From Alentia gelatinosa (lineage: Eukaryota; Annelida; Polychaeta; Phyllodocida; Polynoidae): a stretch of 64,000 nucleotides of DNA. The notes beneath the pieces are model-generated. The model saw only the letters and a program-made list of their open reading frames with translations. It had not been told where the DNA came from and did no database searches. How positions within the stretch are numbered: the first letter of the stretch is position 1; the number at the start of each line of letters is the position of its first letter. Positions 1 to 64,000 of the stretch are shown here, one piece after another. The stretch spans positions 41,065,718-41,129,717 of the forward strand of contig OX465590.1 of the NCBI GenBank assembly GCA_950022655.1, read 5' to 3'. A program made the translations under genes and the position numbers.

Positions 1-3000
1 TGACCCTGATCTCTACTTTTCTCCCTCCACCCCTGTCTGAAATACATGACCCTGACCTCCCCCTTTCTCCCTCCACCCCTGTCTGAAATACATGACCCTG
101 ACCTCTACCTTTCTCCTCGCCACCCCTGTCTGAAATACATGACCCTGACCTCTACTTTTCTCCCTCCACCCCTGTCTGAAATACATGACCCTGACCTCTA
201 TCTTTCTCCTCTCCACCCCTGTCTGAAATACAGGACCCTGCCCTCTACCTTTCTCCCTCCACCCCTGTCTGAAATACATGACCCTGACCTCTACCTTTCT
301 CCCTTCACCCCTGTCCGAAATACATGACCCTGACCTCTACCTTTCTCCCTTCACCCCTGTCTGAAATACATGACCCTGACCTCTACCTTTCTCCCCTGTC
401 TGAAAAACAGGACCCTGACCTCTACCTTTCTCCCTCTACCCCTGTCTGAAATACAGGACCCTGACCTCTACCTTTCTCCTCTCCACCCCTGTCTGAAATA
501 CATGACCCTGACCTCTACCTTTCTCCTCTCCACCCCTGTCTGAAATACATGACCCTGACCTCTCCCTTTCTCCTCTCCACCCCTGTCTGAAATACAGGAC
601 CCTGACCTCTACCTTTCTCCTCTCCACCCCTGTCTGAAATACATGACCCTGACCTCTACCTTTCTCCCTTCACCCCTGTCTGAAATACATGACCCTGACC
701 TCTACCTTTCTCCCTTCACCCCTGTCTGAAATACATGACCCTGACCTCTACCTTTCTCCCCTGTCTGAAAAACAGGACCCTGACCTCTACCTTTCTCCCT
801 TCACCCCTGTCTGAAATACAGGACTCTGACCTCTACCTTTCCCCCTCCACCCCTGTCTGAAATACAGGACCCTGACCTCTCCCTTTCTCCTCTCCACCCC
901 TGTCTGAAATACAGGACCCTGACCTCTACCTTTCTCCCTCCATCCCTGTCTGAAAAACATGACTCTGACCTCTACCTTTCTCCCTCCACCCCTGTCTGAA
1001 ATACATGACCCTGACCTCTCCCTTTCTCCCTCCACCCCTGTCTGAAATACAGGACCCTGACCTCTATCTTTCTCCTCTCCACCCCTGTTTGAAATACAGG
1101 ACCCTGACCTCTCCCTTTCTCCCTCCACCCCTGTCTGAAATACATGACCCTGACCTCTACCTTTCTCCCTTCACCCCTGTCTGAAATACATGACCCTGAC
1201 CTCTACCTTTCTCCCTTCACCCCTGTCTGAAATACATGACCCTGACCTCTACCTTTCTCCCCTGTCTGAAAAACAGGACCCTGACCTCTACCTTTCTCCC
1301 TTCACCCCTGTCTGAAATACAGGACTCTGACCTCTACCTTTCCCCCTCCACCCCTGTCTGAAATACAGGACCCTGACCTCTCCCTTTCTCCTCTCCACCC
1401 CTGTCTGAAATACAGGACCCTGACCTCTACCTTTCTCCCTCCATCCCTGTCTGAAAAACATGACTCTGACCTCTACCTTTCTCCCTCCACCCCTGTCTGA
1501 AATACATGACCCTGACCTCTCCCTTTCTCCCTCCACCCCTGTCTGAAATACAGGACCCTGACCTCTATCTTTCTCCTCTCCACCCCTGTTTGAAATACAG
1601 GACCCTGACCTCTCCCTTTCTCCCTCCACCCCTGTCTGAAATACATGACCCTGACCTCTACCTTTCTCCCTCCACCCCTGTCTGAAATACATGACCCTGA
1701 CCTCTACCTTTCTCCCTCCACCCCTGTCTGAAATACATGACCCTGACCTCTACCTTTCTCCCTCCACCCCTGTCTGAAATACATGACCCTGACCTCTACC
1801 TTTCTCCCTCCACCCCTGTCTGAAAAACATGACCCTGACCTCTACCTTTCTCCCTCCACCCCTGTCTGAAATACAGGACCCTGACCTCTCCCTTTCTCCC
1901 TCCACCCCTGTCTGAAATACATGACCCTGACCTCTCCCTTTCTCCTCTCCACCCCTGTCTGAAATACATGACCCTGACCTCTACCTTTCTCCCTTCACCC
2001 CTGTCTGAAATACATGACCCTGACCTCTACCTTTCTCCCTTCACCCCTGTCTGAAATACATGACCCTGACCTCTACCTTTCTCCCCTGTCTGAAAAACAG
2101 GACCCTGACCTCTACCTTTCTCCCTTCACCCCTGTCTGAAATACAGGACTCTGACCTCTACCTTTCCCCCTCCACCCCTGTCTGAAATACAGGACCCTGA
2201 CCTCTCCCTTTCTCCTCTCCACCCCTGTCTGAAATACAGGACCCTGACCTCTACCTTTCTCCCTCCATCCCTGTCTGGAATACATGACCCTGACCTCTAC
2301 CTTTCTCCTCTCCACCCCTGTCTGAAATACAGGACTCTGACCTCTACCTTTCTCCTCTCCACCCCTGTCTGAAATACAGGACCCTGACCTCTCCCTTTCT
2401 CCCTCCACCCCTGTCTGAAATACAGGACCCTGACCTCTCCCTTTTTCCCTCCACTCCTGTCTGAAATACATGACCCTGACCTCTACCTTTCTCCTCTCCA
2501 CCCCTGTCTGAAATACAGGACCCTGACCTCTACCTTTCTCCCTTCACCCCTGTCTGAAATACAGGACTCTGACCTCTACCTTTCCCCCTCCCCCCCTGTC
2601 TGAAATACAGGACCCTGACCTCTCCCTTTCTCCTCTCCACCCCTGTCTGAAATACAGGACCCTGACCTCTACCTTTCTCCCTCCATCCCTGTCTGAAAAA
2701 CATGACTCTGACCTCTACCTTTCTCCCTCCACCCCTGTCTGAAATACATGACCCTGACCTCTCCCTTTCTCCCTCCACCCCTGTCTGAAATACAGGACCC
2801 TGACCTCTATCTTTCTCCTCTCCACCCCTGTCTGAAATACAGGACCCTGACCTCTCCCTTTCTCCCTCCACCCCTGTCTGAAATACATGACCCTGACCTC
2901 TACCTTTCTCCCTCCACCCCTGTCTGAAATACATGACCCTGACCTCTACCTTTCTCCCTCCACCCCTGTCTGAAATACATGACCCTGACCTCTACCTTTC

Positions 3001-3703
3001 TCCCTCCACCCCTGTCTGAAATACATGACCCAGACCTCTACCTTTCTCCCTCCACCCCTGTCTGAAAAACATGACCCTGACCTCTACCTTTCTCCCTCCA
3101 CCCCTGTCTGAAATACAGGACCCTGACCTCTCCCTTTCTCCCTCCACCCCTGTCTGAAATACATGACCCTGACCTCTCCCTTTCTCCTCTCCACCCCTGT
3201 CTGAAATACATGACCCTGACCTCTCCCTTTCTCCTCTCCACCCCTGTCTGAAATACATGACCCTGACCTCTACCTTTCTCCCTCCACCCCTGTCTGAAAT
3301 ACAGGACCCTGACCTCTACCTTTCTCCTCTCCACCCCTGTCTGAAATACAGGACCCTGACCTCTCCCTTTTCCCCTCCACTCCTGTCTGAAATACATGAC
3401 CCTGACCTCTACCTTTCTCCCTCCACCCCTGTCTGAAATACAGGACCCTGACCTCTCCCTTTCTCCCTCCACCCCTGTCTGAAATACAGGACCCTGACCT
3501 CTCCCTTTTTCCCTCCACTCCTGTCTGAAATACATGACCCTGACCTCTACCTTTCTCCTCTCCACCCCTGTCTGAAATACAGGACCCTGACCTCTCCCTT
3601 TCTCCCTCCACCCCTGTCTGAAATACAGGACCCTGACCTCTCCCTTTTTCCCTCCACTCCTCTCTGAAATACAGGACCCTGACCTCTACCTTTCTCCTCT
3701 CGA
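1..3703. repeat. 46/47-bp minisatellite in the PGD intron upstream of the first visible exon
   Basis: About 80 head-to-tail units run from the window edge almost to the splice acceptor at 3710. The unit is 46 bp, with a 47-bp variant (CTCCTCTCCA for CTCCCTCCA) and a 39-bp variant lacking 7 bp, starting near 371, 736, 1237 and 2061. Each unit holds CTGAC, then a pyrimidine run, then GAAATACATG or GAAATACAGG. The array extends beyond the left edge. Long open frames on both strands are a by-product of a period that is not a multiple of three and of few stop codons; I do not call them genes. The last unit runs straight into the pyrimidine tract of the PGD acceptor. Confidence 0.97.
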
Positions 3704-3710
3704 CCGCTAG

Positions 3711-3962
3711 GTGCCGCTGCTGGAGGCTGGCGACATCATCATAGACGGCGGGAACTCTGAGTTCACGGACAGCACGCGGCGCACGCGGGAGCTGGCGGAG
3801 AAGGGGCTGCTCTTCGTGGGGAGCGGCGTGAGCGGCGGCGAGGACGGCGCGCGCTACGGACCCTCCCTCATGCCGGGCGGGTCGGGCGCCGCCTGGCCCC
3901 ACATACAGGCCATCTTCCAGGGCATCGCCGCCAAGGTGGGCGACGAGCCCTGCTGCGACTGG
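3711..3962 (+). CDS. PGD: 6-phosphogluconate dehydrogenase, internal exon (84 codons)
   Basis: PGD oxidises and decarboxylates 6-phosphogluconate to ribulose 5-phosphate with NADP+ in the cytosolic pentose phosphate pathway. This exon encodes the second half of the NADP-binding domain: it starts [18 protein letters not shown] and contains [18 protein letters not shown], whose Ser-Gly-Gly contacts substrate in the known sheep structure (128-130). It ends EPCCDW. The acceptor is CGCTAG at 3705-3710, the donor GTGAGT at 3963; both flanking introns are phase 0. It corresponds to roughly residues 90-173 of the human enzyme, so the first ~89 residues and their exons lie left of the window. Codons end mostly in G or C, unlike the AT-rich introns. 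The identification is very secure. Confidence 0.97.
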
Positions 3963-4860
3963 GTGAGTGCTTCTCTGCCCGCACGGTAATCATTTACTTA
4001 GGGTTCCCTGGTTATTAGCAGGTGGACGGTTGGTCTTAGTTATGGCTATAGCCTACTGTAGTATACTGCTTGTAGAGTCACTAGATGACCTGACCACATT
4101 TTTGCATTTTACAGCTCACTAAGTACAGATAGGAATATGTCAGGGAGGGGTGATTGTTTTCTGAAGGTTCCCGAGCTTTTTTTCTTTGCTTGGTTTTGTT
4201 TGACTTAAATCACTTCTTTGTAATTGTTTGAATACATAGTGATTAAGTGTAGTTGTAATACCTCAAATTTTCTCTCTACCCGTCAGGGATGGGTGATTGT
4301 GTTCTGAGGGTCCCCAGGTTTGTTTTTTTTTTTGGTTTGCTTTAGGTTTTTTTTTTTTAATTTCGTCAACATACAATCTGCTATTGCAGGTTTTCATTGT
4401 AGTGCTTAGGTGATAGAAGTACATAGTCCCATCCATCTTGAGTGTTGTTTTTCTTTGTTTTGTTTTTATAAGAATTTCTATTGGTTCATTTGACAGTTGA
4501 CATATATATGTTTGTTATATCTTTTATTATCCATCGTATACAAAGACTACATTGAAAATATATGGGGACTCAGTAAACTACGACCCGTTATACAAAACCT
4601 GTCTGATACCATAACTGTGGTATACGGATTCAAATCTTTGATATACGGCCTTCAAATCCATGGTATACTGGAAAATAGTCCCTTGGTGCTATAGAGCAAT
4701 GAAATAGCCCCTGTTGTACTCTTTTGTCCTCTGTTTTATTATGTTCATTCTCCTAACCATATTTGATACATTTTAAAGCATCAATTGCTCAAGATTTTTC
4801 TTATATCATATATAAAAGATTAATTTTTAATGTTCATGTTTCTGTGTTGACTGGTGACAG
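3963..4860 (+). other. PGD intron, 898 bp
   Basis: The intron is AT-rich. It holds a short direct repeat (4139-4203 and 4284-4346, both around GGGTGATTGT) and one copy of the 200-bp TATACC-rich family at about 4523-4725. The acceptor is GGTGACAG at 4853-4860. No coding signal is seen. Confidence 0.85.
4523..4725 (+). repeat. TATACC-rich dispersed repeat, copy 1
   Basis: About 200 bp beginning TTATTATCCATCGTATACAA and carrying several GTATAC motifs in both orientations. Recognisable copies lie at 10153-10352 (minus), 59930-60125 and 60376-60590. No terminal repeats or target duplication could be fixed, so its class is unknown. Confidence 0.75.
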
Positions 4861-4995
4861 GTTGGAGATGAAGGGGCCGGCCACTTTGTGAAGATGGTGC
4901 ACAACGGGATTGAGTATGGCGACATGCAGGTCATCTGTGAGGCGTACCACCTGATGCGGCAGGCGCTCGGCATGACCAACGACGAGATATCAGCG
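4861..4995 (+). CDS. PGD: 6-phosphogluconate dehydrogenase, catalytic-site exon (45 codons)
   Basis: The exon encodes [20 protein letters not shown] and continues through [19 protein letters not shown]. It carries the catalytic centre: by family knowledge (sheep numbering) the Lys of HFVKM is K183, His-Asn of VHNG are 186/187, and Glu and Tyr of IEYG are 190/191. All are present, so the enzyme should be active. This is the junction between the Rossmann domain and the long helical domain. The acceptor is GACAG, the donor GTAAGT at 4996; both sides are phase 0. A MITE is inserted only 15 bases inside the following intron. Confidence 0.97.
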
Positions 4996-5010
4996 GTAAG
5001 TACCTGCCGT

Positions 5011-5447
5011 TGTGATGCGAAAATTGGTTACCTTGCGAAATTCCGCTTTTATTGCCCATGAGCATGCGCAGTGATGAATTTCACGAATGGAAAGTGCGGA
5101 AATCATCGGGCTTTCTCATCCTAGTTTGTACACTCTCCCCCAGATCTTTCGCAGCGCTAGCGCAAGATTGGCAACCAACCCCAGTCTTCGCCAGGCTGCG
5201 ACAAACGTGCGTAGCAAACGTCTGCTCTGGTGGCCAGTGTTAAATAATAACGTTATGACGTCATATGACATCGATATGACGGCTAATATGCAGCCAGAAT
5301 ATAGATTGGGAATAAACGTCTGCTCTGGTGGCCAGTGTAGCCAGAATAGTCCGTGAAATCTGAGCGGAAGAACATCTCCACACGCATGCGTGAGTAGAGT
5401 GGGCGATAAAAGCGGAATTTCGCAAGGTAACCGATTTTCGCATCACA
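5011..5447. mobile_element. 437-bp MITE with ~45-bp terminal inverted repeats, family 1
   Basis: The ends are near-perfect inverted repeats: TGTGATGCGAAAATTGGTTA at the left and its complement (one mismatch) at the right, extending through TTCCGCTTTTATTGCCC. The insertion is flanked by CCGT at 5007-5010 and 5448-5451, a likely 4-bp target duplication. No transposase is encoded. A diverged relative is at 57722-58110. The element starts 15 bases after the GTAAG donor. Confidence 0.88.
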
Positions 5448-5461
5448 CCGTCCCCGGGGGT

Positions 5462-5838
5462 GGGGAGTTAGCTCAGTGGTTAAGGCACTGGACTCGTAAC
5501 CCCAAGGTTGGGGGACTTTGTGAGTTGGAGTCCCAATGCAGCCACTCCTTAATCCCCAGCAGTGGTAGAGTTACTGCTATATCAAAGGCCATTCCTTCTC
5601 ATACCATGTCTATGTGATGTGGTGTGCAGCCACTCTTTTCCTTTGCCCCCAGCAGTGGTAGGTGGGACTTTGTGAGTTTCTATGTGGTGTGGGAAGTAAA
5701 AGAACTCTCATCTAAGTTAATGTGTATAGGTGTGATTTCTACCTAAATTCATCTAATAGATTTGATCACCATCAAAGCCAAAGTAAATCTAATAGAACAT
5801 ATTGGGCATTAAATTACCCAAACAACAATCAACAACCA
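5462..5838 (+). mobile_element. tRNA-Thr-derived SINE, copy 1 (diverged)
   Basis: The head resembles tRNA-Thr: box A region TTAGCTCAGTGGTTAAGGC, an anticodon-like CGT in GACTCGTAACC, and a weak box B (GAGTTGGAGTCCC). The body (AGCAGTGGTAGAGTTACTGC, ATCAAAGGCCATTCCTTCTC) matches 49330-49643 and 9560-9820. A CCCCAGCAGTGG segment is duplicated inside. The tail ends in TTACCCAAACAAC. The degraded cloverleaf argues against a functional tRNA. Confidence 0.8.
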
Positions 5839-5915
5839 ACTCACCCGTGATGGCCAAATGACATGACACAAATCACATTTCAATCCACATGAATAAGAAT
5901 TAGACCTCATTTATA

Positions 5916-6165
5916 TCTCACCCTGGTGTTTGTGCCCGATAGGCTTCTCCATGGTCTATGACATCATATATCCTGTGTGTCATTCGGTCTGTTAGTGCTT
6001 ACAGGGGTGAGATGAATACAGAAAGCGACTCATTTTGGTCGAAGTCGTCATTCTCCAACTTGTTTGAATGCCATGCAGTATTCACTCAGCTTCGCCTCAT
6101 CCATATCACTCCACCTCAAACTTGTGGAGAAAGACGACTTAGACCATAACTTGTTGGTTTCTTCT
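5916..6165. repeat. Fold-back element of the TATCTCACCC family
   Basis: It begins TATCTCACCCTGG and contains a palindromic core. One arm carries TTTGGTCGAAGTCGTCATTC, the other the complementary AACGACTT-type sequence, and the tip is CAGCTTCGCCTC (GCTTCGC at 6089-6095). A related element is at 43285-43560. Confidence 0.65.
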
Positions 6166-6888
6166 TTAATACCCACCACTTGATGTTAGATACACGCACC
6201 AAAGAGAGTGTGTATTAATGTGCATCAACTACGCGGAGGATATGTCCATTTGTATAAAAACCACTCAATATTGTGTGTGTTCAAGCATAGTCTTCTATAA
6301 AGATAGGCTTATGTTTGGGTAAACTAGGAAAGACCATAAAAAAATGGTCAGTGCACACTTTTATATCATATCAGTCTCAAACATCTGTAAATCAGTATGT
6401 AATGGTACTTTGACGATTTGCGTTGACTACCGATTTGCGGTGGACGATTTGCAGTGGGATTGGACGTTTTGTGACATTCCTCGGGGCTGTGGTGGACATT
6501 TGGCGGTGCAAAGTGAAGAATGTTTTCCGCAGAACTACCACACATATCTTTACCAAATAGCATTTCTAAGTTAAGAGAAGGAAGACTGACATTGTTTTCT
6601 GTAAATATGTGATTACAGGGCTTTTTCTATAAAAAAAAAAGTGAGTGTAGAGCGGCATTGCAACAAGGCTACAAGTACCGTACAGTAAAAGTGAACTTTT
6701 TAAATTAACATCTTGAATATTGCTAAAACAGTGCCTTATGATGTGTAATGATCACATTCATAGTGACACAATAAAACACATTAGCCTATATAATTAACCT
6801 TTACAATAATTGTGGACGGAAATGTGAAAATATCACAGCAAATCGTCTATGATTCTATGTAGTACAAATAACCTGTTCTTCTATTATA

Positions 6889-7078
6889 AGAGGGTGGTTG
6901 TGGCCCATTAGATTGTAGGTCAACTCTTGACTGAAGAGCCGTCCCAAGGCCCGAGAATATATCATGTAAGGAGGTCAGAGTGAAGGTCGGGGTGTGCTGC
7001 GAATGCAGTCATTGGCTACTCGGTCTACTTTATTCCTTATATGGAATTAGTGTAATGGGACAACTCCATGGTGCTAAT
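6889..7078 (+). repeat. 190-bp dispersed repeat just upstream of a PGD exon
   Basis: The stretch from GAGGGTGGTTGTGGCCC to GACAACTCCATGG is nearly repeated at 60676-60863, inside a different repeat block. No inverted ends are visible. It stops about 45 bases short of the acceptor at 7120. Confidence 0.75.
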
Positions 7079-7120
7079 CACTCATATACAACACTAGATA
7101 TTTGTCTTGTGATCCCGCAG

Positions 7121-7310
7121 AGCTTCGACGAGTGGAACAAGGGCGAGCTGGACTCCTACTTGATTGAGATCACGCGAGACATCCTCAAGTTCCGGGACGA
7201 CGACGGCAAACACCTGGTCGACAAGATCCGGGATGCCGCCGGCCAGAAGGGCACCGGCAAGTGGACGGCCATCAGCGCGCTCGACTCCGGCATCCCCCTC
7301 ACCCTCATCG
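7121..7310 (+). CDS. PGD: 6-phosphogluconate dehydrogenase, helical-domain exon (63 codons + 1 nt)
   Basis: The exon begins SFDEWNKGELDSYLIEITRD and contains DAAGQKGTGKWTAISALDSG. In the known structure the Lys and Thr of GKWT (K260, T262) bind the 6-phosphogluconate phosphate; both are present. It ends with the first base of a Gly codon, so the following intron is phase 1, the only non-phase-0 junction in the window. The acceptor is CCCGCAG, the donor GTACGC at 7311, weaker than the others. Third codon positions are strongly G/C, which makes the exon stand out from its surroundings. Confidence 0.97.
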
Positions 7311-7519
7311 GTACGCACGTTTTACTGCTCGCGCCGTTATTAAAGTGCCAGTTTTATTTTTTATCATCGTAAAACCACGCTTAAAAGCCGATTTTTCTTG
7401 GGATTTTTGCAAAAAAATCGGCTTGTAAATTTTTGCTCAAGTCGGGGATCGGCTTATAACCGGTTTTTTTTTTCAAACATTGACTTAAGGGAAAAGATAT
7501 CAGTACAAATGTGAATCAT

Positions 7520-7862
7520 TTAATAGTAGTAATTTGTCAGATAGCATGTTATATCCTATATTGGTACAAAAGTTCATTTTACTGCACGGAACGAGGCATT
7601 TATGCCGAGTTCCGCACAAACTGTAAATTATCATCGAGTTCTGTGACTTGTACAAGCATGGTTGGACGTTATATATTTACTATATACCCAAATTTAAAAA
7701 AAAAATCATTAATTTAATTTTTAACAACCGATATGTTAATATACGTGTTTGGCAAGGTGGTCCGTATTTTGGTGTACAGACCAGTGTTCCGTACAGTATT
7801 TCTGCGTTAGAGGGCGAAACGGTGCGTATTTACAGTATATACGGCATGGGTATATAGTAAAA
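7520..7862. repeat. Fold-back repeat, GTACGGAACGAGGC family, copy 1
   Basis: Two oppositely oriented arms around CGAGGCATTTATGCCGAG, followed by GTACAAGCATGGTTGGACGT and the end motif TATACGGCATGGGTATATAG. Copies with the same order are at 42345-42640 and 51085-51408. No protein is encoded and no target duplication was found. Confidence 0.7.
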
Positions 7863-8029
7863 ACGACTATTACTATGCTATTCGCATTCAAAGATGTCGG
7901 ATCCCCGCCTGATATTAGGGAATTAAGCAAAATTTTGTGAATATCATGCGAAATATAAGTTTCACCTAAATAATGATATTTTCTAGGATGTAAGCAACTG
8001 TTAGTGTCACTTATGGAGATGGTAAATGT

Positions 8030-8096
8030 TACACCGATGTTTGATTCATATATACCCTCAGGATCCCCTGGGACATTAAACCACAAACAAACAATA
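8030..8096 (+). mobile_element. SINE tail fragment (GGGACATTAAACC type)
   Basis: TACCCTCAGGATCCCCTGGG followed by ACATTAAACCACAAACAAAC matches, in reverse orientation, 58243-58292. A poly-C run (8144-8160) and CA repeats follow. Confidence 0.6.
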
Positions 8097-8371
8097 CACC
8101 ACTGCTCACTGTACTTCAATATTGTTTTAGTATGCCTATTTCACCCCCCCCCCCCCCCCCACACACACACACTTTTAACAAATACATGAATATCTCTGTA
8201 AATATAAAATCTACCTAAAAAAGTCCATTCTAAGATGCACACCTAGCTCTTGTTTATACGATTCTCGATCCACCCTGTTACCCACTCAGTGGTGTCCCTA
8301 GGCTCGCAAGAACCTTAATTCTCCTTCATACCTTTACCAAGGTAAGTGCTCGGATAATTACCTATTCTACA

Positions 8372-8731
8372 TAATTCTGTTTAGTGCTGAAGTGTGTATG
8401 CATGTACATAGTATGCACTTGCCATCCACAAATCCAGTTATCTTTGGAGAGAATGTCACGTTTAGGCAAGCTGGATTAGGTGGTCCCTGGTACTGACTAT
8501 ACGGACATGATTTCCTCTATCCTTGTCGTGTTTTTTGTGATTGTTTTTTCACTTTGTTCTCGATCCAGTTCTATATAATTATGTTTAGTGTTGAAGTATT
8601 AGGTGTATGTACATAGTATGCCGTTCCATAAATCGATTCACCTTGGGAGAGAATGTCACGTTTAGGCAAGCTGGATTGTTACTGACTGTATGGACATGAT
8701 TTCCTCTATCCTTGTCGTGTTTTCTGTGATT
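8372..8731 (+). repeat. Tandem duplication of the acceptor-proximal intron segment
   Basis: 8372-8541 and 8577-8731 are direct copies. Both contain GAGAATGTCACGTTTAGGCA and end GATTTCCTCTATCCTTGTCG plus a T-rich run. Only the second is followed by TCAG and the exon. The first copy continues TTCTCGATCCAG, so it supplies a potential second acceptor about 167 bp upstream. Confidence 0.85.
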
Positions 8732-8734
8732 CAG

Positions 8735-8865
8735 GTGAGGCCGTGTTTGCTCGGTGCCTGTCGTCACTGAAGGATGAGCGTGTCACAGCCAGTGGAAGTC
8801 TGCCCGCCCCCTCCGACAAGCTCTACGACGGCGACAAGAAACAGTTCGCCGAGCATGTCAGACAG
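8735..8865 (+). CDS. PGD: 6-phosphogluconate dehydrogenase exon (2 nt + 43 codons)
   Basis: It completes the split Gly codon and reads GEAVFARCLSSLKDERVTAS, then GSLPAPSDKLYDGDKKQFAE and HVRQ. The Arg of FARCLSS is the equivalent of R287, which contacts the substrate phosphate in the sheep enzyme. The acceptor is GATTCAG at 8728-8734, the donor GTAGG at 8866; the exit phase is 0. Helical all-alpha domain. The variable PAPSDKLYDG loop lies where animal PGDs differ most, and nothing here suggests a defect. Confidence 0.96.
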
Positions 8866-8965
8866 GTAGGCAGGCAGCTGATAGATTAGAATTAATTTGT
8901 CAGTTACTATAGATCTCAGTTTAATCAGAACAGTATTATACACCAAGGCGCATCTTCATATACTG

Positions 8966-9477
8966 CAGGGTTCGTACAGAGCCTGGAAAACCTGGAAAAG
9001 CCTGGAATTATGCTTTTGTGCCTGTAAACGCAGTTAAGAACGTACCCTACAGTGCACAAACCAACAGGCTAATTTCATGGTTACAGGCCTGGAAAAGCCT
9101 GGAATTCTCACAGAGAGCCTGGAAAAACCTGGAAAATTTGGCTTGGCATAAAAGCAATTATTTTAGGCTATGAAATTCTGGTCATTATTAGCTTTCCTTA
9201 ACTACGATACCTTGCTGTTATGAAATATTAATGACTTGGATAAAATAGTTCCAAAAATCCTTTATTTTACCATGTATGGAATTTGAAGATATCTATCCCA
9301 AAACCACTGAAATTGCACAGGTAGTAAGGAAGACAAAGAAAATTTTAGCTAAATTTGGTGATGAATCAGACCTGGTTTTAAAAACAGTGACTAAATGTGC
9401 CTGGAAAAAAATATTAGAGCCTGGAAAAGCCTGGGAAAAGCCTGGAATTTGATTGGGCTGTCTATGTACGAACCCTG
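8966..9477 (+). mobile_element. CAGGGTTCGTAC-ended DNA element rich in CCTGGAAAAG, copy 1
   Basis: Termini are CAGGGTTCGTAC and GTACGAACCCTG. Subterminal regions consist of CCTGGAAA(A)GCCTGG repeats. Flanks are ATACTG and ATAATG (5 of 6 match), consistent with a 6-bp target duplication. A second copy is at 29783-30247. Both share an open + frame of about 60 codons starting ATGGAATTTGAAGATATC, which may be a relic or chance. Non-autonomous. Confidence 0.88.
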
Positions 9478-9529
9478 ATAATGTCATTTGTTGAATAATC
9501 TACCACTGCTGGGCGTGAAGGAGCTGCCA

Positions 9530-9825
9530 CTTTTCTCCTTCATCCCTATCATTGTTAGATTCACTGCTTTCTCCTTTATCCCCAGCGGTGATAGACTTAC
9601 TGCTATATCAAAGGCCAGTCCTTCTTATACCATGTCTATGTGGTGTGGTGTACAGTCACCTTTCTCCTTATTCCCCAGCAATGGTAGACTTACTGCTCTC
9701 ACCTTGGTAAATGTGTAAGGGTGAAATTTCTACCTAAATTCATCGCATAGATTCGATCACCATCAAACCAAAAGTAAATCTACTAGAACATATTGGATGT
9801 TAAACTACCCAAACAAACAGACATC
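9530..9825 (+). mobile_element. SINE body fragment, copy 3, without tRNA head
   Basis: It shares CTTACTGCTATATCAAAGGC, ATACCATGTCTATGTGGTGT and CTACCTAAATTCATC with the SINEs at 5462 and 49330. It has an internally repeated CCCCAGC(G/A)(G/A)TG segment and a tail TACCCAAACAAACAG. It is 5' truncated. Confidence 0.75.
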
Positions 9826-10152
9826 CAAATCATTCACACACAGGTTCAGCTTTGCCTACACAATCTGAAAAAAATCATAATGTTTGTAAGACACCTGCTG
9901 ATACGACTAGGGCTTATGAATAGTTTAGGATCTGCCTACATCTTAGATTTTTGTGGTGTATCTTTTTAATACAGAACAATTCTGTGTCCATTGGAGGCTC
10001 TATTTCTATGTAAAACAATGTTATGTTAAACGTTTAATGTAAACATAGACAATAAACGATGATTTTGTGTGTAGGCGGCCATAAACCATGAGAGGTTGAC
10101 GCATCGTTTGTTGTATTTATCATCAATCTTTTTGAATAAATTAAACCCAAGA

Positions 10153-10352
10153 ATTGCCATATTGAAGGATATAACAATAGGGACTATTTCTTTGCTCTAT
10201 AGTACAGAGGGACTACTTTCCTGTATACCACAGCTGAGAGGCCATATACCACATTTGATTCCGTATACCACAGTTATGGGATCTGACAGTTTTATATAAT
10301 GGGTCGTGGTTTACTAAGCCCCCATACATTTTCGATGGGCTCTTTGTATGCC
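10153..10352 (-). repeat. TATACC-rich dispersed repeat, copy 2
   Basis: Reverse-orientation copy of the 4523-4725 family, recognised by GTATACCACAG motifs and GGTCGTGGTTTACTAAGCCC. Confidence 0.75.
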
Positions 10353-10652
10353 ATGTAAAATAAGATAAAAAATAATGAAAAATTTATAATAAAAAAAATG
10401 ATATCATGTTAGAGGTTTGATGTAAGGCCACTTAAAAAAACAAACTTGTTTCTCATCACCGCGCGCGTCAGCTAAAACGTTTTTAGAAGATTTTTTTGAT
10501 TTTTTTTTATAGATGAGATGAAAATTTGATAGAAATCATGAAAAATATGAGTATTTGGTATCAAATTAAAGCTCCTGATGTAAGGAATGCATTTAATGTG
10601 GTTATATGGTTGGCAAAAGTGATGCATAAAGTGGTGTCATGTAACCAATTAT

Positions 10653-11094
10653 GGGGGGCATCCACCAACCATGACAAGACTACGACAATGGCTTTCCGAC
10701 AAGGTCCACGACAGCTCTACGATTGGAAGCCTTGTCGTAGCCTTGTCGTGGTTGGTGGACCCCAGTTCCCGACAAGAGGCTACAACAAGGCCACGACAGG
10801 CTACGACATGAAGCTTGTCGAGGGCCTTCCGACAAGGCTACGACAATATTGAACATGTTCGATTTTTGCTACGACTAGACCTTTGTCGTAGAGTGTTGTG
10901 GATTCCTCGATATCACTGTTGTAGTGTGTCGGAACCATGGGCGCCTTTTTTATGGCAACCAGCAACGTCTACGACACGCCACGACACCGCTGTCCCGACC
11001 CTGCTCTTCTCACGACAAGGCTGCGACAAGGCTACGATTGGAACTTTCATGTCGGCACTTGTCGTAGCCTTGTCGTGGTTGGTGGACGCCCCCC
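10653..11094. mobile_element. CTACGACAAGG-rich element with GGGGGGC(A/G)TCCACCAACCA inverted ends
   Basis: Both ends read GGGGGGC(A/G)TCCACCAACC inward. The interior is a mosaic of CTACGACAAGG and its complement CCTTGTCGTAG, at least fifteen times in both orientations. A partial relative lies at 11105-11230, sharing GAACATGTTCGATTTT and CCTTGTCGGAAGGC. No target duplication was convincing and no protein is encoded. Confidence 0.78.
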
Positions 11095-11104
11095 TTTAGA
11101 GTAA

Positions 11105-11228
11105 AACCCCGCTCCTGGGACACCCCACATGCTCCTGACATGCCATGACACTCCACGACAAAGGTCCAGTTGTAGGAAATATAGAACATGTTCGATTTTG
11201 TCGTAGCCTTGTCGGAAGGCCCCCGACC

Positions 11229-11258
<30 letters not shown>
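11105..11258. mobile_element. Partial relative of the CTACGACAAGG element, then poly-A
   Basis: It shares GAACATGTTCGATTTTGTCG with the neighbouring element in inverse order and ends in a long A run at 11234-11258. One end appears to be missing. Confidence 0.6.
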
Positions 11259-11259
<1 letters not shown>

Positions 11260-11363
11260 GCGCCCTCGTCATATTTTTCATGGCTTGGTGATGAGAAACA
11301 ATTTTTTTTTTTTGAGTGGCCTTAACAGCACTTGCTGATAACAGAACTCTGTGTGTTATACAG

Positions 11364-11597
11364 GCTCTGTACGCGTCCAAGATCGTGTCCTACGCTCAGG
11401 GCTTCATGTTGATGCGCGAGGTGTCCAAACAGAACAACTGGAAACTCAACTACGGCGGCATCGCGCTCATGTGGCGCGGAGGCTGCATCATCCGCAGCGC
11501 CTTCCTCGGCAACATCAAGGACGCCTTCACCAAGGACCCCAACCTCACCAACCTGCTGCTCGACGACTTCTTCAAGGCCGCTATCCAGAAGGCTCAG
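11364..11597 (+). CDS. PGD: 6-phosphogluconate dehydrogenase, helical-domain exon (78 codons)
   Basis: The exon encodes [20 protein letters not shown], then the highly conserved [20 protein letters not shown], then [15 protein letters not shown]. These all-helical segments form the dimer interface and substrate pocket of the family. The acceptor is TATACAG at 11357-11363, the donor GTATGT at 11598; both junctions are phase 0. Its last ~17 bases (GCTATCCAGAAGGCTCAG) together with the donor recur ten times in the next intron. In all those copies the Ala codon is GCC rather than GCT, a synonymous difference. Confidence 0.97.
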
Positions 11598-12706
11598 GTA
11601 TGTGTCCATCTACTCTTAGAATCTTCTACGAGTAGATTCCCTTTTTTGAAGCTATCCAGAAGGCCCAGGTATGTCCAATACTGAAAACAGTCGAGTTTTT
11701 TTTTCTTTTTTTTCCCATCTACTCTTAGAATCTTCTACAAGTACTGAAAACAATAGAGTTGTTTTTTATTTGTCCATCTACTCGTAAAATCTTCTACGAG
11801 TAGATTCCCTTTTTTGAAGCTATCCAGAAGGCCCAGGTACGTCCAATACTGAAAACAGTCGATTTTTTTTGTTTTTTATTTGTCCATCTACTCATAGAAT
11901 CTGTTACGAGTAGATTCCTTTTTTTGAAGCTATCGAGAAGGCCCAGGTACGTCCAATCCTGAAAACAGTCAAGTTTTTTTTTGTCCATCTACTCATAGAA
12001 TCTGTTACGAGTAGATTCCCTTTTTTGAAGCTATCCAGAAGGCCCAGGTATGTCCAATACTGAAAACAGTCGAGTTTTTTTGGGTTTTTTTTTTCATTTA
12101 CTCTTAGAATCTTCTACAATTAGATTCCCTTTTCTGAAGCTATCCAGAAGGCCCAGGTATGTCCAATACTGAAAACAATAGGTTTTTTGTTTGTATTTTT
12201 GTCCATCTACTCATAGAATCTGTTACGAGTAGATTCCCTTTTTTTAAGCTATCGAGAAGGCCCAGGTATGTCCAATACTGAAAACAATAGAGTTGGTTTT
12301 TTTGTGTCCATCTACTCTTAGAATCTTCTTCGAGTAGATTCCCTTTTTGAAGCTATCCAGAAGGCCCAAGTACGTCCAATACTGAAAACAGTCAAGTTTT
12401 TTTTTGTCCATCTACTCATAGAATCTGTTACGAGTAGATTCCTTTTTGAAGCTATCGAGAAGGCCCAGGTATGTCCAATACTGAAAACAATAGAGTTTTT
12501 TTTTTTTTTTTCCCATCTACTCATAGAATCTTCTACGAGAAGATTCCTTCTTTTGAAGCTATCGAGAAGGCCCAGGTATGTCCAATACTGAAAACAATAG
12601 AGTTGTTTTTTTTGTGTCCATCTACTCATAGAATCTTCTACGAGTAGATTCCCTTTTTTGAAGCTATCCAGAAGGCCCAGGTATGTCCAATACTGAATAT
12701 AAGATT
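11598..12706 (+). repeat. Tandem array of PGD exon end plus 5' splice site, ~105-bp unit
   Basis: Besides the true donor at 11598, the string GCTATC(C/G)AGAAGGCCCAG followed by GTATGT or GTACGT recurs with its GT at 11669, 11837, 11947, 12048, 12157, 12266, 12370 (a base lost, CAAGTACGT), 12469, 12576 and 12681. Spacing is 99-110 bp apart from the first two intervals; one unit (about 11700-11765) lost its exon-like part. Each unit also has AATACTGAAAACA, a T run, CCATCTACTC and the inverted repeat GAATCT...AGATTC. Confidence 0.96.
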
Positions 12707-12775
12707 TTTTTTTTTTTTTTTTAAATTTTCCACTCTCTGGATGTACCCACAAAAAGACCACATGTCCATCTACCC

Positions 12776-12919
12776 AGGGGCTATCCATAAAGTATGTATG
12801 CACTGGAGGGTGGGGGGGGGGGGGGTCGGTAAAAATTTGCGTACAAGATCAGGAGGGGGTTGGGGGGTTCGGTGTAAAACTTCGGAAATTCTGCGTACAA
12901 ACTTTATGGATGGCCCCTC
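12776..12919. mobile_element. 144-bp MITE with AGGGGCTATCCATAAAGT ends
   Basis: The left end AGGGGCTATCCATAAAGTA is mirrored by ACTTTATGGATGGCCCCT. The interior is G-rich with a long G run. A related element is at 47146-47311. Too short for any protein. Confidence 0.85.
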
Positions 12920-12927
12920 ATGGAATC

Positions 12928-12957
12928 CTCTACAAGTAGATTCCATGGCATGCCCAA
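12928..12957. repeat. Short perfect palindrome related to the donor-array hairpin
   Basis: CATGGAATC and GATTCCATG flank CTCTACAAGTA. It looks like an isolated copy of the hairpin of the preceding array, separated from it by the MITE. Confidence 0.7.
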
Positions 12958-13504
12958 ATTCATTATCATGCCTGATGAGCTGTTTTGCAGCGAAACCTTG
13001 TACACTCCCCACAAACAAGGATTACCTTGCGATACGTTGGGCTTTTATTGGTCATATACAGTAAAGATAAATTTGTTGACAGTTGCTATAATTTCATGGT
13101 TTCTGTGATACAGTGGAGTGATTGTTGTCACACTCCCGTGATGTCACAACCATGAGCACACCATGGTTACGTCGACGGCTGGTCTCACTTTGAGGTAGCA
13201 TCTCACTGGAGGCAGACCTTCTTGCCTTGAATTCTAAACACTGAAACACTAGAGAAACACATAATATCCTTATATCTATCATTATATTGTTATATGTATT
13301 TATATCAGGACCCCAGCATTACATAGCTTAAGGACTATCTGTGCTTTCAGTTTTATGACTGATAAAGGCAATTTAGAAGAAAAAAAGTAAAATTGTAGAG
13401 AAAATAAAACCTCAGTGTATTTAATTTTGAAAATTGGTGTTTGATCTCTTTACTTTCTCAAATTTACCTGATTGATTATATACATAGATAAAATGTAAAA
13501 AAAA
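12958..13504 (+). other. Unassigned intron sequence
   Basis: AT-rich intron DNA. It includes a moderately GC segment (13110-13210) around GTGATGTCACAACC and no recognisable gene or repeat. Confidence 0.6.
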
Positions 13505-14456
13505 CACACACACTATTGATACACTACCCATGGGCTGGTCACTGAACTGTGTCCATGTTATTATCTTGTCTGCAACTAAACACTATTGATAGATTATTCC
13601 CATGGACTGGTCACTGGACTGTCTGTTATCTTCTTGTTCGTAATTAAACACTATTGATAGATTGTACCCATGGGCTGGTGACTGAGTTGTCTATGTGATT
13701 GTCTTGTCAGTATTTACATACTATTGATAGATTGTTTACATGTCCTGGTTATTGAACTGTGTATATTATTGTCTGTAGCTAAACACTATTGATACATTGT
13801 TCCCATGGGCTGGTGACTGAGTTGTCTATGTGATTGTCTTGTCAGTATTTACATACTATTGATAGATTGTTCACATGTCCTGGTTATTGAACTGTGTATA
13901 TTATTGTCTGTAGCTAAACACTATTGATACATTGTTCCCATGGGCTGGTGACTGAGTTGTCTATGTGATTGTCTTGTCAGTATTTACATACTATTGATAG
14001 ATTGTTCACATGTCCTGGTTATTGAACTGTGTATATTATTGTCTGTAGCTAAACACTATTGATACATTGTTCCCATGGGCTGGTGACTGAGTTGTCTATG
14101 TGATTGTCTTGTCAGTATTTACATACTATTGATAGATTGTTCACATGTCCTGGTTATTGAACTGTGTATATTATTGTCTGTAGCTAAACACTATTGATAC
14201 ATTGTTCCCATGGGCTGGTCACTGAACTGTCTATGTTATTGTCTTGTCAGTATTTACATACTATTGATAGATTGTACCCATTGGCTGGTTACTGAGCTGT
14301 ATATGTTATTGTCAGTCATTACACATTATCTATAGATTGTACCCATGTCCTGGTGACTGAACTGTCTATGTGATTGACATGTCAGTAACTAAACATTATT
14401 GATAGATGGTACCCATTGGCTCATTACTTAGTTGTCTGTGTGATTGTCGTTGTCAG
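13505..14456 (+). repeat. 68-bp/135-bp tandem array made of the intron's 3' splice-site region
   Basis: Monomers of about 68 bp start CACTATTGATAGATTGT, continue CCCATGGGCTGGTGACTGAG and end TGATTGTCTTGTCAG. Two alternating monomer types form an exact 135-bp period (GATACATTGTTCCC at 13791, 13926, 14061, 14196). TTGTCAG or GTCAG ends monomers at 13710, 13845, 13980, 14115, 14250, 14315 and 14385. The last monomer ends at 14456 as the real acceptor of the next PGD exon. The alternate monomers end CTGTAGC. Confidence 0.95.
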
Positions 14457-14579
14457 GCCGGGTGGCGTAAGGTCGTGTCCACGGGTGTGCTGCTCGGGAT
14501 TCCCACGCCCTGCTTCAGTTCCGCTCTCGCCTTCTACGACGGCTACCGTTCTGAATGGCTGCCCGCCAACCTCATCCAG
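14457..14579 (+). CDS. PGD: 6-phosphogluconate dehydrogenase exon (41 codons)
   Basis: It encodes AGWRKVVSTGVLLGIPTPCF, then SSALAFYDGYRSEWLPANLIQ. This matches the late helical region of animal PGD (WRR..STGV..GIP.PCF). The acceptor is the last unit of the 68-bp array (GTTGTCAG at 14449-14456), the donor GTAAGT at 14580; both junctions are phase 0. The exon is GC-rich and unmutated, in contrast to the repeat before it. Confidence 0.97.
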
Positions 14580-14750
14580 GTAAGTCCCAGTCACTAGACC
14601 TCCGCCGTGCTGCTACATGGACTAGAGCCGAGTTAAGTGAGAGCAACAAAGTTAAATATACATCGTACCCAGCCAGTTTCCCCGTGCAGCTGGTGTTATC
14701 TACCCTTAAAGCCATAACACGGGTTCGGTCAGCTATACTTTTATAGTTGG

Positions 14751-15846
14751 GCACATTAAGGGCAAAAAGTGTTTGCTAGTTCCGCCATCATCCGCCAGGA
14801 AATTGTAAGATAGCGCCACTGTAGTCGGGGGACAACCATTATTATCTACTGTCATAATCTAAAGATAATCATGAGACGAGGCTAAAAATCTTTTATGGCA
14901 AACAAAAAAAAATCTTTTATTAATAAATTATGAAGGAAAATATTCCCACTAATTCGGCGATGGGCAGGATCCGGCTTTTAAGTAACAAATTGATTAAAAT
15001 ACATTTATCTACCAACTTGTTTTGGACTGTTTCAGTCCTAGATCAGGGTGTCATATTGTTAACAAAATCCATTGATAACAGGATCAGCCACCTGGTGTTT
15101 TGTTTTGTGTTGGGGGGGGGGGGGGGGGGGGGCAAGATGGCCGTCTCCATAACACAATAGCTATGTGCCTGACTCTGTTTTTCGTCAAAAATATAAAGTT
15201 CTTCATCTCATACGTTGTTAACTGTGTTTAACACATTTAAGGGCATAGACTGATTGCCAGTTCTGCCATCATCTACCAGGAAATTGTAAGATAATGCCAC
15301 TGTAGTCGGGGGACAACCACTATTATCTTCTGTCATAATCTAAAGATAATTTTTTTTTTTTTTTATGAGCACCTTGTGAACCGCTATGGGAACTTCACAC
15401 AGCAAGGAATTCCCCCATAACATCAAAACCTGCTGGGAAAACACCCCCCCGGAACCGTGATGTCACACTGTCAACAACTGGCGTAACCATCCGCTACGTT
15501 CTGTTGTCAACGTCGCCTTGGTAGCGAGTGGTCTGACTATAAATAACGCGAGCAGACGACTGCTCCGTCACTTTGATGCGGTAGCTCGTAGAGTGATAAC
15601 CTTAGCCACGTTTTCAGAAATAATCTAAAGATAATCATGAAACGAGGCTAAAATCATTTTATGGCAAACCAAAAATTTTGTTGTTGTTGATAACATCCAT
15701 TGATAACAGGACCCGCCACCTGGTGTTTTGTTTTGTGTTGGGGGGCAAGATGGGCGCCTCCATAACACAATAGCTATGTGCCTAACTCTGTTTTTCATCA
15801 AAAACATAAAGTTCTTCACCTCATACGTTTTTAACTGTGTTTACAG
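14751..15846 (+). repeat. Direct duplication filling the last PGD intron
   Basis: 14751-15232 and 15231-15846 are direct copies, the second interrupted by a 269-bp insertion. Shared blocks are AGGAAATTGTAAGATA, TGTAGTCGGGGGACAACCA, GAGGCTAAAA, CCTGGTGTTTTGTTTTGTGT and ACACAATAGCTATGTGCCT. The copy adjoining the exon ends in GTTTACAG; the earlier copy has GTTTAACAC, so its acceptor AG is lost. Parts of this unit also occur dispersed at 20130-20230 and, in reverse, 47399-47665. Confidence 0.88.
15351..15619 (-). mobile_element. Retroposon-like insertion with 16-bp target duplication
   Basis: The insert begins with a T run on the + strand (a poly-A tail on the minus strand). It is bounded by ATAATCTAAAGATAAT at 15335-15350 and again at 15620-15635. 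The empty site is seen in the sister copy at 14853-14868. Length and tail fit a SINE-like retroposon read on the minus strand; its 5' head is not a clear tRNA or other RNA. Confidence 0.85.
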
Positions 15847-15966
15847 GCGCAGAGGGACTACTTCGGGGCACACACGTACGAGCTGCTGAGTAACCCAGGC
15901 CCGCACGTACACACCAACTGGACCGGGCACGGCGGTAACGTGTCGTCCACCACCTACCAGGTCTAA
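15847..15966 (+). CDS. PGD: 6-phosphogluconate dehydrogenase, terminal exon (39 codons + stop)
   Basis: It reads AQRDYFGAHTYELLSNPGPH, then VHTNWTGHGGNVSSTTYQV and stop TAA at 15964-15966. The Arg and His of QRDYFGAH correspond to R446 and H452, the residues that the C-terminal tail contributes to the partner subunit's active site in the known dimer. NWTGHGG is the conserved C-terminal signature. The acceptor is GTTTACAG at 15839-15846. With this exon, the seven exons add to 394 residues, matching the human C-terminal end with no truncation. Confidence 0.97.
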   Translation, partial: AQRDYFGAHTYELLSNPGPHVHTNWTGHGGNVSSTTYQV

Positions 15967-16872
15967 CCACCTCCACCACCACCTCACCACGGGCCAGGTA
16001 CCCCGAACAGTCCACGGCTCCACCAAAACAGTCTGAGGCGTATCTAGTACACAGCATCACTCGGTGTCTTCACGTGGTAGAAAAATGCCAAGGATCTAGA
16101 TGGAAAGTTATCACGTGAATTAGTTATGAAGACATAGACCCTCTAGAGGTTACTAAACTCCCTATTATCGCCCAGGGTAAATACAAGTTCCGCTCGCGAC
16201 TGGCTGGCCACACCACGACCACATGAAACACAGTTTTCTGATTTATATATGGAGAAACTGAATATAATTTTGGATTTACATGTAGAAATAATTGAAATTT
16301 CCATTTCTGCCATCGGATTTCCAATTTGAAGATTTGTAAAAACCGTTAAACTGCAATAATTGTGGGTTACGGTTCAAGGGTCTACATCATACAACGTCGG
16401 CAACCAGCGAGCGCCGGAACTTGTAAATAGACTGAATTATGGGATACCTCAATAGGGCGTATAGAGATGATTTGAAGTTTAGAATACTAGGCAAGAATAC
16501 TTCTGATCACAACCGAGGCTAAAAGAAAAGATTAAAAATAATAGAGATGATTTGAAAAATGTGCAACATGTTACTCAACAATATTGTTGGAGAGTAATGT
16601 GTAATCAATATTTCCTGTGTTGTCAGTGATCTTATAATAGGTAGAACTGCAAATCCATGGTCCCCACAGTCCCCAGTACCCGTATGTCAATAGTGCAGCC
16701 GCGTTCAAATCATCGCGCGAAACTCAACAGATTTGATAGCTTCTAAGTACTATTCTAGAGCGGAAGAACCAATATCGCTTCCATAAGTTCACAGTTAAAG
16801 AGGTGAAATCTGATTCAGAATGTTTGATGAGTGTGGATGGGCCGGCGAAAACATGTATTTACGGTAAATAAA
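15967..16872 (+). other. PGD 3' UTR (extent uncertain)
   Basis: Sequence after the stop with no frame of interest. The first canonical AATAAA downstream is at 16867-16872; others are at 19057-19062 (followed by a T-rich stretch) and near 19296. Which one is used cannot be decided from sequence. Confidence 0.4.
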
Positions 16873-17649
16873 CAAGGTAGGTTGACTGACATTTCCTATG
16901 TTATAAGATAGGGACCGTGGATCTGCAGTTATACGCTGTAATATTTAGACTAAGATAACCCAGCATTGCTACAGACCTGTGCTGCGTATAACGCGGTCGT
17001 ATCTAGGATTATCAGTACCAGGATATAAGCCTGATATCTGCTGTAGGATTATCTCACAACACCACCCGCTACGCGAGGTAGCAATCAACGAAGTCGGTTC
17101 ACATGGTAACAAAGTCGATGACTTATTTGAAATATACTAGTCGTCACTTGAACCGGTAAATGGCCAATATTCCCAAAATTATTCCATGGATATTGATATA
17201 TAGGGCTGCGGCAGCTACCGCTTTATATACTGGATATTGAATCATACATTAAGGTAATTGCATTTTCTCGAACACGATGCATGAACTCGGTCATAACTTA
17301 GAATACACTGAAAGCATTAAGAAATATAAGCACGGTGGCTATACTGGTTAATGCTTAGATATTGCCCTAGCTTGGACTTTGAGCATAAATTCCTTATACA
17401 CACGTAGTCTTTCATTTGCTCCCAAGTTGTTGCACCAGGATTGATGAGGTTGCTTACATACTTTATGGTTTTGACAATAGAAGTTGTCACACTTAGTGTC
17501 TGTACTCTTAGATTGTTATCAGTGTACCTGAACATGTAGAGACCGTAGTGTTGTACTTAACTGTCACGTAAGATAATTCAGTCCTAGTCCATCGAAACCT
17601 ATATGGCTGGTTCCAGATGTCTGCCTCGAGTCACTGAGGTCTAGTATAT
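16873..17649. other. Intergenic, nothing recognised
   Basis: AT-rich sequence without coding signal, tandem repeat or inverted ends that I could detect. Confidence 0.5.
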
Positions 17650-17908
17650 AAAGGGCTGGTTCCACCAACATGATGGATTTGCTGTGGTATATCTTGTTAT
17701 ATCTGACAGTGTCGTGTTATGTCGTACCTCCTTTGTCGCGATACGTAGCGCGCAATGTCGTGTGTATATTTTGGTGCTCCACCAGTGCGACACCTCAAGA
17801 CACATCACGGCAAACATGTACATGATTATTCAAACCTAGCAAGATTTAGCAAGACAACCAAATTGTGACTAATCTCGCTATATCTTGTGTGTTGGTGGAA
17901 TCGGCACT
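17650..17908. mobile_element. Probable small MITE with GGTTCCACCAACA ends
   Basis: GGCTGGTTCCACCAACATGA at the left is imperfectly mirrored by GTGTTGGTGGAATCGGCAC at the right, about 260 bp apart. TGTCGTG and TCGCGATACG motifs lie inside. The target duplication is unclear. Confidence 0.5.
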
Positions 17909-18289
17909 TAAAGAGGAGCAAGTCTATGCTACATCGTGCTTACCTGCATGAACTATGTAGTTATCTGTAGAACCGTTTGTGATAAGTAGTCCCACGTTCG
18001 TTGATATCATTCTTTGTTTGAAACATATATGAAGACACATGCCATCTTGATACAGTCCAGTATAATGTATGGGAATATGTTTCTGTAATACTGAATTTAA
18101 ACCATTTCTAATCATTGATGAAGACATGACCTCGGTATATGATTCACTTTAGGTTACTAATCAGGAATGGTATGTCCTGAATTCCTTCATCAGCGTTTCT
18201 CTCTACATTCCTGCCTGCTGATCTCCTGTATTTTGTAATTTAAGTATAATACAATACAGGACTCAATCCCCAGTACATTACTTTTATTT

Positions 18290-18660
18290 TCCACCGTGTT
18301 GTAACCACATGGTCACTACCAGTATAAAGGGAGTGTTCCACAAGACAGGCCAGATTTCAACTTCACCAGGCGTAATATAAAACATGCTTATAGAGAGGCC
18401 CATCTGCCGGCAGCTCCTGTGCGGCAGCTGTATGGTCACTGTCAGCGGGTACCAGGCAAAAGCTATTTCATCAGCTTTTAGCAGGTTACGGCCATACAAC
18501 GACCGGTGGTGAGCAAATAGCCTTCTCCACGAGACAGCTTCTGTATATCCACCTGGCCGGCGTTACCACAGTGCAAGTGTGGCGCCTGTATGCCGTGACT
18601 CAACCTGCCTGGTAGAATACACCCTTTACCGTGAACAAAGAGAATATTCCCGTCCCCCAT
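18290..18660. repeat. Diverged dispersed repeat (GGTACCAGGCAAAAGCTATT)
   Basis: GGTACCAGGCAAAAGCTATT, AGCAGGTTACGGCCATAC and ACAGCTTCTGTATATCCACC recur at 20270-20410 in diverged form. An interspersed repeat of unknown class. The flanks 17909-18289 and 18661-19440 show nothing definite. Confidence 0.55.
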
Positions 18661-19849
18661 CTTGTAAGGTGAATCAGGATAGAAGACAAAAATGTATCAT
18701 GTACACGAATGATCATCTGTGAAAATATTCCCCATTTTCCATCTTTCCATCGCCCCTTTGTTCTTGATATATGTAACATCCCTGCAATGCTGGCACAGTG
18801 TGGGAGTAAGCGTCGACATCCATGGAAGCTGTGAAATTGTAAAAAGTGCTTATGACTGGACCTTTATTGTTTGAAATATTAACAATTACCATTCTTGTGG
18901 TATACACAACTAGTGAAGGGTTGATTTCTTCTTGTGGTGACTTTCTATGATCTCCTTTTTTAGGTTGACCGCAAAGGGACCAAATCTGTACTATCTGACA
19001 GGCAATTATGTCTGTTAGTCTTCAATCTCTCCACAAATCGATGTTTAACAGGAACAAATAAACTTTTATATTGGCTTTTGTCTTTGCATTCATTACCATT
19101 AGCTTTACATTTCCTGTTAATGATATATTCACACTACTAGGTATGGATTTATATTGAAGTTGTATCTCCGAATCTGTCTGATGAAGTTCAGGGTTTCCAG
19201 ATCTCGGGTTATTTCATTTTTTATCTCGAGTTTGGATATATTCGTTAATTTATCTTAATATCTTGTCATTTATCTTTTAATTTGGTGTTCAATCAATAAA
19301 GCTAGATGTGCATTGGGCAGATCGTGGTGCGGCCTCGTACTGAAGATGTCATTCACTTTTTATACCTTTATATATTCTCTTTCGAATTGAATTATCAGTA
19401 ATTAAAAATATTAGAAAGTAACTAATGAAATTTTACCCAAATCATGCCCCCCCCCCCCTTCGTTGGTCAAAATCTCCGTGGTGCGGCAGAAAGAAAATTA
19501 ATCAATGAAGGTCTACAAGCTAATATTGGCATATTCAACAAGGAAATATGCATATTCAATCTATTAAAGTATAAAAATAGTTGTCTCTGTATTTTACATG
19601 TACTTCTATAAAGAAATGGGATATTGGTTTTTCTGCCAAGATGTAAAAATTATTGTAATTTCTGAAGTGTGTGTGTGTGGGGGGGGGGGGGGGGGCAGTA
19701 TCTTTGTCGCTATCAATACTAGGAAAAAATCATGCTCATGTTTTCAATGTTGGTACAATTTATTTTCTTAACTCAATGAACACTTAGAAAATATTAACTG
19801 AGCCTCCTTCCTACCAATACATTTAATACATAAAGGTGGTTCGAATGCA

Positions 19850-20050
19850 ATTGGTCTGACCCAACCAACTGAAGCAGCTCAATCAGTCAATCAATTTAAC
19901 CTGACTGGTCTGACACAGCTGGTCCAAACCAACCTTGCCCGATCCAGCTGGTCTGACTCAACCGTTCCTGGCCACCCAGCCTAACTGGTCCATTCTGGCC
20001 GGGTATGTAAACCAGTCCATGTATGTACTGAACCTGAACCAGCCTAAATA
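19850..20050. repeat. Degenerate CTGACCCAACTGGT minisatellite, block 1
   Basis: Imperfect 12-17-bp units (variants of CTGACYCAACTGGTC) run through the block. A matching block is at 20425-20805; the segment between them holds other repeats. Confidence 0.75.
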
Positions 20051-20424
20051 AACGATCTAAATAAAGAAAAAAAAGGGGGTGTTCCACTGGTTAGCCCGGA
20101 TTTTGAGTCTCCTGCGCATCTGATATGCTTATGGGGCACATAGCTATTGTGTTATGGAGGTGGCCATCCCCCCCCCCCCCTCCCCCTCGCCCGATGCTAA
20201 ACAAAACACCAGGTGGCGGGTCCGGTTATCAATGGCCAATTTCATAGCTGACACCGTACAGTACATGTATGGGAGTCACCAGCAGGTAACAGGCAAAAAC
20301 TATTTAATCAATTTTAGCAGGTTTTAGTCATACTTTTGCCATACAGCTGCTGCCGGTGAGAATGTGGCCTGCTCCACTACACAGCTTCTTTGTATCCACC
20401 TGACAGGTTGGTGGAAATTGTCCT
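20051..20424. repeat. Two dispersed repeat fragments between minisatellite blocks
   Basis: 20130-20230 shares GGGCACATAGCTATTGTG and CACCAGGTGGCGGGTCC with the last PGD intron (opposite strand) and 47399-47500. 20255-20410 matches 18440-18555. A poly-C run is at 20168-20180. Confidence 0.65.
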
Positions 20425-20805
20425 TAATTCGACCCAACTCAACTGGCAAGACTCAGCTTACCTGATTCAACCAGTAATACATGACTGTTCTGACCCAACT
20501 GGACAGACCTAACCAACAGGACATTACCCAACTGACTCAACCTGGCCGACCCGACCCAACCAGTCTCCTCAGATTGGTGTGAGGACTAGTCTGATCCAAC
20601 TGGTCCACTCCAACCAGTATCTCTCTCTACTTTGTGGTTCAACCCAACCCAACTGGCCTGACCCAACCAGTTTGACCCAACTATCTGGCTGTCCCAAACC
20701 ATCTGGCTCCACTGGCTCAACCCAAGTAATCTGACCCTCTTGACTGGCCCAAGCCCCCCTAGCCCTCTTGAAACCAGCCCCCTTAGCCCTTTTGAAACCA
20801 CTGCT
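20425..20805. repeat. Degenerate CTGACCCAACTGGT minisatellite, block 2
   Basis: Continues the unit of block 1 (ACCCAACTGG, CTGACCCAACCAG), followed by AGCCCCCTTAGCCCT duplicates and a C run. Minus-strand open frames here are a consequence of the repeat. Confidence 0.75.
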
Positions 20806-21119
20806 GCCCCCCCCCCCCCCCCAACACACACCCATCCTCTCAGGCTCTGTACCCACTGAGTCTCCTAGCGGAAGGTCGAGGAACCAGCATGACCTGCGAC
20901 GCCATCTGATGGAAATGAGCCACACTACAGGCCTGAAAGTTGTGCCTCTAGAAGTAGTTTTCTGTGTTCTCTTGGAGATAAACTGAAATATAATATTTAT
21001 AAATGTTAACGTGCACTCACATTAGGCCTAAGCAGCTTTCTTGTTTTACCTGCGCGAATGACAATGCAAATGTTTGTTGTTGTCTAAAAGTGGCCGGGAA
21101 CCAGGATAATTTCTCGATC

Positions 21120-21277
21120 CAGGGGGCGCTCCGGTCGGCATCGCTTTCTGGGCGCATGCGTAAGTTTATGTTGTAAATGAAAACATGGCGAACCAAAGAC
21201 GGAATCTGGAATAACTGAAGAAGAAAAACGTGATTACTGAACATTTTACATCATGTAGGACACTAAAACCAATACAG
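21120..21277 (+). promoter_or_regulatory. Candidate promoter and non-coding first exon (speculative)
   Basis: A GCGCATGCG motif (NRF1-like) at 21152-21160 sits in a locally GC-rich patch, followed by AAACATGGCG and, at 21278, a strong donor context CAG|GTAGGT. This is the layout expected of an upstream 5' UTR exon, possibly for the kinesin gene 24 kb away. The ATG at 21185 gives only a 10-codon frame. No transcript evidence is available. Confidence 0.22.
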
Positions 21278-23080
21278 GTAGGTCTTGGCATCACCCTGTA
21301 TACCATTTAAAGGACGCGTAAAGATCTGTGAAGGATACATGGTAATTTCACTTGTGATGGTTTGGCTTCTGACGGTAGCTCAACATTATCATATGACAGG
21401 CTGTGTCATGTGAACGCAGATCTAACCAACAACATACATGTACATCCGATTTCCGACCCTGTAGGATGTGTAGGCTTTAGACAAATTCTACTTTCGGCAA
21501 CCCACAGTTACTAGACAACCTTATTATGACCGCCACGGAGTGTGTAATCGTTCATGCAATTTTGAGAATGCCTGCTCAGTAATGTCCATCCATTTCCAGG
21601 GCTTACCCTATGTTCAAGAGCAGCGAATGCCAATTAACTAAGCATGCATGACTAAATGCCATCGTCTAGTTTCGCAAAGGAAAGACTCACATTCAAAATT
21701 ACCTGATGTTTGTAAACATAGATGATAGAGACCAATTTGTATAGATACAATTCGCTGAAGCGTTGAAATCTAATGCTACTCCGCCCACTCCTCATGATAA
21801 CCCATCCTCTAGCAAATGACTTTCCCCCCTCCCTCTCCCCTGCTCTTCCTTGAAGTTGAAGGAAGAACGACTGTCTCACGTTATAATAATAATTAATATA
21901 CTCGCAGACGACTCACGCGATAAAGGCCCTACAATATATGTGTACTGTGCAATTTTATGGTTTTTATTGATAAGTCCCGAGATGCGTCCCCTTGGTACGG
22001 TAGTTGTCCTGATGCTGAGTGTATTGAACTTTGTTTTGATTTTACAAAACCGTGCAGTAATATTCTAGTGATTTGTTACTTTTGAAATATTTGGTCATCC
22101 GAAAATAATTGAGATGTTTCAATGCAAATGCTAAATAAAACATGCCTTTATATTGTGTGTGTATGTTTATCTGATACAAGAAATGTAATGGACATACTCA
22201 AAGATAGAAAGTATATATATATATGTGTGAGTAGTACTTAAAAGAGTAGCAGTACAACTATATATAGATTTTATATACAAGTCATCCCTTTTTCACAATA
22301 TCTGTTTGACTGTGAACTATTTTGTTTGTAAATGCATGCATAGCTCCACAAGGAGAAGATAGCTCGCTTATTTTTTTTCACTTGAGATCTATATGATTTG
22401 ATATACTCATCTGTATTTATAAGTACATCTATATGAATATATTCATGAAATATCACGATTATATAATATCAAATTCAACTCTCTTGCCTTAAGTAAGTGG
22501 TAATTGCAACTGTACACATTCAACTTTTATCATGCCAGATTTATTAATATTGTATCAGATGTCAAAACAATGAACATAAATGGTCAAGAGTTGTAAGGAT
22601 CCTGCAACGGACTAGGGCCCTTCTCCAAGACGCCTTTAGCCGCATAGATCCAGTCCTAGGGTTAGTATTGATTTCATCCTGCTAGCAGCAGCAGCTGCAG
22701 CACTAGCCATCAGACTTGATGCAAGGTTGTTGCTACAAGGTGGTCGGCTCTACAAAACAAGGGCAGCAATGCTCGTTTGAATACATGTACGTGTATGTAT
22801 GTGTGTCTGTAGTTAAGTATACCCCTTCCCTATATCTCATGTCTCAGAGCATGCCCATTGCACATCCCTTCTCAGTCATCCTTATAGGGTGTGTTCGGGA
22901 TGCCCACATGATCCAGATCCACGACATGAGTGTCAAACCACTGTCAACACTGACCGTGTACCTTCAGTAGCATCCGTTTTGTACTGACTGCTCTAGAGTC
23001 TTCTTCCCACCACCGCCAGAGCAGCTGTGGCATCTGCTGGGTAGTAATGAAGGCTCATTATAAATAATTCATCCCCAACA
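21278..23080. other. Intergenic, mostly featureless
   Basis: AT-rich sequence with a short TA run near 22210-22222 and no supported gene. Confidence 0.5.
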
Positions 23081-23400
23081 TTGGTAATGAGGCGGGTGGG
23101 CTGCCGCAGCCTCCTGCTCCATGTCCCGGCACGCCCGCCCCGGCTCCCCGCCCGCCTCCCCGGCACGCCGCCCCGCCCCGCCCCGCCCGCCTCCCCGGCA
23201 CGCCCGCCCGCCCGCGCCGCCGCCGATCGATTCCTCCACCGCTCCCCCGCTAGACGCATTCACTCACGCTGACCTGCTGCTGCTGCTGCTGACGTTGGTG
23301 CCGCCGCCACCAGCATCCCGGCCGCCGCCTGCAGCACCAGCAAGAAAGCGGTCCGCCATGGAGGAGACCGGACCTCCAGCAGCTCCACTCTCCCACCAGC
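23081..23400. other. GC-rich CCGCCC/CCCGG segment
   Basis: A sharply GC-rich, CpG-rich stretch (GGCACGCCCGCC and CCCCGCCCCGCC repeats, then CTGCTGCTGCTG) in an AT-rich neighbourhood. It could be a CpG-island promoter or 5' UTR exon. A frame starting GCCATGGAGGAGACC runs 36 codons, but I see no known protein in it. Confidence 0.4.
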
Positions 23401-24283
23401 GGCGTAAACCCAGCATATGTTGCCAACCAAGGACGTTGACAATATTGACATCTTCTCAGTTTTGATAATTAACAATCGGAAACTAGTGTATGGTTATTAT
23501 ATTCGCTTTAGCTTAGGCGCGACAAGGATCACGGATTAATGCTTGGGGAAATTCAGGGATTCTGGTGTTAAAATGACACAGATGAGGCAGATAGGATTCT
23601 CTACCGGCGCTACGCAGTTCACATCATCAGCACTGATGGATTTCATATTTTCTTCCTGATTTTCTAGATTTGTTACAAGCGGCGCCTGTCGCCAGACTGT
23701 CAGGAATCGCAGACACATTCACTTAGGTGAGTAAATAGTGTTACACTTGTCTCTTGAATTAAATGTAATTGTCATGTTAGATTTGTTTATGTTAGTCATA
23801 CACCATGTGAAAATATGTCTACATGGTAAGAAGTGAAATAGGGGTAGCCTTAGTTCCATATGTTAAATATAACTACCAGGTTTGCATCTCAGCTCAACCC
23901 AAATTCACACCCAGGGATAAATATTTTTTTCCAATTGACGCTTAAAATTCAGTGTCAATGTACAATACGTTATTAATCATTTTTCTTGCACGTTTCCTAA
24001 AAGCGAGATACTGCTTAACAAGGCATTGTGTTAGGTATGCTAAACTAGCTCCAGACAAACAAACCTCAATCGTAAAGGTCGCTGTTGGCTGGCTTGTCTT
24101 AGTCATGGGCAGGTAGGACAAGTACGAGTTTGCATAATTGAAAGGTCTTCACAGAGTGGACATGAATCATAGCTCGGTATCCGTAGAAAGTCCTGGGTTG
24201 GTCTGGGAATTGGATCTTCTACTGGTCATGTACAAAATATATACATTGAATATTGACACACGACACCAGTTTATGTCAAGAGT

Positions 24284-25545
24284 CCCATCCGCACCCCTCT
24301 ACTCTAGACGTGTGTGTGTGTGTGTGTGGGGGGGGGGGGCAGACAGCGGACAGGATCAGTCACAGACACACAATACACCCCCCCCCCCCCACCCCGCGAT
24401 TATTACACCGGCAGTCGACCCGGTCTTTCCTATAAGACTGGCTCTATGCTGCAGCTGTATGACAGTATAGTATGTAAACAATCTGTGCTGCCGCTCTTGC
24501 CGTGTGCCTGTCTACAGATTGCTAAATTATCTCACTCCGCTATTTTCTCCATAGGCTTGACATTAGGAACTCATACTCTGTGAAGGTAGTGTGCCCAATA
24601 CTTTATGACAGGGATGCTAGTTTTCAATTTTTCCATTGAAATCCATGTTTTCAATCATAGAATAAAAAATGATTCCTCTTGTAAGATTGATATACCAACT
24701 GCTAAGGTACCAAATTCAACCGCAGCCCATTATTCCCCACTGAACCTCCCCACTGTAATTTGAAAAAAAAACACCCCAGATATTCCAATGTTTTTTTTCT
24801 GAATTGTTATAAATCTTTCTGATTTATTATGAATATTAATGAGAGAAAATCCTATATTCCACAAAGATGAATGTATCTAGACGTATATCAAATAATCAAC
24901 TGTCATCCTTTTTGTTTCTGTAAATGTCCGCAATCCACCAACAAAAGATATTACATACAGCTTCATCTACTTGCTATAGTTCAACATTCTGGACATAGAA
25001 GTATTGATTGACTGGGAATTAGATGGAAACTCAAATCATATGGAAACCTTGTTTGACTGCTACATAATGTACTCAGCTTCGCTAAGTGAATTACTCTGCA
25101 GTCAAACCTGGTGGAGTACGGATCAAGTTATTTTCATCAAGTGGGTTTCTGATTTTATTTCACCCTGTATAGCATTATCGATTGATAAAACAAATCACCC
25201 AATTGTCCATTGAGTATTGCGTACACTACCTGCATGGAGTATGAGTTCCTAATGTTAAGCCTATGGAGAAAAATACCAAGATATGATAATTGAGCAACCT
25301 GTAGGCAGGCACACTGCAAAAGCGGCATTTGAACACCCAGCACAGACTGTTTACATATGATATTGTCGTACAGCTGCAGCATAGAGCCAGTCTTATAGGA
25401 AAGACCGGGTAGACGGCCGGTGTAATAAGCTGGGTGTGGGTGGGGGTATTGTCTGTGTGTGACCCCTGCTGTCCCCTGTCTAGCCCCCCCCCCCTCCCCC
25501 ACCACACACACTCGTCTGCAGTAGAGGGGTGCGGATGAGGGGGGG
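24284..25545. repeat. Inverted repeat of ~300-bp arms around a TATCTCAC fold-back
   Basis: 24284-24590 (+) and 25240-25545 (-) are inverted copies: CCGCACCCCTCTACT, a GT/G run, a C run, then GGTCTTTCCTATAAGACTGG and CTATGCTGCAGCTGTA. Between them lie a CAGGGATGCTAG MITE fragment (24608-24850) and a fold-back with AAGTGGGTTTCTGATTTTAT; GCTTCGC is at 25076-25082. Confidence 0.78.
24608..24850 (+). mobile_element. CAGGGATGYCAGTT MITE, 3'-truncated copy
   Basis: It starts CAGGGATGCTAGTTTTCA and shares TTTCCATTGAAATCCATG with 58921-59187. The right end motif AACTGACATCCCTG is missing. Confidence 0.7.
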
Positions 25546-25689
25546 GGGGGGGGTGTAGATGGCACTGGTTCCACAACACAGCACTCTCCCTCCACCACTG
25601 CCAGTATCTAATGTACACCTCAGGATCCTCAGAGGGCACAATGTGCCTCTTGGCAAGTGGAGGTAATAATACTTATCCACCATGAAGTG

Positions 25690-26574
25690 TTTTTTTTTTC
25701 TTCTAATTTTTTTTTTTTTTTTTAAATAATCGTGCTGAGTTCTTCTGTCAGGAGATCACTTGTATGAATTCACGCGTTTTATTTTTTGTATCTTTGACTG
25801 CGATATATTTTTTTTCAAGATTGTGATTACATCATCTTAAAATGAGATGAGCCCTCCAAAAATAATGATAAAACAAAGGAAAAATAAACAAGCCAAAAAT
25901 AATCCAAGAACGGACTAAGGTGTCAGTTCATGAAATAAAATTAAAAATTAACACGTATACTTATTAATCATCCCACAGTGCCATATGTCCTACAGTGAAC
26001 AGATACTAAAATGCAAACAAAATAAAAATTCAGAAACAGTTTGGTTGTATTTCCTGTTGACTTGGTATTTTCTACGCGTAATAATATGATCTCGGGTGTT
26101 ATCTTAGCCTGGTATAAACGTCTGTAGGCTTCATATTCATATTTGGTCTCAGTCCCGTTTCGTCATCTTATTTGGAGGACTTTGGAATATTCACCCGGCT
26201 ATCGCCTTGTTCATGTTACTGCACGCTCCAAACTCGATGGCAAATGGGGACACAGACCAAACACTTATTAGTTTCTTTCTCAATACTTGTTACTGACCTC
26301 TTTTTTTTCTCCAAATATGTTAATGAGACACATCCTATTTCCTTCATGCAAATATAACCATTATATCATGAGATTGATCTGCAATCAATAGCTGGGTGAA
26401 ATACGGTACAATAGATATTGTATATATCCTGTGGAGTAACAAAGATGCCTAAAAAGTCAGTCTCCATGAGACCAGTCATCATTACATAGTTATATCATGT
26501 ATTGATTGTTCACAAAGACACACATTTCCAGGTATTAGGTGCTGGTTTGTTTTGTAATATATGTAATGTGTACC
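25690..26574. other. Intergenic AT-rich DNA with one degraded fold-back
   Basis: T-rich runs at 25690-25725. 26172-26260 (CACCCGGCTATCGCCTTGTT) resembles one arm of the fold-back superfamily. Nothing else is recognised. Confidence 0.45.
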
Positions 26575-26730
26575 GTCGTAATAATAAAAAAAACTATGAT
26601 AATGATAATAATGATAATGATGAAAATAATAATGATGATAATAATAATGATAATGACGATGATAATTATAATAATGATGATAATAATGATAATGATGATG
26701 ATAATAATAATGATAATAATAATGATGATG

Positions 26731-26801
<71 letters not shown>

Positions 26802-26825
26802 TACGATAAAAACTATAATGATAAC
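26575..26825. repeat. ATA/ATG trinucleotide microsatellite
   Basis: Runs of AAT interspersed with GAT, ending in a pure AAT block at about 26731-26801. The long Ile, Asn, Tyr and Met frames in all phases are artefacts of the repeat. Confidence 0.97.
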
Positions 26826-26829
26826 CAAA

Positions 26830-28051
26830 AAAAATCTTGATTATCAGTTCAACATTGATATTAATTACCATAATCTAATGCAGAAGTGTCTCGCATGAAT
26901 CACAGCCAGACATGTAATCGATTTGCTATTTTCTCAGAGAACTTTCATTCATATAAATCAATGAAACTCACATTACAACAATACGCCTGCAGTAGGATCC
27001 TGGCCGACCACTCGTTGCCATCCTGTTTCTAATTCTGCCTCCAGCATATCCGCGGTGTATTACACTAGTATTTATTCGCCTACGAGTCCGGTTTGAAGCG
27101 GGGAACAATGATCTTGTCGGAGGACAGTTTCACGAGGCGTGTGTGTGTGGGCGGAGAGTGTGAGTCATTCACAATCTGTGGGAGGAGAGTGACTGAGCTG
27201 TAGGCGCTGTCTGTGTACACTCTCCTCCCGTGGTCATCGGTCGTCAGGGCGACAGTGGACAAACAAAGCCTGTCAACCCTACCCCTACTCCACCAGCGTA
27301 CTATAAATCTAAATAACCACCACAGTTTTGTCCGCATTATTGTCCTAAAAGGCCAATATTCTTATTAGTTAAAACGAGTTAATCATTATTTTTGACTAAT
27401 TTTGCGGATATTTTTGTTTTCGTAATATTTGGATTTGACTTTTAACAACATTGATATCTGCCACAAGCAATCATGGATTTTACCAATTTCTATCTGCCAA
27501 ATACTCTTGCATCTGGTATGTCTTAACTATGTGCAAAATAAAAGATGCTATAACACAAGTACATGTAGATCTATGGGTGACGAATGAAATGTACCAATGA
27601 AGATAGTAATTAGAATCTATTTGGCTGGCCGCACAATGTCATTTTTGATATATCTTTGTCCATGAATATACAGATATGGGGTTCCAATTTTCTTCACTTG
27701 AGTCACAAAATGTCGAGATTTAGTCAGCAATTTGTTTCTCGTTGAGTACTCAGTAGTCGCTGGCAAAGCAACATCTAAAATAGAATATACAGTTATGTAC
27801 GGGATATCCGTATACATAGAGAATGCCTTGTTTGTGACGTATTCATTTAATCATAATTTGTACCGGTAATAATTCATGGGAGGGTTTGAGCAGAACGATT
27901 ACGTAAGAATGTAATTACATTTGTAGTTGGTGATTGCATAATAAGTGTGTCCTTTGTGTTGGCCACACCTGAGCATATGACCAGGGCAATCTGGTGTCTT
28001 TGTCTGCTAGCCCCAACTGACCTTTACCTAGCCCCTACAGTACAGCCTATA
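26830..28051. other. Intergenic, nothing firm
   Basis: No coding signal is supported. A moderately GC patch at 27080-27310 ends with an ACTATAAATC box, but there is no second line of evidence for a promoter. Confidence 0.45.
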
Positions 28052-28844
28052 AAGCCTATAAGACACCGACCCGACGGCTGTGCCCGATTCTACCTTTCCC
28101 CGACGGATCCGTCAGGTCTGTGACAATCTGCGTCAATTGGGTCGGTGTACGCACTTCACCGACCCGATTTTATTGCTTTTCCCGACGTGTCGGGCATTAC
28201 TACCATGTCAGATATGACCGACTCTGTCGGTGTCTTATAGGCTTTAGACACCGAATTTTTTTCCCGATTCATCCCGACCATCGGCTCGGTGAGAGTCTGG
28301 AATAAAATGTTGATGTCTTATACCTATAAGACACCGACACGATGACTCTTCCCGGCGACACCTCCTGCCTTTATAACCTCGTAAAACAACCTGATTGAGA
28401 TCAAAGAGAGCAGCCGGGTGCTGGGCCCGGCTGGGTCCCGGGCCGGGTGATAAGTATATATAGGCAATAATGCAAAGTTTATTAACTTCTGGTATCTTTA
28501 AAATATCAGAAAACTGTTTTCAGATCTATGATCGCTTGTTTCTCCCCTACACATCGATATAAGACATTTGTAAATCGGACTGAGGGATAGATGGCAACGC
28601 TTTTTAAATGGCATGCTCAGAATCGGTAATAGTCGGTGAAAGTGCGTACACCGGAATCTTAAGGTCGGGCAGAGTCGGTCATATCTGACATGGTAGTAAT
28701 GCCCGACGCATTGGGAAAAGGAATAAAATCGGGTCGGTGAAGTGCGTACACCGACCCGATTGATGCAGATTGTCACAGACCCGACGGATCCGTCGGGCAA
28801 AGGTAGAAGCGGGCACAGTGGTCGGGTCGGTGTCTTATAGGCTT
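28052..28844. mobile_element. 793-bp element with ~190-bp inverted arms (AAGCCTATAAGACACCGACC)
   Basis: The arms 28052-28245 and 28652-28844 are inverted copies: AAGCCTATAAGACACCGACC at the outside, then GACGGATCCGTC, TCGGTGTACGCACTTCACC and ATGGTAGTAATGCCCGAC. The core carries TATAAGACACCGAC again near 28323. The similar peptides read from each arm on opposite strands reflect the inversion, not a gene. Non-autonomous. Confidence 0.85.
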
Positions 28845-28876
28845 AAGAGCAGCAGACAGAATTACTCTGACATCTA

Positions 28877-29165
28877 CAGGGATGTCAGTTTTCCTTGTTT
28901 CTGCGGAATTCCGTGTTTTCATTTTTGGATTAAGATATCCTTTTTTCTTGTGTAAAATGAACATAACAATTAAGAAATACTCAAATCAACCATGACTCAT
29001 TAATTCCCCAATTAACCTGCCTCCAGACCCATGTTCCGTAGTGATAATGTTATTTGTATCTACTATATTTTAGGTCTTCTTGGTGTATTTATAGATCTGA
29101 CATCTAACCCTGTATTGCCAGGGAAATATTCCCTTGTTTTTTTCTAACCCCAACTGACATCCCTG
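28877..29165 (+). mobile_element. CAGGGATGYCAGTT MITE, 289 bp, with 6-bp target duplication
   Basis: Termini CAGGGATGTCAGTT and AACTGACATCCCTG. Flanked by CATCTA at 28871-28876 and 29166-29171. The interior is AT-rich (TTTTTTCTTGTGTAAAATGA). Relatives are at 24608, 58921 and 61005. Confidence 0.9.
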
Positions 29166-29171
29166 CATCTA

Positions 29172-29776
29172 TATTAAGACGACTTGTAATCCCACCTGCT
29201 CATGTTTACCTGTCACTACCCCCCCCCCCCCCCCTCCCGACCTCCGTACAGGTATTAATGTTCCCGCCGACCGAGCATTGAGAGGAGAGGGCCAGAGGTT
29301 ATCAGGTACATTACTGCTCTTTATACGATTATGATGTACCAGTACCGGAGTTATACTGTAGTTAATCGAAGAGTGTTTTTTATCTGATTTACCGACCCCA
29401 ATGGCCAGTCTACCTGGCCATGTCAGTCCCCAAACAGGGCCGGGTTCCTCTGCCCTAGAGCCCTCCACCGAGTCGTCATTTCATACTGGCCGCACTCTGA
29501 CATGTATGAAAGAAAAAATTGAATCGATAAATATGCACCCATTTGTCTTTGCTAACCTTCAGAACAGCTGTCTCTTACTTTATAATTGTGAATTTGGAGG
29601 TAGTTTTCCAGTGGAGCTTGGCTGCTTTTCAAGTCCAGCCATTTTGCTCAGTCTTCCTCACTGGTGTATCTGTGGAGTTTCTATATAACACGGGGACAGG
29701 AGAGTAGGACTAGTGTAACTGAGATGGTCCTAGGTTGACAGGTGCATTAACATATCTCACGAGTTATGGTAATACA
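29172..29776. other. Intergenic with a poly-C tract
   Basis: A C run at 29220-29234 within CCTCCCGACC context. No gene or named repeat was recognised in the remainder. Confidence 0.5.
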
Positions 29777-29782
29777 TAAAGA

Positions 29783-30247
29783 CAGGGTTCGTACAGAGCC
29801 TGGAAAACCTGGAAAAGCCTGGAATTATGCTTTTGGGTTTTCCAGGCCTGGAAAAGCCTGGAATTCTCACAGAGAGCCTGGAAAAACCTGGAAGAGCCTG
29901 GAAAATTTGGCTTTGCATAAAAGCAATTATTTTAGGCTATGAAATTCTGGTCATTATTAGCTTTCCTTAACTACGATACCTTGCTGCTTATGAAATATTC
30001 ATAACTTGGATAAAATAGTTCCAAAAATCCTTTATTTTACCATGTATGGAATTTGAAGATATCTATCCCAAAACCACTGAAATTCCACAGGTAGTAAGGA
30101 AGACAAAGACAATTTTAGCTAAATTTGGTGATGAATCAGAGATGGTTTTAAAAACAGTGACTAGATGTGCCTGGAAAAAAATATCAGAGCCTGGAAAAGC
30201 CTGGAAAAAGCCTGGAATTTCATTGGGCTGTCTATGTACGAACCCTG
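29783..30247 (+). mobile_element. CAGGGTTCGTAC-ended CCTGGAAAAG element, copy 2
   Basis: Same termini and internal order as 8966-9477 but with a shorter middle. Flanked by perfect TAAAGA at 29777-29782 and 30248-30253, which fixes a 6-bp target duplication. It has the same ~60-codon + frame with a few replacements. Confidence 0.92.
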
Positions 30248-31699
30248 TAAAGAATAGGGGAAATGACCAACAACCACTCATCAATAATACATAAAGTAAT
30301 CAAGCAATTTGTAGTATAATAGTAGAGGAGCAAATGGCCTAAAAATGGGTAAAATTGACCCCCGAAAGTCTACTGGCTGAAACTTGCCATATTAGTCAAT
30401 TATGACCTCAGAAATCTGAATCTGATACTCATTTGTTCCAAAAAGTGTAGCATCATACTCGTTTCCATGGTAATAGAAGGAAAACAAAATTTAATACATA
30501 CTGACACATAATACATACTTTTATAAGAATAGGTGAATAAATGCATTTTTTCTGTCTGTAAAATTTATCATTCTTTGGCCAAAAGTGTACAGTATGGAAA
30601 TATGCCCTTTTCTGTTTTCTTGGAAGAACTGTTGCCATGGTAACATTCCAATTTGTGGGGGAACCCCCATTTTTGGTTTTCTCATGGTTATTAAAGTTGG
30701 ATAAAAGGAATGTTTTTATGAATGACACATACAAATTGATAAATTTAGCAATAACACACAGCGTTGATAGGTACCACCATTTTTTGAAGCCATTCAATTG
30801 TTCCCATGGCAACCATAACAAGGTTTTTTCTATGACCAAAGCAGCCAGATAATGATACACTAACTGGACATTTGTATGGCAAATCTGCATGACATGGCAA
30901 CTAGTAGAAGAGTATAGTCTCAAAAAGGTCATTAGAGAGTCTACTGCATGAAATGTGCCATGTTGGTCAATCATTACATGGGGAATCTGATTCTGCCACT
31001 CTTTTGACCAAAAGAATGTAGCATCACTTTTGTTTCCATGACAACCTTAATGCATAATAATCTACTTAGAAACCACCAATTTCCTGCAAATATGAATAAT
31101 AGATGTAAGAAATAGGAGCTAAACACCTACTCGTGAGATTTCATTTTCATGATGTATACATTTGGGACATAATGTGGAGTTGTTCTCTTCATTTCCTTAG
31201 AATTTTATTGCCATGGCAACCAGTTTAGCTCAAAACAGATACTGCAGTAGCCAGCTCTGATTGTTGTCAAAGCAAATTACTAGCTTTTTTAGCCATTGAT
31301 GATAGAGACTTAATATAAGTATTTATCCTAGTACTTGGAGAGTCTACTGCATTTAAAATGTGCCATTTTGGTCAATCATTACATGGGGAATATGATTCTG
31401 CCACTATTTTGACCTAAAGAATGTAGCATCACTTTCGTTTCCATGACAACATGGTTGTATAGTGATTTACTCAGAAATTACCATTTTCTTACACATGAAT
31501 AGTAAGTGTCTGAAAAATAGCCATAAAACATCTTTTCATGAGGTTTCATGAGCTTTTTTTTGTATACATTTAGGATATCATGGGTCATCGATATTCCCTA
31601 AGAATGTAGTTGTCATGGCAACCAATGCAGCAGAGAGTATCCATTACAGGAACCAACTGTGATTGTTATCTAAACAAACTGCTATAATCTTTCAGCCAT

Positions 31700-34600
31700 T
31701 AAAGATAGAGACATAAAGTAAGTATTTATTCTTGGACATTTTAGTATGCAGAATCCAATGGGATGCATCTGCAATCCCAGAATGCAATATTTGGGCTCTC
31801 ATATTGGATCTAAATACCTTGAAATTAATGAAGATATGACATTTAGCATATAACACTATTTGGTACATGATATGTAGGTATGATATATTTTGGAATTTTA
31901 GACAAAAAGAAACATAATATCAAGGATCATGTATTACATGACGTTATGAAATGTGTTACATGACATTTCTGCAATTTGCCTTTAAGAACTTGCCCCAGTG
32001 GGCATTTATACTGACACTGCTACCTGTCCTGATGCTGCAGGTACCTGGCAGGAAAGTCATAAGCAAGGTGCAAAATTAAGAATATATAGTCTGTATATTC
32101 TTGAAATGACAGTCATCAACAGAACTAGAGGGTAACATATCCACAAAAGGTTGAGTGGGGCATGTCTAGGATCAGAGTTGACCATGGCAAATCAGAATGT
32201 CAGAATGGGTGATGCATACCCTAACAAAGGAGAAAAAAGGCACCACATGGTGCTATGTTACCCTCTATATGGTGTCATCTGGCACCATACACTTTCTGGT
32301 GTATGCCCACCAGAACCCCCAGGCGTAAATGTTGCTCCAGAAAATTAGTGGATTGTGTTGGAATTGCATCACCACCTAAAATATGCCTTTCAGCAATACT
32401 TTTTATGCAGACCCTCACATCAGGGCAGATGTCTGCATATTGCATTACTTTGGTTAGAAATGGCCTTGTCTGATATTCTCAATAATGATCCATGGTGGCA
32501 CTACCACCCCCGCCCATTGTTCATCTACCTATAGGAGATAGCGATCCACATAACCACGTGTCAGATCAGTTTTAACTATTGTACCATCTGTTTTTAACCC
32601 TATTTCACTGGGTACTCACCATAGTAGTACAGGTATGGAGCTAGGTACTAGTGCCAGTGAATACCGCTAGAGGCTGGACATATAACCCTAATTGTGATAC
32701 TTTTATCTTAACATCACATGGCATCTCATATGATAATAAATGCTATGCTTTATTTCACCTAAAAATATCAAATATGATGTTATACATACATACTGTGAAC
32801 ATTTCAGGTTGATTGAGCAAATATTTCCAATTTTATTCACAAAAACGAATATTTTGTAAATGATGCCTCAAGGTATCACCCTGCCATCCCTGGATCTATC
32901 TTCCCCCGTCTCATTCAATATGTACCCCTGAATTGTTGTATAGCTATCGCATCATACAAATTAGCAATACTGCATGAATATAGGGATACAATACAATATC
33001 ATGGGAGCAACGATTTTTAGTCAGATCGTTAAAGTTATCGTAAAATAAAATTGTGATACAATTATAGCTAGCGATACCACAAAAAGTGGAGCAATGGGGC
33101 CCTGAGGCACTGCCACCATGTCAGTGCTTTTGTCCTCAGTGCTTCCCCCCACAGCACTTCAAAGTCCTCTTATTAACCCTTTATTGATGGGAATCTATGG
33201 CAGAGCCACTCTCTCATTAATGGCTATTAGTGTCAATGCACACAGCTGGGGGCTGGATGTGTCAAGATCATTCTGTTACTCAATCACATGGTATAGCATG
33301 TCATCCTTAATGTTATTATTCATTTTGATCAACTTATGCATTGGGTGGTGTCACTTGAGATTTAATCATAATTATCAACAAAAACAAACTCTTTCCACCT
33401 GACAGATGGTTTTCCTACCTTTGTATTGAAAGTAACTGAGAAAATACTGATGCTGATACATGTTTACTAGAATGATGATTAACACTCCTGACATTGCAGC
33501 TGAATGTGTGCTTCCAATGGATACACTGTGCAGAGATGGTTAATGTAAAAAGCTTGCCACAAACCAATTATATGTACATAACTGCTTTCAATTTATCGGG
33601 GAGGCAAATAATTGTCAGCTGGCGCCATATTGCATAATGTGGAGATTAAGATTGTTGATCTGTAACATGTTATCCCCATTTCCACCTGACAATTATGTAC
33701 CCTAAAAATGGCAAATAGTCAGCAGTGGTGCCAAAAGACAGAATTGCGGGCCGGAAGTGGCAGGTGGAAACACTGCATTACTTTAATTTCTATACCCATA
33801 CTTATAAATGTCCTTACTTATTTGATGATATCTTGACTAGACAGAGAAGCCAGAAGGTTCCTGCTGATTCCACCTTTTGTAGTCTAATTGTCTAAACCAC
33901 TGACATCCGCCACTATTCTGGCACCGTCCATTCTGTTCTGGCCTCTGCTGTTCCTTGGTTATTCTCATGCATAGAAGAATAGGATGCCCAATACAGTCTG
34001 ACCATCAGGGCATATGCTAGCAATATAAGTCACTGAAACCGACTCTCCCCTCCATTATGACCTCTCCCAACCTTCATCTAGTGTTTTGCTAATTTCTGGG
34101 GCCAGTCCTGGACTGTTTTCTACCAATGCTAGCCCCATAACATATAAAATGCACGATTATCAAGCCAGAGAGTTACCTCCCATTTTCTCCTGTATTGGGC
34201 ACAGGGAGATATGGAGCTACTAATGGGAGAGGCAATAATGATAAGGCCCCTCCTTTCAGAGTTATGAGGGGAACATAGCTTTCTCAGGACAGACATACTA
34301 GTGTCTTAAAGGCTCAAAGACAGAATATTCCTTTCTTGGAGAGGCATCGAGAAGTGGATTAAACGGAGGCAGCATTTGCAGCAAAACATTCAGGTATCCC
34401 CTGTGTTTTCTTTCTAATATGATTACCTACCCCATATAAAACGTGTAATTTTCCGTACTATCCGCTTGGGGATCTTCCCGCACATAGAGACAGAGTGAAC
34501 ATGACCTATGATTGGAGACTGAGAGCCCACGAGAGTGAGATTCTCGTGCAGTGAAAAACTCGAACCTGTTCTTCTTTTTTGTATTTCTATACTCAGACAA

Positions 34601-35640
34601 ACTTCCTCTCTTATGATTCATTTCAAGCCATGCCAAAATCAAAGTTCGATATTGTAGTTTTCGGATCTATTTTTCTCGTGAGAAACCAATGGGATCTTTT
34701 GGCTGGTACCCGCCTGTGTCTTACGACTTATGGGATCTTAACTTTCGCTGGTAGCCCTTTCAAAACTCCTCTGATTCCCCCCACCCACCAACAGCTTAAG
34801 TATTTGGCCCACATATTGCATCTATCTTTGTGGAGCAGTCGGCAGGGCCTCCGGCTTGATATGCGGACGTCGGGCGTTCGAACCCCGCTATCGGTAGTTC
34901 ATTTTTTCATTTTTCTATATTTTTTGTACTCGGACTCGACGAAGTCGCTAGTCTCTAATATATTTCCTTTATGGCCTTCTTAGGCAGGATGAGTGATGCA
35001 AGGCCCCTTTGGTTGACTTTTCTACTCAGAAGGACACTTTAGGGTCTCTCCCTCCCATGTCTCCTCCCCTTCTTGCTCCTCTAGTTCAGAGGTGGTCTCC
35101 TTATCCTGCCCTTCAGGCTACCTCTCCTCTGGCTACCTCTCCTCCTCCTTGCTGGCATGCCTTACTTCCTGAGGAGTAGCAGGTGCAACACTAAAACTGT
35201 GACATCCTGGGAAAGGTATCAGGGCTCAAGGGCACTATGGGCACCAACAACAAGGCCATAGAACCTTCACAATATGGGGAGAGAAAACCAGCAAGAGTGA
35301 GCCAGGAATTGAAACCAAGTGGTGTCACATTTTTCCTCCATGGCATGCCACACAATGGTCTGAGATTCTGACATGCAATGGTCAGCTCTGATCTATACCT
35401 TAACCTTCTAAACCTTTTTATATGTTAGCTATAGTTAATAGTAACAGGTAGAGCATGACACAAGTATGTGACAGATACATACAAGCAGGAGGTATAAATA
35501 CTGTATGGAACAGGGTTCCATATGGCAAAATATGCATCAACTAAAACTAGGTTTTGCTGGTAACAATAGCTAGGATAAGTGTCCAGCTTTGTCTTGAGGG
35601 AGCCAGAGGAAAGAAACCTGGAGTATTCTGGCATGCCCCC
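31700..35640. other. Interior of the long-arm element
   Basis: No coding region is supported. It contains a tRNA-like SINE at 34836-34985 and a segment at 34429-34575 that recurs in reverse at 41152-41290 (CCGCACATAGAGACA; GAGAATCTCAC type). The rest is unassigned. Confidence 0.55.
34836..34985 (+). mobile_element. tRNA-like SINE (box B GTTCGAACCCC)
   Basis: GGAGCAGTCGGCAGGGC resembles box A, CTTGATA an anticodon loop, and GGCGTTCGAACCCCGC box B. A T-rich body follows. The stems pair poorly, so I call a SINE head rather than a tRNA gene. Confidence 0.55.
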
Positions 35641-37039
35641 AAGAACTTATAGCAATTTGTTTATATGAGAATCAAAGGGAGTAACTGCACTGATTATTTT
35701 CTACCTGCATTGGTTGCCATGGTAACAAGATTCTAAAGACATAAAACAAGAGTTACCCATTACGTCTGAAATGTTAACATATAAAAACAATTAATGAGTT
35801 TGAAACCCTATGAGTTTTCTTGTTTTTCTGGGACTTACGCTTCAATTGTGTAAGAAATTGGTGGTTTCTAAGTAGATTATTATGCATTTAGGTTGTCATG
35901 GAAATGGAAGTGATGCTACATTCTTTTGGTCAAAATAGTGGCAGAATCAAATTCCCCATGTAATAATTGACCAAAATGGCACATTTTAAATGCAGTAGAC
36001 TCTCCAAGTACTAGGATAAATACTTATATTAAGTCTCTATCATCAATGGCTAAAAAAGCTAGTAATTTGCTTTGATGACAATCAGAGCTGGCTATTGCAG
36101 TGGCTGTTTTGTGATAAACTGGTTGCCATGGCAATCAAATGCTAAGGGAATGAAAAGAACAACTCCACATTATGTCCCAAATGTATACATCATGAAAATG
36201 AAATCTCATGAGTAGGTGTTTAGCTCCTATTTCTTATATCTATTATTCATATTTGCAGGAAATTGGTGGTTTCTAAGTAGATTATTATGCATTAAGGTTG
36301 TCATGGAAACAAAAGTGATGCTACATTCTTTTGGTCAAAAGAGTGGCAGAATCAGATTCCCCATGTAATGATTGACCAACATGGCACATTTCATGCAGTA
36401 GACTCTCTAATGGCCTTTTTGAGACTATACTCTTCTACTAGTTGCCATGTCATGCAGATTTGCCATACAAATGTCCAGTTAGTGTATCATTATCTGGCTG
36501 CTTTGGTCATAGAAAAAACCTTGTTATGGTTGCCATGGGAACAATTGAATGGCTTCAAAAAATGGTGGTACCTATTAATGCTGTGTGTTATAGCTAAATT
36601 TATCAATTTGTATGTGTCATTCATAAAATCATTCTTTTTATCCAACTTTAATAACCATGAGAAAACCAAAAATGGGGGTTCCCCCACAAATTGGAATGTT
36701 ACCATGGCAACAGTTCTTCCAAGAAAACAGAAAAGGGCATATTTCCATACTGTACACTTTTGGCCAAAGAATGATAAATTTTACAGACAGAAAAAATGCA
36801 TTTATTCACCTATTCTTATAAAAGTATGTATTATGTGTCAGTATGTATTAAACTTTGTTTTCCTTCTATTACCATGGAAACGAGTATGATGCTACACTTT
36901 TTGGAACAAACGAGTATCAGATTCAGATTCCTGAGGTCATAATTGACTAATATGGCAAGTTTCAGCCAGTAGACTTTCGGGGGTCAATTTTACCCATTTT
37001 TAGGCCATTTGCTCCTCTACTATAAATACACAATATTGA

Positions 37040-37170
37040 CTGGTTTCAGATACAAGCGGCGGTATGGTCCGAGGAGTTGACGCGTAGTAATATCCGAGCG
37101 TATGCAAGGATATTGCGTAGAATCATCTCCGAGGAACATACAACCGCTTTTATCTGAAACCAGTCTATAT
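37040..37170. repeat. Fold-back repeat, GACTGGTTTCAGATA family
   Basis: Inverted arms GACTGGTTTCAGATACAAGC and its near complement ending TATCTGAAACCAGTC surround CGAGCGTATGCAAGGATATT. A sister is at 44250-44378; a loose arm is at 37703-37735. Confidence 0.75.
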
Positions 37171-37948
37171 TGTATTTATTATCCATCTTTTTTGACAAGT
37201 GGCATGTCGATATCAGTTTGTTTTAGTAATGCACTATTTTCCAATACACACTATTTTTCCGTATGCACCACCCGGAGCATACAACATATCTGTATGCGCC
37301 AGGTATGTCCATACAAACGCCCTATGTGTTTTCTATGGACACTTTGTATTAGGTGGATAATAAAAGCCAGTGTTTTCCAGAACACTTTCACATGTCTGTA
37401 TTTTTGCTCTGAGGAAGGAGTTGACGTGCAGTAATATCCGAGTGTATGATAGGATATTGAGGTTTGTAGCACAGCCCTTCAATGAGACAGCACTTTAAAA
37501 CGGACATAGGGTCCCACTGCTACAAGCAGACCAAAGTCGAGTTAGTACATTTCTCCAGAACCAGAAAGGTCAACTAATGAGTCAGTCTCAAAAAGACGTA
37601 ACTTTTTAAACCTAAAAAAAAACAACCCAAAAAACAAACTTTTTAAACCTACCAAAGACGTAAAACTACTCACACAAACAGTCAACTCCAAGGAGCATAT
37701 GACTGCTTTTATCTGAAACCAGTCTATAGTGTATTTATTATCCACCTTTTCTGGACTTTTCGCCATTTTTCCATACCAGAACCCTTGTGCGAGCTCTCCT
37801 CCGACCTTGTGCTCTCATTAAATAGAAAATTAAACGACCCCCTGTTGGCAGATGTGTGAAACTAGGCTTTTCTTGAAGTCTAATCATCTGCTTCAAGGTT
37901 ATGTAAGGCGTAATACTCTCATCCAATCAGAAAGGAACACGATGACAA

Positions 37949-38172
37949 CATTTTAAATGGAGCAATAAGTAAATATATCCAATTAGAGAATAATATTAGG
38001 AAACGTCCATACTGTGGATGAAACGGTTCCTGTTCGAGGTCAGTCGTCGATTTCATACTGCCTGACGCCTCAGGCGACGACTGACCGAGAACGAGAACCA
38101 TTTCGTCTACAGTAAGGATGTTTGCTTATTATTATATACCTTTAATTGGTGAAATAACGCCATTTTAAAGAC
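37949..38172. repeat. Fold-back element, ~100-nt arms
   Basis: ACGGTTCCTGTTCGAGGTCA plus GTCGTCG is mirrored by CGACGACTGACCGAGAACG plus AGAACC around a CTGACGCCTCAGG centre. The outer arms (CATTTTAAATGG, CCAATTAGAG) pair with AATTGGTG and CCATTTTAAAG. Confidence 0.75.
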
Positions 38173-38279
38173 ATACAAAGTCGCAATCGCAGCGGGCATG
38201 AACATTATTATTACTGCACCCCTATCAGCGGGCAGTATTCAATAGACATTCGGACACATGGATATATCATAATAATATA

Positions 38280-39090
38280 TAAAGTTGGGAGGTAAGTAAT
38301 TTCCTGACTAGCTGTCAATTAGTACATGTATATTCTTTTTTATTTAATTTTAATATTTTAAAGATTTTTTTTACATTACATGTACTATTGTTCTGTGCCG
38401 TGTTAGGAGGAGCTGCCAAAGCTGAGATATTCACAGGGGACCTCGGAGACAGGAACTGATCGTCAGTTGGTTCCTACAGAGCTCTGTGGTTCTCTCGTGG
38501 TTAATGATTTAAGGTGGTAGCGTGCTTCCTTACATAAGTCAGTCTACAAAGATTTCTTGTAGCCAGATATATTTACACTGGTTGGTACTGAATTAAATAT
38601 TACAACATACGCCAGTCAACTTTGTCTGGGGAACTACGCAGTGATTCTGGACTCTGGTCATATACGGTCACTGCCTTTATACAAGTTATATAGCATTTAG
38701 ATAAGGTGAGAAATGTGCCAATACAAGCAGTGTTTAAGCAAGGAAGTCAGGGCTAGTAAGGTGATGGCTTTACCACTAAAACAAGTATTAAAGATTTTAC
38801 CAACTAAGACTTGTAAATTATGAATCAATAACGAAATAAGAAGAAATAACGAGTGTGCACATAAATGAAAGTAGCAAATATAAGAAAATACCCATGCCTA
38901 AATAAGGATGACATGATAAATTGATTCTAAATACAAAGAAACAAGTTGACTGGGGCTTCACTTCATACTACCATGAGGGTATGTTTTAAATAGCAACATA
39001 GCCTTGAACCTGTATTGAGTGTATGGTACAGATTCTGTCGGGTCACTGGCCACCTTCAACATGGTCACAGAACTGTTATCCCTCATAATT
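38280..39090. other. AT-rich, nothing recognised
   Basis: 38196-38280 resembles the end of the 49741-50040 repeat (CTGCACCCCTA...GCGGGCAGTATT). No gene or repeat is seen beyond that. Confidence 0.45.
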
Positions 39091-39091
39091 A

Positions 39092-39680
39092 GAAGGAAAC
39101 TCACAAGATGAAAATAATTTGGTCCGTACTCCACTGAGTTTGACTGCGGAGTAATTCACGAAGCGTGACTTATGTAGCGGTCAAACGAGGAGGAGTGTGG
39201 GCCAAGTATTTTTTTCGTCAAGTGGGTTTCTGATTTTATCTCACCCTATATACATGATCAGAAACATTATCAATCAATAGAATAACTCACCCAATTAACT
39301 ATTGAGTATTGGGGGCACTGCCCTCATGGTCGTGGAGTATGGGTTCCTAATGTTAAACACATGGAGAACAATACCGGGGCGAGATAATTAGAAGGAAACC
39401 CACGAGATGAAAATAGTTTGGTCTGTACTCCACCGAGTTTGACTGCAGAGTAATTCACTCAGCTTCGCTTCGTGAATTACTCTGCAGTCAAACTCGGTGG
39501 AGTACAGACCAAACTATTTTCATCTCGTGGGTTTCTGATTTTATCTCACCCCGTATAATATTAATTATTGATGAAATGAATCACCCAGCCATTTAGTATT
39601 GGGTACACGAACCTCACGGCCGTGGAGTATGAGTTCCTAATGTTAAGCCTATGGAGACAAATACCGGGGCGAGATAATTT
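39092..39680. repeat. TATCTCACCC fold-back elements with a 64-bp perfect palindrome
   Basis: Two adjacent elements. The second has perfectly complementary 64-nt arms at 39395-39458 and 39472-39535 around the 13-nt loop TCAGCTTCGCTTC (GCTTCGC at 39462-39468). The arms carry ATGAAAATAGTTTGGTCTGT and ACTCCACCGAGTTTGACTGC. Outer modules hold TATCTCACCC, TTAATTATTGATGAAATG and AGTTCCTAATGTTAAGCCTA. Confidence 0.93.
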
Positions 39681-39689
39681 GTATTATGC

Positions 39690-40585
39690 ACTGACTAGGA
39701 AGTGGCACTCAGCAGCACAGCTTCTGAGGTCAGCAGTTATCCGGTGTTTAACGACCATCAAGTTTCATATAGGAAACACCAAAGTTTCACTTGTGTTTTT
39801 TTCTCCTGAAAAAATTGGAAAAGATACCAAAATATAGTGTGACATATTGTGAGTTGCTTGTTCAAGTTAAGTATTGAACATATTGGTTTAAAATTTTTCT
39901 AATTGTACATACGATATCGGAATTGGATTATGATAAAGTCTAAACATACACGTGTGAACAATAAACATTTCTCAAGCTCCTTTCCTATCACAATTATAGA
40001 TATAAAATACAGCAGACCCTAAGATAATTTCAAGGTTAAGAATACAATTTATTTAAAAAAAAATTTAAATTTTTTTTTTTTTAAGAATACAAGGCTGGAG
40101 AACGCTTCTGCACACAACCGAATCACAGGTTTCATCCGAATCGGACTCTTCAGGCATCTTATAGTTAGGGTGTATTAAGGCATATGACATTGTCACATTT
40201 AGAAGGCGTTACAAATTATGTAGGCCCTAGGCAACTTTATCAAAGTAATAAAATTGACAAAGTATTGGAGAAAAATTGCTCTGGTGAAGGAGACAGTTTG
40301 GCTTCCCTGTCAGGGGTGGGTCCTGGGGCACCGAGGGTTAGAAACAACCCAGGGGGGCTGAGGAGTAAGTGTCACTAAACCGGTAACAAAAATAAATAAA
40401 AAATAAAAAATAAAAACCAAAAAAACTAAGATAATTTCAAGATATTATTGACATATTCATGAATAATGGTTTATTACAGCACGCAGCCTTTTTAAAACCT
40501 ACACTACTTTCGTTGCCTGATTTCTATAAGTGATTATCACCCTTACTTGTAAGACAACATTAACATCTTACACATGTTACGTGTC
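39690..40585. other. AT-rich, no gene recognised
   Basis: A/T runs at 40052-40085 and an AAATAAAAA run near 40390-40415. No coding exon is supported. Confidence 0.45.
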
Positions 40586-40588
40586 TTT

Positions 40589-40880
40589 ATCTCACCCCTG
40601 GTATTTTTTCCCCATAGACTTAACATTGGGAACTCATATCCAACGCCCATTGAGTATTTGGGAAAAAAACTCAATGTGGGATTATGCCACAAATGTTAGC
40701 CAATAAGTCAATGAGAAGGGTGAAATAAATTCAGAAGTTTACGGTCAGAACTTGATCCCATCTAATTTGAATCGCTTCATAATACATGCGGCTTCACCTT
40801 GTGAATTACTACACTATTCAAACTCGATGGTATACGAGCTCTTGCCGTAAACTTTCATACATTTCCTCTTTAGTATTTTG
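40589..40880. repeat. TATCTCACCC fold-back element
   Basis: It starts TTATCTCACCCCTGGTATTT, then CATAGACTTAACATTGGGAA. The palindrome arms contain TTACGGTCAGAACTTGATCC and GAGCTCTTGCCGTAAAC around GCGGCTTCACCTTGTG, a decayed tip. It resembles 46495-46740. Confidence 0.7.
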
Positions 40881-41893
40881 TAGTTTCATACTCTCTGTGA
40901 CCCTCTTTGCTCGTATCTGCTCGTGACAAGAATGACTCAGTCTGGATGAATCATCCTTCGTGTCTTTTTCCGGCCGCTCGCTTTGACAGAGAAACAAACA
41001 AAGTTCTCTATCGATATAAACTTGTACAAGGAAAGGAGATTGGAAAACTACAGTTCAAAATTATATTTTCAGTACAGTTAAAAACAAATCATAAGAATAG
41101 AAGTACATCTGTGGAGAGAAAAACAAAAAAAATATAGCAGGATTCAGTTAGGAACTGTACGAGAATCTCACTCTCTTGGCTCCTCAGTCTCCAGCCCTAG
41201 GTCTGGTTAACTATGTCTCTATGTGCGGGAGCAACTTCAAGCGGATTCGACGGAATTCTACCGTTTTAGATATAGTAGGTAATTACTCCAACATGTACAA
41301 ATGTATATCATAGTCCACACACACACACCAAGGCACTCACTGTCTGGTGGGCACATACAAAATACATCCTGTAATATGGGGCATCCCTATTTGATACACA
41401 TAATTACATTTTATCTCTTATATCTTACTCTTATTTTCCAAAATTAAAGCAAATTTGCTATTTGTTGATATACAGTGTACATTGAAATGACAACATATAC
41501 TTATATAGCATTCACAATCTTGTTATTTATTAGAATTTCAATTTTCTAAAATGCAGTGAATTGATCATGAAGTTAATCTCATCTGATGTATCACTGATGA
41601 CATAAACTACATGTATATTGAACTGAGATGGTCGTTTAGCGGGTGGGGTGTTTATTAACCCTTAGTGTATGGTACGGCAGTCCTGTGTACTCTATAAGTA
41701 GGTGACATCCACTGACAGGTCACCGGGTCAGACCCATGGGAACTGCTAACCAGGATCTGAGCACTGACAACATAAAACACCTAACAACAAATCATCCCTT
41801 TGAGCATTTTTATTGTGCTCTACTCGCGTTCAAAATTTCATGTGCATATTTATGAGCAACAATTATCAAATATGCTTTTTTTCCTCTTTTTCT

Positions 41894-41925
41894 CCCCCCC
41901 CCCCTTTTTTTGGGGGGGGGGGGGG
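41894..41925. repeat. C11-T7-G14 homopolymer hairpin
   Basis: Eleven C, seven T and fourteen G in succession, able to pair C with G around a T loop, followed by more G-rich sequence to 41939. It may also be a difficult assembly spot. Confidence 0.85.
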
Positions 41926-42344
41926 CGGGGGGAGGGGGTCAATTTCTTTATTTGGTCTCTGGTAAAGTCAAATACTCACATAAGGAAAAAAGTAGTCCAA
42001 TAAAGGGGCATGACGGATACATTGGAAGATGGCGGCTGATTTGTCTGTGAAATGTCTTTCGTCAGAAATAAACTATTAACAAAAAATAAAAAATACAGTC
42101 TTTATAATATACAATATAAAACATAGTATAAAGTCTTTGAGGACCCATACTCCTAATACAAAATATATAGAGATATAATAGATATGGCCATCCACACAAA
42201 GCAAAGGTATGTCGATAGCTTTCAGTAATAATGAATATTTCAGTTAATGAATGTGTACTCCATTCAAATTATTGAGTTACTCGATAATAAACCAAAATAA
42301 AACCCCAGATTCAAAATAGACGATATCTCCTCATATGAGTAATT

Positions 42345-42640
42345 ATATAGAACGTCCTAACCATGCTGTACAATTCACAGAACGAATGGTAATTTACGGT
42401 TTGTACGGACCGAGGCATTTATGCCGAGTTCCGTACAAACGGTAAATCATCGTCGAGTTCTGTGACTTGTACAAACATGGTTGGACGTTATATATTTACT
42501 ATATACCCGAAAAAAAAAATCAATTTCATTCAGTTTAACAACCAATTTCTTAATAAACGTGTACATGGCAAGGTGGTCCGTATTTTAGTGTACGGACAGT
42601 ATTTTTACATCATATGCCGAAACAGTGTTTATCCTACCCC
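42345..42640. repeat. Fold-back repeat, GTACGGAACGAGGC family, copy 2
   Basis: ATAGAACGTCCTAACCATGC and TACGGTTTGTACGGACC pair with the downstream GTACAAACGGTAAATCAT and ACAAACATGGTTGGACGT around CGAGGCATTTATGCCGAG. Confidence 0.75.
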
Positions 42641-43045
42641 TAATAAAAAGTGCCATAGGTTTAACATTGACTCAGTGTATTTGACGGAGCGTTGAATAAA
42701 GTGTTATTTATGCACCGAGGTGAATAAAATAAACGGACCAATCAGGGACCAGATAACGAAAGTAGATCTGGCAGCATTGACAAATGTGGCCATCCTCCGA
42801 TGAGTGTCAACACGCTGCTAACATGGATAATTACAAAGTTTTCTCTTTATATCGGTGAGATGGGGTAGGATAAATACAAAACCGAACTCGAGTTAGCCTT
42901 GTCAATATTTATACCACTCTGGTCAGGTCTGCTACTCACTAAACTCGGCTAACGCCTCGTGTAGTAATACACAACCTGCCCATCGTGGCATAAACATTGA
43001 CAAGGCTAACTCTCGTTTGGTTTCTACTAAGTATTTACAGAATAT
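42634..43045. repeat. TATCCTACCC fold-back element
   Basis: It starts TATCCTACCCCTAATAAAAA. After GGGGTAGGATAAATAC comes a palindrome: AACCGAACTCGAGTTAGCCT pairs with AGGCTAACTCTCGTTTGGTT, with tip CTCGGCTAACGCCTCG. Confidence 0.78.
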
Positions 43046-43284
43046 ACGGCATGGGTATATAGTAATGTGTTCTTTCGGCTACAGTGGTATGTTGTTATAG
43101 ACATACATCGTATAAAGCCATAACACATCGGTGTAGGTACCGCGGGAGGGGGGGGGGGGGTGTAGGGTCAGCAATACAATGAGCTGAGTGTACCTCGGTC
43201 GGGCTTCGCTCCAGCCTGGGAGCTATTTGGCAGCACACAAAGTATGTGAGTAAACATGCATATAACTGAACATCATAGGTTGAC

Positions 43285-43560
43285 ATGCATTATCTCACCC
43301 CTGGAATAAATGTCCATAGGCTTAACATTGAGATCTCGTTCTCCATTTCAAGTATTGCAGTCGGTTCTTCATGGTCTATATCCTGTTTGTTGTCCATTCA
43401 TTTATTTCATTCAACTCGTTTTGGTCAAAGAAGTCATTCTGCAACTCGTTTGAATGCTATGTGATATTCACTCGGCTGTCGCCTCGTTCATATCACACCG
43501 CATCAAATTCGTGGAGAACGACGACTTTGACCAAAACTTGGTTTCTTCTTTAGTATTCTA
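43285..43560. repeat. TATCTCACCC fold-back element
   Basis: TATCTCACCCCTGGAATAAA and CATAGGCTTAACATTGAG, then arms TTTTGGTCAAAGAAGTCATT and ACGACTTTGACCAAAA around CTCGGCTGTCGCCTCG. Confidence 0.75.
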
Positions 43561-44249
43561 CATAATACGATACATAGTATTAAATCTACAAATTATTAAA
43601 ACCAACCATGCAATCTCCATGTTCTTTATATCATTGTAATATACTCTCTCTGTATTGCCGTTACTATTCGAAAGAAAGCGGATATGATCGTTTATAGAGA
43701 GTTGACATTAGATATTTTTTATTATTTTAGAGATATTAGGGATTTCAATGTGACAGAGTACAAAACAACGAAATATGGTCATCTGACCATTAAAGGCATA
43801 TTGGACAATTTAGCATGAAAATTAAAACCCATGTCATTTTCATTAAAATTGAATATGATGATCTCTAAGTGTTGTAGAACACATATCTAACTTAAAAATC
43901 ATGGGTCACCATGCTAGTTTTTTTGTTGTTTAGAGATCAATATCATGATAATTCTATAATACGTTATATAGAAATTCTAAAAAGTTGTTTTTCATAGTAA
44001 AACCCTTATTATTTTCTCCAAACTTTTACAGAATATAGCATATGTATAGTACTACATATTAAGGTTTAAAAATCATAGGTCATTTTTGAAAGAATTTAAT
44101 TGAGGTCGTGACTAATACACCTCTTTACAAAGCTGATGCTACATTGAATACGACAATTACCTGTTATTTGAACCGTGTTGCTGTAGTCTTCAGGGTAGGA
44201 TGTTCTTATACAAAACAAACGGCGCTGCTAGCCATGGTACAATATAGAT
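43561..44249. other. AT-rich, nothing recognised
   Basis: No repeat or gene signal was found. Confidence 0.5.
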
Positions 44250-44378
44250 TGGTTTCAGATAAAAACGGTTGTATGCTCCTGGGAGTTGACTACGCAATAT
44301 CCTCGCATGTGCTCCGAAATTACTACGCGTCAACCTCTGGGAGCATACGACCGCTTGTATCTGAAATCAGTCAATATT
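44250..44378. repeat. Fold-back repeat, GGTTTCAGATA family
   Basis: ATTGGTTTCAGATAAAAACG and its near complement CTTGTATCTGAAATCAGTC flank a core with CGCAATATCCTCGCATG. Sister of 37040-37170. Confidence 0.72.
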
Positions 44379-44461
44379 GTCTCTGTATGGTTTGGTGCAG
44401 AATTCTCATTTAGGGTTTCACAAGATCATATGTTGCATGTATCACCTATAAGTTTATATAT

Positions 44462-44949
44462 CATTCTCCGATCCGGCTGGTAACTTCCGGTTCAAAATAC
44501 CCTCCAAATTCGCCTGACAACGGATCTGTCCGCCATCTTGGTGGTGACAACAAAGCGCTGTCAGAGTGTAAAATGGCAAACAAACTATACTAATTTACCC
44601 TTTTCTGTGCTTCCTGTATATGTAATTGTTGAAATAGGATTATTTACGTTATTTAGACATAATTTTAACGTGCCAAGTCCAAGAAAAGAGTTGTTTCGAC
44701 GATTTGTTGACATTGCGTTTATGGTCTAAACTGAAGCCATTACAAATCTAATTGATCTGAAACTGCAAGGATGGTCTGGTTTTATCGAGGGAAAGGCTTG
44801 CGAGTTACATAACACATCCCCACATGTTGAATATTATCAGAAATGAACGTTTGGATTCGCCATAGGCTTAGCACTGTGTAGGTGCCTTCCCAAGATGGCC
44901 GCGCTGCTGGTTCGGAGCGCCACCTACTTCCATGCCGGATCGGAGAATG
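44462..44949. mobile_element. 488-bp MITE with CATTCTCCGATCCGG ends
   Basis: CATTCTCCGATCCGG at the left is exactly mirrored by CCGGATCGGAGAATG at the right. A TAT lies on either side. Near each end is an oppositely oriented GCCATCTTGG / CCAAGATGGC (YY1-like core). It sits inside the first copy of a direct duplication (44383-44461 and 45276-45362). Confidence 0.85.
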
Positions 44950-44979
44950 TATAAGATATTATCACAAGATACTATAGGG

Positions 44980-45270
44980 GAAACCCATGAAAGTTTTAGG
45001 GTCTGAGCTCGTATCCCATCGAGTTTGAATCACGTAGTAATTCACAAGGCGAAGCCGCGCGAATTGCTATGTGATTCAAATGAGATGGGATCGAGCTCTG
45101 ACCCTAAACTTGAATGGGTTTCTGAATTTATCTCACCCTTAATATTGACTAATGGGCTAACATTTGTGACATTATCCCCCATTGGATATGTTTCCTAAAT
45201 ATCTAATGGGTGTTAGATACGCGTTTCCAATGTTAAGTCTATGGAGAAAAAATATCTGGGGTGAGATAAT
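44980..45270. repeat. TATCTCACCC fold-back element with GCGAAGC tip
   Basis: 44980-45122 is a palindrome: GAAACCCATGAAAGTTTTAG, then GGTCTGAGCTC, pairing with GAGCTCTGACCCTAAACTTG; the tip is CACAAGGCGAAGCCGCG (GCGAAGC 45049-45055). A second module, 45127-45270, opens TATCTCACCC and closes GGGGTGAGATA. Confidence 0.88.
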
Positions 45271-45430
45271 TGTATATGTATGGTTTGGTGCAGAATTCGC
45301 ATTTAGGGTTTCACAAGATGATATGTTGACATGTTCCATGTATCACCTATATGTATATATATCATATATATGATAGTATCACAAGATACCTGCTGTATAG
45401 ATGCTAATTATCAGGTGTTTTATCATTCAG

Positions 45431-45554
45431 TTGGTACAGAACACTGCCGCCAGGATGTCGTCGGTGAAGGTAGCGGTGAGGGTGCGTCCCTTCAACAACC
45501 GCGAGATTCAGCGAGAAAGCACATGTATCATCGACATGTCGGGCCACGCCACCA
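45431..45554 (+). CDS. KIF1: Kinesin-3 motor (KIF1/unc-104 type), first coding exon
   Basis: KIF1/unc-104 motors carry synaptic vesicle precursors and other cargo along microtubules. The coding part is 45455-45554 (33 codons + 1 nt): [20 protein letters not shown], then [13 protein letters not shown], the start of the motor domain's first beta strand ([13 protein letters not shown]) as found in KIF1A/KIF1B and unc-104. The ATG at 45455 is preceded by GCCGCCAGG, a good initiation context. The acceptor is TTATCATTCAG ending at 45430, so 24 bases of 5' UTR are in the exon; the donor is GTAAGT at 45555 (phase 1). No second coding exon appears in the next 18.4 kb. KIF1 versus another kinesin-3 cannot be proven from 33 residues, but the MSG motif after CII favours KIF1. 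Confidence 0.88.
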
Positions 45555-46494
45555 GTAAGTCAACTACGCTCTTATTACCTCCCCTTTTATCGCTTTGTGT
45601 GTGTGTGAAATTAAGGGAGCATGCTCAATAGGTTACTGGAGAGAACTAACTTGACCCATAGTTGTCAGGAAAACTGACCCTTTATGGGAAATTCCGTTTG
45701 AGAAACTTATGGATAAATCCGTTTGAGAAACTTATGGATAAGGGAGTTTTATAAAATGAAAGGTTTGACTATCAAACGTTTAGACGAATAAACTAGCGGA
45801 TTTGGAAAAAATAAGTCCAGTATGGCTCTAGGGACAAACCCTAGAGCTCACAATTCTCACATAGACCTCGGCACTTCAACTCAAACTAATAAGTTGACTT
45901 GTAAGACACACACACACAAAGAGGAGAGATACAAACCATCTCTACTCAGACCACACCGAATTGTTAATGCCGCAGCACCTCGCCTGATGAGACCACTTAG
46001 GATCGTCGAAACCACATATCCTACAAACCCCTCCTCTTTTACTCTGTAAAAAATCACAAACAACTTATAAAACAGGCCCCACATAGCCTACACACAGGGG
46101 GTGGCCAGACGCCCACCACCTCACACCCTCCCCTCTCAGCGCACAGTGCACTGACAGGGGCAGCACACAGCCTGGGCCAATCACCCAGCAGGACACGTTT
46201 GTGATTAAACCAAGAACCAATAAAGAGTGAGGTTAGGGACCTAATTAAAATAAGCGGGAAAAATCCGCTGAAAGTGTGTCCCCGAGGTCTATATGTGGTC
46301 GCGAGCTCGACATAAGCACACGTCCTACATACTATGGTTTAGGGGTAGCGTTTGGGTTGCGGTTCCCCTTTCAAAGATGTCAGTTATCCTTTTTTCTGTG
46401 GAAATCCACTTTTTTCATATTCAGTATATATAATTTATTGTCCTTGATAATACACCCCACAGACTTACCCTCATCTACGCCGATAACACTTGTA
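45555..46494 (+). other. Start of the KIF1 intron
   Basis: It includes a short direct repeat GGATAAATCCGTTTGAGAAA-type near 45690-45740 and GC-moderate sequence 45830-46270. A fragment like the CAGGGATGYCAG MITE is at 46374-46450. No exon was found. Confidence 0.5.
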
Positions 46495-46740
46495 TCCAAT
46501 GCCTGTTGAGTATTTAGAAAAAATACCCAATGGGGGATTGTGTCAGAAAAGTTAGCCTATTAGTCAATGTGAAGGGTGAAAAAAATTCAGAAACCTATTC
46601 AAGTTTAGGGTCAGAGCTGGATCCCATCTCGTTTGAATCACTACGTAATTCACGTGGCTTTGCATCAGTTTCCTCTTTAGAGTATATGAGTTGTGGGAAT
46701 GAGTACTCTTCATTTGTATCTCAGCAGAAATCAAATATCC
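46495..46740. repeat. Degraded TATCTCACCC fold-back element
   Basis: AATGCCTGTTGAGTATTTAG, GTTAGCCTATTAGTCAATGT and TTAGGGTCAGAGCTGGATCC follow the order seen at 40589-40880; the tip is decayed (GGCTTTGCATC). Confidence 0.6.
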
Positions 46741-47145
46741 CTGGATAGTCTTTTTTTTTCTCGTTTATGATTAAACTCCTCCTGTGATCTCGGCAGCGTC
46801 TTTTTCTCCGTGACTCACACACAAGATGTTTACCTATTCAGGTTTAATCGGACACTGATTGGCTATTGTCCACCCTCGAGCTCACTGATTGGCTACAGTC
46901 AACGCAGTAGATTCACATTTAAGCCAAGTATTTTAGGAAGCTTTAAAGCAAAGGTTCCTTGTCGGAAGTGTTCAGCGGAGACAAAAAGAAGTCACTTAAC
47001 AGGTGACATTTCCGTCCCGTGTCTTTAATACAAGTGGGGCCCGTTCCTGAAATCATCACCGAGAAATTATCAAAGAAAATGATGACTGTGTTTATCGCAT
47101 TGTCACTGCCTAGAACGGAATGGAGTGCCATGCATACATCACATT

Positions 47146-47311
47146 GAAAAAGGGGCCATCCATACAGTACGTATGCAGAATTTCTGAAATTTTTTTTACC
47201 CCCCCCCCCCTCCAATCTTGTACGCAATATAATACAGAAGGATCATACGCAAAATTTTGACCCCCGCCACCTCCATCCCTCAGTGCGTACATACTTACTG
47301 GGTGGCCCCTA
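47146..47311. mobile_element. GGGGCCATCCATA MITE
   Basis: AAAGGGGCCATCCATACAGTA is imperfectly mirrored by TACTGGGTGGCCCCTAAGG. The interior has a C run and TGTACGCA motifs. Relative of 12776-12919. Confidence 0.75.
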
Positions 47312-47398
47312 AGGGGCCAGGAATATTATTTTTCAGGGCAGGATTTAGATGTTATAGATAAATCTAGCCCTTGCTGAGAGAATTCTCAGGACTGCTTT

Positions 47399-47665
47399 AT
47401 CGGGCACATAGCTATTGTGCTATGAAGACGGCCATCTTGTCCCACGAAACCTTCCAAAACGCCAAGTGGCGGGACCAATTATCAATGGATTTTATCAAAA
47501 ATATTTTTGGGGCTTGCCATGGAGTAATTTTAGTCTCATCTCTATATTATCTATAGATTATAACAACTGGTAAAAGTTTGTACCCCCGACTGCCGTGGCA
47601 GTATCCTGTAATTTTCTGGCAGATGGTGGTTGAACTAGCAATCACTCTGTGCCTAACGGGTCAGG
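47399..47665 (-). repeat. Dispersed copy of the last-PGD-intron repeat
   Basis: GCACATAGCTATTGTGCTAT, GCCAAGTGGCGGGACC, then CTATAGATTATAAC and TACAGGAT-type sequence follow the reverse order of 14755-15170. Confidence 0.72.
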
Positions 47666-47696
47666 AATATCATTGTTCAGGACAGGGTTTTGTTGT

Positions 47697-48080
47697 TATA
47701 GATCATTATCCTACCCCTAATAAAAAACCGCCATAGACTTAACATAGGCAAATTTTATGTGGCAGGCCATGACATAAAGTGTTTTTTATGCCACTACAGT
47801 AATAACATTATTGTCCAATCAGAGAGCAGGATGTTAGCTACTATGAAAAAGGTTCTGTTGGTCGTTGAGTCAATATTTATCTTTTAGTAATACAAAAGCA
47901 GAGACGTAAGGATAAATACGAAACCGAACTCGAGTTAGACTTGTCAGTGTCTATGCCACTCTGGCCAGGTCTGCTCCTCACTACACTCGGCTACGCCTCG
48001 TGTAGTAATACACGACCTACCCATCGTGGCATAAACATTGTCAAGTCTAACTCTCATTCGGTTTCTACTAAATCTAGTCG
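47697..48080. repeat. TATCCTACCC fold-back element
   Basis: TATCCTACCCCTAATAAAAA at the left; palindrome AACCGAACTCGAGTTAGACT against AAGTCTAACTCTCATTCGGT with tip CTCGGCTACGCCTCG. Close to 42634-43045. Confidence 0.78.
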
Positions 48081-48119
48081 TTGCTGAGGGAATTCTCATG
48101 CCTGGTTTATAAAACAGGG

Positions 48120-48240
48120 CCCTGGTGGCGCCCGGCCGGGAGACCGTCCGCCGGCGCCGCGAGCTGACCGTCTCCGGCGCCGCACACGCCGTCAGCCGCC
48201 CCCTCCCCCGGCCGGTCTCAGGACTGGCCGTTATGGCTAA
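48120..48240. other. GC-rich segment in the KIF1 intron
   Basis: CGCCCGGCCGGGAGACCGTC and similar sequence. Very CpG-rich against its surroundings. The reading frame through it has no recognised protein; a regulatory island is possible. Confidence 0.4.
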
Positions 48241-48961
48241 TCCTATGCGAGTCTGTGTGTTATTGATGAGTCAGATTCTGCCGAGCTGCGGGCCGCATAT
48301 CGACCAATCAAGGCACGTCTGAGTGCGGCGTGTTTCAGCCCAGAGCCGCCACTGTATCACAGCTCACATGATCTCATTGGCTAAATGTAATTCATAGGTA
48401 AATAGTTGCAGTCTCCAGCCATAAGATATGCCACAAATGCAATTAATGCCTTTATTTATGTTGCTCTTTCAAGTCTTTGTCATCTGCCAGAATGCTATGT
48501 TACACCAAGAAATATCTATCACAGCCTGGCAATATAGGTATTATATTAATTGTCATAAAATACCTAAGAAGATTGGATGTTAATTTCTATAGGTCATCGC
48601 GATATATTTTTCAATAATTCACTGTGAAAAGAGGAAGGTAACATGTTTTAGTGGTTTTTTACCAAAAACATTCCCGATGTTCAATCTATGACAGGAAACC
48701 TTAGCTATAACACAGGTATATATATATATATGTATACCAACTGAGAGGCCTAAGTCCCAGCTTTCTAACATTTTTTTATTTATAAAATTCGGACGGATAT
48801 TTATGACACAGGAGCCACCTATAACATTCTTATTATTATGTTAGGCGCTTGCTGCAGTGTGGCTGCTAGCCAGAGCCTATCGCCTCGTTCTGGTGTGACC
48901 TACTTGACGGCCATTACAAGATGGCGTGAGTGTGCAAGAGATGAATGCTGCCCGTGTTACA

Positions 48962-49995
48962 GTGTAGCATAATAAGAGAAAACGTAGTTAGTGAGCCCAT
49001 AGCGATTACCATTCGAGGTCTTTTGTCCCATAGAATATTTCCTGATGCCAGAGGTGGAGAGGCAGAGAATAGAATCGCTAGAAGTTCACTCACTATGTTT
49101 GCTATTTGTTATATACCTAAAAAACAAAAACAAAATGGCAGTATATGTAATTGCGGAGTACACTACCGGCACAGGGCACCCAAACATTCCCCACGTCTCA
49201 GTGAGCCCGAACATCATTTATACTGCACTGAGAGTGGCTGTTTCAGCCCAGGGCCGCCATTGACTATAAACCATTTTCCACTGGTTGACTATTCACCACT
49301 GATCTGCAGTCAGGAACCATTGAAGCAAGGAGTTAGCTCAGTGGTTAGAGCACCGGACTTGTAACCCCAAGGTTGTAAGACTTTGTGGGTTCGAGTCCCA
49401 CCCCCAGCAGTGGTAGATTTACTGCTATATCAAAGGCCATCCTTCTCATACCATGTCTATGTGGTGTGGGAAGTAAAAGAACCCTCACCTTGGTAAATTT
49501 GCACGGGTGAGATTTCTACCTGAATTCATCACATAGATTCAATCACCACCCTAGTGGTGTAAAAGAACCTTGAGAAAATCTGGAAAGGACCTATAATGGT
49601 TGACTGGACGTAAAAAATCAAACCAAACAAACAAACAAACAAACATCGAAGCAAGATCAGTGAATGGAAACAGACATGCAGAGAAGTGCTCACTACACCA
49701 CGAATTTCCTTTTTTTCCCATGACCCAACTGACATCCCTGTGTGTAGCATAATAAGAGAAAATGTAGTTAGTGAGCCCGTAGCGATTGCTGTTCGAGGTG
49801 TTTTGTCCCATATCTCGTGGGACAAAAGGCCAAGAATGGAATCGCTACGGGTTCACTCACTATGTTTTTTATTTTCATATACCTAAATTTTTTTTTTTAA
49901 AAACCCCATTTTATACACTTGCAAAGTACACTACGGGCACTCGCGCAAAGTAAAAAACATTCACTACGTCTCAGTGAGCCCGAACATGAGTCATA
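48962..49995. repeat. Direct repeat pair split by a SINE
   Basis: 48962-49210 and 49741-49995 share GTGTAGCATAATAAGAGAAA, GTAGTTAGTGAGCCC, TTTTGTCCCATA, GTTCACTCACTATGTTT and ACGTCTCAGTGAGCCCGAAC. The SINE at 49330-49643 lies between them. Confidence 0.82.
49330..49643 (+). mobile_element. tRNA-Thr-derived SINE, best copy, with target duplication
   Basis: The head GAGTTAGCTCAGTGGTTAGA, anticodon-like TGT in GGACTTGTAACC, and box B GGGTTCGAGTCCCAC point to a tRNA-Thr(TGT) ancestor. The body is shared with 5462 and 9530; the tail GACGTAAAAAATC ends in repeated CAAA. Flanked by CATTGAAGCAAG (49318-49329) and CATCGAAGCAAG (49644-49655), 11 of 12 matching. It depends on a partner LINE not seen here. 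Confidence 0.92.
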
Positions 49996-50384
49996 CTGCA
50001 CCCCTAGCAACGGGTAGTATTTCATAGATGTCCGGCCAAAGGTGTATGATAATAACAAGGCCCGCTCTCAGGCCAAGTTTTAATGACTTTAATGAATAGC
50101 AGTAATGCCTTAATTTAATGAGGTCTCCGAATTGAAATACCGCGATGGAGGAAAACGTTCAAAAGACGGATACGACCAATGAAATGAACAATGTTTTCCT
50201 GTTGGTTTATTCCTGGCATTCTCACTGCAGGGGTTTAGTTGTAGATCATCCTGCCTCTCCAAATGAGGGTGAAGCATTTTTCTTGAGAGATATTGAAATA
50301 ATTACATTGAGGAAATACCTTATATGAATATCTGAATGGCTCTCGTCTTCGGTATTAAGTTTAACAAACATAGGAAATAGCGAT

Positions 50385-50575
50385 TAGTAGAAACTGAACG
50401 AGAGTTAATAATGTGAGTGTTAATAGCACGACGGGCAGGTCGCATATTACTGGGCGAGGCTTTAGCCGAGTGCAGTGAGTAGCCGACCTATATAACCATG
50501 CCGTATATACTCTAACGGTAACACTACTAACTTGAGTTCAGTTTAATATTTATCCTACCCCATCTGCATGACTTT
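50385..50575. repeat. TATCCTACCC fold-back element (reverse)
   Basis: Arms AAACTGAACGAGAGTTAATA and CTAACTTGAGTTCAGTTTA; tip GGGCGAGGCTTTAGCCGAG; ends TTTATCCTACCCC. Confidence 0.7.
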
Positions 50576-50714
50576 CGAATAATATGAAATATATGAACGC
50601 TCATCGATATCCACTTATTATTGTATAATTAGCCATTTTAGTTCCTCCAAGTTGCTCGAGCGCGCTGTAATAATAATCTTAAAAGGGGGCAGTCATTTGA
50701 CGATAGCTGAGAGA

Positions 50715-50975
50715 AGAAGACTAAAGAAGAAACAAACAAGTTTTGGTCAAAGTCGTCATTCTCCACAAGTTTGATGTAAAGCGATATAAACGAAGTGAAG
50801 CCCAGTGAATATCACGTAGCATTCAAACGAGTTTGAGAATGACAACTTTTACTTTAAAAGAATGGATAACACTCAGGATATGGATCATGGAGAACGGACT
50901 GTAATATTCATAGGGGCATGGAGAACGAGTTCCCAAATGTTAAGCCTACGGGACAAAAATACCAGGGGTGAGATT
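50715..50975. repeat. TATCTCACCC fold-back element (reverse)
   Basis: AGTTTTGGTCAAAGTCGTCA pairs with TGACAACTTTTACTTTAAA around GAAGTGAAGCCC; the end module reads ATGTTAAGCCTACGGGACAA and GGGGTGAGATT. Confidence 0.7.
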
Positions 50976-51084
50976 AACATGTTAACCACAGTCGTCTGTA
51001 CAAGAGGTATTTAATATTCCCTCTATAGAACGGTCCGGAGTCCTGAGCCACCACACATAGCCTCGTAACGTCCAGATCGATATT

Positions 51085-51408
51085 TATATAGAACGTCCTG
51101 ACCATGCTGTACAAGCTACAATACGAGATGATAATTTACGGTTCATACGGAACGAGGCGTTTAAACAAACTGTAAATCATCATCTAGTTTTGTGGGTTGT
51201 ACAAGCATGGTTGGACGTTATACATTCACTTTATACCCGAAATCAAGAAAAATCATTAATTTTATTTGGCTTAAGAACTAATAATTTAGTCTACGTATAC
51301 GGAACATGTGTTCCGTATTTTCCCGTATGGAACAATGTTCCATACAGTAGTTTTACGTTATATGTCAAAACGGTGCATATCTACAGTATATACGGCATGG
51401 GTATATAG
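51085..51408. repeat. Fold-back repeat, GTACGGAACGAGGC family, copy 3
   Basis: AGAACGTCCTGACCATGCTG, TACGGAACGAGGCG and GTACAAGCATGGTTGGACGT; ends TATACGGCATGGGTATATAG. Confidence 0.75.
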
Positions 51409-51434
51409 TAATATCGTAACACTGGATGAGGTTT

Positions 51435-51720
51435 AATCTTGTCCACCGTATTCCACGACTGGAGTTTGGCAAAGTGACTTCATGAGGCGAAGCCTAGTGA
51501 AGTCCGGAGCCAAAACTTCAGGAGTGGAATGCAGTGGCCAAGATTAAAACGAATCAGGTTTTGATTTTATCCTACCCTATCTCCTCAAATTTGGAATATT
51601 ACGTGATAACAATGCTGTATGCCACTAGTGGCATATAAAACTCCGTATGCCAGTCAGCGTGGCATACGGAAACCCTATGTTAAGCCTATGGGATTTTATA
51701 TTAGGGGTAGGATAAAACGT
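51435..51720. repeat. TATCCTACCC fold-back element with GCGAAGC tip
   Basis: Arms ACTGGAGTTTGGCAAAGTGA and CTTCAGGAGTGGAATGCAGT-type around TGAGGCGAAGCCTA (GCGAAGC 51487-51493). The end modules are TTTATCCTACCC and AGGGGTAGGATAAA. Confidence 0.82.
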
Positions 51721-51849
51721 GTGACGTGTGTGGCGTACCCGGCCTGATATTCCCCTCCCTTTATACGGGCTCCTGTGTTGGACGTGTGTGTCCTTTAAAT
51801 AACCTGAGATGTTATCGGCAATGGTGCTTTAGAACATCATCCCTCACCC

Positions 51850-51940
51850 GTTACCATGGTGCACCGTCAGCGCTGACGTCACTCTGACATGCGCAGTAAG
51901 GTCAGCGATGACGTCGACAGCGTTCTGGTTCGCGCTATGT
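51850..51940. promoter_or_regulatory. CRE and NRF1-like motif cluster (candidate)
   Basis: TGACGTCA at 51874-51881, CATGCGCAGTA at 51888-51898 and a second ATGACGTCGA near 51909. The clustering is suggestive only; it lies within the KIF1 intron. Confidence 0.3.
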
Positions 51941-53278
51941 GTGTGTACCACCTTACAGCAATGTAGCTCCAGAGATTCCATTATAATGAAAGTAATTTAG
52001 GCATTACACACGTCATTGGACACCAGTACATTATGGAGTAATTAGAAGATACATGACATCAATAATGGGAATAAAATGCAAAAGGCGTTTAATGCACCTT
52101 TGTATCTCCGCCATTTTGTTAATGTTTCATGATATATAGAGACATAGTTAGTGGGACTGAATATAATGGGACTGAATGAAATCTGTTCAAAGGTATTATC
52201 GGAAATAATCACCAAACGACTAATGTAACAAAAGACATTAATAAAGAAATTTTTGAAAAAAGAAAATTGACCAAAATATTGAGGAAAAGATGGAATTGAG
52301 TCACACTGATTTTATTTTTTCTAAAATGTTTATTATTATTGAATTTTGCTCGTAATTTTCTCGGGCAAAGTAAAGTTAGGCTATTTATAACCCAGGTCTG
52401 ACCCTCACTCGCCAAGCAGAATGGTAGCGTGTGTGTTGAGGCCATGTCAAAGGCAGTCTGTGTTGTGAGAGTAAATCGGCCAGGAGATGAGAATATTCGT
52501 GAATAAAACCTTCCGTAGGGAAGAAAATACAACTGGCTGAAGCTTCTGGTGTGGAATGGGATTACCATCGCAGTTAATGTGAATGCAACTTAACCGCTTT
52601 ACATACTCACTAGCTCTGAGCATATGAAGCTTAAAAGAACCTAATCATATGCTAAAGTAGCCATCGTAATGTTTTTCCTGCACACATTCCTCATTTTCAA
52701 TTGGCAGCTGCTGTCAAATGCGAAAATAAAATGGAAAGAAATTAGCAATATGATCATCTGCCTTCGATCTTAGAATACATAACGGAGGAAAATATTGATG
52801 TTTTTATCCACTTCAATGCAAAGCAAAACTGTCATAACTTAGTTGAATATAAAGAAGGGAACTTTGCGAGATTAAAGTCCACTTTTTTTTTTTTTAGAAT
52901 GAGAGCAAGAACAATAGTAGTTTATCTATTTCTGATGTAATACCGAGTTTATCAATTTGAATAAATTTAGTTGTAAGGCTCCACCAGAATTGGCATGTTC
53001 GCTAGCAATTTCATCTTATTGGCAGTAACTGGGATGAAAGCGAATCTTGTGAGAGATGTTAGTGAGTAAAAAACACCAGTCGTGGCAGATCGGCGCGTGT
53101 CCGCCTCCACCAGCCACCCTCAGGGGATGATATTACAAAACAACGTCCCTGAGACAAATAGCATATCCACCAGACACCCTCACGGGATGATATTACTAAA
53201 CAACGGGGTTTTCCCTGAGATGGATAACAAAAAAGAGTATATCCTCCAGATACACTCATTTAGACTGGCTCCAGTCCC
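51941..53278. other. Intron DNA, nothing firm
   Basis: A short imperfect direct repeat near 53100-53215 (CACCCTCA(G/C)GGGATGATATT). No exon was recognised. Confidence 0.5.
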
Positions 53279-54466
53279 TTTATCCTACCCCTAATAAAAA
53301 ACTCCATAGGCTTAACATTGGGTCACTGTATTCGGTCTGGAGTTCAGAAAAATGAAAAATATCGCTCTAGTGGGATACACTTGACAAATGACGTCATTTG
53401 TTAATGTAGAAGTAATTTAGACGGACAGGGTAGGATAAATTCTAAACCAAACTCGAGTTAGTTGTGTTATTGTTCATCGCACTCTGGCAAGATCGCATAT
53501 TACTGCTCTCGGCTTCGCCTTGGCTGGTACCCGCCTGTATCAAGGATAACAGGCAGGTAGTACACGCTGGGCGTAGCTGTGGCAGTGGTTGAATGCTGGT
53601 TTTGGAGTCTATCATAGGAAGTCTTCGACAGACCCAAAACCAGCTCAGTTTTCAAAAGCTAACTGACATCGCACTTGCGGCGATGTGGTTTTCACGAGCA
53701 ATAAATTCTAATGAGATTTAAATCTGATACATTTGCAATAAAATTAAGTTAATATGACTTATGATGCAATGCCCTAGCTAAAATGCTGATCGAAAACGAA
53801 CTTTGCTGACTTTGACAGGTTCTTGAGCGATAATAGGGGCCGCAGGCGCTTGGCAATTAATTATGACAGTGTTTCTTGTTCAGGTATCGACTGTCAGTGG
53901 GTATAATACATTCCAGAACCAAGGCAGGTTCACAAAAATTCAATTCTATATTAGACCTGTTATAATATATTCAGTTACAGTGTACATTTACCATTACATA
54001 TGGTTTCTACTCACACTTTCGAGACAATCGCCATGTTGTTTGTTTCTAATCTGGAGACTTTGGCTCCAATCACTTGAGAAGGCAGTGCATGCAGTCCAGG
54101 AACCGACTGTCAGTATGGTTTGAATACTAAACAACAAAGAAAACATTGTGGCCCATCATTTCCTGACTAGATATATTATTTCAAATCGTTCTCTACATTG
54201 ACAGTATGGTTACGGTTATGGTTTTGCCTTCGAATCTGTCCGACACGCCATCTTGTTTATTTACAGTCTAAATCCGCGCATGCGCTTACCGAGGTTACCA
54301 AAATCTGGCATATCGCATCGATCTGTCCCTGCGGTCATATTCCGCCGAGCCCCCTAGCGGTTGACCCGGGAACCAGCGTAGGCTTCGCCTCGCGCAGTAA
54401 TATGCGATCTTGCCGTCGTGCAATAAACAATAACAAGACTAACTCTTGTTTGGTTTCTCCATATTG
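53279..54466. repeat. TATCCTACCC fold-back element interrupted by an 860-bp insertion
   Basis: Outer parts (53279-53520 and 54381-54466) match 63292-63600 closely: TATCCTACCCCTAATAAAAA, CTCTAGTGGGATACACTTGA, GTAGGATAAATTCTAAACC and TATGCGATCTTGCCGTCGTG. The left arm reaches the GGCTTCGCCT tip, where the insert begins; the tip is repeated after it. Confidence 0.9.
53521..54380. mobile_element. 860-bp insertion with 10-bp target duplication (Mutator-like size)
   Basis: GGCTTCGCCT stands at 53511-53520 and 54381-54390. The insert starts TGGCTGGTACCC and ends GGGAACCAGCGTA, short imperfect inverted ends. A 9-10-bp duplication is typical of Mutator-like elements; no transposase is present. A similar GGCTGGTACCCGCCTGT string is at 34700. 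Confidence 0.82.
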
Positions 54467-54469
54467 TAT

Positions 54470-54715
54470 CCAAGCTCGCTGGCTATGTGGTAGGGGTGTT
54501 CGCCTTGAGTATGGGAAATCAGGGGTTCAAACCCCGGTCGGGTCATACTAAAGACTTGCACAAAAAATGGTACCAACTGACCATTCGGCTTACACCCGCC
54601 ATTAGAATGAGGAGTAGGGGGCTAGGGCCTGAGTGGAAGAACGGCTGTATAGCCGAATTCGGTGATTGTGTACACACAATATCCCCTTAATAAAAATTGC
54701 TTTTAAAAAAAGGTA
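54470..54715 (+). mobile_element. tRNA-like SINE (box B GGTTCAAACCCC)
   Basis: AAGCTCGCTGGCTATGTGGT then GTTCGCCTTGAG resembles the tRNA D and anticodon arms; GGGGTTCAAACCCCGG is a clear box B. The body ends CCTTAATAAAAATTGC, a possible LINE-derived 3' tail. Anticodon pairing is weak, so not a tRNA gene. Confidence 0.7.
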
Positions 54716-55379
54716 ACCCCTCCACCTACCTCACCCCTCCTCGCGGGGATACATTTGATTCTTGGGCCTGTCGGGCGTTAGGGGAAGTTCAAATGTTGTA
54801 TAGTAGTTTTATTTCTTAATAATCAAAGACTCGAGCAAGTCTAACCCTCATTGGATGATATTACAAAACAATATCCTCTATAAAAAAAATAGGACACAGT
54901 AAAAGGCAAATATTACGAATAGAAACTGTGACTGTTAGAAAAATATTCTCCAGTGTACCAGGTCCCTCTTCCTCATGAAGGTTTTCGTGACCTTGACTGA
55001 CCCTGACATGGTTTTGAGGACTCGGCTGCAGGTATGGGATCTAGTAAACAGACTGAACGTTAATGTAGGCTTCACATGACAAGGGGAGCTATTTGGCTGA
55101 GTGACCATATTGAAGGGTTCGCCTATGGGTATTTGACCTTAATCCACGCTAGCTTGAATTGCCTGAGTGCAGTCCATATGCTTCAATGACCAAGTCTTAC
55201 AGCTTCAAGAGCGGTTCCACCTTTGGAAAGAACATGTATGTGTTTGTTATTACTGTTGAATGCGATGGGAATTACAGCAGAATAGATATTATCAATTTAA
55301 GACGTGGCTCGATCTGGTATCCGTTCTTGGTGCGCAGCAACCGCGGAAAAAAAAGAAAAAAAGAAAAAGAAAAAAAGAA

Positions 55380-56075
55380 TAGATATTATCAGGAAAAATA
55401 TGAAATAGTAGCTCACAGACCTACCATTTGGTGTCGGCGAACAAAAATGGGATTTATGTGAGATATTATTTCATAGTAATATTTCCCACCGATGATATTG
55501 CATCTCAGAAGTAATAAGCAGGTGAAATATGAAATAATAGCTCACAGACACGCCATTCTGTGTTGGCGATTTTGGAAATAGCTGCGTTTGACCGCGGAGT
55601 AATTCACAAAGTGAAGCTGAGTGAATTATGTAGCAGTGAGACGAGTTAACATGTAATTTCCAATGGGGGAAACAAGTTACTTTCATCGAGTGGGTTTCTG
55701 ATTTTATCTCACGCCATATAACTTTATTGATTAATGAAATAACTACCCCAATTCGCCATTGAGTATAGAGTACACTACCTTCACGGCCATGGAGTATGAG
55801 TTCCAAAGATAATAGTCCAGCAGAATGGTGCAAAAACTAAGCATGTGACTTCCTTTTTGGATGCGAGCATAAAAATTGGCACTGTCTCGTTGGCAGCCAT
55901 ATTGAATTTGACGGCCATATTGAAATAAATTGAGCTTGGCGCCTACTCTGATTTTGATAAGCACATCAAGTTTTACCATTGTGCCAAATTTCATGCTTGT
56001 ATACCAAAATGAAGTCATCTCGCACGATTCTGATGGACTATAATCCTACGGAGAAAAATACCGTTGTGAGATAAG
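55380..56075. repeat. Repeat block: GAGATATTATTTCATA family and a TATCTCAC fold-back
   Basis: 55459-55580 shares ATAATATTTCCCAC, GTGAAATATG and AATAATAGCTCACA with 56893-57015. 55580-55830 is a decayed fold-back (CCGCGGAGTAATTCACAAAG, GTGGGTTTCTGATTTTATCT, ending ATGGAGTATGAGTTCC). Confidence 0.68.
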
Positions 56076-56201
56076 TCATCACGCCAGACACAGTGTGTGG
56101 GGGTGAGTTCACAGAGGAGAGGAGTTCAGTACCCGGATACCAGAGATACTTACTGTAATTGGCGTGCCGGACTTGGCCTTAACCGATCACTATACTGTAT
56201 A

Positions 56202-56708
56202 CAGTAAAACCCCTCAAAAGCGGACACCCTCCATTCCGGGCCAAATTGTCCGCTTACGCGGGGTGTCCGCTTACGCGGGGTTTTCAAGTTTCCCCCGGGC
56301 TAATATAAAAGTCTTTTATACCGATATGTAGGGGAAACATAGAGGATGGTGGATCTGAAATCCATTTCCCAATATCTTAATTGGATCCGAAGTTATCAAA
56401 CCTTCAGCTACAAAATGTTTTTTCTATGAAAATACTCAAACACACTCATAAAAGCACCGATTGATCTATTTTTGGTAGGGTGTCCGTCCGAAGTGTCCGT
56501 CCGAAGTGTTCCGCTTACACGGGGTTTTAGGCCTTTTCGTACCGAAATAACTGTCCGCTTACGCGGGGTGTCCGCTTACACGAGGTGTCCGCTTACGCTG
56601 GGTTAAATTAAACATTTAATAGAGGGAAAAATTTCCGTTCCGAGCAAAAGTGACCGCTTACACAGGGTGACCGCTTACGCGGGGTGTCCGTTAGGCGGGG
56701 TTCTACTG
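56202..56708. mobile_element. pogo/Tigger-like MITE with subterminal GTCCGCTTACGCGGGGT repeats
   Basis: Ends CAGTAAAACCCC and GGGGTTCTACTG, flanked by TA (56200-56201 and 56709-56710): the terminal motif and TA target typical of the pogo/Tigger branch of Tc1/mariner. About ten copies of (G)TCCGCTTACRCGGGGT lie near the two ends. The 507-bp element has no transposase. Confidence 0.92.
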
Positions 56709-56889
56709 TAGTTAGCCACTGCTGCCAGTGCCTCGCACTCAGCCGAAAAACAAGATCAGTTTTATGTAACGTGACCAAAGTTCTCGCGACAGAACAGCAA
56801 AAGTGTGTTATCAGCCACCTGTTGTTACATGGCCTTGGCAGATGAGAAACTCTCTTGTCATGGAATCGCTCATTTGCAAAATGGCGTAT

Positions 56890-57110
56890 ACGTGAGATAT
56901 TATTACATAATAATATTTCCCACTGATAGCTTTGCGTCTCAGAAACAATAACCAGGTGAAATATGGAATAATAGCTCACACACATACCATTTTGTGTTGG
57001 TGATTCTGGTTTTCGCTGCGTTTCTCGCTTGGTATGTCTCTGGCTTGGTATGTCTCTGGACTTTTTTTGTGTGTGGTACAAGGCTGTGAAAAAGTACAAA
57101 TATCCGTTTG
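56890..57110. repeat. GAGATATTATTACATA repeat, second copy
   Basis: Diverged copy of 55459-55580 with the same motif order; TGGTATGTCTCTGG is duplicated at 57029-57060. Confidence 0.65.
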
Positions 57111-57721
57111 TATAGTAGCAACTTAATACAACAAAAGAGGCCTGGACCTCAGCCCAAACTGGGGCTGCTATTCTTGGTCCTGCCTGTATACTTTAATACT
57201 TTCAGTATTCGTTTTGTGTATGGTTATCGTAGGTACCATTTATCACTGAACCTCCTGTTTATTATGAAAATGGCAAAGGAGAAGACTGAACAGCAACTGA
57301 ACCTCCTGTTTAGGGCAAGTGGGCTCCCGTCTGTCGTGAGGGAAAGGAACTGAAATCTAATCATAAACATTAAGCAACAAAATCTTCAAGATGCTGCTTC
57401 CCACTTATCACAGCGAATAGGAAGGCTACAACTGAGTAAAAAATATATTACCAAAGAAATTGAATAAACGAAGTGGCGACCAGAGAAGAAGAGAGCCCCT
57501 CCCTCCTATACCATCCACTTTAGCAGTATTAGCATACATTATGGGTAGACATTAAGAAAATGTCGCCGTTGAATAGAAGAAAGTCTGCGGAGTGTTTAAA
57601 AGGTGCCCCTCTTATGCTAGGTTTACACTGGGCCACAGCGGCCGTGTTTCGCCGAAACGTAGGGCACAGTTGCAGATGGTCATGGAGCCATAACTCTGTG
57701 TTTACATAGAGCCCCCCCCGG
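57111..57721. other. Intron DNA, no exon recognised
   Basis: A short direct repeat CTGAACCTCCTGTTTA (57246 and 57297). 57590-57720 is GC-moderate and ends in a C run at the MITE edge. Confidence 0.5.
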
Positions 57722-58110
57722 TGTGGTGCCAAAATTGGTTACCCTGCCATAAGTGGTAATTATCGCTCACTATTGTCTTTGGCGCATGCGCGAACATGCG
57801 CACTCTTGCAGTCCCCGATTGGAGAGTGACAAATTCAGCAGCCCTCGAACCACTAGTTTGTTACTCTCCAAGCAGAAATCCAGCACTCTACTTCCTGCGG
57901 CCGATAGCAAGCGATAGCGCCACGAAAGATCTGCTGGGAGAGTGCTAGTTTGTACATGCACACTAAGCAAATTTAGCCTAATATCTGTTTGGAGTTTTCC
58001 CAAATAGAATAGTCTGTGAAATCTAAGCGGTACAGGATGGGAAGAGACATGCTGGGATAGAGTGAGCGATAATTACCACTTTTGGCAGGGTAACCAATTT
58101 TGGCACCACA
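57722..58110. mobile_element. 389-bp MITE, diverged relative of the 5011-5447 element
   Basis: TGTGGTGCCAAAATTGGTTA and its complement form ~50-bp inverted ends reaching GTGGTAATTATCGCTCACT. The interior GTGAAATCTAAGCGG matches GTGAAATCTGAGCGG at 5354. The flanks CCGG and CTGG match at 3 of 4 bases. Confidence 0.88.
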
Positions 58111-58242
58111 CTGGCAGCTCTGGTTTAGAGACGTTAAAGTGATCCGTTTTTCTATGGTCCCCTGTATTGCCAGCTGTGGTCAGTCATGTCCCTCACGTTT
58201 TGTCCACGGTTCCATGTAAGTCTAATTGAACAAATTATGGGT

Positions 58243-58330
58243 TTGTTTGGTTGTGGTTTAACGTCCCAGGGGACCCTGAGGGTATACGGCATATAGCCTA
58301 TGATCCATGGGGGCTGCCATGACGCCCCCC
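58243..58330 (-). mobile_element. SINE tail, minus orientation
   Basis: GTTTGTTTGGTTGTGGTTTA then ACGTCCCAGGGGACCCTGAG is the reverse of the 8030-8096 tail. Confidence 0.65.
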
Positions 58331-58920
58331 GAGTAGGTGTTCTTCACTAAAGGAGGTGAAATAGTAGGTGTTCCTCACTAAAGTAGGTGTGAAAGAAGTG
58401 AGTGATAATGGGGAAGTGTCACAACTCTAGCCTTGCTGACATATGTATATAAAGTGTTCCATGTGAAAAACCTCATGTTCTGGGTTTAATCATAATGTCA
58501 TCCTGCTATGGCATGGGTGTAGAGAGTCAAGGGAACCATGGCAAAACATTGAAAGGCAGTTGAATTTCGTAAGAACAAACAGCTAGGATATAGATCTGTC
58601 CCCCCAAAGGGGCCTGCCATACTGCTGGCCACCTAGTGACTGTTTTATAAACTAACAATGGCTCTGTCCCCTATATAAGGACTACACAACAAATTATGGG
58701 TAGACAGAGCTCTGTGTATGGCTGCCAACGTTTGGTCACATTCAGGTCCCATGAGGCCCCTGTACGTTTCTCACTAGCACCGTTGCCGCGGGGACAGATC
58801 TTCTGTCATTACTAAATTCTTCCCTGGTGGCCACGGCAGCCAGGGTGTGTCACGTTTGTCCATCCCGTCCCCTTGAGTTGTGTCACATTCCTCACGTTTG
58901 TGTCCACGGAGCTCCACGGA

Positions 58921-59187
58921 CAGGGATGCCAGTTTTCAATGTTTCCATTGAAATTCATGTTTTCATTTTCTGAATAGAAACATAATTCCTCGTGTAATAT
59001 TGATTGCTATACCAACTGCTGAATTACCCAATTAAAATATAGCCCATGATCCCCAACTGAACCTCCCCGCTGACCCACGTAAAAATTTGAACTTTCCCTT
59101 GATTCCCCACTATGTATGTAATTTGTAAACCTTGTGTTGCAATGAAAAATATTTCAATGTTTTTTCTGACCCCAACTGGCAACCCTG
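58921..59187 (+). mobile_element. CAGGGATGYCAGTT MITE with 6-bp target duplication CACGGA
   Basis: Termini CAGGGATGCCAGTTTTCA and CAACTGGCAACCCTG. CACGGA at 58915-58920 and 59188-59193. Same family as 28877-29165. Confidence 0.9.
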
Positions 59188-59429
59188 CACGGAAACGTGG
59201 CCGCCATGGCCCAGTGTAAAACTAGCATTACCCCTCCAATCTTCTCCTATTACCAGTGTTAACGCTTAGTAATGGGAGAAAGAGGTCCCTCTCATTGGCG
59301 TATTTAGGACCTTACTTAGACATTGGTGCGCACTAATACTTACTAACTCCAGTCCCCTGTGCTATGACGTAGGGCATGGAGTGAGAGACACCGGCTGCCA
59401 GACTTTTGCCTGTCCACATAGTTTAAGAC

Positions 59430-59735
59430 TAAGTGGCTGCTGTTAGTAGTATACCACGAGCGGCATTACCCCCAGGACCATGGGCCTCCGCTCGGGGACG
59501 ACATAGATATCAGGTCGCCATGGTAACCAGGCAGACCCCCCTCCCCCCGCACGCCTCACTCATCCTACCCCGTCACGTGTCGAGTGGGGGGCGCGTATTT
59601 CCTGTCGCCACCGCTCTAGCTATTGCCTGTCGCCATGGGAACGCTTCAGTTATGTTGACTACGTAACGACTGTGACGTCATAGCGCCAGTGGCTGAGAAA
59701 TCAGCGGACGGCGAGTCGGTCGGTGGTCCGTTCGT
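59430..59735. promoter_or_regulatory. GC-rich segment with CRE, E-box and X-box-like motifs (candidate)
   Basis: GTCGCCATGGTAACC near 59513, CACGTG at 59575 and TGACGTCA at 59673-59680 within a GC-rich stretch. It may be an intronic promoter or enhancer of the kinesin gene; there is no expression evidence. Confidence 0.35.
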
Positions 59736-60980
59736 TGTGACGATCTCTGTGACCCTTTTGTGTACTACTAACTAGCTCGTTAAATTGACCATGTGAGTGT
59801 GCCTGTTGGAGCTACAGGAAACCCATCAGGTTCACCGGTAACCCGACACTAATTGGCGGTAACGAGGATGTGTGGTACTGTAGCTGTTCTATAAAGACAG
59901 TCTCTCTTTTCTGCACATTAATTATCCATCGTATACAAAGACCCTATTGATAATGTATGGGGACTCAGTAAACCACGACCTATTATATAAAACCTGTCAG
60001 ATACCATAACTCTGGTATACAGATTCAAATCTGTAGTATACAGCCTCAAAGCCATGGTATACAGGAAAATAGTTCCTCTATACCATAAAGGAAAGAAATA
60101 GTCCCTAATGTTATACCCTTTAATATGACAATTATCTGGTTAAATTTATCGGATACAATGGGTAATCGTGAATCTGTTGGTTGTGATGATTTCTATGACC
60201 CCTTTTGTGTACTACTAACTAGCTAGTTAATTGACCATGTGAGTGTGCCTGTTGGAAATACCAGAAACCCATCAGGTTCACCGGTAACCTGACACTAATT
60301 GGCGGTAACGAGGATGTTTGGTACTGTAGCTGTTCTATAAAGACGGTCCCTTTGTGTAGAAAGTCAGTTTTAACACATTTATTATCCATGGTATGAAAAG
60401 ACCCTATTGGTAATGTATGGGGACTCAGTAAACCATATCCCATTATGTAAAACTTGTCAGATACCACAACTGGGGTATACGGATTCAAATCTGTGGTATA
60501 CTGCCTCAAAGCCATGATATACGGGAAAATAGTCCCTTTGTGCTATATAGCAAAGAAATAGTCCTCAATGTTATACCCTTTAATATGACAATTACCGGGC
60601 TTAATTTATTGGATTTGATGGATAATCGTGAATCTCTTGGTTGTGATGATCTTTGTGAGCCCTTCGTGTACTATTCGAGGGTGGTTGTGGCCCCTAAGAT
60701 TCGAGGTCAACTCTGGACCGTAGAACTGTCCCACGGCGCTATAAATATCATGTAAAGAGGTCAGGGTCAAGGTCGGGGTTTGCTGTGAATGCAGTCATTG
60801 GCTACTCGGTCTACTCTATTCCTTATATGGACTTAGTGTAATGGAACAACTCCATGCTGATTCACTAGCTTGTTAATTGACCATGTGAGTGTGCCTGTTG
60901 GAGCTACAGGGAACTCATCAGGTTCACCAGTAACCTGACACTAATTGGAGATCATGGAAGTAGGTTGTGTGGTGATGTAG
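59715..60980 (+). repeat. Three tandem copies of a ~450-bp block with nested repeats
   Basis: TTGTGATGAT-type starts at 59735, 60178 and 60638, each followed by ACCATGTGAGTGTGCCTGTT, CATCAGGTTCACCGGTAAC and CTGTTCTATAAA. The first two copies carry the TATACC family (59930-60125; 60376-60590); the third instead has the 190-bp repeat of 6889-7078 (60676-60863). Confidence 0.88.
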
Positions 60981-61004
60981 TTGTTCTATAAACACAGAGA
61001 TGCC

Positions 61005-61250
61005 AGTTCTCCTCTTTTCCAAGGAAATCCTTGTTTTCATTTTTAGTTCATAAAATTATGCTTTTCTTGTGTAAAACAAGACCTCATTCATACCAATAAA
61101 CAGTCGTTCAAATCTCCTCCCCATACACCCAGGCCTTTTCGGATATTCCAATAATGATATGTTTTCTCAGTCTCTCCGAGGCAGTAGATTCCACATGAAA
61201 AATATTTCCTCTTGTTTTTTCATGACCCCAACTGACATCCTGCACAGCTA
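61005..61250 (+). mobile_element. CAGAGATGCCAGTT MITE, diverged copy
   Basis: Left end CAGAGATGCCAGTTCTC, right end CAACTGACATCCTG; the interior has TTTTCTTGTGTAAAACAAG as in 28877. The target duplication is not clear. Confidence 0.75.
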
Positions 61251-61484
61251 AGGGAACACTTCTCATTTAGAGACTAGCAGGCCTTGTAGCTAGGTAGGAT
61301 AATCCCTAGAAATTGTAACATTTAAAGGGGTTGATAAAACATGGACTCACATCCAATTGGTTTGTGGTGAGTTAAACAACCCAACTGACATTTGTTTTTT
61401 CTGTTAGATTGAGGTTTATGCTCAGAAGTAGATTCTCATGCATTGAACAAGAGCTTCGTTCTGAAATAAGAGAATCAGTTCAAG

Positions 61485-62565
61485 AGCAGAAGTTTCAGGC
61501 CTTATACTAGAGCTTCAGGCTATATGCTAGAGCTTCAGGCTTTATTCTAAGGCTTCAGGCTTTAGGCTAGAGCATTAGGCTTTTTGTTAGAACTTAAGGC
61601 TTTTTGCTAGAGCCTCAAGCTTGATGCCAGTGCTTCAGGCTTGATGTCAGAGCTTCAGGCTATAAGCTAGAGCTTCAGGCTATAAGCCAGAGCTTCAGGC
61701 TATAAGCTAGAGCTTCAGGCTTGATGCTAGAGCTTCAGGCTATATGCTAGAGCTTCAGGCTTTATCCTAAGGCTTCCGGCTAGAGCTTTAGGCTTTATGT
61801 TAGAACTTAAGGCTTTTTGCTAGAGCCTCAAGCTTGATGCCAGAGCTTCAGGCTTGATGCCAGAGCTTCAGGCTATATGCAAGAGCTTCAGGCTATATAC
61901 TAGAGCTTCAGGCTTTATCCTAAGGCTTCAGGCTTTATGTTAGAACTTCAGGCCTGATGCTAGAGCTTCAGGCCTGATGCTAGAGCTTCAGGCCTGATGC
62001 TAGAGCTTCAGGCTTGATGCTAGAGCTTCAGGCTTGATGCTAGGACTTCAGGCTTTATGCTAGAGGTTCAGGCTTGATGCTAGAGCTCCAGTCCTTATTC
62101 TAGAGCTTCAGGCTATATGCTTGAGCTTCAGGCTATATACTAGAGCTTCAGGCTTGATGCTAGAGCTTCAGGCTTTAGGCTAGAGCTTTAGGCTTTATGC
62201 ATGAGCCTCAGGCTTGATGCTAGTGCTTCAGGATTTACGCTAGAGCTTTGGGCTTGATGCTAGAGTTTTGGGCTTGATGCTAGAGCTTCAGGATTTACGC
62301 TAGAGCTTTGGGCTTGATGTTAGAGCTTCAGGCTTGATGCTAGAGCTTCAGGCCTTTTGCTAGAACCTCATGCTTTATGATAGAGCTTCAGGCTTTATGA
62401 TAGAGGTTGAGGCTTGAGGCCAGAGCTTCAGGCTTGATGCCAGAGCTCCAGTTTTTATGCTAGAGCTTCAGGCTTTATCCTAAGGCTTCAGGCTTGATGC
62501 TAGAGCTTCAGTCTTGATGCTAGAGCTTTGGGCTTGATGCTAGAGCTTCAGGTTGAGAACATGAG
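61485..62565 (+). repeat. 20-bp minisatellite AGAGCTTCAGGCTTGATGCT, ~54 units
   Basis: Head-to-tail 20-bp units with frequent variants (TTTATCCTA, TATATGCTA, CCTGATGCT). A larger internal duplication of about 220-240 bp is visible (61521-61650 against 61741-61865). Every 60 bases brings a TAG in each + frame, so it is not coding. Confidence 0.96.
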
Positions 62566-63137
62566 CCTGAAGGGTCAGAGCAGGATGTTGAGGGCGGCGC
62601 TGCATGCTGAGAGGTGATGCGGTGGTTGAGAGCAGCTCTCTCTCCGTCTTGTTTACAGAGGTGATGGAGATGTGGCTGCGTTAAAGGTCACTGCCACCAG
62701 CTGGTGATTAGTTTAATTATGACCATGTTAACGCCGATAAAACTCAGACTTAGCAGCAAGACAAATATTCAAGGGCTGCATTCCTATGGTATCCTGTGTT
62801 TCTCACATCTTACTAGACAGAAATGCGAATACTCTTTGCTCCGCAGTATAAGTAATACATTGGAAATATCACTCGTGGTTTTATGGTCTGGTGAGCACTT
62901 AGTTATTTCCGTTGGAAAGTTCATGGTGATATGAGATTTTCTTCCGTTATAGAACCACGTAGACTGTGTCCTGATTAAATTATCAGATCTATTACCCTGA
63001 TTGAATGGCCGACATTGAATATCATATCTTGATATTGCCGTCTATTCTGGTAGTAATCATGACCTTTTCCCAGGGGCAAAGCGTCATGGCCCGGTTCCTA
63101 GGGTGAGGCTAGGACACAGCGGGTTGGGTCAGCAGTA
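62566..63137 (+). other. Intron DNA, nothing firm
   Basis: No exon or repeat could be recognised. Confidence 0.5.
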
Positions 63138-63290
63138 TAGAGGAAACCTATGAAAGTGTACTGTCAGAGATCGTATTCCATCGAGTTTGAATAGCGTAGT
63201 AATTTACAAGGCGAAGCCGCAGGAATTACGTAGCGGTTCAAAGGAAATGGGATCGAGTTCTGACCGTAAACTTGAATAAGATTCTGAATT
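63138..63290. repeat. Fold-back element with GCGAAGC tip (TATCTCACCC-type arms)
   Basis: GAAACCTATGAAAGTGTACT, ATCGAGTTTGAATAGCGTAG and TTTACAAGGCGAAGCCGCAG (GCGAAGC 63211-63217), then complementary ATTACGTAGCGGTTCAAA and GATCGAGTTCTGACCG. The arms resemble 44980-45122, but the element joins directly a TATCCTACCC module. Confidence 0.85.
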
Positions 63291-63291
63291 T

Positions 63292-63600
63292 ATCCTACCC
63301 CTAATAAAAAACTCCATAGGCTTAACATTGGGTCACTGTATTCGGTCTTGAGTTTAGAAAAATGATAAATATCGCTCTAGTGGGATACACTTGACAAATG
63401 ACGTCATTTGTTAATGTAGAAGTAATTTAGATTAGCGGGGTAGGATAAATTCTAAACCAAACTCGAGTTAGTCGTGTTATTGTTCATTGCACTCTAGCAA
63501 GATCGCGTATAACTGCTCTCGGCTTCGCCTTGCGCAGTAATACGCGATCTTGCCGTCGTGCGATAAACAACAACATGACCAACTCTTGTTTGGTTTCTCC
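63292..63600. repeat. Intact TATCCTACCC fold-back element with GCGAAGC tip
   Basis: TATCCTACCCCTAATAAAAA to GGGGTAGGATAAATTC, then palindrome 63454-63596: AAACCAAACTCGAGTTAGTC against ACCAACTCTTGTTTGGTTT, tip CTCGGCTTCGCCTTGCG (GCTTCGC 63522-63528). It is the uninterrupted version of 53279-54466. Confidence 0.9.
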
Positions 63601-63689
63601 ATAGTATTTTTTTTAATATTCCACGGGCATTGAGTATGAGTATTCTAATGTTAAGTATATAGGGTAAAATTACCCAGGGGTGAGATGAA

Positions 63690-64000
63690 GGACAGAGCAG
63701 AACTCATTTCATATCTGCACTGGTACACCCTCACACTGCACCGCTCGATGACGTCTGTGTGACCCTAATCAGCAGCGCAGTGCGACCAGGCGGCTGGTTG
63801 CCGGCCGGTAGAAGGAATATTGCGTGCTGCAGCTGGGTACTTGCTCCTCCGCAGACGGCTGTATGTAGATATCATTCCGGTCAGTGCCGGACACGCATCT
63901 ACACTCTCCTTTCACTCTCCATTCAGGACGCATTAGGCAGGCAGTGCCGTGCCGCGGCAGCCTCACCATTCCGGTTGTGTGAGCGTCGATTGCTGCTTTC
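63690..64000. other. Right edge, nothing recognised
   Basis: GC-moderate sequence (CTGGTTGCCGGCCGGTAGA). No exon of the kinesin motor domain is visible. Confidence 0.5.

Follow-up and report, generated by a model that had tools for sequence, protein, structure and literature searches.

Tandem copies of splice sites at both ends of a PGD intron in the polynoid annelid Alentia gelatinosa

One intron of the 6-phosphogluconate dehydrogenase (PGD) gene of Alentia gelatinosa carries a minisatellite at each of its ends. The array at the 5' end repeats the last bases of the exon together with the donor site, and the array at the 3' end repeats the end of the intron together with the acceptor. The intron thus contains eleven donors and twelve acceptors of mostly similar strength, and only the outermost pair keeps the reading frame. 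We consider it probable that this is a pair of minisatellites, the first of the "mirage" type described in amphioxus, that the outer sites are used and that the decoys are mostly passive.

The PGD intron and its two arrays

The window (the whole stretch of DNA analysed, 64,000 nucleotides) contains PGD exons, and three C-terminal ones, when joined, match human PGD (4gwg, 1.4e-78). The intron considered here runs from 11598 to 14456; the exon before it ends in ...GCTATCCAGAAGGCTCAG^GTATGT, with the junction at 11597/11598 (^ marks a splice junction).

11364..11597, forward strand: PGD exon (Pfam 6PGD PF00393, 9.3e-31; 4gwg match), source of the copied 3' end
11598..11603, forward strand: authentic donor CAG^GTATGT, placed by the exon/protein boundary, matrix score 9.8
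14455..14456, forward strand: authentic acceptor AG, placed by the protein boundary, score 5.3
14457..14579, forward strand: following PGD exon, from the 4gwg alignment

The assembly searched has 1,234,393,884 bases in 101 contigs, slightly smaller than the published one (1,237.5 Mb span, 192 scaffolds; PMC10980856). A profile search of it with PF00393 returned at least four matches (counts are lower bounds), all within this PGD gene. PGD looks single-copy in this genome, and correct splicing is therefore required. In a protein search, in which the 7,999 candidates with the most shared words were scored and 120 listed, the best full-length identity among the listed matches was 81%, so there is no close relative among them. 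In a tree of 42 rows chosen from these 120, the host sequence grouped with no named phylum.

The features of the intron are the following.

11598..11647, forward strand: first spacer, shortened, without the CCAATACTG...T-run part of the unit (alignment)
11648..12718, forward strand: donor array of ten units of about 105 bp, each of exon tail, donor and spacer, the last unit truncated (repeat finding, alignment, genome matches)
11679..11802, forward strand: 59-bp partial duplication nested within the first unit (TRF, alignment)
12370..12375, forward strand: the sole weakened decoy donor, CAA^GTACGT (score 6.4, others 9.6-9.8)
12777..12917, strand not assigned: small element with imperfect inverted ends (GGGGCTATCCATAAAGT...), read by eye
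13510..14456, forward strand: acceptor array with 14 units, each about 67 bp long, the lengths mostly alternating between 65 and 70 (TRF, unit alignment, scores)

All ten units of the donor array contain the last 17 nt of the PGD exon plus the donor, as well as a variable T run and spacer. The extra copies, CTATC[C/G]AGAAGGCCCA[G/A]^GTA[T/C]GT, start at 11652, 11820, 11930, 12031, 12140, 12249, 12353, 12452, 12559 and 12664, which confirms an earlier note made on this DNA that had described ten decoy 5' splice sites with the end of the exon attached. The GCC that it had reported in place of the GCT of the exon is present in 10/10 copies. The similarity is above chance: the copies differ from the 18-nt exon tail at one or two positions, whereas the best match in a single-base shuffle of the intron had five to eight mismatches (200 shuffles).

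The units are mosaics of a few variants (alignment columns 10 and 25 occur in all four combinations), as expected from exchange between units or from recurrent change. The edge units u0 (first) and u10 (last) are truncated and have different spacers. A whole-genome search with the unit consensus, which can miss copies, returned 12 matches, all in this array. By eye, the small element at 12777-12917 sits in an apparent eleventh, older spacer copy (12764-12777 plus 12917-12950). Predicted RNA folding of 81 nt (12640-12720) was not unusually stable (z +1.71; 196 of 200 shuffles folded as well or better). Upstream of the exon, at 10640-11230, CGACAAGGCTACGACAAG-type sequence is repeated on both strands (by eye) and is perhaps a mobile-element remnant.

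In the acceptor array the unit contains no exon sequence. An AG is found at the matching place in 12 of the 14 units, the last being the true acceptor and the other 11 lying in the 13 units upstream of it. The earlier picture of eleven donors facing a single acceptor therefore does not hold.

An origin of the decoy donors by tandem duplication across the exon-intron junction fits the sequence. Such a duplication would have carried along the donor and the 17 nt of exon before it, and exchange between units would then have multiplied and mixed the copies. A separate array would have copied the last ~67 nt of the intron, including the acceptor. The exon-derived part had been thought to be kept while the spacers vary. 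However, exon-plus-donor columns are not significantly better kept than the rest of the unit outside T runs (4/27 and 17/58 variable, Fisher p=0.18, in a small test on nine full units), and the two best-kept stretches are both intronic, GATTCC (0/6 columns variable) and CCAATACTGAAAACA (1/15). Selection on the exon-derived part is thus unsupported, and the donor array looks like ordinary minisatellite turnover.

Tandem arrays are prone to assembly errors, and the donor array might be an artefact of this kind. However, the units differ from each other, one of them holds a nested duplication, and the donor array is only about 1.1 kb long. The assembly was made from PacBio data with a QV of 59.4 (PMC10980856), which also counts against an artefact, and we regard this explanation as scarcely credible. 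An alternate haplotype (GCA_950023025.1) and RNA-seq data (ERR11242532) are available (PMC10980856).

Site strength, reading frame and choice of sites

Donors and acceptors were scored with a simple matrix built from textbook frequencies. The true donor (9.8) ties with seven decoys, two others score 9.6, and 12370 scores 6.4; nine of the ten decoys are thus within 0.2 bits of the true site. That all decoy donors are well kept, as had been proposed, is correct for these nine (CAG^GTAYGT) and fails for the clearly weaker CAA^GT at 12370. The scoring, which had been suggested as a way to rank the donors, produced no useful ranking, so the choice must rest on context, for example on exon definition. 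At the other end, the true acceptor scores 5.3, eight decoys 4.5, and the decoys at 14250, 14315 and 14385 score 6.4, 3.0 and less than 2, respectively. Further scoring AGs occur inside the acceptor units, outside the count of twelve: five at 3.8, 14335 at 5.7 and 14431 at 4.1. Since nine decoy donors and the AGs at 14250 and 14335 match or exceed the authentic sites (the donors to within 0.2 bits), full passivity of the decoys is not obvious.

All 132 pairings of the 11 donors with the 12 acceptors were enumerated. The frame is kept only by 11598 to 14456; in the other 131 it is broken or a stop is met. The claim that the first donor has to be chosen, or stops arise, is borne out to this extent, but the requirement is not one-sided, as the acceptor has to be chosen from an array as well. 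The true sites are the outermost ones and adjoin the exons. The spliceosome would pick them because only they join a complete exon (exon definition), and the decoys would be mostly passive and carried along.

One alternative is regulated unproductive splicing, with use of the inner sites leading to frameshifts and stops and the arrays tuning the PGD level through decay of the wrong mRNAs. The outcome of the 131 pairings and the scores of most decoys, similar to those of true sites, agree with such a role. However, it would sit poorly with the non-significant conservation signal (p=0.18) and the ordinary appearance of the repeat turnover, and we consider it improbable.

Another possibility is serial (recursive) splicing, in which the units are removed singly and the array is a ladder of zero-length exons. 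Recursive, or ratchet, sites are AG^GT junctions that regenerate a donor and are spaced by kilobases. Every unit junction here is also AG^GT, so removal of one unit would re-create the same donor and leave the mRNA unchanged. The junction is CAG^GTAYGT in nine of ten units, and recursive use is possible because all units but one have CAG^GT; the hypothetical unit introns would be 71-168 nt long, and the product would be the normal mRNA by construction. However, the spacing is about 105 nt and the junctions make poor acceptors: scored as such, the ten AG^GT sites reach -1.6 or -3.0 (12370: -10.0), whereas the seven authentic PGD acceptors of the window score 4.5 to 10.0. The T run upstream of each junction is separated from it by about 20 nt in which other AGs occur. 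A strong acceptor directly upstream of the donor, which defines a recursive splice site, is absent from all ten units (-1.6 or lower in each). Serial splicing is accordingly a poor candidate.

Equally doubtful is the use of the units as microexons. CCAG^ and ^GTATGT flank a 9-nt in-frame AAGGCCCAG (Lys-Ala-Gln), of which differing numbers might enter the mRNA. The nonamer encodes KAQ in all ten units, the CCAG acceptor scores 7.4-7.9 in six of them, above the authentic 14456 (5.3), and in five of these six the donor is at 9.6-9.8. On the other hand, the remaining four units have CGAG (1.9-3.8), one CCAG unit has the weakened donor, and a run of KAQ would extend a conserved stretch of the enzyme. 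A 9-nt exon usually requires special enhancers.

Comparison with known systems

The passive reading, with the outer sites used, is supported by a precedent. In amphioxus, tandem duplications of exon-intron boundaries, named mirages, are described in Adh3, globins (BflGb6 and BflGb9), troponin C and PGBD5, some of them with length instability; for the Adh3, globin and troponin C genes, splicing is reported to proceed normally despite this architecture (PMC3087553, PMC3902484).

The PGD intron arrays belong to the same kind of structure, here found outside the phylum of amphioxus and at both ends of one intron. Mirage units span the boundary and include exon sequence, as in all ten units of the donor array (17 exon nt plus donor). 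The unit of the acceptor array has no exon sequence, and its likeness is thus partial. Splice signals occur in many but not all units, and the same is seen here: 9/10 decoy donors score 9.6-9.8, ten decoy AGs score 3.0-6.4 and one less than 2. There are differences too. The printed cases that were found are all cephalochordate, whereas the host here is an annelid; therefore we class the arrays as the same kind of structure and not as amphioxus mirages, and common descent is not claimed. An amphioxus origin of the DNA was rejected on COX1, which in this genome is 97% identical to a Phyllodocida entry and 91% to Branchipolynoe. Unlike the amphioxus cases, the arrays occupy both ends of one intron, most acceptor repeats stop at or beside the AG without exon sequence, and recurrence in other genes was counted. 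No annelid mirage-like case was among the matches listed by a search of the open-access literature, which is no proof of absence in print.

In the Rogers model, introns are gained via tandem duplication of AG^GT sites. The donor units likewise repeat AG^GT, and each could in principle be an intron; the difference is that the copies here lie inside an existing intron, and a new intron is not shown. The model is treated in the discussion of PMC3087553.

Repeat ends at acceptors of PGD and CCT genes

Repeats also adjoin other acceptors of the PGD gene.

1..3705, forward strand: 46-bp array of about 80 copies, reaching acceptor 3710 of another PGD exon (TRF; edge test)
8365..8731, forward strand: two-copy duplication (8365-8542 and 8569-8731, 81%) ending 3 nt before the intron end at 8734 (self-BLAST)
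15056..15843, forward strand: two-copy duplication (15056-15230 and 15684-15843, 85%) ending 3 nt before the intron end at 15846 (self-BLAST)

The first of these contains 34 ATACAGGA and 37 ATACATGA; the exon that follows it (3711-3962) matches PF03446 (5.6e-23). Repeats were taken as self-BLAST matches with E up to 1e-4 within 1500 bp, a single threshold set. By this measure four of the seven PGD acceptors of the window (3710, 8734, 14456, 15846) have the end of a local direct repeat no more than 4 bp away, and one of the six donors (11598) has the start of one at such a distance. At 3710, 8734 and 15846 the last 2-3 nt before the exon are outside the repeat match. Elsewhere in the window, a 20-bp x 53 array (61494-62552) and a 460-bp two-copy repeat (59730-60673) are not tied to an identified exon.

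Upstream of the window, locus L009 contains the first part of the PGD NAD-binding domain (PF03446, 1.1e-05), in an exon that shares 23 of 24 residues with sea urchin PGD. A 42-bp unit in about 10 copies (4455-4882) ends there at acceptor 4873 and includes about 9 nt of the exon start. Eight decoy acceptors in this array score 9.2-12.2, four of them above the true one (11.9), and three more AGs score 4.1-7.2.

For a test outside PGD, the gene on which the 4-bp rule had been chosen, the rule was carried over to genes of the CCT/TCP-1 family; the PGD P value is therefore post hoc and that for CCT is not, apart from the L032 correction described below. The genome has at least 53 matches to PF00118. 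Nine multi-exon clusters were judged by eye and seven genes used, with 34 of 35 exon matches (one with internal stops was dropped). Splice sites were chosen with a matrix of textbook frequencies, two donors with negative scores being dropped and 32 kept. Some of the acceptors chosen have low scores (down to 2.1) and may be misplaced, and a number of exon ends could be ends of genes. An uninterrupted Cpn60-family match covering nearly the whole profile lies on an unplaced contig (C46, 6370-7875) and is possibly bacterial.

Repeats were found at three CCT acceptors.

L036, 4457-5653: about 400 bp x 3, units ending TTCAG, at acceptor 5653, offset 0
L032, 6577-6706, reverse strand: 64 bp x 2, CACAG, at acceptor 6706, offset 0
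L033, 759-870: 36 bp x 3, TTTTAAAG, at acceptor 867, offset +3

The L032 acceptor was corrected from 6642 to 6706 after its repeat had been seen; with 6706 the joined exons read through as GGGAVEMALAH^ALNEKAKS, and 6642 gives stops in that frame. The upstream L032 copy ends in a decoy ACACAG. In L033 each 36-bp unit ends in TTTTTAAAG, the last at the true acceptor. By microhomology, judged by eye, the left borders of these arrays share at most two bases in two of the three cases and none in the third. In four of the seven genes the same self-BLAST measure found no local repeat at all.

With one acceptor corrected post hoc, repeats end within 4 bp of 3/34 CCT acceptors, against an expectation of 0.079 from circularly shifted repeats (P=0.0002). 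None of the 32 donors has a repeat edge within 4 bp. For PGD and CCT pooled, 7/41 acceptors are involved against 0.16 expected, a count reached in 0/20,000 shifts; for donors the figures are 1/38 and 0.11 (P=0.11). Compared directly, acceptors and donors differ only weakly, with a Fisher p of 0.058 for 7/41 and 1/38, or 0.031 if the exon-spanning L009 array is included (8/42 and 1/38).

This coincidence argues against the explanation of the PGD arrays preferred above, as random tandem duplication does not predict it: its repeats would end anywhere. Selection against decoys would leave repeats ending before the AG. Four exons have a GC content of 0.56-0.60 and their introns 0.29-0.40; stalling of replication at such a step is disfavoured as the cause, as it should act at donors as well as at acceptors, though the contrast between the two is weak. 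No ordinary explanation for repeats ending at acceptors was found. In a bolder reading, which we consider improbable, a process coupled to transcription or splicing in this genome would favour tandem duplications that extend precisely to the 3' splice site. An example of a route would be repair or template switching with the RNA of the excised intron, which terminates in the acceptor AG. If so, arrays such as those of PGD would be the visible trail of this process, and the introns of scale worms would lengthen at their 3' ends. The coincidence can be tested genome-wide with public data.

With 11 donors and 12 acceptors, most of them comparable in strength, in what seems to be the only PGD gene of the worm, the intron offers a natural setting for testing how the outer pair is chosen by the spliceosome. 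Mirage-like boundary minisatellites are now seen beyond lancelets, in annelids, and may be a general way in which introns change.
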